A DNA stretch of 43,165 nt from the IMG/VR virus record IMGVR_UViG_3300047323_000115, positions 1 to 43,165 of that record; one strand, given 5' to 3'. Made by a program: the position numbers and the translations under genes. Below the pieces are notes generated by a model, which made no database searches, was not told the origin of the DNA, and was given only the letters and a program-made list of their open reading frames with translations. Positions within the stretch are counted from its first letter, which is position 1; every line of letters starts with the position of its first letter. Shown piece by piece: positions 1 to 43,165 of the stretch. The DNA is from a virus.

Positions 1-127
1 TTGATTGCTGCAAGTAAGGCAGGATCTCCAGACACGTAGGCAGTGTCTCTAGTTTCGGCTTGCTTAAGATCAGCTTCTGCAATCCTGAAACCTGCATCAG
101 CAATAATTGTTTGTTTAACTTCTGGTC
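1..127. repeat. Left copy of 127-bp terminal direct repeat
   Basis: This segment is identical to 43039-43165. Its length of exactly 127 bases matches a common maximum assembly k-mer, and both copies lie inside one continuous DNA polymerase reading frame. It is best read as the overlap left when a circular assembly graph was cut, not as a biological terminal repeat. The real genome ends are not revealed by it. Confidence 0.95.
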
Positions 128-1595
128 CGCGTGGGATGTTTTGAATGTTGAAGCCGCACCAGAAAGCATGCTCTCTACTTGCCATGCGCCCTGTGTCTGT
201 TCCATGTGGATTAATGCTGTATAAGATTCGACCATTTAACTCTGCTCCAATTTTTAAGTCTTTCTTTTTAGTTATTGGTACCAGATGTTCTGGAGTTCCA
301 ATTACCAGATAGGTTGATTCTAACTTTCTGTTACCACGAAGATCAAGAATCTTATTGACGATACGAGAATTAAGAGGATGACGATTGCCAATCTTCTTAA
401 GATTCTTTTCATCGGAAGAATCAATATCCTTACAACCAAGTACATGCCGCAGTGCTAAGTTCTGTGGTGCACTATTAACATTGAAGATGTTAGGATAAGT
501 ACCAAGCATCTTGGAAAGAGATATGTTATCCTTAGTGATAAGCGCATTAACTTCACTAGCAGCTTCCACCAACTTATCCATATCCCTTTTAAGTCCAGTC
601 ATTTCCGATAGGTGGCACGGAAAGACAACGGGAAACTCCTGTTTATAATTACGCTTGGCCCAAGCCGGAGCTTGGAGGATCCACGCCATAAAGACATGTA
701 TAGTTGTCCATGTATCCAAGGCATTATATCTGTAATATTCATGCTCATCTTGTGTATCTGCCAGATCTTTCCAGTACATAGCTTCACGGACGAAGAAAGC
801 ACCGAGGAACGCCAAGTCCTTAGGAAGCTCGGAGTACCAGCTATGAAACATATTGACCGTGTCCCATAGATAGTTATACAGTACAGCGTTGTAGCGTGAC
901 AGGTACGATAGATCATATTTGCCATTTTGAAGTACTTTCGGAGCTTTGAGTTCCCAATTAAACTTTCGCATTATACTAACTGCGAACATATCCTTTATCG
1001 GGAGAACACAGCTGTGGGTAGTGAAAGTCTTGGTGATAGGATCAAAGAATAAGGCTGTATAACCAATACAGCGAATCCGAAGATCTTCACGTAACGTTTC
1101 AATATCCACTGCAATCGCGATCGCTTTGCTATATTTTCTGAAGATGTCTTCATAGTTTCTAGTTGTGAGCAGTTCGAATCTAAAGGCAGGGACAGAATAC
1201 CATTGCTGAGGACTTGCAAGTTTGCTGATAAATCTTCTAGTGATGAAGGGTTGGTAATCAGCTCCTTTGACAAGTAGCTCAAGTTTCTGTACGAATACGA
1301 ATTCAACCCCTTGATGAAGGAAATAGGAACCTTGATAATCATCTAAGTTAGCTTTAGTTTTGTGATTACCTTTAAGTGCCAGTAGTTTCAACAGCACTGG
1401 AATCTGAGTACATATGACACCAGTTACGTTCCGCTTCTTGCAGAATGTGATGATCTCAGTGAGTGTTGAGACTTCACCGAACACAGTAAAGACAACCGCA
1501 TTACCAACCAATGGTTTCAGTTGGTGTTTATAGGGTGCATCTTCTTGAGTTCCTAGGAATAGGAGACTCTCAGATTTGGTTATGTCTTTTGTCAT
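1..1595 (-). CDS. Family A DNA polymerase, N-terminal two thirds (continues at 43038-42240)
   Basis: Replicative DNA polymerase with 3'-5' proofreading. The reading frame starts at ATG 1595, runs off the left edge and continues in frame at 43038, giving about 797 aa in total. Visible exonuclease motifs are ExoI VDIET (D164, E166), ExoII N224-x3-D228, and ExoIII Y290-x3-D294. Polymerase motif A is the ADLKQAETR segment (D509), where family A enzymes usually have D-x-S-x2-E-x-R. The DTGRMAS and NIQNIPRG segments just before it are typical of family A. The first 150 or so residues match nothing I recognise. The start lies 8 nt past the stop of the 77-aa gene, so the two are probably co-transcribed. 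Confidence 0.95.
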   Translation of the reverse strand, partial: MTKDITKSESLLFLGTQEDAPYKHQLKPLVGNAVVFTVFGEVSTLTEIITFCKKRNVTGVICTQIPVLLKLLALKGNHKTKANLDDYQGSYFLHQGVEFVFVQKLELLVKGADYQPFITRRFISKLASPQQWYSVPAFRFELLTTRNYEDIFRKYSKAIAIAVDIETLREDLRIRCIGYTALFFDPITKTFTTHSCVLPIKDMFAVSIMRKFNWELKAPKVLQNGKYDLSYLSRYNAVLYNYLWDTVNMFHSWYSELPKDLAFLGAFFVREAMYWKDLADTQDEHEYYRYNALDTWTTIHVFMAWILQAPAWAKRNYKQEFPVVFPCHLSEMTGLKRDMDKLVEAASEVNALITKDNISLSKMLGTYPNIFNVNSAPQNLALRHVLGCKDIDSSDEKNLKKIGNRHPLNSRIVNKILDLRGNRKLESTYLVIGTPEHLVPITKKKDLKIGAELNGRILYSINPHGTDTGRMASREHAFWCGFNIQNIPRGPEVKQTIIADAGFRIAEADLKQAETRDTAYVSGDPALLAAI

Positions 1596-1603
1596 AGCTT
1601 CTT

Positions 1604-1837
1604 TTATTTATAGGGTTTAAGCCACTTCTGCCCACGAGACTTACGTAGCGAGTAAACTATCTTAGCGATCTCTTGTTCTTGTTTGTAGTTGAGACCTGTA
1701 ACAGGCAAGAAAGTTATATTAAATAAGTTGATGATGTAGTTATAAGTTTCCTCATTGTCCCATAAAGGGTTAAGGTTAAGACTTACTCCAGAATCTGTTA
1801 ATGCTATCACCATTTTATCTGTGTCTAGTTGGCTCAT
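1604..1837 (-). CDS. Hypothetical protein, 77 aa
   Basis: Small acidic-to-neutral protein with no motif I recognise. It sits between the SSB-like gene and DNA polymerase in the same direction and ends 8 nt before the polymerase start, so it probably belongs to the replication operon. A hairpin terminator lies upstream (1889-1933), so its transcription depends on read-through or an unseen promoter. The ribosome binding site is weak. Confidence 0.7.
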   Translation of the reverse strand: MSQLDTDKMVIALTDSGVSLNLNPLWDNEETYNYIINLFNITFLPVTGLNYKQEQEIAKIVYSLRKSRGQKWLKPYK

Positions 1838-1888
1838 GATAGTTATCGTGTCAGTTAGGCTGTTAAAAGATTGCGAATATACAAACTG

Positions 1889-1933
1889 AAAAACCTTCCG
1901 AACCAGCAGAGCTAACTACTGATAGGGAAGGTT
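1889..1933 (-). terminator. Rho-independent terminator after the SSB-like gene
   Basis: AACCTTCC (1892-1899) pairs with GGAAGGTT (1926-1933). On the minus strand the stem ends in a run of five T. It lies 22 nt after the stop of the ssDNA-binding protein gene. On the plus strand the stem is followed by CTTTATTT, so it may also work weakly that way. The loop is long (26 nt), which lowers confidence in efficiency. It probably lets SSB be made in excess over polymerase. Confidence 0.65.
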
Positions 1934-1955
1934 CTTTATTTATACACTCAGATGA

Positions 1956-2423
1956 TTAGATCACCGAGACAGACTTAACGCCAGTGTAGTACTTGATATC
2001 TTGCGGATCTTTCTTATCCACACGGACGGTAGTAACAACCATAACTTCCATGTTCTCCGAAGCTGCCATGATTTCACGGTTGCTGTTACCTTCAACGCCA
2101 CCAGATTTCAGTGCTGCCAGAATCTCTTTCCACTGACCTTCACCCAGTTCATTCTGGCTACCGTCTTTCTTTTTCAGAATGAAAGCAACAGAAGTAGTAT
2201 CACCCGGCGCTGGCATGGTATCACCTTCGTTGGCCAGTTCAGCAGTGCTAACATGAGTCAACTTCAGTTCAACAGCAGGGCTAGTACCGATAGTTTTAAC
2301 TTCCCAGTTTAGCTTGCAAACGTGAGCACCAGCAGGGAACGGTTTGAAACTGGGAGCATCAGCCAGATCATCCAGAGTACCATCCAACAGGTCGTCGATG
2401 TTAGCAGCAGTTTGGTTCGTCAT
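1956..2423 (-). CDS. DUF669-like single-stranded DNA-binding protein
   Basis: 155 aa. The N-terminus (IDDLLDGTLDDLADAPSF followed by PFPAGAHV) and the compact beta-rich body resemble DUF669-type phage proteins that bind single-stranded DNA and work with Sak4-like annealing ATPases. The Sak4-like gene is two genes upstream, which supports the pairing. Codon use favours CTG, GGT, AAC and CCG like the capsid gene and unlike most early neighbours, implying high expression. A terminator follows directly. The ssDNA-binding role is inferred from family resemblance and context, not from a strict motif. Confidence 0.75.
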   Translation of the reverse strand: MTNQTAANIDDLLDGTLDDLADAPSFKPFPAGAHVCKLNWEVKTIGTSPAVELKLTHVSTAELANEGDTMPAPGDTTSVAFILKKKDGSQNELGEGQWKEILAALKSGGVEGNSNREIMAASENMEVMVVTTVRVDKKDPQDIKYYTGVKSVSVI

Positions 2424-2483
2424 GATATTGTTCCTATTTATTTAATTGAATGTTTATGGTTTGATTGCTGCGGTACTACTAGC

Positions 2484-2978
2484 TTATCCGATTGCAGCTT
2501 TATCGGTAGCTTGTTCTGCTATATTAATACGATCAGCAAGTGCTGCATAACCAATCGTATCAACAATACTGTCACGATGCTTGGGGCTTGTTGCCAACCT
2601 TGCTTGCTTCAGTAACACCATCATAACACAGACATCATCAGGTGTCAAGGGGTTGATTTGTCCATACTTAGCGTTAAGATGGTTTGTCCAGTAGTTAGCA
2701 ATTGTTCTAAGGTTCTTACCGGGATCACCGTAGTTCTGTTCACGATCACCATAGATAACATTATGTGCTTCTGCTAATGCAGTCTTAGGCTTAGCTGCTT
2801 CAGTCTCTTGGTTAGAGACAGTAGTTGGTGGCAACGTACCACTTACAGCCAGTGAGTCTCCATTACGAAGAACATCAAAACCTTGCTGCTCCAATAGTGC
2901 TTGAAGATATTCAGCAGTATGAGTAACTCCAGTCTTACGAGCACCCATCACAGCAATACCAATATTCTTAATCTGCAT
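2484..2978 (-). CDS. DUF6378-type protein with degenerate P-loop-like N-terminus
   Basis: 164 aa. The second half carries the DUF6378 signature: YGDREQNYGDP, then LTPDDVCVMMVLLKQARLA, then RDSIVDTIGYAAL. The family is common in phages and its function is not established. The first 40 residues look different: MGARKTGVTH resembles a nucleotide-binding loop but lacks the usual GKT lysine position. The start codon shares one base with the stop of the upstream ATPase gene (TAATG), so translation is probably coupled. A role in nucleotide metabolism is possible but not shown. Confidence 0.75.
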   Translation of the reverse strand: MQIKNIGIAVMGARKTGVTHTAEYLQALLEQQGFDVLRNGDSLAVSGTLPPTTVSNQETEAAKPKTALAEAHNVIYGDREQNYGDPGKNLRTIANYWTNHLNAKYGQINPLTPDDVCVMMVLLKQARLATSPKHRDSIVDTIGYAALADRINIAEQATDKAAIG

Positions 2979-4009
2979 TATTGCGTCACTCCTTCATTAT
3001 GTTTTTTAAGCTTCATGTTATAAATAGCTCGCTGTCCCGGATTAAGCTTAGCCAGTGCAGCAGCATCCAATACTACAAACTCCTCTCCCCCTGCAATCTT
3101 CTCAGCTTGAATCTGGTGAGCAGCATCACGAGTAGGAGAGATACTATCTAAACTCACACTGGCAGCAACCACTTTCTCAGCATTACCAGCATCAGTTCTA
3201 TCTGGCATACCATAATTAGGCAGCTTCCAAGTAGTAAACATATCGAGAAGCGAGGCGCCTTCTTTTGAAGCTTCAAGCTTAACGTCAGTACGCGAGCCAG
3301 TAAGAACGGACATACTATAGTCAGTAGCAGAACCAACCACGTGCTTCTTGTTGACGACATTGCAGTAAACAACATGGTCAAAATACTTAGCAGTGTTGCG
3401 ACTGGAATTAGAACTACCTGCCACGGGGACAATCTTAGTACGTCCATCTTCAAACTTAACCTCCTCTTCGTGAGAGATACAAACGATGTTATACGGAGCT
3501 ACTTGAACTTGTGACAGGAACTTATCCATCAGAACTTTAAGCGCACCCCAATCATCAAGCTGAAGTTTGTAATCATCAGGTTGGTTCTTAGTGATGTGAG
3601 CAATGCCCGAATTAGTAAGCTGTGTGAGAGAGTCAATACCAACAATCCAACTAGCATCTAGCTCCTTGAGACATACTCGTTCAGTAGGAGCATTTGTTTT
3701 CTTACAGACAGGACAAGCTACTTTGCTGTGAGCCACACAGATAAAGACTTCATCACCTTTGATAACCTTCATCATGGTTTCAATAGCAATGGGATAAGTA
3801 CGGCTGTCACGAATATTAATAACTTCAATTCGCCCTTGCCATTCCATTGGAAGTTTAGCGAGAGTGCTGTGTCCATTCTCAAGCGAGAACAGTAGCAGAT
3901 TATAGTGTTCAGACAGCTTACCGAATAGTTCAGTCTTACCAACTTTAGGTGGACCGTATACAATTACTCGCTGCTCTGACACCTTGGCGATAGTGGACAT
4001 CTTAGCCAT
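2978..4009 (-). CDS. Sak4-like RecA-fold ATPase (phage recombinase)
   Basis: 343 aa. A Walker A motif GPPKVGKT lies at residues 19-26 and a Walker B-like strand WIVGIDS at 121-127, as in AAA_24/Sak4 single-strand annealing ATPases. Between them is an insert with C99, C102 and C113, which could bind zinc. The C-terminal 100 residues are low in recognisable motifs. Sak4 proteins act in annealing or recombination of phage DNA ends with a partner SSB, and an SSB-like gene and a RecB/Cas4-like nuclease flank it here. Start ATG is preceded by TAGGA. Recombinase function is inferred from fold and neighbours. Confidence 0.8.
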   Translation of the reverse strand: MAKMSTIAKVSEQRVIVYGPPKVGKTELFGKLSEHYNLLLFSLENGHSTLAKLPMEWQGRIEVINIRDSRTYPIAIETMMKVIKGDEVFICVAHSKVACPVCKKTNAPTERVCLKELDASWIVGIDSLTQLTNSGIAHITKNQPDDYKLQLDDWGALKVLMDKFLSQVQVAPYNIVCISHEEEVKFEDGRTKIVPVAGSSNSSRNTAKYFDHVVYCNVVNKKHVVGSATDYSMSVLTGSRTDVKLEASKEGASLLDMFTTWKLPNYGMPDRTDAGNAEKVVAASVSLDSISPTRDAAHQIQAEKIAGGEEFVVLDAAALAKLNPGQRAIYNMKLKKHNEGVTQ

Positions 4010-4017
4010 GATTATTC

Positions 4018-4197
4018 CTATGCAGTATATTCTTTAAGCAGCTGATACATCTTCACAAAATATTCTTTGCGAGTATTGTCATCCGCTGCTTGGTACAGTT
4101 GTTCGTCACTCAGCCCGTATTTCTTTTGTTGTGCTTCCATTTCAAATACAACTTCACAGGCACGAGTATGAATTGGTTTCCACTCTTTATCGCTCAT
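4018..4197 (-). CDS. Hypothetical protein, 59 aa
   Basis: Short frame with ATG at 4197 and TAG at 4018-4020. The protein is charged and largely helical by eye, beginning MSDKEWKPIHTRACE. It overlaps the end of the upstream 89-aa gene by 11 nt and ends 9 nt before the ATPase start. This fills the gap between two real genes in the same direction, which supports it being coding. No family recognised. Confidence 0.65.
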   Translation of the reverse strand: MSDKEWKPIHTRACEVVFEMEAQQKKYGLSDEQLYQAADDNTRKEYFVKMYQLLKEYTA

Positions 4198-4456
4198 GAT
4201 TCTTATCCTTTCTCATTGCTTGCATATCTTTAATCCTGCTAATTTCCCAGAGCACAATCTCACTAACACGATTAACAAAGGTTCGTGAGAAGATAAGATT
4301 GGCACGAGGGTTGCTGATGTGTGAAATAATACCCTTAAGTAGAAACAATGCAAAGTTCTCATTGCTTGCGATTCGTTGTCCTTCAGTTTGTGGTTTGCTT
4401 GTGCGACGTTCAGTCTTATTAACTGGTAGTCCACGACCTTTAAGTTCATTACTCAT
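4187..4456 (-). CDS. Hypothetical protein, 89 aa
   Basis: Basic N-terminus (KGRGLPVNKTERRTSK) followed by a mostly helical body; no domain recognised. Its ATG overlaps the TGA of the upstream nuclease gene in an ATGA arrangement, a strong sign of translational coupling. A role accessory to the nuclease is possible from context only. Confidence 0.7.
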   Translation of the reverse strand: MSNELKGRGLPVNKTERRTSKPQTEGQRIASNENFALFLLKGIISHISNPRANLIFSRTFVNRVSEIVLWEISRIKDMQAMRKDKNHER

Positions 4457-5517
4457 AGCATTTCATCCCCATCCATAGGTTTAGCATCGGAGTTATTATA
4501 TTCAACAGGCATGATCGGAATAACCTTCTTCATCTGAGCTTCAATCAGATCACCCAAAGATACTTCAATATCATATACCTTATCATCCAGCACTGCATCT
4601 TCTACTGGCGGAGTTGTAATGAGATCAGTAGAAAGTGTGCATTGATTAAGATACTCACAATCCCTAAACCAAGCTGAACAACTTTCTCCTCGCATTGGAT
4701 ATACACCAACGGAGTCATACAACTTAATAGTCTCAACATCCAGTAACAACTCTTGAATCCAAGTAGCCCGTTGTAGATATGTTTTAGGAAACCGGAGAGT
4801 CTCATAGGTCATATCCTTTGTAAGATACACTAAGTACAGGACTTCGTAGTTAACAATATCAGGAGCTACAGTGTCAAGAACGACTGAGTATCCAACTGCT
4901 TGGCTAGAATTCTTAAACGTCGTTGGGTTAAGATTGGTACTGCTACTCGTTTTACATTCAAGGACGAGAATCTTACCAGTAACTTTGTGCCTAAGTACAG
5001 CATCGACTGATCCTCGGAAGTAGAAACCATCAGGGAGTTCAATGCGAAAGCTAAGTTCTTTAGCTGATCTACCATTGTATTCAAGTAGTTCATACTCGTC
5101 CAGAAATCCATTGGCACGGAGAGAGATAAGCCGTTGGATCGCAATGACTGCGAGATAGAAACTCTTATTTTGTTTTGGGTTGTTATCTGCAAGGTTCGCA
5201 TAGAAACCAAGGAACATTCTCCAGATGATTTCATTCTCTTCCAAACCATCGAATACATCTTGAATTCCTTCACCAACTACGTGGCCAAATGCAAAGGTTA
5301 AGTTCTGATTGATGCCAGCAGTAGCATCCATCTCATTCTCAATTGCTTTCTTCCGGTACAGTTCAAACTTACGAGGGCAGCTATGAAGTGTAAGCAGGGA
5401 AGAATAACTGAGCAACTTAATACGAGGATCAATACCCGTGAAAGCTACAACCTTTTTGGGCGCAGATGTTTCCTCAAACGGAGCGTCTAGCAGAGACTCC
5501 ACATCTAAATCAGACAT
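4453..5517 (-). CDS. PD-(D/E)XK exonuclease, Cas4/RecB-like with probable Fe-S cluster
   Basis: 354 aa. The nuclease core is visible as SVDAV (D172) and VLECKT (E187, K189), with a conserved-looking Q206 and Y210 downstream. An N-terminal SYSSLLTLHSCPRKFEL contains C47, and the C-terminus has C280, C287 and C293. This one-plus-three cysteine layout is that of Cas4 and AddB nucleases that hold a 4Fe-4S cluster. Such phage enzymes resect DNA ends to feed a recombinase, which fits the Sak4-like and SSB-like genes downstream. The exact polarity of digestion cannot be told from sequence. Confidence 0.85.
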   Translation of the reverse strand: MSDLDVESLLDAPFEETSAPKKVVAFTGIDPRIKLLSYSSLLTLHSCPRKFELYRKKAIENEMDATAGINQNLTFAFGHVVGEGIQDVFDGLEENEIIWRMFLGFYANLADNNPKQNKSFYLAVIAIQRLISLRANGFLDEYELLEYNGRSAKELSFRIELPDGFYFRGSVDAVLRHKVTGKILVLECKTSSSTNLNPTTFKNSSQAVGYSVVLDTVAPDIVNYEVLYLVYLTKDMTYETLRFPKTYLQRATWIQELLLDVETIKLYDSVGVYPMRGESCSAWFRDCEYLNQCTLSTDLITTPPVEDAVLDDKVYDIEVSLGDLIEAQMKKVIPIMPVEYNNSDAKPMDGDEML

Positions 5518-5809
5518 GATTATCGGACTCCAATTCTAATATCTTTCTATGCAGTTCACCAACTGGACACTTAAGTATACATGCTAGGTTAGAGAGCTCA
5601 TAACTAACAGCATACCAAGGTGGAGGATTGTTATCTGGGATGATTTTATACCCAGTTGCTTCATCCAGTAACCAGCTAGTGAACATACGAATGTTGTCAC
5701 TGTTTCCAGTGTAGAAGAAAATCTTTCGGTTCTTTATATAGGTTCTTATTAAGGCAAGTACCAAAGGATTTTCTATGTTGTAGTTACTGAAGCTTGTAAT
5801 CTTGTTCAT
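5510..5809 (-). CDS. Hypothetical protein, 99 aa
   Basis: No recognised domain. It overlaps the start of the nuclease gene by 8 nt and its own start lies within the end of the upstream gene (26-nt overlap). Tight packing in the same direction supports it as a real operon member. Confidence 0.65.
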   Translation of the reverse strand: MNKITSFSNYNIENPLVLALIRTYIKNRKIFFYTGNSDNIRMFTSWLLDEATGYKIIPDNNPPPWYAVSYELSNLACILKCPVGELHRKILELESDNHV

Positions 5810-6128
5810 GCCTTGCTGCCATTACTGACTCAGCATAGAATTTATTGATAGTATTCATCAGGCTATCAATCATTGCACCAATAGTTACATCAGCTGCAAA
5901 TGCTTCATATCCAAACAGATCAGCTTCAGGTATATCCTGTCCAGATACCACATAAATAATGGGCATGGTAGGAACAAGAGGAACACCTTCAACAATATCA
6001 GCCCAATATACTGTGAGCCTTCCAGTCTGGTACTTACCAAACCAGAGAATCTGATTAGGATCTAGTACAGTGATGCTGAACTTACCTGTCTCTGGTGTAT
6101 TAACTTCCAGTACTGGAAAGGTATCCAT
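5784..6128 (-). CDS. Hypothetical protein, 114 aa
   Basis: Starts at ATG 6128 with a GGAG site 7 nt upstream. An in-frame TTG at 6140 is less likely because that codon overlaps the ribosome binding site itself. The sequence begins MDTFPVLEVNTPETGKFS and looks beta-rich in the first half. No family recognised. Co-transcribed with neighbours on both sides. Confidence 0.7.
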   Translation of the reverse strand: MDTFPVLEVNTPETGKFSITVLDPNQILWFGKYQTGRLTVYWADIVEGVPLVPTMPIIYVVSGQDIPEADLFGYEAFAADVTIGAMIDSLMNTINKFYAESVMAARHEQDYKLQ

Positions 6129-6143
6129 AGTTATCTCCAATGA

Positions 6144-6632
6144 TTAGAACATATCAGCGTCAAGTTTGGTTTTCTTATCACGGGACTTAGTCTGTTTCGC
6201 AATAGTACCTACCAGCTCTGTCTTGGTTTGTACTTTAAGTCCATTGACAATCGTACCAATCTCTTCTTCACTAAGCGTTGTTACTAACTCAGGATCAGCC
6301 CGCAGATGTTTATGAATCATCATCAACAACACTGGCATCTTAGGATGCTGAGTATGAATAGCTTCCTCAAGTTCCTGTAACTTGGACATAAAGTCCATGT
6401 GATCTATCTCAGAAGTTCTAGCTGTTCCGATAGTCTGGGTTACAGCATTTCCAGTAGAGACTTGTTGCTCACTCTTAGCAGGTTCTGTACGAATCTCTGA
6501 GCCAGAAACTGGTACTTGTATAGTCGGTGCTGGTTCCTTAGCTTCAACCTTTTGTGCTTGCGCATTAGCTGCCTCCGCTGCTTTCTTAGCTCTGAGTTCT
6601 GCAAGTTTAGCTGCAATATTAATCTCAGCCAT
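6144..6632 (-). CDS. Conserved-looking phage protein, 162 aa
   Basis: The N-terminal 60 residues are Ala/Lys/Glu-rich and probably helical then disordered. The second half (HPKMPVLLMMIHKHLRADPE, then SEEEIGTIVNGLK) is compact and helical and resembles an uncharacterised protein seen near replication genes of other phages. The C-terminus is basic. A DNA- or replisome-associated role is only a guess from its place between recombination genes and small early genes. Confidence 0.75.
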   Translation of the reverse strand: MAEINIAAKLAELRAKKAAEAANAQAQKVEAKEPAPTIQVPVSGSEIRTEPAKSEQQVSTGNAVTQTIGTARTSEIDHMDFMSKLQELEEAIHTQHPKMPVLLMMIHKHLRADPELVTTLSEEEIGTIVNGLKVQTKTELVGTIAKQTKSRDKKTKLDADMF

Positions 6633-6634
6633 AG

Positions 6635-7069
6635 TTATTCATCCTCTCCAGTTCCAAATTGCTGATTGAAGTAATCATCAGGAGCTTCACCCTTCTCCCA
6701 AGCTGGCTGACCTTCATCATTCTTAAGATCACCACGATTAGCTTTATCTTGTTTGGTAGTTCCAGTAAAGACTGGCTTGTTAACAGCCTGAGCTTTAGGA
6801 ACAATCTTAATTAAATCCCTTGCTACAGATACTGATAGCAACGCATTCTGACCTAAGATCCACTCCGAGGCCAAGATGTAATTAAAGGTTCCGTCAACCT
6901 CATCATAGCGCCCACCAAAGGAAGCCAGCTGAGATTTCGGGAACCATGCTTGTTTAACTTCTTCACCAGTTCGTTTATTAATTGCTCTGAACAGAATGGC
7001 TTTCTCTGTTTCTTTAACAATCTCACCTTCAAGTCCACGATAGACAGGGGGTGCATAAGTTCTATTCAT
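6635..7069 (-). CDS. Hypothetical protein, 144 aa
   Basis: ATG at 7069 is chosen because a GGAG site lies 9 nt upstream; an in-frame ATG at 7096 lies inside the upstream gene and before that site. The first 90 residues look like a small beta-barrel (YRGLEGEIVKETEKAILFRA, KQAWFPKSQL), and the C-terminus is acidic and probably disordered, as in OB-like single-strand binding proteins. No family assignment is safe. It ends 2 nt before the next gene. Confidence 0.7.
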   Translation of the reverse strand: MNRTYAPPVYRGLEGEIVKETEKAILFRAINKRTGEEVKQAWFPKSQLASFGGRYDEVDGTFNYILASEWILGQNALLSVSVARDLIKIVPKAQAVNKPVFTGTTKQDKANRGDLKNDEGQPAWEKGEAPDDYFNQQFGTGEDE

Positions 7070-7070
7070 G

Positions 7071-7325
7071 TTATAAATCTCCAATGCCAATAGCATTTAG
7101 GTTGTCATAAGTGGTAAGTCTGATCGTTACCATTGCAGCTTCACGAGTGTATTGAATCTTTTCCTTCTTCATCCTGTGGATTAGTTCAATCTTCCTACAG
7201 GTATCTTGATCTTTAAGATTGATGACTGCTTTAATTACTCGCTTCTGAATTGCAGGTGGAACAGCTAGTTTAATTTCACCCTTCAGTTTAAGCGCAGTCC
7301 AGATGCTATCATATTTGGATGCCAT
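7071..7325 (-). CDS. Hypothetical basic protein, 84 aa
   Basis: Lysine-rich and helical by eye (AIQKRVIKAVINLKDQDTCR, IHRMKKEKIQYTREA), possibly DNA-binding but no motif is recognised. It is the first gene after a structured, mostly gene-free stretch (7564-7903). Its stop lies 1 nt before the next start. Confidence 0.65.
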   Translation of the reverse strand: MASKYDSIWTALKLKGEIKLAVPPAIQKRVIKAVINLKDQDTCRKIELIHRMKKEKIQYTREAAMVTIRLTTYDNLNAIGIGDL

Positions 7326-7425
7326 AGATTATTGGTATTAGATAGGACAGAGGGCACAGATATTATTATTATTTACTGGGTCTGTGGTCTTAGAATTATT
7401 TGTAGAGTTTTTAGCAGAACAATTG

Positions 7426-7563
7426 TCAGCGTTTGGAACCCTGAGTTGCACCGCTCCAAGGTACGATCCTTGCTTGAGACATACCACATACTGGTCTCTT
7501 ATCTTTTTTGTTTGTCCATAGCCAGCAACAACGGCAGCTTAAGACTTCCAGTTTAGAGAGCAT
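7426..7563 (-). CDS. Possible cysteine-rich mini-protein, 45 aa
   Basis: ATG at 7563 has an AAGG site 7 nt upstream; TGA is at 7426-7428. The product has a CRCCWLW cluster and a further VCGM cysteine about 15 residues on, like a very small zinc-binding knuckle. It lies in an otherwise gene-free interval between two minus-strand genes. Short length and lack of a known family keep confidence low. Confidence 0.4.
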   Translation of the reverse strand: MLSKLEVLSCRCCWLWTNKKDKRPVCGMSQARIVPWSGATQGSKR

Positions 7564-7903
7564 ATAATTACCTTATCTCTCTTTGTTCGATGCGCAGTCA
7601 TCTGGAATAAGAGGGTTACTAGTATTGTACATTTTAGGGGAAATTATCGATCCTTAGTACGCAAGCACCTATCTTATATAGTCTCTCTAAACCATGATTG
7701 AGATTGACTGGGCTGAGGAGTTTAGCTCTAGCTCAGAGAGACTATATAAGAGGAATCTCAAGGAAGGCAACGACTAAGGAACATTCCAAGAGATTCCAAT
7801 GCTAGTTATTCAGTAGTGGATTTGCCAACTACCTAGGAAACTAACAAACCTAATGCCACATGTTCATGAATATATACCACAGTGGCCAAGGATATTCTAA
7901 CTA
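7564..7903. other. 340-nt gene-free stretch with strong inverted repeats
   Basis: I find no credible reading frame here. The stretch holds a 17-bp perfect inverted repeat (7672-7688 with 7735-7751) and, directly beside it, an 8-bp pair (7752-7759 with 7790-7797). Neither is followed by a T-run on either strand, so they are not ordinary terminators. A weak minus promoter candidate (TTGCCT, 16 nt, TATATA) overlaps the right arm. A 5-bp GCCAC/GTGGC stem lies just after the stop of the 260-aa gene. Confidence 0.7.
7672..7751. repeat. 17-bp perfect inverted repeat with 46-nt spacer
   Basis: The arm at 7672-7688 (TCTTATATAGTCTCTCT) is exactly complementary to 7735-7751. In a minus-strand transcript it would form a 17-bp stem whose apex can add a short AAAC/GTTT helix after a bulge. 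No T-run follows. It could be an RNase III-type processing site, a mRNA-stabilising element, a small RNA, or a protein-binding or origin element in DNA. Confidence 0.85.
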
Positions 7904-8686
7904 TTACAGCGACAGCAGCAGGTTAGTTTCATCAGTCTTGATGAGGGTATCCAGCTTGTTCGACAGCCACTCAACAACAGGAGCCATCTCTTCGCCGCGA
8001 GTAGTGTTGTTGATGTACAGACCCAGCTGCTCTTGCAGGACTTTCAGCACAGGCTTGTTAGTCTTAGCATTAGCAAACTTGCTGACGAAGACTTTAGCTG
8101 CCAGTTCCACAGCTTCTTTCTTCTTACCAGTAACACCCGGCATGACGCTAACATAGTCAGCAGCGAAGTCATCCCACAGTTCTTTAGCAATGCCACCGCC
8201 GCGACGTTCAGCTTTCGGCATGTTAGCAATAGCTTCCCAGCTAAGCTTGGTGTAATCGAAGTTATCAGCAGTGATATCTTCTTTCTCGTTAACTTGGTCA
8301 CGAGCTTGCTCAACAACTTTATCACGCACAGCTTCCAGCAGCAGGTCCAGACCCTTACCACCAGCTTCGATGATAGCGATAATACCTTCAACACTAGGAG
8401 CCGGAACTGGGATCGTCACAGTAGGACGCTTAGTTTCAACACCGCTAGCTTCATCCTTAACTTTGCGGAAGTGGAAGTTAGTATCCAGCACATCCACCTT
8501 GTTATCGAAGTTAGCTTTGATCGAAGTATGCAGAGCTTCGCGAGCTTCGTTAGCAGCTTGATCCTTAGCAGCCTGATCTTCCGGAGTAGAACCAGTACCA
8601 CCAGTAACAGTAGCAGCATCACCGACAACAGCTTGGCACAGCAGAGCAGCGAACAGAGCACGACGAGCGAAGATAGAGTTACGCAT
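7904..8686 (-). CDS. Abundant early protein of unknown function with signal-like N-terminus, 260 aa
   Basis: The N-terminus MRNSIFARRALFAALLCQAV looks like an export signal: basic n-region with two adjacent arginines, hydrophobic core, then VVGDAA. After a disordered linker comes a beta-hairpin-like segment (NFHFRKVKD, RPTVTIPVP) and a long helical body ending near LSNKLDTLIK. Codon use is strongly biased to CTG, CGT, AAC and CCA like the capsid gene. Its own consensus promoter (8796-8824) and an AAGGA site 8 nt before ATG point to high expression. Its layout resembles the 225-aa protein at 14523-15200. I do not recognise the family. Confidence 0.8.
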   Translation of the reverse strand: MRNSIFARRALFAALLCQAVVGDAATVTGGTGSTPEDQAAKDQAANEAREALHTSIKANFDNKVDVLDTNFHFRKVKDEASGVETKRPTVTIPVPAPSVEGIIAIIEAGGKGLDLLLEAVRDKVVEQARDQVNEKEDITADNFDYTKLSWEAIANMPKAERRGGGIAKELWDDFAADYVSVMPGVTGKKKEAVELAAKVFVSKFANAKTNKPVLKVLQEQLGLYINNTTRGEEMAPVVEWLSNKLDTLIKTDETNLLLSL

Positions 8687-8731
8687 GATTTAATTCCTTA
8701 AATAATTATAGTGGAGTGTAGAGTTTATGGC

Positions 8732-8755
8732 GTTAGGTTTTGCACAGACCCTAAC
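8732..8755 (-). other. Small hairpin in the 5' leader of the 260-aa gene
   Basis: GTTAGG (8732-8737) pairs with CCTAAC (8750-8755) across a 12-nt loop. It lies between the predicted transcription start (about 8789) and the start codon at 8686, so it would sit in the leader RNA. It may stabilise the message; no T-run follows. Confidence 0.4.
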
Positions 8756-8795
8756 TAACTGTCGGACGGATCGTAATTCGCCCTAGTGAGATTGC

Positions 8796-8824
8796 ATTAT
8801 GCCTGAAACTGCATCCGGTGTCAA
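8796..8824 (-). promoter_or_regulatory. Sigma70-type promoter for the 260-aa early gene
   Basis: On the minus strand, TTGACA, a 17-nt spacer ending in GG, then CATAAT. The -10 region lies in a short GCAT-A-ATGC palindrome. The predicted start near 8789 leaves a leader of about 100 nt before ATG 8686. The -35 is perfect and the layout matches the promoter at 13288-13316. Confidence 0.85.
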
Positions 8825-8855
8825 GCCCCTTCGATAGTGTCAGTTATAAGTCCTC

Positions 8856-9164
8856 TCACTTATCTGTAAACACTGGAACAACAGGAGCTTTCTTCTTTCT
8901 ATCTCTAGTTCTTGGTAGCCTAGCAGCTGCGTTCTTGACCTTAGTCTTAACAGCCTTATCAGTTCTCCGGTACTTAACATGCTGTACCTGAATGGTAAGT
9001 TGTTTCAGATAGCCAGTGAGCTTTGCCAGTTCCTCGTCATCAAGGAGACTAATAGCTTTCTTAAGCGGCAAGATATCAATTGGCTCAAGAGCTACTAGTT
9101 CCTCAATCATTCCGGTAGCAGTTTCAATTGAGATAGATGCTGGATCAGGGTAGATACTAGGCAT
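8856..9164 (-). CDS. Hypothetical protein, 102 aa
   Basis: ATG at 9164 has GGAG 7 nt upstream and shares its A with the TGA stop of the helicase gene, so the two are probably coupled. The first half is acidic and helical, and the last 40 residues are rich in Lys and Arg (KAVKTKVKNAAARLPRTRDR), suggesting nucleic-acid contact. It may be a helicase partner; that is inference from coupling only. Confidence 0.7.
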   Translation of the reverse strand: MPSIYPDPASISIETATGMIEELVALEPIDILPLKKAISLLDDEELAKLTGYLKQLTIQVQHVKYRRTDKAVKTKVKNAAARLPRTRDRKKKAPVVPVFTDK

Positions 9165-10933
9165 CACATGTCTCCATTTCCATTAGCTGAGATTTTACCT
9201 TTAAAGTATTCTGCTTTCTCAGCGAGAGTATTACCTTTGATTCTCTGAGAGTTAATACCTTTAGTGAAAGACTCTGGTTCGCAGATAACATATAGCTCCT
9301 CCTTTGCACGAGTAACAGCAGTGTATAGAAGTTCGCGGGATAGCATTGTCGCGTGCGACTGGTGGAGCATAAGGAACACTTTGCGGAACTCGCTACCCTG
9401 TGACTTATGGACAGTAAGTGCAAATGAGAGAATGAGAGCGTTAAGTTGTCCTGCTGTGTTAAGAGTAATTTCACGATCAGTTTCTAATAGTTTAATTGTT
9501 ATCTCGTGAGAGGACTGACGAACTCTATCTTCTCCATTGCCACCTTTTACTGATTGCGCCAGCATGAAATCAATATCATCGTCACTAGCATTATCAATAT
9601 GGTGCTGAGAATCGCCACCAGTGCTGGAGTTATATCCCCAATAATCAAGATGTACAGATTCAGGCTGAGCACTAGCCCCATCATAAGCAGGGTTAGGGAA
9701 AATCTTAGTAATGACTGCATCCTCTTTATCATAGAGAATCTTGTCACCAACACTGAAATAAGATTTCTCAAAGCCACCGATAACTTCCCAGACAACACGA
9801 TTATTCTTTCGTGCCATGTGCTGAGCAATGTACTTGTTAAGCTCAATAGTTCCACATGCTTTATTGAATGGGATGAGAACCATGTCTTCATCTGGATTGT
9901 AGAGATTGTTATCAATAGCAGTGGTTAGGAACTTAGCGATAGTTCTGAGTGCCAAGTCAGCATCTAGTTTCTTCTTCCAAGGATGGAGAGTTAGTTGGTT
10001 ATTGAATTTCCATTCAGCATATTCACTAGCAGGAATAGGCTGACCACTGAGGATACGGTGTGCCAAACGAATAATAGGGGATTCCAGAGCCTGTCGGTAA
10101 ATCTCTGTGAGTTCAATGACAGGGAGTTCCAGCATTTTATATCCAAGAATAGCAGCACCAAATACGGGAGGAAGCTGCTGAATATCCCCCAGAAAAATGA
10201 ATTGGCAATTACTTGGCAGTGCATCTTTTAACTCCGTAAATAGTTCAACAGACACCATGGAAGATTCTTCAATCACACAAGTTTTAATTGATGATGGAAG
10301 CGGACGATCAGCAGTTCTAGTTGGCTCAAAACTCATTGTCTTCTTATACTCACCAACAGCTTCATCCCATACTTCATGGTATACAGGTTCATACTCAAGA
10401 GCAGCATGGATAGTTAGACAATTATGTTTCATATCTTCAGCTACTGCCTTGCGAATATTAGATACTGCACGGCGAGTAAAGGATACGATAATAATACCGG
10501 GAGATTTATCTCGCAGATACTTGTGTCCATCAGCATCCATTAGTCCAGCGAACCCGCTGGTAATAAGAGATGAAATAACACCACGTTGGCAAGTTGTTTT
10601 ACCTGAACCAGCAGCACCAATAAGAACAGCACTATTGCCGGAAGATGCAAGCTCAACAAAGGCTAGTTGCTTTTCATTGTATTGAATAGCTTTACCCGTG
10701 GAGCGATCAAGGCCGATAAGATCAGTGTTGTTAGTGAGTGTGTTAATGGCATTGGAGATAGTGGTAGTCTTGAAATTAGCTACGTCACTATCTTCTTTCA
10801 TTTGATCGGTAGCTCTGTTGCCGTAACCAGCAGCAGTAACTTCATCCTTCCGACGTTCTAGCTTAGGGTTATTGGCTCGTGCCTTAGCTAGTAGTTCTGC
10901 TAATCGTTCTTTGGTGATAGTTGGAGTTGGCAT
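9164..10933 (-). CDS. SF1 DNA helicase, RecD/Dda-like
   Basis: 589 aa. Motif I is GAAGSGKTT (residues 106-114), motif II is CVIEESSMVS, motif III is LGDIQQLPPV, followed by LTEIYRQ. The C-terminal UvrD_C_2-type part has motif V VHKSQGSEF and motif VI LLYTAVTRAKEELYV. This is the complete set for a 5'-3' SF1B helicase of the RecD2/Dda type, used in phage replication and recombination. The first 90 residues are charged and lack a known domain. It overlaps the downstream gene by one base. Confidence 0.93.
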   Translation of the reverse strand: MPTPTITKERLAELLAKARANNPKLERRKDEVTAAGYGNRATDQMKEDSDVANFKTTTISNAINTLTNNTDLIGLDRSTGKAIQYNEKQLAFVELASSGNSAVLIGAAGSGKTTCQRGVISSLITSGFAGLMDADGHKYLRDKSPGIIIVSFTRRAVSNIRKAVAEDMKHNCLTIHAALEYEPVYHEVWDEAVGEYKKTMSFEPTRTADRPLPSSIKTCVIEESSMVSVELFTELKDALPSNCQFIFLGDIQQLPPVFGAAILGYKMLELPVIELTEIYRQALESPIIRLAHRILSGQPIPASEYAEWKFNNQLTLHPWKKKLDADLALRTIAKFLTTAIDNNLYNPDEDMVLIPFNKACGTIELNKYIAQHMARKNNRVVWEVIGGFEKSYFSVGDKILYDKEDAVITKIFPNPAYDGASAQPESVHLDYWGYNSSTGGDSQHHIDNASDDDIDFMLAQSVKGGNGEDRVRQSSHEITIKLLETDREITLNTAGQLNALILSFALTVHKSQGSEFRKVFLMLHQSHATMLSRELLYTAVTRAKEELYVICEPESFTKGINSQRIKGNTLAEKAEYFKGKISANGNGDM

Positions 10934-10965
10934 AATTATTCTTTCTTGGTCGATGCTAGTTAATG

Positions 10966-11343
10966 TTAATCCATTGATACTATCTGAACTAGAACATATG
11001 GTTCGATATTAAATTCAGGCTTAGCCTTTCTAAAAGATAACCTGATTTCCTTAGCTGCCTTAGCTGCTGCTGGTGTGGTGTTATAGTAGATCACAGAGAA
11101 CTTAATATCTATCCTGTGACCATTCATTAGAACAGTTCCATCAGTAAGACAGTGTTTGAACTTAGGAACTTCCCAATGAGTGAGATTATAAATTTCAAGA
11201 TACTGAAGAAACTCATCAGGAATATGCATACTGTTGCGCATCTGATCTGCTAGTTTGTATTTATTGGCCATGAGCTTAATATGCTCACTGTATTCAGTAG
11301 GCGTAACAACTTGTGGCTGGCCATTGATAGTAATGATAGGCAT
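10966..11343 (-). CDS. Hypothetical protein, 125 aa
   Basis: ATG at 11343 shares one base with the TGA of the upstream gene, indicating coupling; a GTG one codon earlier is less likely. Sequence begins MPIITINGQPQVVTPTEYS and has a mixed alpha/beta look. No family recognised. Located between an unknown 352-aa gene and the helicase. Confidence 0.7.
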   Translation of the reverse strand: MPIITINGQPQVVTPTEYSEHIKLMANKYKLADQMRNSMHIPDEFLQYLEIYNLTHWEVPKFKHCLTDGTVLMNGHRIDIKFSVIYYNTTPAAAKAAKEIRLSFRKAKPEFNIEPYVLVQIVSMD

Positions 11344-12401
11344 CACTCAACTCCTTCATCTTTAAGTTTCTGATTAATAGCTTGGTTGTTCTTATATTCT
11401 CTAGCCATTTTATAATTCAGCTTGGCTTTGATGAATGCTAGTTTATTGGGATAGTCCCGTTCCCTTGGTTCTTCGATAGGTGCAGAATCAATAGCTGCCA
11501 GTTTGTTAGCATCTTCAATACTTGCACTAGCATCGAGGATTCGGAATGTAGTTCCAGCAGCACCGATATTAAAATCACCAAGAGAGAAGAAATCCTTTTT
11601 CCTAGCGATACCCGCACGGAGCAGAGCCATCAGAGTATGTGCATAGATAGAACCATGATCTATGTTTTCCTCACAATGTTCTATTAATTCCTGTAAGTCA
11701 GAATCAGGAATGTCCCAGATAGATTCAGTCTTAGCACAGGACTTGATGATATGTTGCCAGTATTGGGAGAGAGTTACATTCTGTCCCTTGAACAGGTTGA
11801 TATCTTCAAGATCAGCAACAAAGGTAGGGAATCTACCAGCCATTGCAGCCCATGATGCTAACTGGTGGGCATAGAGACTGATATCCTTAGTCTTATCTTT
11901 AATGTGCCGTTCGAGAATGGATTCTTTCTGATTAATTTTTTGTGCCAGTGTAGCTGTCTTATACGAATCCAGATATTCTTTATAGTTACTATTCCATATC
12001 TTAATCCATTCAGGTGAATCAGTGAATGTCTTAGTATCAGGAGTAACTACAAAGGTTGGAAGATGCAGGATTTCTTGTTTCCGTGCGTCAGTAGCATCTA
12101 GTATCTTCTCAACCATTGCAACTAAGTGATGCATATTCTGTGCAATGATAGGCATGATCTCAGGAGTAAATTGAGCAGGTACTCTGAAGTCCATTAGTCC
12201 TGTTGATTTAAACAGAGAGAGATAGAGAAGATATGATTCAGTTGGAGTTAGTGATTGATCCAGCCACTTAGGAGTTAGTTCAATCAGCCTCTCTGAATTG
12301 ATGTGAAAGATTGGATGTGAGTATTCACGAGCACCGAGATAGATATTGAAGTGATCGCAATTGAATTCTAACCCAGATAATGAGCATAGTATTTTGGCCA
12401 T
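11343..12401 (-). CDS. Uncharacterised early protein, 352 aa
   Basis: Starts MAKILCSLSGLEF and is mostly helical, with a short Ala-rich segment near residue 290 and a basic C-terminus (KLAFIKAKLNYKMAREYKNN). I see no ATPase, nuclease or zinc motif. It is coupled to the downstream 125-aa gene and lies one gene from the SF1 helicase. No primase is otherwise recognised in the genome, so a primase, helicase-loader or initiator role is worth testing, but nothing in the sequence proves it. Confidence 0.75.
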   Translation of the reverse strand: MAKILCSLSGLEFNCDHFNIYLGAREYSHPIFHINSERLIELTPKWLDQSLTPTESYLLYLSLFKSTGLMDFRVPAQFTPEIMPIIAQNMHHLVAMVEKILDATDARKQEILHLPTFVVTPDTKTFTDSPEWIKIWNSNYKEYLDSYKTATLAQKINQKESILERHIKDKTKDISLYAHQLASWAAMAGRFPTFVADLEDINLFKGQNVTLSQYWQHIIKSCAKTESIWDIPDSDLQELIEHCEENIDHGSIYAHTLMALLRAGIARKKDFFSLGDFNIGAAGTTFRILDASASIEDANKLAAIDSAPIEEPRERDYPNKLAFIKAKLNYKMAREYKNNQAINQKLKDEGVE

Positions 12402-12461
12402 ATCTTATTGTTTCCTTTGTTGTTGTTGCTATTAGTGCTTGGGCGGGTAATTCTATTGATG

Positions 12462-12677
12462 CTATTCATCTATTTCTTCAAATACTTTCTTTCCGTCCCA
12501 GATAGAAGAAACTTCAATACATTTTTCTTTAGATTCATTATCAATAAAATCATATCCTCGTTGGCTAACATTAGTAATAGTTACCTTGCTGCCTTTGAGG
12601 ATAGTGCCTTTAATAAGTACTACATCTCTAGCTAGTGTGTAGACTTTGCCAATCATTGAGTTAGATATAAACGCCAT
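12462..12677 (-). CDS. Hypothetical small beta-rich protein, 71 aa
   Basis: Alternating hydrophobic strands (GKVYTLARDVVLIKGTILKG, KVTITNVSQRGYDFI) suggest an SH3- or KOW-like small barrel. The C-terminus is acidic. No family is recognised. It is a typical early accessory gene in size and place. Confidence 0.6.
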   Translation of the reverse strand: MAFISNSMIGKVYTLARDVVLIKGTILKGSKVTITNVSQRGYDFIDNESKEKCIEVSSIWDGKKVFEEIDE

Positions 12678-12697
12678 GATTACTTCCTTTATAATGA

Positions 12698-13231
12698 TTA
12701 CAATTTATGAAACAACTCACTAGCAATCTGATCATCAGTATCTAGATGATGTTCCAGTTGCTGATTCTTTTCTATTTCATCTGCTCTCCTTTCAGTCTCA
12801 GCTGTAATGATTGGTTTAGGCAAATAGATATGCCAGTCAGTATGAGTACCAGTAACAGTGAATTCATATAGCTCACGTTCCTTAGCAGCTTCTATCTGTT
12901 CTTTAGTATAGTTATCAAGATTGATTTCGTTAGGATTACCACGACGATCAATGATAAATGTAGGTGCCTTAGTTATCTTGGGCAGAGAATCATCTAATAA
13001 GGCAGATAACATCTCACTGGAACTAACTCCAGTCCTACCTGTTTGTACATAAGCTGGAGTAACTGCGCCCATGTTGTTTTTAATTGCAAGCATCTGTAGT
13101 TTCACAATGAATGCATTAGTATGTGCCGATGATTTATTAGATGCTTTGAGAATCAATAGATCATTTAATGTATCTGATAATTCATTCTCGTTAATAATAA
13201 TCCTGAATGCAGCAACTGGTTGTTTTTTCAT
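12698..13231 (-). CDS. Hypothetical protein, 177 aa
   Basis: First gene behind the consensus promoter at 13288-13316. The N-terminal half is helical and contains a Ser/Thr/Gly stretch (QTGRTGVSSSEML), and the C-terminus is acidic (EKNQQLEHHLDTDDQ). No known domain. The strong promoter suggests it is made early and in quantity. Confidence 0.7.
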   Translation of the reverse strand: MKKQPVAAFRIIINENELSDTLNDLLILKASNKSSAHTNAFIVKLQMLAIKNNMGAVTPAYVQTGRTGVSSSEMLSALLDDSLPKITKAPTFIIDRRGNPNEINLDNYTKEQIEAAKERELYEFTVTGTHTDWHIYLPKPIITAETERRADEIEKNQQLEHHLDTDDQIASELFHKL

Positions 13232-13287
13232 GATAGTCCTAAGTAAGTTATAAGTCCTGTTGATTCTGCCAGAAAACCAACATGGCG

Positions 13288-13316
13288 ATTATGCCATACT
13301 TCCATTTTCATGTCAA
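13288..13316 (-). promoter_or_regulatory. Sigma70-type promoter with dyad over the -10 box
   Basis: Minus strand: TTGACA, 17-nt spacer ending in GG, CATAAT. The -10 box sits inside the dyad ATGGC-ATAATC-GCCAT (13282-13297), a plausible repressor site. The predicted start near 13280 leaves about 50 nt before ATG 13231. Same architecture as the promoter at 8796-8824. Confidence 0.85.
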
Positions 13317-13450
13317 CCCTTCCCCATCTGCCAGATGTGTGTATGCCTGAGTTAGTTAGTTATAACTCCTGCACACATGCTGCTAGTTATAGGTATCTAC
13401 AGGATTACTATAATATAGAGCACTATCTTAACGCATAGATTTATACCCTA

Positions 13451-13504
13451 ACAAAATTTAAATATAAATATTAAATATAAAAACTTATTAATAATTATTT
13501 TAAT
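13451..13504. other. AT-rich block, candidate DNA unwinding element
   Basis: 54 bases with only two G/C bases, made of TAAATAT/ATTAAT-like runs. It is the most AT-rich stretch I see in the genome, it is non-coding, and TTAGTTA motifs lie on both sides (about 13350 and 13530-13570). This is what a melting element of an origin would look like; no direct proof. Confidence 0.45.
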
Positions 13505-13630
13505 AGGGGGTAAATGTATAAGCTATGTATAGGTAGTTGTTAGTTACAGGATGGATAGAAGTAGTTAGTTAGATGGTAGAACGGAAAATGGGCATGGATA
13601 CCCGAAGGTCCACACCCTATTATGGAATGT

Positions 13631-13660
13631 TGGCAGAACTGACACATTGGTTTTCTGCCA
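13631..13660. terminator. Hairpin after the 84-aa gene, terminator-like
   Basis: TGGCAGAA (13631-13638) pairs perfectly with TTCTGCCA (13653-13660). On the plus strand it is followed by TTTTGTTT, the form of a terminator, although no plus gene precedes it. On the minus strand it lies 16 nt past a stop codon but without a T-run. It may insulate the origin candidate or end minus transcripts inefficiently. Confidence 0.4.
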
Positions 13661-13676
13661 TTTTGTTTATCACATT

Positions 13677-13931
13677 CTAATTAACCTGTTCCTTCATATA
13701 TACCATAGTTACTTTCCCATACCGAATACTTAATGCTTTCTTCATCGTATCCAGAGCAAGAGTATCAACTGCTGACAGCGCATAGATTCCCTTATTCAAG
13801 TCCTCAACAATACATTCTGTTACCATTGAACCTGAGAACACTTCAACAACTAACTTACCAATGAGATATCCAGCAGGAGAATGGAATACAGCAAAGATAT
13901 AGTATTGTTGCGGATTGAGTGAGACAGCCAT
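13677..13931 (-). CDS. Hypothetical protein, 84 aa
   Basis: Begins MAVSLNPQQYYIFAVFHSPA and has a hydrophobic N-terminal half with alternating pattern, not a clear membrane helix. No family recognised. It is the last gene of a run of small early genes, 5 nt after the membrane-protein gene upstream. Confidence 0.6.
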   Translation of the reverse strand: MAVSLNPQQYYIFAVFHSPAGYLIGKLVVEVFSGSMVTECIVEDLNKGIYALSAVDTLALDTMKKALSIRYGKVTMVYMKEQVN

Positions 13932-13936
13932 GATAT

Positions 13937-14173
13937 TTAATCCTTATTCACATGTGGAGAAACTGACTTACGATAATAATGAGCATACCATTTAGCATAG
14001 CTATTCATATGCATATCAGAATGCTTATCATGATTATTAATCTGATTATCCAGATACAGATACTCTCCAATAGCAGCCATGATACCAATGATGGATAGGA
14101 AGATAGTTATTATCAGTATCAATATGCTTGAATAATAACTATCAAGATACATTAACAGAATTGCTGTTTGCAT
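13937..14173 (-). CDS. Small membrane protein, 78 aa
   Basis: A single long hydrophobic segment (ILILIITIFLSIIGIMAAIG, about residues 17-36) followed by a polar His/Lys-rich tail, so an inner-membrane protein with one helix is likely. GAGGAG lies just before the ATG. Early phage membrane proteins of this kind often act in superinfection exclusion or host takeover; no specific match is recognised. Confidence 0.65.
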   Translation of the reverse strand: MQTAILLMYLDSYYSSILILIITIFLSIIGIMAAIGEYLYLDNQINNHDKHSDMHMNSYAKWYAHYYRKSVSPHVNKD

Positions 14174-14181
14174 CTAACTCC

Positions 14182-14406
14182 TCACTTACCCAAAAGGATA
14201 TACTGTGCAGCTTCCAGACTCCAGCCGCGATTATTGAGATACTTAGCAGCCGTATAGACGCCAAGAGTAGCGGCAATCTTGCGTGCACGTTCAATCTCAG
14301 TTACCCGATTCTTAATCTTATTCTTACCGCTATCAACCATAACAGTATTTGCTTTAGTGCCTGCACTGCGATGCATCGGACGGAAAGGAATGCTGAGATT
14401 GCACAT
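14182..14406 (-). CDS. Small early protein, 74 aa
   Basis: The C-terminus TAAKYLNNRGWSLEAAQYILLG resembles a short conserved phage protein of unknown role. The middle is basic (KNKIKNRVTEIERARKIAA), compatible with nucleic-acid or protein contact. It follows the hairpin element at 14465-14499. Confidence 0.65.
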   Translation of the reverse strand: MCNLSIPFRPMHRSAGTKANTVMVDSGKNKIKNRVTEIERARKIAATLGVYTAAKYLNNRGWSLEAAQYILLGK

Positions 14407-14464
14407 GATATGTATGTCCTTTAGGTTTAGGTAACAATGGATTCACTAACAGTTAGTGTCCAGC

Positions 14465-14499
14465 AATGCCTAAGTATCATCCATCAATACCTAAGCATT
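14465..14499 (-). repeat. Repeated hairpin element, downstream copy
   Basis: On the minus strand AATGCTTAGGTAT pairs with ATACTTAGGCATT over all 13 positions (two G-U), with a 9-nt loop. The flanks CAAGTAATGCT and GGCATTGCTGG recur at the hairpin upstream of the same gene (15259-15279). A second small hairpin (CACTAA/TTAGTG) follows at about 14449-14463. No T-run, so this is not a standard terminator. It starts 24 nt past the stop of the 225-aa gene. Confidence 0.7.
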
Positions 14500-14522
14500 A
14501 CTTGAAACTATCTAGCTATTGA

Positions 14523-15200
14523 TTACAGCAAGTCAATCAGATCAACATTCTTACTAGCTTCATCCTTCATCTTAGTAAGACGAGTCGTGAAACGACTAGC
14601 CAGTGCGTCACCAGCCGGTGCAAGTTCCAAGCACTTAATCAAGCTATCGCACATCTTAGGTTCATAGCTAGTCTTGCCCCCAGCCAAACTACTAACTTTA
14701 TCCTTAAACGTACCAACTACAGCCATGATCTGTGCAGATTCCTTATCAGTCGGCGTAGCTGATACTCCTAACTTCTCCGCCAATACTACAGCTAGCATGT
14801 CTCCGATGTTTTCATCAAACCACTTGCCAACTGTCTCTTTCGTCAGCCTTCCCGACTCATTGTTGGTTTCCAACCACTCAACCATCGCAGAGATGCTGAT
14901 ATCTTCATTCCCGATATGCTTGCTACCTGCATCAATCTTCTCACGAATGATCTTATCTTGGACACTAGCCAGATACTCGATCACATGCGGAGTCAGTGCC
15001 ACAAGGTTACTAGCTACTTCATTAGCAGCAATCATCGGGATACTGACGCACTGGCTTTCACGCTTGATACCATACAACGGAGATTCCTTATCATTCACAG
15101 TCTTATAAGTTACCTTACTCAATCTCTGTCCGGTGAATGCCTTACTGGTCTTTGGATCGTACTTAACAACAGAATGATTTGCTTGGTCGATGATACTCAT
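14523..15200 (-). CDS. Uncharacterised early protein, 225 aa
   Basis: Begins MSIIDQANHSVVKYDPKTSK, then a beta-hairpin-like part (LSKVTYKTVNDKES, SQCVSIPMIA) and a long helical body (VIEYLASVQDKIIREKIDAG, FKDKVSSLAGG). No enzyme motif is seen. The order of elements matches the 260-aa protein at 7904-8686, suggesting a diverged paralogue without the signal-like N-terminus. GGGAG lies 8 nt before ATG and a TATAAT box lies about 39-44 nt upstream, though with a poor -35. Related hairpins flank the gene on both sides. Confidence 0.75.
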   Translation of the reverse strand: MSIIDQANHSVVKYDPKTSKAFTGQRLSKVTYKTVNDKESPLYGIKRESQCVSIPMIAANEVASNLVALTPHVIEYLASVQDKIIREKIDAGSKHIGNEDISISAMVEWLETNNESGRLTKETVGKWFDENIGDMLAVVLAEKLGVSATPTDKESAQIMAVVGTFKDKVSSLAGGKTSYEPKMCDSLIKCLELAPAGDALASRFTTRLTKMKDEASKNVDLIDLL

Positions 15201-15258
15201 AATAATTACTCCCTTGGTCAGATGTTACGGTTAAAACTACATTATAAGAACTACTAGC

Positions 15259-15279
15259 AATGCCCACATAATGAGCATT
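15259..15279 (-). repeat. Repeated hairpin element, upstream copy
   Basis: Minus strand AATGCTCA pairs with TGGGCATT (eight pairs, one G-U) around a 5-nt loop. Flanks GTTACAAGTAATGCT and GGCATTGCTAG match those of the 14465-14499 hairpin. It lies about 60-80 nt upstream of the 225-aa gene, in its leader or promoter region. Confidence 0.65.
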
Positions 15280-15293
15280 ACTTGTAACTCTCC

Positions 15294-15434
15294 TTAATGA
15301 TAATATCCACCAATAATCATCACAGCCAAATCATACTGTTCTTTTAATGCTTGTTGTTTATGATAGCCTTTGTAATAGCCTTCATCCAACTGCTTACTAA
15401 TGGTATTGAACCAAAGCACAGTAAATGTATTCAT
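15294..15434 (-). CDS. Hypothetical protein, 46 aa
   Basis: ATG 15434 with GAGAAG 5 nt upstream, TAA at 15294-15296. Sequence starts MNTFTVLWFNTISKQLDEGY and ends AVMIIGGYYH. It fills a gap between same-strand genes. Too short for family assignment. Confidence 0.55.
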   Translation of the reverse strand: MNTFTVLWFNTISKQLDEGYYKGYHKQQALKEQYDLAVMIIGGYYH

Positions 15435-15507
15435 GATTACTTCTCAGTTAATAGGTACTACGAGGGTATATTGCAGGCAAACTGCATTTTTGCTACTAAC
15501 AAAGTAA

Positions 15508-15681
15508 CTATTGCTTATCAACAGGCTTTTTAAATGTCAGGCAATTGGAGTAGCAGATACTAGTACACTCTGCATCTTCCTGCATACACTTGATAATGGC
15601 TTCCATGCACGATTCAGCTTCAATATTACGGAACACAAGCTCATTAGCTTTGTTCATGTAACCAAGTCTCCAAGTATCCAT
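15508..15681 (-). CDS. Hypothetical cysteine-containing protein, 57 aa
   Basis: ATG 15681 has AGGAG 9 nt upstream; TAG is at 15508-15510. The product has five cysteines (ESC, IKC, AEC, SIC, SNC) in its second half, enough for a small metal site. It is the first gene behind the promoter at 15749-15777, so probably the first early message made after infection. No family recognised. Confidence 0.65.
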   Translation of the reverse strand: MDTWRLGYMNKANELVFRNIEAESCMEAIIKCMQEDAECTSICYSNCLTFKKPVDKQ

Positions 15682-15748
15682 TTCTAATCACTCCTATCAA
15701 GTATCTGAATCATCTTGCTTACTTACTAAATACTGTGCTGCTAAGGTC

Positions 15749-15777
15749 ATTATACTAAGCTGTCAATAGTTTGGCAA
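15749..15777 (-). promoter_or_regulatory. Early sigma70-type promoter
   Basis: Minus strand: TTGCCA, 17-nt spacer, TATAAT. Predicted start near 15742, giving a leader of about 60 nt to ATG 15681. It is the outermost promoter of the minus arm. A TTGACA inside the spacer is too close to the -10 box (6 nt) to be the -35. Confidence 0.75.
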
Positions 15778-16033
15778 TAGGTTTTGGTCATTGTATTAAT
15801 CTATCGTTCCAATAGTTGAAAGCTATCGGCAATATCTATGCCAATTACAAGCATGAATGTATGTATAAACTCAGATGATAATGATTCGCATTCAATAGTA
15901 AGTACTCACTAACTGACGGGGGGGATGGGAACCTTTTTTGGTCATGGCCGCCGCTCTTGTCCTAAGGAGCATAATAAAAATTACTAAACTTTTTTAGCAC
16001 AATCCCCCCTGTATATAAGTAACTAACCAAAGC

Positions 16034-16047
16034 ATACTTATAAGTAT
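16034..16047. promoter_or_regulatory. 14-bp perfect palindrome before the late operon
   Basis: ATACTTATAAGTAT is its own reverse complement and lies 31 bp before the TerS start. Its position and symmetry suggest an operator for a dimeric regulator, or a leader RNA element. No second perfect copy was seen. Confidence 0.5.
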
Positions 16048-16078
16048 CAAATCTCACCAATTATTAGGAGTATCAATC

Positions 16079-16765
16079 ATGTCGGAACTTCAGACTGCAA
16101 GGAGCCAAACAGAGAAGCGAGCAATTGAGTTACTAGGTTCTGGACTCAGTGCTAGTGTGGTAGCAACAGCTGTTGGAGTTAGTGAAAGCAGAATCTCGCA
16201 ACTCATGAGTGATAAATCATTCGCTGAGGAAGTTGCAACTCTCAGGTTCCAGAATCTCCAGAAACACAATGAGATGGACAATGCGTATGATCGCATGGAA
16301 AAGAAAGTAGCAGGCCAGTTGGAAGATATGTTACCATTGATGATGCGGCCCATGGAGTTATTGAAGGCTGCAAGTGTCATTAATAGCATGAAGCGAAGGG
16401 GCTCTAGTAGCCCAGATCAGATGGTATCTCAGAATCAAGTTGTTCAGTTGCTGATGCCAACTGTTATTACCCAGAAGTTCACAACCAATGTAAACAACCA
16501 AGTTATACACGCAGGTAATCAAACCCTCGAAACAATCCAAGGTACTCAGCTGTTAGCAGCAGCTAAAGCTAAAGCTCAGCATATGAATGCCAATAACCTA
16601 GGCTTGCACAATCATGGAACAAATTACACAGAAAGCAAACAACTCACAAATCAGTCAGTTGGAACGGGGGGAATCCAAGCAGGAATCCAAACAATTGAAC
16701 CAGCAGAAATTAGAGAACAACAACAAAGCAAGGGCGCTGGAACTGCTGCTATCTATGCAAAATAA
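16079..16765 (+). CDS. terS: Terminase small subunit (DNA recognition), 228 aa
   Basis: An N-terminal helix-turn-helix (about residues 20-45: GLSASVVATAVGVSESRISQ) is followed by a helical region (EEVATLRFQNLQKHNEMDNA) and a Gln/Asn/Thr-rich C-terminal half. This layout, and its place 45 nt before TerL as the first late gene, fit a small terminase that recognises the packaging site on concatemeric DNA and recruits TerL. AGGAG lies 8 nt before ATG. An alternative is a sequence-specific regulator, because the motif alone shows only DNA binding. Confidence 0.75.
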   Translation: MSELQTARSQTEKRAIELLGSGLSASVVATAVGVSESRISQLMSDKSFAEEVATLRFQNLQKHNEMDNAYDRMEKKVAGQLEDMLPLMMRPMELLKAASVINSMKRRGSSSPDQMVSQNQVVQLLMPTVITQKFTTNVNNQVIHAGNQTLETIQGTQLLAAAKAKAQHMNANNLGLHNHGTNYTESKQLTNQSVGTGGIQAGIQTIEPAEIREQQQSKGAGTAAIYAK

Positions 16766-16809
16766 TTATAGCTCAGTATCTTCAGTGACCACTAAGAAGG
16801 GAAATAATT

Positions 16810-18384
16810 ATGGGTAAGACTTTATTGGAATCTTTGGGAGCTAGTGATGACGAAATTAAAGCAGCAAGAGCGGATGCAGAGATTGCCACCTTTGCACATA
16901 CGCAAGCAGAAATCCCAGTACAAGAAGCAACTTTCGAAGCAGATCAAGTCCACGATCTTGCAAGAGACTCCCTTGACTTCCTTGCAGCTCTTGCAGCTCC
17001 GACTGTCTTTCAATTCCTATTTCCGCCAGTATTTATAAGTGTGTGGATTTGGTTGCTAGATGAACTTAAAAAGCCCAGATCTTTCCCACAGTTGGCTCTG
17101 GGATTACCTCGTGGCTTTGGTAAGACTACAGTCATTAAATTATTTGTACTCTATTGCATCCTGTTTACAAATAAGAAGTTCATTCTTGTTATTTCCAATA
17201 CAGCTAAATTAGCTGAGAATATTATCTTCGACATTGCGGCATTCTTAGATGAACCCAATATCAAGAAAGTATTTGGAGATTGGAGACAAGGATTAGTACA
17301 AGATACCCAAGCAATGAAGAAGTTCGGCTTTCGTGGAAGGAACATAGTTCTGGCAGGTATTGGCGCAGGTACTAGCCTCCGAGGCATGAACATTAATAAC
17401 GAACGTCCTGATATCATGATATTTGAAGATATCCAATCTCGTGAAGAAGCTGATTCCGAAGTACTCTCCAATGCACTAGAACAGTGGATGGTTGGTACTG
17501 CGATGAAAGCTAAATCTCCAGCTGGCTGCATGTTCCTATTTGTAGCTAATATGTATCCTACTAAGTGGTCGATTCTTCGGAGATTAAAGGCCAATCCTAA
17601 CTGGGCTAAATTCATTGCTGGGGGCATTCTTGCGGACGGTACTTCGCTGTGGGAAGACTTGCAGCCAATTGAGCAGTTAACTAGAGAATTTGAGAATGAC
17701 CTTGCAATGGGTCGTCCGGAAGTATTTTATTCAGAAGTTCTTAATGATGAGAATGCAGCATCTAATAACCTTCTAGACTTCTCCAAGATACAAGATTATC
17801 CATGGCCCAATGATCAGATACCAGAAGGTAACTTTGTTATTATTGACCCATCTGGATGGAAGAAAAAATCAGATGAAGTAGCAGTTGGTTATTTTGAAGT
17901 CCATGCAAACAAGCCAGTTCTGAGGAAGTTGAAATCAGAGAGGATGTCTCCTTCAGACACTATTCGAGCTGGCATTAAATTCTGTCTTGAAAATAACTGT
18001 CGTCTTGTATGTATTGAATCTGTAGCTTATCAGGCCACTCTAGCTTATTGGTTTGATTTCATCTGTAAGCAACTTGGAATTGCGGGCATTCAGTGTGTTG
18101 AGATTTACCCCGGTGGTAACTCTAAGAATGCTCGTATCCTTCAGATGTTTAAAGATTACCAAGCTGGTGAAGTTGTTATTCATGGTGAGCTACGAGCTGA
18201 AGTTCATGCACAGATGGTTACTTTCAATCCTCTGAAGCTAGATAATAGTGATGACATCTTGGACTTGCTCTGTTATGCTCCTCGCGTGCAAGCTGAGTTT
18301 GGTCAGCATATTGTAGCTATTGGTGAGATCAGGGAACTAGAACATTCTGATATTGATGTTGATGGATTTAACTCATGCTTTTAA
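16810..18384 (+). CDS. terL: Terminase large subunit (packaging ATPase-nuclease), 524 aa
   Basis: The ATPase domain has Walker A LPRGFGKT (residues 99-106) and Walker B DIMIFED (201-207, E206 catalytic). The RNase H-like nuclease domain has VIIDPSG (D346), LVCIES (E403) and NSDDILD (D481, D482, D485), giving a complete acidic triad. The protein threads DNA into the prohead through the portal and cuts concatemers. Length is usual for a podovirus TerL. The start has AAGGGA upstream. The N-terminal 60 residues are Ala/Glu-rich and may contact TerS. Confidence 0.95.
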   Translation: MGKTLLESLGASDDEIKAARADAEIATFAHTQAEIPVQEATFEADQVHDLARDSLDFLAALAAPTVFQFLFPPVFISVWIWLLDELKKPRSFPQLALGLPRGFGKTTVIKLFVLYCILFTNKKFILVISNTAKLAENIIFDIAAFLDEPNIKKVFGDWRQGLVQDTQAMKKFGFRGRNIVLAGIGAGTSLRGMNINNERPDIMIFEDIQSREEADSEVLSNALEQWMVGTAMKAKSPAGCMFLFVANMYPTKWSILRRLKANPNWAKFIAGGILADGTSLWEDLQPIEQLTREFENDLAMGRPEVFYSEVLNDENAASNNLLDFSKIQDYPWPNDQIPEGNFVIIDPSGWKKKSDEVAVGYFEVHANKPVLRKLKSERMSPSDTIRAGIKFCLENNCRLVCIESVAYQATLAYWFDFICKQLGIAGIQCVEIYPGGNSKNARILQMFKDYQAGEVVIHGELRAEVHAQMVTFNPLKLDNSDDILDLLCYAPRVQAEFGQHIVAIGEIRELEHSDIDVDGFNSCF

Positions 18385-18402
18385 ATATTAGGAACTTAAA
18401 TT

Positions 18403-18648
18403 ATGACATGGCAATTTAGTGCTGATCAATTGATTAAATCAACCTTAGGTTCTGTTGATCCAAATAATCCACAAGCTACAGCAGTTGGTGTTGATACACT
18501 TAGAACTGCACTCCGTTCCGGTGGAGATAGTGAAGATGCAGAGCAGAATAAAGATAAAGAGAATAATGAAGGAGATCTTGTAGATAACTCTGGATCTTCT
18601 ACTAGTGACGCAGTAGTTAATTTTGTAGCTTCCATCTTAGGTTTTTAA
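18403..18648 (+). CDS. Hypothetical protein between terminase and portal, 81 aa
   Basis: Highly acidic middle (SGGDSEDAEQNKDKENNEGD) with a short hydrophobic C-terminus (VVNFVASILGF). It lies between TerL and portal, 18 nt after TerL. The acidic low-complexity core suggests a disordered or DNA-mimicking protein, but no family is recognised. Confidence 0.65.
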   Translation: MTWQFSADQLIKSTLGSVDPNNPQATAVGVDTLRTALRSGGDSEDAEQNKDKENNEGDLVDNSGSSTSDAVVNFVASILGF

Positions 18649-18681
18649 TCCCCACATAATTTCCAATAACTAGGAATATCC

Positions 18682-20700
18682 ATGACACTCCCAAACACCC
18701 CAATCCCTCTGCGTCCTAAATCACAACAAGCGGTTATTGAATATCTTAAAGAATGTTTTGGTCTTTATAATAAGGGCATTAATATTCGTGAAAAGTTACG
18801 AGAACTGGACATTGCTTATAACCGTGAGAAGAATCAACTAGCAGAACATAAGCGAGCCAAGGCAGCTAATACTTATGGTGATCAGAACCGTTTTCAGGAT
18901 CTCACCATTCCTGTTGTTATGCCACAGGTTGAGGCCGCAGTAGTTTACCAATCCTCTGTATTCCTGCAAGGTACTCCTATCTTCGGCATTGCACCTTCTC
19001 CCCAGTATGCAGCTGAAGGTTTGCAGATGGAATCTCTTATGGCGAATCATGCTACTAAGGGTGGTTGGGTTCGTGAGTTGCAAATGAGTTTTCGAGATGG
19101 TTTTAAATACAATCTCGCAGCAGTGGAAGTTGTATGGGAACGTAAGACTACTGCATCTCTGGAGTCTGATGTTAATTTTGGTAATGGCAAGGTTGGTAAG
19201 CCTAAGGAAACTATCTGGGAAGGTAACGTCTTCCGTAAGATGGATCTGTATAATAGTTTCTGGGATCTTCGTGTAGCTCCAACTCGTGTTCACCTTGATG
19301 GTGAGTTCGCAGGTTATAAGCTGCTGATGTCTCGTATCAAACTGAAGAGCTTTATTAATGAACTTCCAGATAAGATTATTGGAAACATTAAGGAAGCGTT
19401 TGAATCTGGTAATGGCGCAGGCAGTGGTATTAATGCTCTGAACAGTATCTTCAATTACTATGTGCCAGAACTGAATGTTCATGGTGGCTTGCTGGATGGA
19501 GCTAACCAAGGTATGAATTGGATGAACTGGGCAGGACTGTCCGGTGCAGATACCAATAAGATTCAGTATAAGAATATGTATGATGTTACTATTCTGTACG
19601 CACGAATCCTGCCTAGTGATTTCGCAATGATTGTTCCGCAGGCTAATACGCCGCAGATCTGGAAGTTTATCATTGTGAATAACGAAGTTCTTATTTATGC
19701 TGAACGCCAGACTAATGCTCACAACATGCTGCCGATTCTGTTTATGCAGCCGAATGAAGATGGACTTGGCTATCAGACTAAATCTCTTGCTAAGAATGTG
19801 GAGCCAATTCAGGATATTTCCAGTGCCCTGATGAACTCGGTAATTGCAGCCCGTCGTCGCGCCGTTAGTGACCGTGGCATTTATGATCCAAGTCGCATCG
19901 ATCACAAGCATATTAATAGTGCTAATCCATCAGCTAAGATTCCAGTTAAAGCATCTGCATATGGTAAGCCACTGAATGAAGCTTACTATTCAATTCCATT
20001 TAAGGATGACCAATCTCCTTTGATGATGCAGCAAGTTGGTATGCTTGGACAGTTCGCTAATCAAGTTAGTGGACAGAATCCAGCTAAGCAAGGCCAGTTT
20101 GTTAAAGGTAATAAAACTACTCATGAATTTGATACTGTCATGGGTAATGCTAATGGCCGTGATCAAGCAACCTCTATGCTTCTGGAAGCACAGTTCTTTA
20201 CTCCTGCCAAGGAAATACTGAAGCTGAACATCCTCCAATATCAAGGTACTGGAGATGTGTATAATCCTAAGCAGAAGACTCAAGTTGCTATTGATCCTGT
20301 TGCACTGAGAAAGGCAGCATTGGAGTTTCAAATCTCTGATGGTCTGACTCCTACGGATAAGCTTATTAATGGTGATGTTCTGGCTGTAGCATTCCAGCAG
20401 CTTGGTCAGCCTAATTCGCCAGTGGCCGCAGGATATAACTTAGCACCATTGTTCACGTATCTTATGAATACTCAGGGTGCTGATCTTGCTCCGTTTGAGA
20501 AGTCTCCTGAACAGCAAGCATATGAGCAGGCTGTTGGACAGTGGCAGCAAGTTGTTATGCAGATTGCTAAAACTAGCCCGAATATTAAGCCAGAACAATA
20601 TCCGCCACAACCTACTCCACAACAGTATGGCTATCAACCTGCTGGTAACAATGTTGCTAAGCCTCAGAACCAACAGCAACAACAGCCGGCCAGTGCTTGA
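18682..20700 (+). CDS. Portal protein (head-tail connector), 672 aa
   Basis: Large protein directly after terminase in the late operon. The N-terminal part (LRELDIAYNREKNQLAEHKR, then LTIPVVMPQVEAAVVYQSSV) is characteristic of podoviral portals of the SU10/Kuravirus-like type. The central region is mixed alpha/beta, and the C-terminus is Pro/Gln-rich with QQQQQP, probably disordered. As a dodecameric ring it nucleates head assembly with scaffold, forms the DNA channel, and docks TerL. Its stop is followed by the structured 233-nt gap. Confidence 0.88.
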   Translation: MTLPNTPIPLRPKSQQAVIEYLKECFGLYNKGINIREKLRELDIAYNREKNQLAEHKRAKAANTYGDQNRFQDLTIPVVMPQVEAAVVYQSSVFLQGTPIFGIAPSPQYAAEGLQMESLMANHATKGGWVRELQMSFRDGFKYNLAAVEVVWERKTTASLESDVNFGNGKVGKPKETIWEGNVFRKMDLYNSFWDLRVAPTRVHLDGEFAGYKLLMSRIKLKSFINELPDKIIGNIKEAFESGNGAGSGINALNSIFNYYVPELNVHGGLLDGANQGMNWMNWAGLSGADTNKIQYKNMYDVTILYARILPSDFAMIVPQANTPQIWKFIIVNNEVLIYAERQTNAHNMLPILFMQPNEDGLGYQTKSLAKNVEPIQDISSALMNSVIAARRRAVSDRGIYDPSRIDHKHINSANPSAKIPVKASAYGKPLNEAYYSIPFKDDQSPLMMQQVGMLGQFANQVSGQNPAKQGQFVKGNKTTHEFDTVMGNANGRDQATSMLLEAQFFTPAKEILKLNILQYQGTGDVYNPKQKTQVAIDPVALRKAALEFQISDGLTPTDKLINGDVLAVAFQQLGQPNSPVAAGYNLAPLFTYLMNTQGADLAPFEKSPEQQAYEQAVGQWQQVVMQIAKTSPNIKPEQYPPQPTPQQYGYQPAGNNVAKPQNQQQQQPASA

Positions 20701-20933
20701 ACCTACTTGCCATTAGCTGAACGTCGCGTATCGCTGGGCGCAGGGGCTGATAAACCTATAAGCAGATGGATACCAAGGAAATAGTGTGAGATTGCAGCGC
20801 CGACGTAAGGAGTGCGACCAATTGAAACACCCTTGGTACCTACTGTGTTAGGTTAGCATCCCCTGATAAAGCCCCGGTGAGAAGCAGAGAGCAGCGGAAC
20901 ATTTATACATAACTAATAACCTGAAAGAATAAC
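20701..20933 (+). ncRNA. Candidate structured RNA between portal and scaffold genes
   Basis: No reading frame of useful length is present. The central 180 nt (20721-20900) are about 53% G+C, unlike other gaps here. Proposed helices are: CAGGGG 20741-20746 with CCCCTG 20860-20865; AACCTA 20753-20758 with TAGGTT 20849-20854; TACCAAGG 20771-20778 with CCTTGGTA 20831-20838; GTGT 20784-20787 with ACAC 20827-20830. ACGTCG 20721-20726 with CGACGT 20801-20806 and CGCTG 20732-20736 with CAGCG 20795-20799 cross these and form a pseudoknot. GGGGCT 20743-20748 may instead pair with AGCCCC 20870-20875. CTGATAAA occurs twice (20747, 20863). No group I, hammerhead or tRNA core is recognised. Confidence 0.65.
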
Positions 20934-21224
20934 ATGGCAACTACTGTACCTAATCAATTCACTCAATATAATCTTGCTGATGCTGAGTCTCTGGCTGGAC
21001 AGACTCTCAGTATTAATCAACTGATGGTGCTTCAGAATCTTCGTGCTGAATATGCGCTTAAGAAGATTGCACTAGTATATACTCCAGATGCTCACCAACA
21101 ATATCTGCAACAGGAAGCAGAAATTACTGGTTGGCTCAACTGTCTTAATTATATTATGGATTCCAATGAAGCTGCTAGGGAGGCCATTGTAACTGCTGCT
21201 AATAGCGGAAACAACGAATCCTGA
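20934..21224 (+). CDS. Small structural-region protein, 96 aa
   Basis: Helical protein (LSINQLMVLQNLRAEYALKK, QQYLQQEAEITGWLNCLNYI) between portal and scaffold. Similar small proteins are found at this place in related podoviruses; their role is unknown. A minor virion or assembly component is likely from context. The start follows CTGAAAGAATAAC, a weak ribosome site. Confidence 0.7.
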   Translation: MATTVPNQFTQYNLADAESLAGQTLSINQLMVLQNLRAEYALKKIALVYTPDAHQQYLQQEAEITGWLNCLNYIMDSNEAAREAIVTAANSGNNES

Positions 21225-21225
21225 C

Positions 21226-21254
21226 GTGACAGACTTACATGAACCTATCATAAT
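21226..21254 (+). promoter_or_regulatory. Internal late promoter for scaffold and capsid
   Basis: Plus strand: GTGACA, 17-nt spacer, CATAAT. The -35 differs from consensus by one base and the -10 matches the early promoters of this genome. The predicted start near 21261 gives a leader of about 55 nt to the scaffold ATG at 21316. With the terminator at 23355-23393 it would define a scaffold-capsid transcript. Confidence 0.75.
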
Positions 21255-21315
21255 CACGTCCGTACTAAGTAACAAAACCCACAGTATTAACTCATCCAAT
21301 TCTCGGAGATTTTAA

Positions 21316-22074
21316 ATGTCTATTTTTGAAAAGCTGTTTGGTAATGCGCAACCTGCGCCAGCACCTGCTCCTGCTCCGCAAGCGGCTCCTGCAACTCCCG
21401 GCAATATTCCAGCTGTGCCACCTGCTAATAATCCAGTAGCTACTAATGGTACTGCTCCTAACGGTGTTGTTCCTAATGATCCTGCTACTAACGGAACTGC
21501 TGCTCCTAGTCTTGATGCATTTAAAGATATCTGGAGTGTTGATCCTAACGCAGGTGCACAAGGACAACCACTGTTTAATGTTGATCAAGCTAAGATGTTG
21601 GAAGCTGCACGTAAGCAGAACTTCACTAGCGGCATTAATCCTGATCTGGTAAACAAGGTTGCTGCTGGTGGTGCTGAAGGTGTGCAAGCAATGATGGAAA
21701 TTATGAATATGGTTTCCCAGAATGTGTACGCACAATCTGCATTCGCTGGTACTAAGCTAATTGAAGGTGCGCTTGATAAGTCGCAGTTTGCACGATCAGC
21801 TGATCTAGATACCCGTTTCAAGTCTCTGAGTGTGAGTAATAACCTAGCAGAACAAAACCCAATCTTCAACAACCCTGCAGCTAAGCCAATGCTGGATATG
21901 GTTAAGAACCAGATCTTGGTTAAGCATCCTAACGCTTCGCAACAAGAACTTACGAGGATGGCTCAGGATTACCTGACTAGCTTCGCAAATGAAATCTCAG
22001 CGCCGCAAGCCCAACAACAGCAACAGCAACAAGCTAAAGCTGCACAGGGTACGGATTGGTCTACTTTCCTGTAA
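21316..22074 (+). CDS. Scaffold protein, 252 aa
   Basis: N-terminal 70 residues are Pro/Ala/Asn-rich low complexity (repeated APAP, TNGTAPNG), the centre is helical (GVQAMMEIMNMVSQNVYAQS, LDTRFKSL), and the C-terminus has a run of seven Gln then a basic/acidic tip TDWSTFL. This composition and its place directly before the major capsid gene are typical of a scaffolding protein that directs capsid assembly and then leaves the prohead. CGGAG lies 8 nt upstream of ATG. Confidence 0.85.
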   Translation: MSIFEKLFGNAQPAPAPAPAPQAAPATPGNIPAVPPANNPVATNGTAPNGVVPNDPATNGTAAPSLDAFKDIWSVDPNAGAQGQPLFNVDQAKMLEAARKQNFTSGINPDLVNKVAAGGAEGVQAMMEIMNMVSQNVYAQSAFAGTKLIEGALDKSQFARSADLDTRFKSLSVSNNLAEQNPIFNNPAAKPMLDMVKNQILVKHPNASQQELTRMAQDYLTSFANEISAPQAQQQQQQQAKAAQGTDWSTFL

Positions 22075-22113
22075 TTTGATTTAACTTAATTTCCTAACTA
22101 CTCTGGAGTCTAT

Positions 22114-23334
22114 ATGTCTACTGGTACTTTTACTACTGCGCAACTGACGCAGGATTTGGCAGCAAAGAGCTTTGCTGGTATGATTACCCGCCTGATGCCA
22201 AACGGTTCTGCACCGTTGTTTGGTATGTCGGCAATGCTGGCTAACGAAACTGCTGTTCAAGTTGAACACGGATTCTTCACCAAAACTATGCTGTTCCCGT
22301 CGCTGACGCTGGCAGCTTCGGCTCTGAGTACTGATACTACTCTGACGGTTCTTAGCACTGCTAACGTTCTGCCGGGTATGATCATGCAGGTTCCAACTAC
22401 CAACGAGAACGTTATTATCAATAGCGTTACCGATGCAACTCACGTGACTGTGACTCGTGCTGTTGGTACTGTTGCTGCTGCTGCTATTGCTAACTCGGTT
22501 GCAATTAATCAGATTGGTAACGCATACGAAGAAGGTTCTGTGCGTCCGAACTCGCTGATTATCAATCCGGTGCGTATCACTAACTACACCCAGATCTTCC
22601 GTAATACTTGGGCGATTACTGATACCATCCGTGCTACGCTGATGATTGCTGGCGAATCTAACGATGCTGAGTCGCGTCAAGATTGCGCAGCTTTCCACGC
22701 AGCTGATATCGAGAAAGCACTGATCTTTGGTCAGAAGTCGCAAGGTGTTCGCAATGGTATGCCATTCCGTACCATGGATGGTCTGATTAACATTGTTAAC
22801 AACCTGTCCTACTACCCTTCGAGCTACGCTGCTCCTAACGTTAGTACTGCTGGTGCAACTACTAACTACACGCAGCTGGAAACCATGCTGGATCCAATGT
22901 TCAACCAGACTACGGATCCTAAGGTTGCTAACGAACGTGTTCTGTTTGTTGGCGGTGGTGCTAAGAAGGTGATCAACAAGATTGGTCAGCTGAATGGTAC
23001 TTACATGATGGTTGATGGTGCTACTAGCTATGGTCTGCAATTCTCGACCTTCAAAACTAGCCGTGGTACTTTCCGCCTGATTGAGCACCCGCTGTTTAAC
23101 ACCAATGCTAACTGGTCGAAGATGGCTGTTGGTGTTGATCTCTCTACCTTCAAGGTTGCTTATCTGGGTGATCGCAAGACTCAGAATAAGGAATTCAACA
23201 CTGATGGTAAGGAAGCCAATGACAACGGTGTGGATGCAGTTGGTGGTACTCTGACTACTGAGATGACTTGCGTGGTGAAGAACCCGCCAGCTAACTCGGT
23301 GGTGTACAACCTGACTGCTGGTGCACAAGGTTAA
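22114..23334 (+). CDS. Major capsid protein, SU10-type (DUF5309-like), 406 aa
   Basis: Follows the scaffold gene and shows the strongest codon bias in the window (CTG, GTT, CGT, AAC). The N-terminal TFTTAQLTQDLAAKSFAGMI and RLMPNGSAPLFGM segments, the FRNTWAITDTIRATLMIAGE region and the C-terminal RLIEHPLF match the SU10 major head protein family with an HK97 fold. Residues about 65-130 (DTTLTVLSTANVLPGMIMQV onward) look like an inserted beta domain in the first part. A strong terminator lies 21 nt after the stop. Confidence 0.9.
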   Translation: MSTGTFTTAQLTQDLAAKSFAGMITRLMPNGSAPLFGMSAMLANETAVQVEHGFFTKTMLFPSLTLAASALSTDTTLTVLSTANVLPGMIMQVPTTNENVIINSVTDATHVTVTRAVGTVAAAAIANSVAINQIGNAYEEGSVRPNSLIINPVRITNYTQIFRNTWAITDTIRATLMIAGESNDAESRQDCAAFHAADIEKALIFGQKSQGVRNGMPFRTMDGLINIVNNLSYYPSSYAAPNVSTAGATTNYTQLETMLDPMFNQTTDPKVANERVLFVGGGAKKVINKIGQLNGTYMMVDGATSYGLQFSTFKTSRGTFRLIEHPLFNTNANWSKMAVGVDLSTFKVAYLGDRKTQNKEFNTDGKEANDNGVDAVGGTLTTEMTCVVKNPPANSVVYNLTAGAQG

Positions 23335-23354
23335 TTAATCCTGTAATTCCTATT

Positions 23355-23393
23355 GCAGTGAGTCTGTTATATTTAGCAGCTCACTGCTTTTTT
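23355..23393 (+). terminator. Rho-independent terminator after major capsid gene
   Basis: GCAGTGAG (23355-23362) pairs with CTCACTGC (23380-23387), followed by six T. Loop is 17 nt. Partial termination here would raise scaffold and capsid messages over the tail genes. Confidence 0.85.
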
Positions 23394-23416
23394 ATACCCT
23401 AAATCTGGAGTTTAAT

Positions 23417-23869
23417 ATGTCCCCGAATACCAAAGCCCTCATCGAAAAAGTTCAAGCTACCGAAGGTACTGTTGTTATCTTCCGTAACACTCTGCCTAAC
23501 TCCCGCTTCGCTCTGTCGAATGGTAAAGAGTGCATCTTCCTTGCTGGTAAGTATGCTACTTCCGATGCCAAGGAAATTGAAGAACTGATGACGGAAGTTG
23601 AAACTAACAACCCGCACATCTCCATCAACAAAGATGAAGTTCTGGTTGAGCGTGCAATGCTTGATCCGATGGAAGCTCTGCGTCGTAGCATCATTGCAGA
23701 ACACGAAGCAGCTCAAGCAGCAATGCAAGCAGCTGGTGCTGATTACGGCAATAGCGAACAAGGTAAGCTGAACGTTGCTTCTAGTACTGATGTTGCAGCT
23801 GCTAGCTCTGGTTCGTCCAGCGGTGCTGTTTCCACTGGTGCCAAGATCGTTGCAGGCCCTCGCGGTTAA
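23417..23869 (+). CDS. Head-region protein after capsid, 150 aa
   Basis: A compact N-terminal domain (TVVIFRNTLPNSRFALSNGK, CIFLAGKY) is followed by an acidic helix and an Ala/Ser-rich tail (AAASSGSSSGAVSTGAK). Position just after the major capsid gene suggests a decoration, head-completion or minor capsid protein. Codon use is as biased as the capsid. No family is certain. Confidence 0.65.
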   Translation: MSPNTKALIEKVQATEGTVVIFRNTLPNSRFALSNGKECIFLAGKYATSDAKEIEELMTEVETNNPHISINKDEVLVERAMLDPMEALRRSIIAEHEAAQAAMQAAGADYGNSEQGKLNVASSTDVAAASSGSSSGAVSTGAKIVAGPRG

Positions 23870-23896
23870 TTCTTATTAATTCTTTTCGGTGAAAAC

Positions 23897-24487
23897 ATGG
23901 CAGACTTTAACACAATTGTGAACGAAGTATTCACTATTACTAATCGTCCTGATCTGGTAAAAGAGACGCAATTGGCTGTTAAGTCTGCCACGTTGCAGCT
24001 TCACCGATCAGAGTTCTTTTACAAAGATCTTCTAGAAACTGCATTGCAATTTGATGCTAGTAATTATTTGCAGTCGATTGATTATCGTTCGCTGTTCCCC
24101 CGATATCGTTCGCTAGAGTATCTTCGTAAATATGATCCTACCCAAGGAGTTGGTGGCTTCATTGATATTATCACACCCGCTGAGATTCTTGATTCTTATG
24201 GGGTGCAAAAGAATAATATCGCATATGTAGCAGGTTCCCTGATTCAAGTTCGCGCTAGTGAGAATCTTCAGTATGTTCTCATTGGTTTGTACCAGAATCC
24301 AGATGTAAGCCCAGATACTTATAAGAGCTGGATTGCAGATGAAGCGCTGTATGCCATTGTATATAAAGCTGCCTCGATCCTGTTCGGTACTGTTCTAGGT
24401 GACATTGCTCGTCAAAATTCTAATGATGCTATGGCTAACGTAGAATTCCTAGAAGTTAAAAATTCTAACATTATGTCAAGGAGTTAA
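23897..24487 (+). CDS. Head-tail adaptor (connector) protein, 196 aa
   Basis: The opening FNTIVNEVFTITNRPDLVKE and AVKSATLQLHRSEFFYKDLL are characteristic of podoviral adaptor proteins (tail tubular A/gp4-like) that bind below the portal ring. The rest is helical. Its place between head and tail genes agrees with a role joining portal to nozzle. Confidence 0.8.
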   Translation: MADFNTIVNEVFTITNRPDLVKETQLAVKSATLQLHRSEFFYKDLLETALQFDASNYLQSIDYRSLFPRYRSLEYLRKYDPTQGVGGFIDIITPAEILDSYGVQKNNIAYVAGSLIQVRASENLQYVLIGLYQNPDVSPDTYKSWIADEALYAIVYKAASILFGTVLGDIARQNSNDAMANVEFLEVKNSNIMSRS

Positions 24488-24488
24488 T

Positions 24489-25184
24489 ATGTCAGCATCT
24501 ATTTGGCAAGGCGGTAGTGCTGCTGATCAGCCAGTAGTTAACAGTAATAATACTTATAAATCAGAATACATTACTGCTACTGCTGATGGACAGAAGGTAT
24601 TCAATCTGACTAAGTTTGCATATGGTGTAAGTTCTGAATCCATCCAAGTGCTGATTAATGGTATTGGCCAGATCGTTACCAAAGACTATACTGAATCCAG
24701 TGGCACTAGTGTTACTCTGGTTGAAGGTGCAGTGCTTGGTGATATCGTTCAGGTTCGTGCATTGGTTGGTTCTGACAATACGCAATCAGCAGCAGTTAGT
24801 GCAGCCAATGCAGCAGCAAGTGCACAGACCGCAAGTGACGCTGCTAATTCGATTGTTGGTGCAGCTAATACTGTTACCGGAACTAGCGCATCTAATATCA
24901 CAGTTGGTACTGGAGTTAAGGTTTTTGCAGTTGGACTTGGTAAGCAATTCCAAGTTAACCAGTTCGTGATGGTATCACTGGCTACCAATCCAAGCATCTT
25001 CATGATTGGTCAGGTAACTGGATACGCTGCTGGTAATCTCACTATCAACGTAACTGTCACTCTGGGTGCTGGTACTTATACTAACTGGTTAGTTTCTATT
25101 ACTGGTCAGCCTCAGCCAGTTATTGACATCAGCAACAATCCAGCTCTGTTCGCACAGATCATTGCAATCTCAACTGCACTTTAA
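24489..25184 (+). CDS. Tail fibre or adaptor-like structural protein, 231 aa
   Basis: The first 95 residues form a beta-rich module (YITATADGQKVFNLTKFAYG, ESIQVLINGIGQIVTKDYTE) common at the virion-attachment end of phage tail fibres. An Ala/Ser-rich coiled segment (AAVSAANAAASAQTASDAAN) follows, then a second beta domain. The protein probably trimerises and attaches receptor-binding proteins to the tail. The start is 1 nt after the previous stop, with AAGGAG before it. Confidence 0.7.
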   Translation: MSASIWQGGSAADQPVVNSNNTYKSEYITATADGQKVFNLTKFAYGVSSESIQVLINGIGQIVTKDYTESSGTSVTLVEGAVLGDIVQVRALVGSDNTQSAAVSAANAAASAQTASDAANSIVGAANTVTGTSASNITVGTGVKVFAVGLGKQFQVNQFVMVSLATNPSIFMIGQVTGYAAGNLTINVTVTLGAGTYTNWLVSITGQPQPVIDISNNPALFAQIIAISTAL

Positions 25185-25196
25185 AGGAATATAATT

Positions 25197-25613
25197 ATGG
25201 CTCTCGGTGATAACAATTATCCAAAGTATGGACAGTCGCATAAGACTCGTTCTGCTACTGCAACTGGTGCTAGTTCTACTACCAACAACACTCCACCTAA
25301 TACCATTCTGATTGGTACTGTAGGTGCTAATGGCGCAATGCTGACTAAAGGTAGCCTGCTGCCTCTGGTATCAAATACTGCCTGTGCTGCCTACCTGTTC
25401 CTTAGTAAGGATGTGGGTGCTACTAAACAGTTTATTGCAGCTGTTGCTGTTCCTGCTTATACTCAGGCTGCTGCAACTCCTCCTACTGAGTCACTGTTTG
25501 CATATAGTGAAGATGCTCCTAAGCGACTGGAAGCTGGTGATCAATTGTATCTTGGTCTTAGCTCTGCTCAGGCTTCTGGTATCATTGGTAACTTTGACTG
25601 GACGGAGTTCTAA
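25197..25613 (+). CDS. Structural protein in tail fibre module, 138 aa
   Basis: Beta-rich, with low Lys and high Thr/Ala content (NNTPPNTILIGTVGANGAML, SNTACAAYLFLSKD), ending in FDWTEF. Found in the tail-fibre gene cluster, 2 nt before the next gene. It resembles small trimerising caps or fibre head domains in composition, but no family is recognised. Confidence 0.65.
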   Translation: MALGDNNYPKYGQSHKTRSATATGASSTTNNTPPNTILIGTVGANGAMLTKGSLLPLVSNTACAAYLFLSKDVGATKQFIAAVAVPAYTQAAATPPTESLFAYSEDAPKRLEAGDQLYLGLSSAQASGIIGNFDWTEF

Positions 25614-25615
25614 TT

Positions 25616-26887
25616 ATGAGCGAGGTTGGCAAATTAAAGCCAGCTAGGGGAAGTCTTCCGGGGCTTCCTAAAAGTTCGGCTGGTAACTTTAAAGTTGGAG
25701 ATATCGGATACTTTGAGAATGCACCAGATGCAAGGTGGCTGAGTTGTGATGGTTCTCAGATTACCTCAGCTGCGTATCCAGACTTAGTTAAGTTATTAAC
25801 TGCAAACAAAAATCCAATGATGCAGATGCTTACTATTTCTGGTACTGTTCCCAGTGGAGTAGTTAGTGGAGCTATCGCAATTAGTCCCGATGGTGTATAT
25901 GTTGCTGTGCCTGCAGATACTAGTGGTACTAATGGCATCAATCTCTATAAGAACGTAGGTGATGTTATTACTTTCTTAGCTGCGTATCTGACAGCTACGA
26001 ATCCTATTTGCAGAATGGCATGGTCCCCAGATGGACAGTTCCTTGCAGTTACCAACACTGCTAACACTACCTGTAACATACTTAAAAGAACTGGAGATAC
26101 GCTTGCGCTTGTAGCTACGTGTCAAGCCGCTGCTAGTGCACAAGTAATTTGGGTTGCCAATGATTATCTGGTTCTAACAAATCCTTCTGGCAGTCCCTAT
26201 CTTTATTGCTATACGTTTAACGGGGTTAGCACTTTTACTCTCCAAGCTAACCCTAGCGTGTCTGGTACGTTCAGTGCAATGCAAATGACAAGTGCAGGTA
26301 CGCTTGTTATGGTGAGTACTTCTTATTTTTACTTCTATCAACGAAGCGGAAATACATTAACACAATTAGGTACTATTGGCATCCCAGATGCTAACGCTGT
26401 TATTGATGGGTACATGGGTAAGTTTGGAATGTATGGGGATGCTAACATTCTAATAGTAGGGGCACGTGCTAGCTCTGCTTACTCCTACCTAGTTATTTTG
26501 ACTAAAGATCCCACAGGATGGACGTACACAAAAAGAACAGTCAACATAGGAACTCCAAGCTTTGGAGATATCTTGCTTGATATGAACAAGCAGTATTTAT
26601 ACTGTTTGATTTATAACGCAGTAACCCCTGTACTTGAAGTTTCAAATGGAGCGGTTAATCCAATTGCAACTCTGAGTGACTATGTGCTTAATAGTAGTAA
26701 CACCTCGTTCTTTGGTGCTATTATGAATACTCTTGGTAAGTATATTGCATTCTGTACTTCCAGCTATCCTTACTTTGGAGTTATCAAAGAACTTAGTAGT
26801 CCTCTGGGTAAGGCAACTTTGCCCATTATTTCAGAGCGTACCAAACTAGGTAAACGTGTGTATCCTTTTATGAAAGCTAAATCATGA
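25616..26887 (+). CDS. Receptor-binding protein with collar-like frame and beta-propeller insert, 423 aa
   Basis: Residues about 26-60 (VGDIGYFENAPDARWLSCDG, SAAYPDLVKLL) look like the first half of a phage tail collar domain. The next 320 residues show repeated propeller-like blades, for example AISPDGVYVAVPA and MAWSPDGQFLAVTN. The last 30 residues (KATLPIISERTKLGKRVYPF) look like the closing collar strand with its xLP motif. Codon use is more relaxed than its neighbours. It is probably exposed and binds the host surface. The stop overlaps the next start as ATGA. Confidence 0.7.
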   Translation: MSEVGKLKPARGSLPGLPKSSAGNFKVGDIGYFENAPDARWLSCDGSQITSAAYPDLVKLLTANKNPMMQMLTISGTVPSGVVSGAIAISPDGVYVAVPADTSGTNGINLYKNVGDVITFLAAYLTATNPICRMAWSPDGQFLAVTNTANTTCNILKRTGDTLALVATCQAAASAQVIWVANDYLVLTNPSGSPYLYCYTFNGVSTFTLQANPSVSGTFSAMQMTSAGTLVMVSTSYFYFYQRSGNTLTQLGTIGIPDANAVIDGYMGKFGMYGDANILIVGARASSAYSYLVILTKDPTGWTYTKRTVNIGTPSFGDILLDMNKQYLYCLIYNAVTPVLEVSNGAVNPIATLSDYVLNSSNTSFFGAIMNTLGKYIAFCTSSYPYFGVIKELSSPLGKATLPIISERTKLGKRVYPFMKAKS

Positions 26888-27450
26888 CAACTTATAAACG
26901 TGTTGACCTCCTGACCTATACTGTCACGGATGCACCATTCCCACCAGAACTTGGTGATCTTGATCCTACCCTGCGAGTTAATCTTAACTGGCTTGGTTGG
27001 CCTCAATATCAGAACGTAGGCTGGTGGCCCAATACTACTGCTGAATATACTCTGGGTGAATACCAGCGCATCAGTGGTTATACCTACGCTGTGGATATCC
27101 AAGCTCAAACTATTGTGGCTACTCCGATCATTACTGATTGGACTGCTGAAGAGATTGAAGCTGCAACTGTTCAGAAGATCGAAGCATTTGCAACTGCTGC
27201 GTACCCACAAGTACAAGGTCGTCTGGATGTATTCGCTCGTACTCGTAACTACGATAGCATTACTTCTGCATGTACTTATGCCCTAGGTACTGATCCAGTA
27301 TTTAGTGTGGAGGGTAAACGTGCTGTCCAAATGCGAGATACTGTTTATCGTGATCTTAATGACAAGCTCCAGCTTATTCGCAATCGTACTCTGGCACTGC
27401 CTAGTGTGATTGAAGAACTGAATCTGCCAGCTCTTACTTGGGAAGATTAA
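26884..27450 (+). CDS. Tail fibre assembly or DUF4376-like tail protein, 188 aa
   Basis: The C-terminal half (QGRLDVFARTRNYDSITSAC, TYALGTDPVFSVEGKRAVQM, RDTVYRDLNDKL) is the recurrent motif of DUF4376-type proteins found beside phage tail fibres. The N-terminal half is aromatic-rich (NLNWLGWPQYQNVGWWPN). It may be a chaperone or a part of the receptor-binding protein upstream, with which it is translationally coupled (ATGA). Confidence 0.75.
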   Translation: MTTYKRVDLLTYTVTDAPFPPELGDLDPTLRVNLNWLGWPQYQNVGWWPNTTAEYTLGEYQRISGYTYAVDIQAQTIVATPIITDWTAEEIEAATVQKIEAFATAAYPQVQGRLDVFARTRNYDSITSACTYALGTDPVFSVEGKRAVQMRDTVYRDLNDKLQLIRNRTLALPSVIEELNLPALTWED

Positions 27451-27451
27451 T

Positions 27452-28432
27452 ATGACTACGAGGCCCCGTGGCATTACCTTAGCTGCTTTTGATATGTTGG
27501 GTGCAGTTTCCACTGAGGATATGGGGCCTCGTGGTTCTGATATCACCGCAGCATTTGCAGCCGCACTTCTTGCAGGAACTCCAGTATTTGTTCCTTTCGG
27601 TAGCTGGTATATCTCACAGCTTACCTTGCCAGCTAATAGCACTATTATTGGAATGGGCCCCGGCTCTGTTCTTAAAGCTAAAGCTGGTGCCAACGCTACA
27701 ACCATGACTGTTGGTTCTAATTGCTACATTGATGGTTTCACTGTTGATGGTAATAAGAATGCACAAGCAGGTGGTGGATTTAATTGTATCGAAATTGCTG
27801 GTGCTCAGAACGTAACCATCAATGACGTAGTTGCTAAAGATGCTCGTGGCTCTGGCTTTGTTGTAAGTGGAGGTTGTGATGGACTGGCGATTAATACTTG
27901 CACTGCTACTGGCTATACTGAGAGTGGCTTTAAGTTCATTAATGGTACTAACATTAGTGTTATTAATCCTCGAGCTATCGACAGTGATCCTGCTGCTACT
28001 GGTGATGGTATAGCAATTACTAGTGATGGTGCCACCGTTAGTAACATTCATCTTGTTGACCCAATCGCAGATAATGTTAATGGCCGTGGCATTGCTCTTA
28101 TTGGTAATGGCTCCCGTAACGTAACTGATATCCTGATCACTGGACCACAAGTCTTTAAGACCACTTCTCATGGTATTCATATGATGAGTGCAGATAGTAT
28201 TACTATTCAAGGCGGCTATGCTAAGTCTTGCAGTGGTGATGGTATCCGAGTGGAAGGTGATGTTCTTAACTCTCGTGTATTCAGTATGCAGGTTAAGAGC
28301 AATCTGGGAACAGCTATCAGGGAGATCGTCTCAGGTAGTACGCCCAATTATAATGGCTTAATCTATAATGTGGTAGCTAATAACGGCAGCAATGCTATCA
28401 CTAAGGTGGGAGCTAACTCCTTCATTGTTTAA
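27452..28432 (+). CDS. Tailspike with right-handed beta-helix, 326 aa
   Basis: Starts with a typical tailspike entry (LAAFDMLGAVSTEDMGPRGS DITAAF region), then FVPFGSWYISQLTLPANSTI and serial coils with repeated NxTI/VxD patterns (GAQNVTINDVVAKDA, GTNISVINPRAID) expected of a pectate-lyase-like beta-helix. Such proteins bind or cleave host surface polysaccharide. At 326 aa it is short for a depolymerase and lacks a separate C-terminal domain, so binding rather than cleavage is possible. Catalytic acids cannot be assigned by eye. Confidence 0.8.
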   Translation: MTTRPRGITLAAFDMLGAVSTEDMGPRGSDITAAFAAALLAGTPVFVPFGSWYISQLTLPANSTIIGMGPGSVLKAKAGANATTMTVGSNCYIDGFTVDGNKNAQAGGGFNCIEIAGAQNVTINDVVAKDARGSGFVVSGGCDGLAINTCTATGYTESGFKFINGTNISVINPRAIDSDPAATGDGIAITSDGATVSNIHLVDPIADNVNGRGIALIGNGSRNVTDILITGPQVFKTTSHGIHMMSADSITIQGGYAKSCSGDGIRVEGDVLNSRVFSMQVKSNLGTAIREIVSGSTPNYNGLIYNVVANNGSNAITKVGANSFIV

Positions 28433-28464
28433 TATGTAGAGATACATAGAGGAATATCAATATC

Positions 28465-30003
28465 ATGGCACAGCAAATTTATCGTGGAAATCTTACCAGT
28501 GCAGAGATTCCGTTCTTGAGTGAGCTTCAGGGACGCACTGTTATTGTAAGCGGCATTGATCAGAACTATTCACGGCAACTTTCTAGTGCTAAGAATAAGG
28601 ATAGGGATATTGGTATTCCTCAGATTTATTACATGCATAATGTAATTCCAACTGATGCAGGTGTGTGTACTGTAGCATACTCACAGATTGCAGCTGCACC
28701 AATTAATACCCCTAATACTTTCATTGGTGTGTTCCTGCTTAGAGATCCCAATGAGAACGTAGCATATCTTGGTATCTGTTCGGATGGTCAGAATTATATC
28801 CTTACTGATCCAGCTATTGGTTGGAATAAGATCAATAGTATTAGTCCTGCTGCTAAGCAGTTCATTACTTCCGCCCATGTGAATGGTCAAACTTACATCT
28901 GCTTCGGCGGCTTCGGTACTTATAAATATAATAATACAACTAAGCTGCTGGAGAAGGTAACTCTAACTGCATTGGATGATACTCAGATTCTTGGTATCTG
29001 TGCTTCCAGTGGTTACATGATTGCATGGACATTTAATTCTGTTAAGTGGTCCAGCACTATTGATCCAACTGACTTCACTCCATCCACTGTTACAGGTGCA
29101 GGAGGTGAGAGTATTCAGGAAGCTAAGGCCGCCATTACTTGCTGCTTGCCTCAGACTGGTGGCTTTGTTATCTATACCAAGCGCAATGCTATTGGTGTTA
29201 GCTATACGCAGAATGCTCAGTATCCATTCAATGCACGAGAGATCATTGGTGCTGGTGGATTGGCTAAACCACAGCTGGCTGGCTATGATGGTAACAGCAC
29301 TAACCACATGGCGTACACTACAGCTGGTCTGCAAGAGATTAGTATCTCAAGTTCTAATATTGCATTCCCTCAGGTGACTGACTTCTTAGCTGGTTCTCAG
29401 TTCGAGGACTTTGATGAGAACTCCCTGACCTTCACTGTTAATACCATTTCGGGCGCAATGCTTAAGAAGATTACAGTGGTGGCTAATCGCTACCTGATTA
29501 TCTCTTATGGTGTTACTCAACTTAGCCATGCACTGTTCTATGATATTGCATTAGCTCGTTGGGGCAAACTTAAACTTCCTCATGTGGATTGTTTTGAATA
29601 TGCCTACCCATCGTCAGATGTTGTTGATACACCGCGTAAAAGTATTGGCTTCCTTAATTCTGATGGTACTATTAGGGTGGTTACTCTTTCCTATGACACT
29701 ACTGGCAGCAATGGTGTGCTTATATGCGGCAAGTACCAGCTAGCTCGCAGCCGCTATGTTGATCTTCAGTCTATCTCTGTTGAGAGTATTAAGACTAATA
29801 ATGAACTGAAGGTTAAACTATTCAGCACTGTGGATGGTAAGAACAATGTGCGAATCACTGATCCTTACCTGATGAATGCCCAAGGTACTCTGCGAGATTA
29901 TAGCTGCCGAGCTTCAGGACTTAATCATTCGATTATGTTAGCTGGTGCTTTCCATGCTCACTCGTTAGAGCTTAAGTTTAGTGATGCTGGTTCAGTGAGG
30001 TAA
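28465..30003 (+). CDS. Tail nozzle / tail tubular B-like protein, 512 aa
   Basis: A beta-rich protein made of repeated blades (NTFIGVFLLRDPNENVAYLG, SGYMIAWTFNSVKWSSTIDP, GGFVIYTKRNAIGVSY, ALFYDIALARWGKLKL). This propeller-like pattern and the WSSTIDPTDF motif are usual in podoviral nozzle or P22 gp10-type proteins that form the tail tube tip under the adaptor. It lies after the fibre genes and before lysis genes. Confidence 0.82.
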   Translation: MAQQIYRGNLTSAEIPFLSELQGRTVIVSGIDQNYSRQLSSAKNKDRDIGIPQIYYMHNVIPTDAGVCTVAYSQIAAAPINTPNTFIGVFLLRDPNENVAYLGICSDGQNYILTDPAIGWNKINSISPAAKQFITSAHVNGQTYICFGGFGTYKYNNTTKLLEKVTLTALDDTQILGICASSGYMIAWTFNSVKWSSTIDPTDFTPSTVTGAGGESIQEAKAAITCCLPQTGGFVIYTKRNAIGVSYTQNAQYPFNAREIIGAGGLAKPQLAGYDGNSTNHMAYTTAGLQEISISSSNIAFPQVTDFLAGSQFEDFDENSLTFTVNTISGAMLKKITVVANRYLIISYGVTQLSHALFYDIALARWGKLKLPHVDCFEYAYPSSDVVDTPRKSIGFLNSDGTIRVVTLSYDTTGSNGVLICGKYQLARSRYVDLQSISVESIKTNNELKVKLFSTVDGKNNVRITDPYLMNAQGTLRDYSCRASGLNHSIMLAGAFHAHSLELKFSDAGSVR

Positions 30004-30005
30004 TC

Positions 30006-30185
30006 ATGGCAGGTATAAATAGTGATATCGACCTGAAGCTTCCTTCCTTTCCTAGTGCTTCTAATCCGGAATTGCAGCAACAACTCATCCAAATATATGA
30101 TGCATTCCGTGTCTTGCAGTTAGAACTATCCAAAGCTAAATCTAGGATAACTGCATTAGAAGCATATAACGTAGCACATCCTTAA
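30006..30185 (+). CDS. Small coiled protein, 59 aa
   Basis: ATG lies 2 nt after the nozzle stop; TAA is at 30183-30185. Sequence starts MAGINSDIDLKLPSFPSASN and ends with a leucine-rich helix (LQLELSKAKSRITALEAY) able to form a coiled coil. Probably a small virion or assembly protein. Several podoviruses have a similarly placed short gene. Confidence 0.65.
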   Translation: MAGINSDIDLKLPSFPSASNPELQQQLIQIYDAFRVLQLELSKAKSRITALEAYNVAHP

Positions 30186-30209
30186 TTGTATATCCTGAAA
30201 GAGACAATC

Positions 30210-30701
30210 ATGGGAACCATGGACCAATTTATTACTAAGCTATCCTCACACTTTATGCTGAGAGAAGCTGTTAAATCTGATACTGCTGAAAGGCTGAAGA
30301 TTGATAACACTCCACCTACATCTGTTATTGCTACCATGCGAGAGACAGCTATGGAGATGGAGATTGTTCGTGCAATGCTAGGTACTCCAATTGAGATTAA
30401 CTCTTGGTATCGTTGCCTGCCACTGAATAAAGCACTAGGATCTAAAGATACTTCTCAACATGTAGTTGGTGAGGCTGTTGATTTTGTATCTCCTAAGTTT
30501 GGTATTCCTAAGTTGATCTGTAAATTCATCTTAGATCATGCAGGTAATATTCCTTTTGATCAGCTCATTCTTGAACACAGCTGGGTGCATATATCCTTTG
30601 CGATCCGAAGTGGGCAACCACGGAAGCAGGTGCTATCCTTACTTAAGAATGGCCACTACGCACAAGGATTAACTGATCCTGATGGTAAGCCATATTACTA
30701 A
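30210..30701 (+). CDS. Endolysin, M15 family (peptidase M15_3-like), 163 aa
   Basis: Zinc ligands of the M15 LD/DD-peptidase fold are visible: SQHVVGEAVD (H84, D91) and WVHIS (H127), with E122 nearby as possible base. INSWYRC before them is typical. It would cut the peptide part of peptidoglycan at the end of infection. No signal peptide is seen, so it needs the holin to reach the wall. ATG 30210 is chosen over the upstream in-frame TTG because of the purine-rich site GAAAGAGA before it. Confidence 0.88.
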   Translation: MGTMDQFITKLSSHFMLREAVKSDTAERLKIDNTPPTSVIATMRETAMEMEIVRAMLGTPIEINSWYRCLPLNKALGSKDTSQHVVGEAVDFVSPKFGIPKLICKFILDHAGNIPFDQLILEHSWVHISFAIRSGQPRKQVLSLLKNGHYAQGLTDPDGKPYY

Positions 30702-30727
30702 TAGCAACTAATAACTGGGAACTTACC

Positions 30728-30958
30728 ATGCCGGACAACATGAATACCAATGATCGTAGATCATATGACTTAGAGATTGCACAGCTTAAATCTGAAATTA
30801 CTGGTATGAAGGAGGAAATGAAAGAACTCCGCGGTGATATTAAAGGTTTAATCGAAGCTTGGAATACTGCTAAAGGTATGACCTCTTTCATTAAATGGTT
30901 GTCCGGTATCATCACTGCAAGTGTAGGTATTTATGCTTTCCTGAAAGGGGCTAAATAA
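30728..30958 (+). CDS. Small membrane protein, possible holin or holin partner, 76 aa
   Basis: N-terminal coiled coil (LEIAQLKSEITGMKEEMKEL) followed by one C-terminal hydrophobic helix (FIKWLSGIITASVGIYAFL, about residues 54-72) and a short basic tail. This is the layout of XhlA-like lysis proteins. It lies between endolysin and the 3TM holin and overlaps the latter's start by one base (TAATG). Confidence 0.7.
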   Translation: MPDNMNTNDRRSYDLEIAQLKSEITGMKEEMKELRGDIKGLIEAWNTAKGMTSFIKWLSGIITASVGIYAFLKGAK

Positions 30959-31470
30959 TGAATGATGTAATTAAAACTATATTGCCGTGGCTAACTACGG
31001 CACTGACTGGTCCGCTAGGTGGAATGGCTGCTGGCTTCATTGCTGATAAGCTTGGAGTTAGTGACAAGAATGTTGAGACTATTAAGACCATTCTCAATAA
31101 CATGAGTCCTGAAGATGCATTGAAACTTAAAGATTCGGAACAAGCATTCCAGCTTAAAGCAATTGAACTTGGATTTAAAGATACTGAGGCTCTGGCGGAA
31201 CTTGAGACTCGTAACCTTGAGTCTGTTAATAAAACCATGCAAGCTGAAGCAGCTGCTGAACATTGGCCTACCTATAGCTGGAGACCTTATAATGGTTTCC
31301 TGTTCGGTACTACGATCTTCTGCACTTACTTCCTGCTGCCAATGCTTAAGCTTCCTGTGCCAGTAATTCCGGAATCGGTATGGCTTACTTGGGGAGCTAT
31401 CTTGGGTATTGCTAGTTACTACCGTGGTAAGACCCAATCTAAAAATGCTGCCGTTGGCACACTTGGTTAA
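30958..31470 (+). CDS. Holin of the 3TM (gene transfer agent-type) family, 170 aa
   Basis: The first 30 residues (ILPWLTTALTGPLGGMAAGF) form one hydrophobic segment; two more follow at about 111-132 and 138-155. The linking HWPTYSWRPYNGFLFG is characteristic of the 3TM_Phage_holin family. The middle is charged and helical. It would permeabilise the inner membrane to release the M15 endolysin. Confidence 0.82.
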   Translation: MNDVIKTILPWLTTALTGPLGGMAAGFIADKLGVSDKNVETIKTILNNMSPEDALKLKDSEQAFQLKAIELGFKDTEALAELETRNLESVNKTMQAEAAAEHWPTYSWRPYNGFLFGTTIFCTYFLLPMLKLPVPVIPESVWLTWGAILGIASYYRGKTQSKNAAVGTLG

Positions 31471-31481
31471 GGAGAATAATT

Positions 31482-32513
31482 ATGGGTAGCTTTTTTAGTT
31501 CTGGTGTTTCTCACTCTGGTACTTCTAATAGTACCGATGAGGAAAGCAGCATTGACACTCTCAAGAATGTTACTGGGCTTTCAAATACGAATACGACTAC
31601 ACAGAATTCTGGCAGCATTAATACTAGCAACACCAATACTTTTGCTGGAACTGCTGGTTCTGTCAATACTAGCGTTACTGGTCCTAGTTCCAGCAGCACT
31701 GTTAACTCTGGTCGTGTAGATACCAGCCAAGTAATGCTGTCTGATGAAGCAGTTAATCATATTACTGACCAACTGCTGTCCTCTAATCAGGGACTGGCTG
31801 CTGTATCTAGTGGGCAGAAAGCTGCTGGTGGTTATAACTCCACTGCTACTACGCTGCTTACTAATGATCTGCTGTCTAGTGTTGCAGGTGAAGTTGCTGT
31901 ACGTGGTGCCAAGACTGTTAATACTATTGGTGGTAGTTCTTCCAATACCTATAACAGTGGTTCCACTACTACGCAGAATATTGGTGCTACTCAAAGCTAT
32001 AACATCGCAGAAGGTGTTCAGAATATTGGGGCCAGTACTAGCACTAGCAAGGCAACCACGGAAACTAATACCATGGAAGACCTGACTGGTGTTACTACTT
32101 CGGCGAAAGATACCAATGAAAGCAATACTAAACAGGAAGCTAAAGGTGGTTGGATTGTTTGCACTGAGCTAGTCAAACAGAAGCGTATGCCAGTTAAATA
32201 CTACTTCTTAGGACTGCGAGTATTTGATAGTTATGATGCTCGTGGCAAGCAAGGTTATTATTACTGGGCAGTTCCAGCAGTTAAGCATCTTCGTGCCCAT
32301 CCTGATTCGCTGCTGTCTAAAGTGCTTGAGGTTGTAATGGTAGCTCGTGCTGAACAACTGGCAGCAGATGCTAATTATAACTTTGCTCGTAAGACTGTTG
32401 GTGGCTTCCTTGCTAAGCATCTTCTGTACGCTGGTTGCTGGATTCTGTCTCGCACCCTTGCTAAAGACTATAAACAAACTTCCCCTGATGAGGTAGCTTA
32501 TGCCGGGCGATAA
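31482..32513 (+). CDS. Internal virion / ejection protein with Ser/Thr/Asn-rich N-terminus, 343 aa
   Basis: Residues 1-215 are low complexity, rich in Ser, Thr, Asn and Gly (for example TNTTTQNSGSINTSNTNTF), except for a helical part near 85-140. The C-terminal 120 residues form a compact domain (CTELVKQKRMPVKYYFLGLR, GYYYWAVPAVKHLRAHPDSL) common in phage ejection loci. Placement before two larger internal virion genes supports a role in DNA ejection. The next gene starts inside its end (14-nt overlap). Confidence 0.7.
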   Translation: MGSFFSSGVSHSGTSNSTDEESSIDTLKNVTGLSNTNTTTQNSGSINTSNTNTFAGTAGSVNTSVTGPSSSSTVNSGRVDTSQVMLSDEAVNHITDQLLSSNQGLAAVSSGQKAAGGYNSTATTLLTNDLLSSVAGEVAVRGAKTVNTIGGSSSNTYNSGSTTTQNIGATQSYNIAEGVQNIGASTSTSKATTETNTMEDLTGVTTSAKDTNESNTKQEAKGGWIVCTELVKQKRMPVKYYFLGLRVFDSYDARGKQGYYYWAVPAVKHLRAHPDSLLSKVLEVVMVARAEQLAADANYNFARKTVGGFLAKHLLYAGCWILSRTLAKDYKQTSPDEVAYAGR

Positions 32514-34161
32514 TGGATTGAGTGATCTGCTAGCTGCTGTTGGTATGTCCAATCAGGAACTGGTTAAGAACTCTGCGGCAGCTAAAGAGATTGTAGCTGG
32601 TCAAGCACAAGCTTCTCAAGAGGCACAAGATGCTGTGAGTAAGCAAGGGGATGCTGCTGGTATTATTAGTAAAGCCAAGGACGTAGCAACTCAACATGCT
32701 GAGTCCATTGTACAGAAACAAGCAGCAGCCATGGGAGCTAATCCAGATGAGTCTGGAGAGATCATGACTACGCTTGCTAGTGGCTGGAAGAATGCTGCTA
32801 TTAATGCTGAAGATAAAGCATCTAAGCTTGAACATGATCTGAGTATTAGTTTCTTCGAGCATCCTCTTGATTACGTAGTTGCCCATATCAATATGGATAA
32901 GACTATTCAACAAGCTGATGCTGCTGTTGCTCACAGGGAGTCTGCATTCCATGCACTGAGTGAAGCACATAAGAACGTGCAAGATTCGGTAGCTAGTGCT
33001 AATGCACTTAAGAGCACAGTTACTGATGCTACCATGCAGGCTAATCTCGATACTATCGCTGGACAGATCGATCAGAAGAAAGCTGAGCTTAAGCTACAGA
33101 ATGGTGGCATCCAGTTGCAAGGACTTCGTGATCTTGGGTCTATGTCACTGCAACAAGTTACTAACCTTAGTTCTGCATACACTGCACAAACTCAAGCTGA
33201 GCAACTTCAGATTGCTAAGCGTGGGCAGACTATCGCAGAAGAGCATCTGCAATTGGCTAAACAATCTGCTGATCTGCAAAAGAAAGAATGGGAACAGAAG
33301 GTTGCAGATAAATCTGCTACTAAAGAAGACCTGAAGAACATTGCTGACACTGTTCGTGCAGGTGCAGCCGCTTCTGGGATTCAATTGCCAGATAGTGATA
33401 GTAAGGTTGTTACTATGTTTAACATGAAGCAAGCTCACTATCTTGATTGGTTCAATGCAGGTGTGGTTAGTAACTCCACTGGCAAGCCAATTGTTTCTGA
33501 TAACCCCGGCGTTGCAGCTAGGATGGTTGTAGATACTAATGCTCCGCTGCGCCCAGAACAAGGTACTGTTAAAACGCTGCTTGTCAACTCTTGGACTAAA
33601 GCTGTAAGTCCTCAAGGTGGCTTAGAAGGTAAGTACGACAATACCAAGAAAGATCAAGTGACTCAAGGTGCTGGCGTATTTGCAGTTAAGGAAGCAACCA
33701 AGATGATGGGGAATATTGATCCGAAAGATGGATCTAATATTTATGCAGCGCCCCCACTAACTGCAGTAACTCAAGTACCTGCTATTCAAACTAGCAAATG
33801 GTATTCATCTGTGCTTAAGCCACACATGGCAACTGGTGAGCTTCGAGAGTTCCAACCAGAGCAACTTACTAGTATGACTATCCAATCAATTAAGGATGGG
33901 CAGATTAGTTTTAAAGATGCTGTCGATGGGTTGCAAGGTGTACATGCTGCGGCAATGGCACTTAACAATAGTACTAAGAACTATACTGGCTTTGGTCTCC
34001 CAGATCAGAAAGGCTTTAAAGTTAGGCTCTCTGCTACTCCGGGCTTTAGCTTGCCACGTACTTTTGATTTGAGCACAACTCAAGATGTCACTAATCTTCT
34101 GATGTCTCGAATGAACGCAGAACAGCAGCTCTCCATCCGTAACAACTACCCAACTCAATAA
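32500..34161 (+). CDS. Internal virion (ejection) protein, 553 aa
   Basis: Long helical, Ala/Gln/Lys-rich protein with coiled-coil stretches (about residues 140-290, KKAELKLQNGGIQLQGLRDL and IAEEHLQLAKQSADLQKKEW). The C-terminal 200 residues are more globular. It lacks membrane segments. Such proteins are packed in the head and ejected to form a trans-envelope channel. GAGG lies 7 nt before ATG within the previous gene. Confidence 0.75.
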   Translation: MPGDNGLSDLLAAVGMSNQELVKNSAAAKEIVAGQAQASQEAQDAVSKQGDAAGIISKAKDVATQHAESIVQKQAAAMGANPDESGEIMTTLASGWKNAAINAEDKASKLEHDLSISFFEHPLDYVVAHINMDKTIQQADAAVAHRESAFHALSEAHKNVQDSVASANALKSTVTDATMQANLDTIAGQIDQKKAELKLQNGGIQLQGLRDLGSMSLQQVTNLSSAYTAQTQAEQLQIAKRGQTIAEEHLQLAKQSADLQKKEWEQKVADKSATKEDLKNIADTVRAGAAASGIQLPDSDSKVVTMFNMKQAHYLDWFNAGVVSNSTGKPIVSDNPGVAARMVVDTNAPLRPEQGTVKTLLVNSWTKAVSPQGGLEGKYDNTKKDQVTQGAGVFAVKEATKMMGNIDPKDGSNIYAAPPLTAVTQVPAIQTSKWYSSVLKPHMATGELREFQPEQLTSMTIQSIKDGQISFKDAVDGLQGVHAAAMALNNSTKNYTGFGLPDQKGFKVRLSATPGFSLPRTFDLSTTQDVTNLLMSRMNAEQQLSIRNNYPTQ

Positions 34162-34179
34162 AAACTCCACGAGGACAGT

Positions 34180-37100
34180 ATGCCCGAAATTAATTATGGT
34201 GCACTTCAAAATGATCAAACTCCTGAACAGACTAATGAATTACCTGCGTACATGTATGCGGCAGATAATCATAATTATGGGAATGGTAATTTTGCTATTA
34301 CTGATCCAAGTACTTGGGGTAATGGGCTTGATAATGCTGGCAAGTTCGTAGCTACTGCTGTCCTCAGTGGAGCCAATAGTTTTTACAACAGCGCAGTTAC
34401 TGTTGGTAATTGGATGGGTGCTGATATTAAAGAGAATGATACTGGCTCTTGGATCTCTGGACTTGATAGCGATCTGGGTCAGTATTATTCTGAGAACAAA
34501 GATGCAGTAGATACTGCTGGCTTCATCATGGGAAGTTTTGTTCCCGGCCTTGGTGGTGTTAAGCTGCTGAATGCAGGACAGAAAGCACTAAGTGTTGCAC
34601 AGAAGACTGGTATGATTGGTGGCAGCATGGCTCGTATTACTGGCCTGCTTACTCCTAATATCAAAGCACTGTCAAGCATGGCTGCTGCTGATATTGCACA
34701 ATCCAGTGCTACCTTCAGTGCCATTAACTCCGGAGCTATTAAAGCTATTGCGGCCGGATATGGACAGGCAGCTATGGAGTCTGCTGCATTTGAAATTGCA
34801 GTTCAGGCTACTAGTTTTAAATCTCCATTGCTTGATGGTCAGGATGCCAGTGACATTGCTAAGAACATGGTAATGGGTACTGCTGTTGGTGGTGTCATTG
34901 GTGGCGCTATTAACCATGCAAGCACTATCTTTAAAATCAAATCAGCAGTTAAAGGTTTCAATCCAGCTGAGAAGCAATTCGCAGATACTAGTGATCTGAC
35001 TAGCTTGAATCCAGCACAGAGGATCATTGCTAGGAACGATACTATTACTAACATGCCAGTAGTTCCAACGGCAGATAACATTGTTAGTGGTGGTTATCCT
35101 TGGGCTAAAGGTTTGCTGGATGGACTCGCAGCAGATCAACAGAGTGCAGTTGCACTAAAGCTGGAAGGTCGATTGACTCGTCTTAAAGATGAGACTCTGA
35201 CTAGTATGGCTAATAAGAACCGCATGGATTTCCATGAACTTACCACTGGTGTTGATCTCGGTGGTGGAGATAAGGTTCTTGCTAACCATCTTGCAGACAT
35301 GAGTACTGGGCTGGAAGGTAATCAGCTCATGGCTAACATGGAAGGACTGTCAGAGATTGGTCGTGTTAATCAAACACTTAAAGCTGAAGGTAAAGTTAAT
35401 AAGTTCTTCAAGAACCTGAAAGCTGATGTTTCCAATGCTCTGGATGAAGATGCACAACAAGTTCCATATCGTGTTGGTTACGTTAAGCTTCTTGGTGAAG
35501 GAACTGGTGATGTAAGTTTCGATGCACCTAAAGTTCTGAATCTTGGTGATCAGTATGGTAGCAGAACTGGCATTGATAATAAGATCAAGAGTTATAGTTT
35601 CAAAGAAAAGAAACTGTGGGATGCTAAGGTTGCAGATCATACGGAAGCTGAAGCACGCTACCTGTGGGCAGATACTGCTAAGCTTGAAGATGGTGCCGTA
35701 ATTGGTGAGCATGACTTGCCACTGCTGGAACGTGCTAAGGAACTAAAGCTTAATAACATTACTGTCTCTAGTACTGCTGGTGACTATGTTATTAATACTG
35801 CTGATGACTTGGTTAAGCACATTCAAGTTTCGAAACAAGAAGTAGCTTCTGAACTTCTGGCTGGTCGTAAGGCTGGTACTGGTATTACTACGGAAGAGAT
35901 TGCAAAAATTACCAACATGCGCATGAGCTACTTGGAAGGTGAGCAATCGCAGGAACTGTTTAAAGATCTGTATGCACGACAAGGTGCTAAGGATGAGTAC
36001 TCCCAGATGCTTAAGTCTAAGGGACTGTACTCAGAAGATAAGGTTAATGATTTCTATTATAACCCTAGCTATGTTAAGACTGCGTATGATACTTCCGTGC
36101 TTAAGGCAATGGATGACCATCAAGTTGCAGGTATGGCTTATCTGAAAGCACAACAGAAACTGTACCAGCAAGGTGTTGATAATGTCTTTGCTGCTCATGT
36201 GTCTGATGATATTGCTAATCGCTTCTGGCATCCGGGCGATGATATGATGCTGAAGACTAATCGCTTTGGTTCTGGCCCGGGACTTACTAGCTTTGCTAAT
36301 GGTGGCTATCATACTCCTGAATCTTGGAGTGAAGCTATTGGTTCTGCTACCCAATCATTGCAGAAGGATCTGAAAGCTAAGACCACTAATCGGATGCAAC
36401 CAGTTCTGTACAAGCTGGTTAATAATCAGGAAGCTGCAATTGAATTCGAGAGTGTGAATAAGACTCTGCAATCTACCAGCGAACAGTATGGACTTGATGG
36501 TTCTGGTAATGCTGTGCCGCTGAAGCTTCTGGATTATCAGGCCGCCCAAGCTAAGGCAATCAAGGAAGGAAGTAAAGCACCAGAGATGCCAGTACTTCAG
36601 GAAGGTGCTCCAGCTAAGATTGAGTTTAAAACTGCCGAAGCACGAGAAGCTTGGATTGCTCGTACTGAACTTACTAATAGTAGAACTCAGGGTTTCATTG
36701 ATGTACGTAATGCTCAGGGTCTGGAAGATATGAAGGATGTGCGGGCAATGCGTCCTGTTCGTCCTGATCCAAAAGACTATCCATACTATGCTGTTGTTGT
36801 TGATCCTACCGTAACTGGTGTTGGTCACAAGAGTATGATCCATGCTGCTAGTCCGAAAGAACTGGAAGCTATGATCTCCAAAGTACCGGGCAAGTATGAA
36901 GTTTATAAAGGCGATCAGCTGAAAGAGTATTTCAAAGCACAAGGTGAGTTTGATTACGAACATACCCTGCATGAGAACTACATTGATGCTGACTTGAAAA
37001 AGACTGGTGTTAATAATCCATTCTTCATTAAGACTGATCCGCAGAAGATTGCACAATCTCTGTTGGGCGATCATTTGAAATCGGATGATATCTTTGCAAG

Positions 37101-39138
37101 GGAACTTGTAAATGCTAAGTATGAAAAGGAGTTTAGTTTTCTGCGGCAGCAAGGCTCTCAATATACTAATACTGCCACTTCGAAATATACTGGTTCGTAT
37201 CGGGATATTGAAAACACTGTCAACAACCCTTACCTTAATTATGTTAAGACTGCGCTGAATGTTTCACAAATGAGTGAGCATCCTTATCTGCAAGGTTTGA
37301 ATACCAAGCTGGATGGTGGTGTCTCTAAGATGTGGAATGCAATTCAAGATACGGTAAGCACTCTTAAGTCTCATGAAGATTTGGACAAGATCAATGCTAG
37401 TCTGAATAAGATGGGAGTTAAGACAGCTTACTATGATGCAGCTACGGATATGCTGGCTAACCACACGGCTCCTAAGGGAGTGCTGACTGGATTCGTTAGT
37501 AAAGCCAATGCTATGTTGAGTACGTTGACACTGCGTCTTGATCCGCTGAATGCAATTAACAATGCAATAGGTAGCACGATTCTTTATGGTACGGAGCTTA
37601 AGAGTTTCATTCGTGCTATGGGGAGTGATGATACTGAACTAGCTGGTAAGCTATCTGGTCTGCTGAAAATGGATCGTGCTAGTGAAGCTAACCTTGCTGG
37701 CCAAGCTACTGACCAAGTTACAACTGCTGGTAAGATTCTGCAACAAGCAGTTAGGAATTGGTTTGATTCTGAAGCTACTACTCTTGGAGGTGTTAAGCTT
37801 AAGGATTATTATAAAGCTAATGGCTTTAGCACTAGGCTGGCAGATCAAGCTCAACAGATGATGGAAGATCTAACACTGCAAGGTCATGAGACTGTTGGCA
37901 TGATTAATCAGAAGCTTAATGCAGCGTTTAAGAACTTCAAGACTCTTGCTGATAAAGGTGAAGTCCTAACTGGTAATAAGTATGCTGAAGAATTCAATCG
38001 TTTCATTAGTGCTGATAGTATGCGCCAGCTTACTGACCTTGGTGTGCAAGCAGGAAAGATTACTGAACAGGAAGCACTGGGTTATATTAACACGTTTGTT
38101 AACCGTACTCAGGGAAACATCGTTGCGTCCCAAAGACCATTGATGTTCCAAGGTGCAGTTGGCCAAGCTATTGGATTGTTCCAAACCTACCAGTTTAATA
38201 TGATGCAGCAGTTGTTCCGGCATGTAGCAGAAGGTGGTAAGAAAGATGCTGCTATGTTATTGGGACTGCAAGGTACTATGTATGGTATGAATGGTCTGCC
38301 GGGATTTAATTATCTCAACACTCATATCGTTGGTACTCTGTCTTCCAATCCACAACATAAGGATCTTTATAGTTCCACGTATGGTATTGCTGGTAAGAGT
38401 GTTGGTGACCTTTTGCTGTATGGTCTTCCTTCCAACATGCTGCGAGCTAACCTGTATTCACGTGGTGATATTAATCCAAGGCAGGTATCTATTGTTCCTG
38501 TTAACCCAGTTGATATTCCATTCGTAAATGCTAGTATGAAGTTCTATGATAACGTGGCTCAGAGTATTGGCCGTGTTGCTAATGGCGCTCCTATCTGGCA
38601 AACCCTGCTGCAAGGTATTGAACACAATGGTATCTCTCGTCCACTAGCTGGAGTTGCTCAGACATTCCAAGCAATGCAGAATGGTGGTGAAGTGTTTAGT
38701 ACTACCAGCAAAGGTTCCATCAATGGCGGTAATGATCTTCTCAGCTGGGCAACTGCTGCTAGGATTGCAGGTGGTAAGCCATTTGATGATGCTCTTGTTA
38801 ATGATGCAGTCTATCGAGTGAATGCATATAAAGCTGTGGATGCACAACGGATGCAGGGACTAGCACTGGCAGTTAAGACTGCTGGTATTGGTAATGGTTC
38901 TGTTAACATGGATCCTGAGTCTGTTGATAAGTTCGCTGCTCGATATGCTGCACTTGGTGGTAAGCAGCAGAACTTTAACAAGTTCATGATTAAGGAAATC
39001 AAGTCAGCTAATACCAATCAGGCTAATGCAATTATGACTGCTCTGAAGAATCCAATGTCCCAGAACATGCAAGCAATTATGGGCGGTACGTTGGGTGTGG
39101 ATGGGAGTGCGATTAGTAATGGAATGATTGAGCAGTAA
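34180..39138 (+). CDS. Giant internal virion / ejection protein, 1,652 aa
   Basis: The last and longest gene of the late arm. It is rich in Ala, Lys and Asp. It has Gly/Ala-rich hydrophobic segments near residues 110-135 and 205-245 (MGTAVGGVIGGAINHA) that could insert in membranes, and a long C-terminal helical region with FVNRTQGNIVASQRPLMFQG and GLFQTYQFNMMQQLFRHVAE, a signature of podoviral internal core proteins. I see no lysozyme or transglycosylase motif. It probably forms the inner core and the ejection conduit. A terminator follows 14 nt after the stop. Confidence 0.8.
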   Translation: MPEINYGALQNDQTPEQTNELPAYMYAADNHNYGNGNFAITDPSTWGNGLDNAGKFVATAVLSGANSFYNSAVTVGNWMGADIKENDTGSWISGLDSDLGQYYSENKDAVDTAGFIMGSFVPGLGGVKLLNAGQKALSVAQKTGMIGGSMARITGLLTPNIKALSSMAAADIAQSSATFSAINSGAIKAIAAGYGQAAMESAAFEIAVQATSFKSPLLDGQDASDIAKNMVMGTAVGGVIGGAINHASTIFKIKSAVKGFNPAEKQFADTSDLTSLNPAQRIIARNDTITNMPVVPTADNIVSGGYPWAKGLLDGLAADQQSAVALKLEGRLTRLKDETLTSMANKNRMDFHELTTGVDLGGGDKVLANHLADMSTGLEGNQLMANMEGLSEIGRVNQTLKAEGKVNKFFKNLKADVSNALDEDAQQVPYRVGYVKLLGEGTGDVSFDAPKVLNLGDQYGSRTGIDNKIKSYSFKEKKLWDAKVADHTEAEARYLWADTAKLEDGAVIGEHDLPLLERAKELKLNNITVSSTAGDYVINTADDLVKHIQVSKQEVASELLAGRKAGTGITTEEIAKITNMRMSYLEGEQSQELFKDLYARQGAKDEYSQMLKSKGLYSEDKVNDFYYNPSYVKTAYDTSVLKAMDDHQVAGMAYLKAQQKLYQQGVDNVFAAHVSDDIANRFWHPGDDMMLKTNRFGSGPGLTSFANGGYHTPESWSEAIGSATQSLQKDLKAKTTNRMQPVLYKLVNNQEAAIEFESVNKTLQSTSEQYGLDGSGNAVPLKLLDYQAAQAKAIKEGSKAPEMPVLQEGAPAKIEFKTAEAREAWIARTELTNSRTQGFIDVRNAQGLEDMKDVRAMRPVRPDPKDYPYYAVVVDPTVTGVGHKSMIHAASPKELEAMISKVPGKYEVYKGDQLKEYFKAQGEFDYEHTLHENYIDADLKKTGVNNPFFIKTDPQKIAQSLLGDHLKSDDIFARELVNAKYEKEFSFLRQQGSQYTNTATSKYTGSYRDIENTVNNPYLNYVKTALNVSQMSEHPYLQGLNTKLDGGVSKMWNAIQDTVSTLKSHEDLDKINASLNKMGVKTAYYDAATDMLANHTAPKGVLTGFVSKANAMLSTLTLRLDPLNAINNAIGSTILYGTELKSFIRAMGSDDTELAGKLSGLLKMDRASEANLAGQATDQVTTAGKILQQAVRNWFDSEATTLGGVKLKDYYKANGFSTRLADQAQQMMEDLTLQGHETVGMINQKLNAAFKNFKTLADKGEVLTGNKYAEEFNRFISADSMRQLTDLGVQAGKITEQEALGYINTFVNRTQGNIVASQRPLMFQGAVGQAIGLFQTYQFNMMQQLFRHVAEGGKKDAAMLLGLQGTMYGMNGLPGFNYLNTHIVGTLSSNPQHKDLYSSTYGIAGKSVGDLLLYGLPSNMLRANLYSRGDINPRQVSIVPVNPVDIPFVNASMKFYDNVAQSIGRVANGAPIWQTLLQGIEHNGISRPLAGVAQTFQAMQNGGEVFSTTSKGSINGGNDLLSWATAARIAGGKPFDDALVNDAVYRVNAYKAVDAQRMQGLALAVKTAGIGNGSVNMDPESVDKFAARYAALGGKQQNFNKFMIKEIKSANTNQANAIMTALKNPMSQNMQAIMGGTLGVDGSAISNGMIEQ

Positions 39139-39152
39139 ATGTAGTAGATAGC

Positions 39153-39192
39153 AAAAAGCCCCGGAACCCTTAATTGGGAACTGGGGCTTTTT
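39153..39192. terminator. Bidirectional terminator between converging arms
   Basis: AAAAAGCCCC (39153-39162) pairs with GGGGCTTTTT (39183-39192). The T-run on the plus strand ends the late operon, and the A-run becomes a T-run on the minus strand, ending the gene at 39195-39509. An inner CCC/GGG pair strengthens the stem. Confidence 0.92.
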
Positions 39193-39194
39193 TA

Positions 39195-39509
39195 TTAGCT
39201 CAACAGAATGATGTTCTGTGCTTCTGGATACTCACGCTTCTCCATCAACTTCTTAGTCAGCACACCTGCAAGCTTAACTCGATCATTGATATCATAGTCA
39301 CCATCAAGTACCACTTCACAGTAAGCTGCAATCTGTGCAAGCTTGATATCAATTTCCTCCGCAGGGTAAACAGAGATAATAGCTACGATCTTCGGATGGA
39401 AGCCACTAGCTAGTTCAGCTTGCAGATCAAGATATTCTTGTGGGAAGATTTCAAAGATCATCTTACCGTTGCCAGTAATTTGGAACTGGTTATCAGGTTT
39501 GTTTGCCAT
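39195..39509 (-). CDS. Hypothetical protein, 104 aa
   Basis: Mixed alpha/beta protein (KMIFEIFPQEYLDLQAELAS, VAIISVYPAEEIDIKLAQ), ending at the bidirectional terminator. The last gene of the minus arm, 5 nt after the exonuclease gene. No family is recognised. Confidence 0.7.
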   Translation of the reverse strand: MANKPDNQFQITGNGKMIFEIFPQEYLDLQAELASGFHPKIVAIISVYPAEEIDIKLAQIAAYCEVVLDGDYDINDRVKLAGVLTKKLMEKREYPEAQNIILLS

Positions 39510-39514
39510 AATAA

Positions 39515-40051
39515 TTATCGAGTGCCGTTAATGTTTTTAAGGATACGATCTGCGTACTCTGCTTGGTAGCGTGCATCATCAAGTGCATCGTGTTTGCTGC
39601 CAATGAACTCTGGCTTATTAACACGAGAACCAAACTCTGCAACTAGCGTACGATAGCAGCGCTCATTACGGAAGTCCCAAGGTTTGGACATAGTGTACAT
39701 TTTATACGCAGCTTCCAGAACTGGACCATCAAACGTAGCACCATTGCCCCAGATAACAGGAGCAGCTCCAAGATCTTCTAGCCAAGATTTAAATTCAAGC
39801 AAGGCAATAATTAAATTAACAGCGCCCGGACTGTTAAACAAATTGTCACGAACAACTGGATCTTGTTTCATCCACCAGTCAATAGTACTAGGGTCTTCCA
39901 GCAGTCCTGCTTGGTCATTACGAATAACATAACGATTAAATTTGTGGGATGGATTAGCTCCAAAGGTAACTGCACTGATCTGAAGAATTTTACATCCCGG
40001 TTTAGTTCCTAATGTTTCCAAGTCCAGCATCACATTGACTTTGTGGCTCAT
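39515..40051 (-). CDS. DEDDh 3'-5' exonuclease (Rv2179c-like), 178 aa
   Basis: All DEDDh residues are present: D10 and E12 (MLDLETLGTKPG), D108 (GNGATFDGPV) and H154/D159 (KHDALDDARYQ). The STIDWWMKQ segment is typical of the Rv2179c-type exoribonuclease or phage exonuclease group. It may act on RNA or DNA ends; substrate cannot be told. TAGGAG lies 6 nt before ATG. A terminator lies just upstream, so its message may come from read-through. Confidence 0.88.
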   Translation of the reverse strand: MSHKVNVMLDLETLGTKPGCKILQISAVTFGANPSHKFNRYVIRNDQAGLLEDPSTIDWWMKQDPVVRDNLFNSPGAVNLIIALLEFKSWLEDLGAAPVIWGNGATFDGPVLEAAYKMYTMSKPWDFRNERCYRTLVAEFGSRVNKPEFIGSKHDALDDARYQAEYADRILKNINGTR

Positions 40052-40070
40052 GGTATTCTCCTAATTATGG

Positions 40071-40108
40071 ATAAAGAAAATATCCCAGTCCAATTAAGGA
40101 AGCTGGGA
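40071..40108 (-). terminator. Terminator after dUTPase
   Basis: Minus strand TCCCAG pairs with CTGGGA (40083-40088 and 40103-40108), then TATTTTCTTT. The stem is short (6 bp) with a 14-nt loop, so partial termination is likely. It lies 11 nt after the dUTPase stop. Confidence 0.6.
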
Positions 40109-40118
40109 GTTGGGTTGT

Positions 40119-40610
40119 TTACTCAATGATTCGAGCTTGAATATTATCAGGATGGTTAACTTCTCTATCAGTACTACCAAATCCACCAGTACCACGCTCG
40201 GTAGCGGAGAGTTCATTAACTTCTAAAAACTCAACTTGTTGGATTGGGATAATCATACCTTGGGCAATAGCTTGACCATGCTCGAATATAAAATGACTAT
40301 CTCCACTATCGTTAGTAAGCTTAATCATCAGCTCCCCACGGTAGTCACTGTCAATCACAGCTACACAATTAGCTAATCGTACTCCATGTTTGAACCCCAT
40401 ACCACTACGAGAATACACTAGCATCACATGACCTTCTGGAATTTCAAATGCTAGACCAGTATGGACAGCTAGAGAATCTATATTTCTTATAACTGCTTTC
40501 TGGTTAACTCCAAGATACGCATAGATATCAAAGCATCCGCTTCCATCAGTTGCGTATTCAGGAAGCTTGGCATCCGCACTTAGCTTTCTTACTTGGCATT
40601 GAATCTTCAT
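40119..40610 (-). CDS. dut: dUTPase (dUTP diphosphatase), 163 aa
   Basis: All five trimeric dUTPase motifs are visible: ATDGSGCFDI (1), YSRSGMGF (2), CVAVIDSDYRGE (3), QGMIIP (4) and ERGTGGFGST (5). It converts dUTP to dUMP, lowering uracil misincorporation and supplying dTMP synthesis. Length is usual. Its start overlaps the upstream helicase stop by one base (TAATG). Confidence 0.95.
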   Translation of the reverse strand: MKIQCQVRKLSADAKLPEYATDGSGCFDIYAYLGVNQKAVIRNIDSLAVHTGLAFEIPEGHVMLVYSRSGMGFKHGVRLANCVAVIDSDYRGELMIKLTNDSGDSHFIFEHGQAIAQGMIIPIQQVEFLEVNELSATERGTGGFGSTDREVNHPDNIQARIIE

Positions 40611-41893
40611 TATACCATATTCCTTTCTTCGTCTGTGAGATAATTATAATCAACCGTATCAGAATCAACTTCAACGACTGGTTTCCTTTTACTGAGATAC
40701 TTACCTTCAACTGCAAACACCATATCTGCGGTCATCAGGTTTCGCAACTGAACAGCGAGATCATCAACCTTATCCAGATCAGTAACACAGAAGCTCCAGA
40801 TTTCCCTGAGACTCATAGCCTTCCCAGAATTAGCAAGGATGCTCATGATCTTGTGAGTTACATCACTGTTCCGCGCCCTACCGAATTGTCCCAATGCTTT
40901 AGGCATCAAGCTTTCAGTATGAGTAAGAATAGTATTAGCTTCGATAACGTGGGCATGTTCAATTCTAGTACTATACTCACAAGCACTGATAATAAGACAC
41001 AGCTTAAGCAGATGAGTAAAACGACGATTCGAATATGAGGCAAATCTAACATCGTCCATCTTCTTGCCATTGACATATATCTTTTCCAGCAATGCTTTAG
41101 CATCATCGTCAATCTCTGCCTTACCTTTGACTACCATCTTGATTCTTTGGAGCGCACTGATTATCTTATTAGTAGCTTCAGTACTGGGCATGACTGGGAA
41201 GGTAATCTTCTTACCTGTCTCTTCTCCGTAGATCAATAGCAAGCGACTAAAGAAGCCTTGACCAAGAGTATCAGGAGGAAAGGCATTAGAAAAGCTAGTG
41301 CTAGTATTACCACCAAGAATACTGACAGTAGGATTAAGAATAGATACCGACTTGCCGGTCTTGATTCGGTTCTTAAACACTCCGTTATAGTCCCATAGAT
41401 TTCCAAGCAAGCTAATGAACTCCAGATTACCAATGCCAATGAAGTCATTGAACTCATCACAGGCAATGTACATTTCACAATCATCTCCAAGCTCCTCGCT
41501 ATTAAATCCTAGGTTCTCATCTAGAAGTTCTTCAAGTGTCTTTCCTTTCTGTCCTTTGTTATTAGTCTCAAGAGAGCCGTCTTCAATCCCTGCCAGATCG
41601 AGCATGAATTTTTCTTTGGAAGTTTTATCACCACTGATCTTATCAAACCCAGCAGCAGTAATAATCTTCTTGGCTATCTTAATCGCTGTACTCTTACGGG
41701 TGCCGGGTTCTCCAATAAGCATGATATACATATTCGTATACAGCTCAAAGTGGCCAAGAGAGAATGAGTACTGTCTCCCAAGATAAGCTCCAACCATAGA
41801 TATCGCTGACCATCTGTGATAAAAGATTGGAGCTTCCGTGTCACCAACGTAAGAGAGATATTGTCGCAGGAAGCTATCTCTCATAAGTTCCAT
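40610..41893 (-). CDS. DUF3987-like replicative helicase ATPase, 427 aa
   Basis: The N-terminus FLRQYLSYVGDTEAPIFYHR followed by Walker A GEPGTRKST (residues 61-69) and Walker B YIACDEFND (D146, E147) is typical of phage DUF3987-type primase-helicase ATPases. A sensor-like GGNTSTSF and an arginine-rich FSRLLLIYGE segment follow. No primase or zinc domain is visible. Together with pol A it is the probable replication fork motor. The C-terminus contains a winged-helix-like region (MSLREIWSFCVTDLDKVDDL). Confidence 0.85.
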   Translation of the reverse strand: MELMRDSFLRQYLSYVGDTEAPIFYHRWSAISMVGAYLGRQYSFSLGHFELYTNMYIMLIGEPGTRKSTAIKIAKKIITAAGFDKISGDKTSKEKFMLDLAGIEDGSLETNNKGQKGKTLEELLDENLGFNSEELGDDCEMYIACDEFNDFIGIGNLEFISLLGNLWDYNGVFKNRIKTGKSVSILNPTVSILGGNTSTSFSNAFPPDTLGQGFFSRLLLIYGEETGKKITFPVMPSTEATNKIISALQRIKMVVKGKAEIDDDAKALLEKIYVNGKKMDDVRFASYSNRRFTHLLKLCLIISACEYSTRIEHAHVIEANTILTHTESLMPKALGQFGRARNSDVTHKIMSILANSGKAMSLREIWSFCVTDLDKVDDLAVQLRNLMTADMVFAVEGKYLSKRKPVVEVDSDTVDYNYLTDEERNMV

Positions 41894-41894
41894 C

Positions 41895-42227
41895 TTATTC
41901 CTGTTCAGGTTCAGTCAGATAGTACTTACGATAGTAGGCATGAAAACCAATAGCTTTAATCTCTGCTATCTGATCTTCTCGAAGGGACTCAACTGCTAAC
42001 TCAAACTTATCTTCAGCAGGAATATCCCACTTCATACAGCGGCCCATAGTTTGTTCTTGACCTAACAAGCGATCCACAAAGTCTGTAATCTCACTGTTCT
42101 TGCTAGGATAAGTATTGGTTCCACGCTTGCACATCTGTTTAAATTCTTCAGCCATGCTAGCAGGAACTACGATATCAATACTTCCATCTGCTTGGGTAGT
42201 TACGCCAATGCGATTAATACGATTCAT
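41895..42227 (-). CDS. Hypothetical protein between polymerase and helicase, 110 aa
   Basis: Begins MNRINRIGVTTQADGSIDIV; acidic C-terminus. AGGAG lies 8 nt before ATG and the stop is 1 nt from the helicase start. Its position between DNA polymerase and helicase genes suggests a replisome accessory role, but no domain is recognised. Confidence 0.7.
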   Translation of the reverse strand: MNRINRIGVTTQADGSIDIVVPASMAEEFKQMCKRGTNTYPSKNSEITDFVDRLLGQEQTMGRCMKWDIPAEDKFELAVESLREDQIAEIKAIGFHAYYRKYYLTEPEQE

Positions 42228-42239
42228 AACTATAACTCC

Positions 42240-43165
42240 TTATTCTGTTTCGGACCACCTTAGTGCGCCCATATGATCTTTACCATTCTTAACGTCAGCT
42301 GGAACTGTGAAGGTTCTAGTGACACCATCGTACCCAAGACACCTGATTGGAACTTGCATACGCTCCGCTACCATATCCATAAGATACTCATGCCCTTCCC
42401 GGAACTGGAAAAGAATAGAGTCATGAATCTGTGCGCAGAGTTTAAAGTTTTTAGAATACTTAGGGTTTAATGCTATCTCATAGAAGACTTTGATGTAAGC
42501 TTCATTCAGAGCTTTAGCATTTAGGGATTGTGAAACGTGGGCGACTAACGAGTTTTTGTCTAGCTTATTCTTTTGTGGATTACCGAAACAGTAACGAGTC
42601 CAACCTTCTAATGGCTCAAGTTCCCAGTCAGTTTTGATTGGGTTCTCATCCACGAAATCATATACAGCAGGTACACCCATTGCAGTATGAGACACTAGCA
42701 TGTTGGTAGTCATAACTTCATGAACTACAGCAGGATAATATTTGAGTCTTAGTGTTTTATAGGTATGATGGAAACCTTCTAACAGATGATGTGCTACATC
42801 TCGGAGTTCATAGTGTCTAGGAAGTCTCAATAGTCTTTTAGCTTCCCAAACCTTATCTTCTCCCATAGTGTCTACTAAAACTCCTTCTCCCATGAGATAG
42901 TTAGCACCGTGATTGGTTCTCTTACTGAGATCTCGCAATGCTTTATCGAGAGTTTTTCCAGTGGCGTCGCAATACACAGCTTCGTAAGGCACACCAAAGA
43001 ATGCAGATGCATTAAGTGCATGAAAATCTCGGGGAGAGTTGATTGCTGCAAGTAAGGCAGGATCTCCAGACACGTAGGCAGTGTCTCTAGTTTCGGCTTG
43101 CTTAAGATCAGCTTCTGCAATCCTGAAACCTGCATCAGCAATAATTGTTTGTTTAACTTCTGGTC
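42240..43165 (-). CDS. Family A DNA polymerase, C-terminal third (continues from 1-1595)
   Basis: This is the rest of the polymerase whose N-terminal part lies at 1-1595; bases 43039-43165 duplicate 1-127. Using full-length numbering, the O-helix region RDLSKRTNHGANYLMGEG gives R567 and K571, with His where most family A enzymes have an aromatic at the ribose-side gate. Motif C QIHDSILF gives H737 and D738. A short fingers-thumb insert and a normal C-terminus follow, ending ...GALRWSETE. All key polymerase residues are present, so it should be active. Confidence 0.95.
   Translation of the reverse strand, partial: PEVKQTIIADAGFRIAEADLKQAETRDTAYVSGDPALLAAINSPRDFHALNASAFFGVPYEAVYCDATGKTLDKALRDLSKRTNHGANYLMGEGVLVDTMGEDKVWEAKRLLRLPRHYELRDVAHHLLEGFHHTYKTLRLKYYPAVVHEVMTTNMLVSHTAMGVPAVYDFVDENPIKTDWELEPLEGWTRYCFGNPQKNKLDKNSLVAHVSQSLNAKALNEAYIKVFYEIALNPKYSKNFKLCAQIHDSILFQFREGHEYLMDMVAERMQVPIRCLGYDGVTRTFTVPADVKNGKDHMGALRWSETE
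43039..43165. repeat. Right copy of 127-bp terminal direct repeat
   Basis: Identical to 1-127. Removing one copy joins the polymerase reading frame perfectly (AIN|SPRD), which confirms that the assembly closes into a circle. Confidence 0.95.

Follow-up and report, generated by a model that had tools for sequence, protein, structure and literature searches.

A conserved rod-shaped element, probably acting as RNA, between the portal and scaffold genes of podophages

What is the 233-nt gap (20701-20933) that separates the portal gene from the next ORF in a stretch of viral DNA of 43,165 nt (IMG/VR record IMGVR_UViG_3300047323_000115, positions 1 to 43,165; hereafter, the window)? The 180 nt at its centre (20716-20895) have a G+C content of 52.8%, compared with 42% for the window, which confirms the value of about 53% given in a first-pass annotation of this DNA. 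The same annotation placed the gap between the portal and scaffold genes. The portal gene does adjoin it, but the next gene is an ORF of ~96 aa, and the putative scaffold gene comes after that one (Table 1). At the end of the record, on the minus strand (40613-43073), lie primase- and DNA polymerase-like genes; the polymerase gene is apparently cut there, and thus the record is probably incomplete or permuted.

RNA folding of the gap gave -72.9 kcal/mol (z -4.0), and none of 200 dinucleotide shuffles folded as well. Fold energy alone is not special, because the 3′ end of the capsid gene (23201-23400), perhaps a terminator, reaches z -4.9. As the z-score is weak by itself, our claim rests on comparative evidence. 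A search of IMG/VR with the capsid protein identified hundreds of relatives, the nearest isolates being PaP2-like Pseudomonas phages and a few others (25-45% identity). The element is 83% identical in three related loci (L002, L004 and L095), while those of L005 and L040 were missed by BLAST and aligned end to end by MAFFT, as was that of L004. The first-pass annotation had proposed covariation in related loci and a search of Rfam as checks. RNAalifold on four homologous sequences returned 48 pairs, 22 of them with pair-keeping changes on both sides; 95.3% of the cells in this alignment are paired, and 0 of 500 shuffles attained this result. The sample is small (four sequences) and the structure was derived from those same sequences, but controls in which the partners were slid by 1-3 columns have the same relatedness and yet yielded only 1-3 covarying pairs. 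Between the window and L004, identity is 83% in the element and 80% in the portal DNA, so that in this comparison the element barely exceeds coding DNA in conservation. We regard it as almost certain that positions 20713-20911 are a genuine conserved structured element. The structured RNA that the first-pass annotation had seen at the portal/scaffold boundary is supported by covariation, by coding-strand asymmetry and by the reappearance of such elements at this slot in further phages.

The consensus is one long unbranched rod of ~180 nt, in which short helices are split by purine-rich internal loops. In the basal stem, 3x3 purine-rich internal loops lie between the GC pairs, with two-sided changes in part, and by inspection this layout recurs in other sub-families. 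The GCAG ... GACC internal loop of the apical domain is conserved, and the apical domain is also kept in L225. The covariance model R1, which includes the window itself, scored the window at 197.9 bits in cmsearch. The nested helices previously drawn by hand proved to be real, backed by compensatory changes in homologues. In contrast, the 11-bp split helix supposed to cross them (ACGTCG/CGACGT plus GGCGC/GCGCC) forms in the window only, with 3/6, 3/6 and 2/6 pairs of its first part and 3/5, 4/5 and 4/5 of its second in the homologues. The alternative pairing of GGGG, suggested as a switch, can be drawn in all four sequences because the 5′ arm has two similar segments, but no switch is needed because one nested rod satisfies both 3′ segments simultaneously. 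The direct repeat CTGATAAA is indeed present in two copies (20747 and 20863), and it is kept in the closest homologue, L004, but not in L040 or L005.

Table 1. Coordinates of the rod, its parts and neighbouring genes in the window, and loci carrying rods or the family 2 apical tip
Feature	Position	Strand	Remarks
Portal protein gene	18682..20700	+	PHROG 15554 portal, E 1e-75; directly 5′ of gap
Rod-shaped structured RNA element, family 1	20713..20911	+	Limits by covariance model R1
Basal stem	20716..20895	+	GC pairs 20716-20717/20894-20895 and 20726-20727/20884-20885; RNAalifold consensus
Lower helix CUGGGC/GCCCCGG	20734-20739 with 20871-20876	+	Within 20734..20876
Lower helix GGGG/UCCC	20743-20746 with 20859-20862	+	Within 20734..20876
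Middle helix AACCUA/UAGGUU	20753-20758 with 20849-20854	+	Compensatory changes in L004, L040, L005
Middle helix GCAG/CUGU	20762-20765 with 20843-20846	+	Compensatory changes in L004, L040, L005
Clamp helix UACCAAGG/CCUUGGUA	20771-20778 with 20831-20838	+	8/8 pairs in 4/4 homologous sequences, compensatory changes
Apical domain	20784..20830	+	GUGU/ACAC, GAUUG/CAAUU, GCAG ... GACC internal loop, terminal hairpin
AT-rich linker before next start codon	20912..20933	+	No promoter-like or terminator-like site
~96-aa gene	20934..21224	+	No PHROG match; homologues in relatives; directly 3′ of gap
Putative scaffold gene	21316..22074	+	By position and composition; no PHROG match
Major capsid protein gene	22114..23334	+	PHROG 1328, E 3e-36
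Rod-bearing loci			L002, L005, L007, L011, L019, L023, L040, L042, L066, L118, L145 (=L112), L183, L221, L225
Family 2 tip AAGGCCNNAGAGCGNAGCGTGCCTT or close variants, podophages	L007 3730, L011 3351, L019 2112, L042 1842, L112 and L118 (- strand)		
Tip AAGGCCNNAGAGCGNAGCGTGCCTT or close variants elsewhere			GTDB loci L256-L300; L301, L302, L303, L304, L305, L307, L308, L310

No RNA database searched here contains this folded RNA. Rfam gave zero matches in the window at the gathering score and none for 20660-20980 even at E values up to 10, and ARAGORN found 0 tRNA or tmRNA genes in the window. Our search of open-licence papers turned up nothing that describes the element or the family 2 tip presented below. 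The DNA pattern ATCGCCNTAAGGCGAG retrieved from IMG/VR only known members and chance hairpins, and a second family 1 pattern retrieved zero new members.

Among 102 related IMG/VR loci with portal and scaffold, 14 have a G+C-rich rod between these genes; L010 and L180, which are ambiguous, do not count among the 14. Carriers have it in the same slot and on the same strand, after portal and before the ~96-aa gene that precedes scaffold. The interval is mostly taken up by one ~95-aa gene in the remaining loci, and in rod-less relatives the two genes mostly abut or overlap; about 85% of the relatives whose portal and capsid are homologous have no rod in the slot. The first-pass annotation had held that homologues lacking the interval or compensatory changes would count against it: most relatives do lack the interval, and compensatory changes are seen in the aligned homologues. 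In six rod-less records, searched piecewise and in two cases short of the end, we saw no convincing G+C-rich structured gap elsewhere that could replace the rod. On a portal tree the rod label needs at least 9 changes compared to 15.1 for shuffled labels, a count that is approximate because L145 was scored there as rod-less; the rod is therefore inherited, yet often gained or lost. In PaP2 the rod folds with z -5.6, and it recurs with 96-100% identity in 16 PaP2-like Pseudomonas phage records, some of which are duplicates of one genome. Seven records of this group showed 2 differences in 6x125 rod bases versus 80 in 6x286 flanking bases, and judging from these alignments the PaP2 group rod is under purifying selection. 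By eye, a shorter candidate rod could be read in the slot of Aeromonas phage P5, and the rod is absent from Polaromonas phage Tiera and EBPR podovirus 3. An additional ORF separates portal from rod in L005 (between 3019 and 3553), in L019 (before 1981) and in PaP2 (p09; L244 4106-4675), and L145 also has an ORF intervening in the slot. Those of L005 and L019 are similar at the DNA end read; for that of PaP2, some records give the annotation NTP hydrolase or kinase.

As to whether the element works as RNA or as DNA, the sense strand folded better than the antisense in 16 of 16 elements, a set outside which PaP2, P5 and L102 fall. The sense consensus reached -47.9 with 22 covarying pairs, compared to -38.4 and 17 for the antisense. 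Two alignments contained 32 G-U cells versus 2 A-C cells, a count biased toward G-U because structure prediction allowed G-U. With DNA parameters, the plus strand of the window gave z -2.2 and the minus strand z -1.2, compared to z -4.0 as RNA. The element probably acts as RNA rather than DNA. The rod is a conserved, strand-specific secondary structure, fixed at the boundary between portal and the small gene-scaffold-capsid block, that ends before the start-codon region.

Rod sequences have diverged into several sub-families. Six family 2 elements (L007, L011, L019, L042, L112 and L118) have the apical hairpin CAAGGCCNNAGAGCGNAGCGUGCCUU(G) in common, and an alignment of four family 2 members (A3) gave 50 pairs, 7 of them covarying; L023 and L221 have another apical hairpin in common. 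Features found across sub-families by inspection are an AAGG/CCUU clamp, basal GC pairs and CGNAG modules, of which the 16 elements contain 66 on the sense and 3 on the antisense strand (~25 expected) and the window one. Judging by slot and architecture, a single ancestral RNA for all sub-families is likely.

The family 2 tip AAGGCCNNAGAGCGNAGCGTGCCTT is a 25-nt apical hairpin with 22 specified bases, and its flanks vary between copies and largely pair. It was found exactly in 45 GTDB genome stretches, from Spirochaetes to Alphaproteobacteria, where our own arithmetic predicts ~0.03 by chance. The tip or a close variant also occurs in non-coding regions of Microviridae (KP087951, MG945841, MW202568) and of an inovirus (PQ006165). 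Among plasmids, Nocardia pYS1 has the tip 190 nt past its rep gene, a Mesorhizobium plasmid has it between T4CP and MobQ, and Rhizobium and Agrobacterium plasmids have it with ParA on one side and mobC/traA or its counterpart on the other. Its orientation to the genes varies in ssDNA phages and plasmids, which fits a DNA-level role better there, and one Microviridae copy is on the strand opposite the genes. No Rfam family covered the tip in the 18 loci tested. The window's family 1 element lacks the family 2 tip and has no nucleotide match in phages, and its homologue L040 has no plasmid match; the tip is therefore a lead on relatives rather than a property of the window. We also considered whether the tip is a k-turn and dropped the idea, because GU, and not GA, stands opposite GA. 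The same tip is also present in a rod upstream of terS, encoding the terminase small subunit, in an otherwise unrelated phage contig (L102, 4100-4280). The tip also recurs in intergenic arrays of bacteria, with tandem copies that resemble gene-cassette arrays in L256, L259 and L270; in Treponema (L259) the copies lie between acetyltransferase and phosphotransferase genes, and identity between them stops at ...GACCAGACGTA.

T7-like phages have RNase III-type processing hairpins between cistrons. By analogy with these, our tentative preference, held with somewhat less than even confidence, is that the rod may be a cis-acting intercistronic element of the late mRNA, a boundary for processing and/or stability. 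On the late transcript it would be either a site of the RNase III type or a shield at the 5′ end of the downstream message; with the message divided or protected at the rod, expression of portal, a few-copy protein, would be uncoupled from that of scaffold and capsid, which are made in many copies. The sequence of the apical domain is more conserved, and this domain is probably protein-bound. As expected of an RNase III-type element, the mRNA strand has an irregular duplex here between two cistrons. Like the T7-like hairpins, the rod is irregularly double-stranded, intergenic, on the coding strand and ends before the next ribosome-binding site, but it is much longer, its apical sequence is conserved, its purine internal loops are symmetric and it comes in sub-families. 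Of the options listed in the first-pass annotation, control of the portal/scaffold ratio or processing of the mRNA is the most plausible. Against such a cis-acting mRNA role, most relatives manage without the rod.

The main rival is a single-strand DNA hairpin working as an sso/ssi-like initiation site, which we consider unlikely. Were forks to move rightward out of the divergent early/late region, lagging-strand synthesis would use the late coding strand as its template, and the rod would bring in primase, a primosome or RNA polymerase. This explanation was raised because the exact apical hairpin of one sub-family also occurs in ssDNA phages and in plasmid rep/relaxase regions. The tip in the non-coding regions of Microviridae and Inoviridae and in the neighbourhoods of plasmid rep, MobQ and mobC/traA speaks for it, since these are places of single-stranded DNA and complementary-strand priming, and sso-type sites attract RNA polymerase or primase (PMC4595007). 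Single-strand origins and ssi sites are also, like the rod, strand-specific imperfect hairpins in non-coding DNA, and the family 2 tip lies in the vicinity of rep, relaxase and Rep genes. However, the window's family 1 element has a different tip, its homologue L040 has no plasmid match, and the podophage slot is constant beside one head gene, a placement that ssi sites do not require. Moreover, the fold is less convincing with DNA parameters than as RNA, the window has its own primase-like gene, one Microviridae tip copy lies on the strand opposite the genes, and the reference G4 origin folds into separate hairpins, not one rod. A broader proposal, which we find doubtful, would make the podophage rods a portable hairpin class built partly of GC(GNA)GC modules. 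The exact apical motif of one sub-family would be common to dsDNA podophages, Microviridae, Inoviridae, conjugative and rolling-circle plasmids and chromosomal cassette-like arrays, and a single host factor of wide conservation (primase, primosome or RNA polymerase) would be drawn by it to ssDNA or nascent RNA.

Other explanations fare worse. phi29 pRNA is a packaging RNA that forms a ring on the portal and is needed for packaging. A trans-acting or assembly RNA cut from the late transcript, either phi29-pRNA-like or a phage sRNA, could account for a compact, conserved element, near-invariant in the PaP2 group and located inside the head/packaging gene block, and for the occurrence of the family 2 tip ahead of terS in L102. 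The rod and pRNA are both phage-encoded, of similar size, linked to head or packaging and low in sequence but conserved in structure. Still, the rod is a single rod inside the late operon without a pRNA-type three-way junction or interlocking loops, and it matches nothing in Rfam. Since most relatives lack it, with no substitute in the six records scanned, the packaging role suggested in the first-pass annotation is disfavoured, and we judge a trans-acting RNA improbable. A functionless mobile or decaying palindromic insertion (MITE/REP-like) would explain the patchy distribution, for which the portal tree requires no fewer than 9 gains or losses, and the ORF between portal and rod in L005, L019 and PaP2. 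This reading is largely refuted by covariation and by the invariance of the PaP2 group, where selection appears to be purifying, and is very improbable: slot and strand are constant, the window's record has no second copy of the rod, and R1 run over 28 full records found only the two known members, besides antisense echoes. An intrinsic transcription terminator or attenuator between portal and scaffold would likewise produce a strong intergenic fold, but the window rod has no trailing U-run, scans of 20600-21000 found 0 terminator-like sites and likewise no promoter-like site, and no terminator is visible in PaP2; we hold this explanation to be extremely improbable.

GOLLD and ROOL are large multi-branched structured RNAs associated with phages and, like the rod, conserved and of unclear function (PMC12286853); the rod differs in not being large and multi-branched and in matching no Rfam family. 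The rod is probably a previously unclassified structured RNA, and it lies in a region in which a tailed phage has to balance portal against scaffold and capsid. With rods also present in PaP2-like phages of P. aeruginosa, and a candidate rod in Aeromonas phage P5, these ideas are testable in ordinary laboratory phages, and the presence of the family 2 tip in ssDNA phages and in plasmid transfer/replication regions points to a shared unnamed recognition element. A further G+C-rich, strongly folding gap, 236 nt long, was observed between terminase and portal in L081 (1042-1277), a slot different from that of the window.
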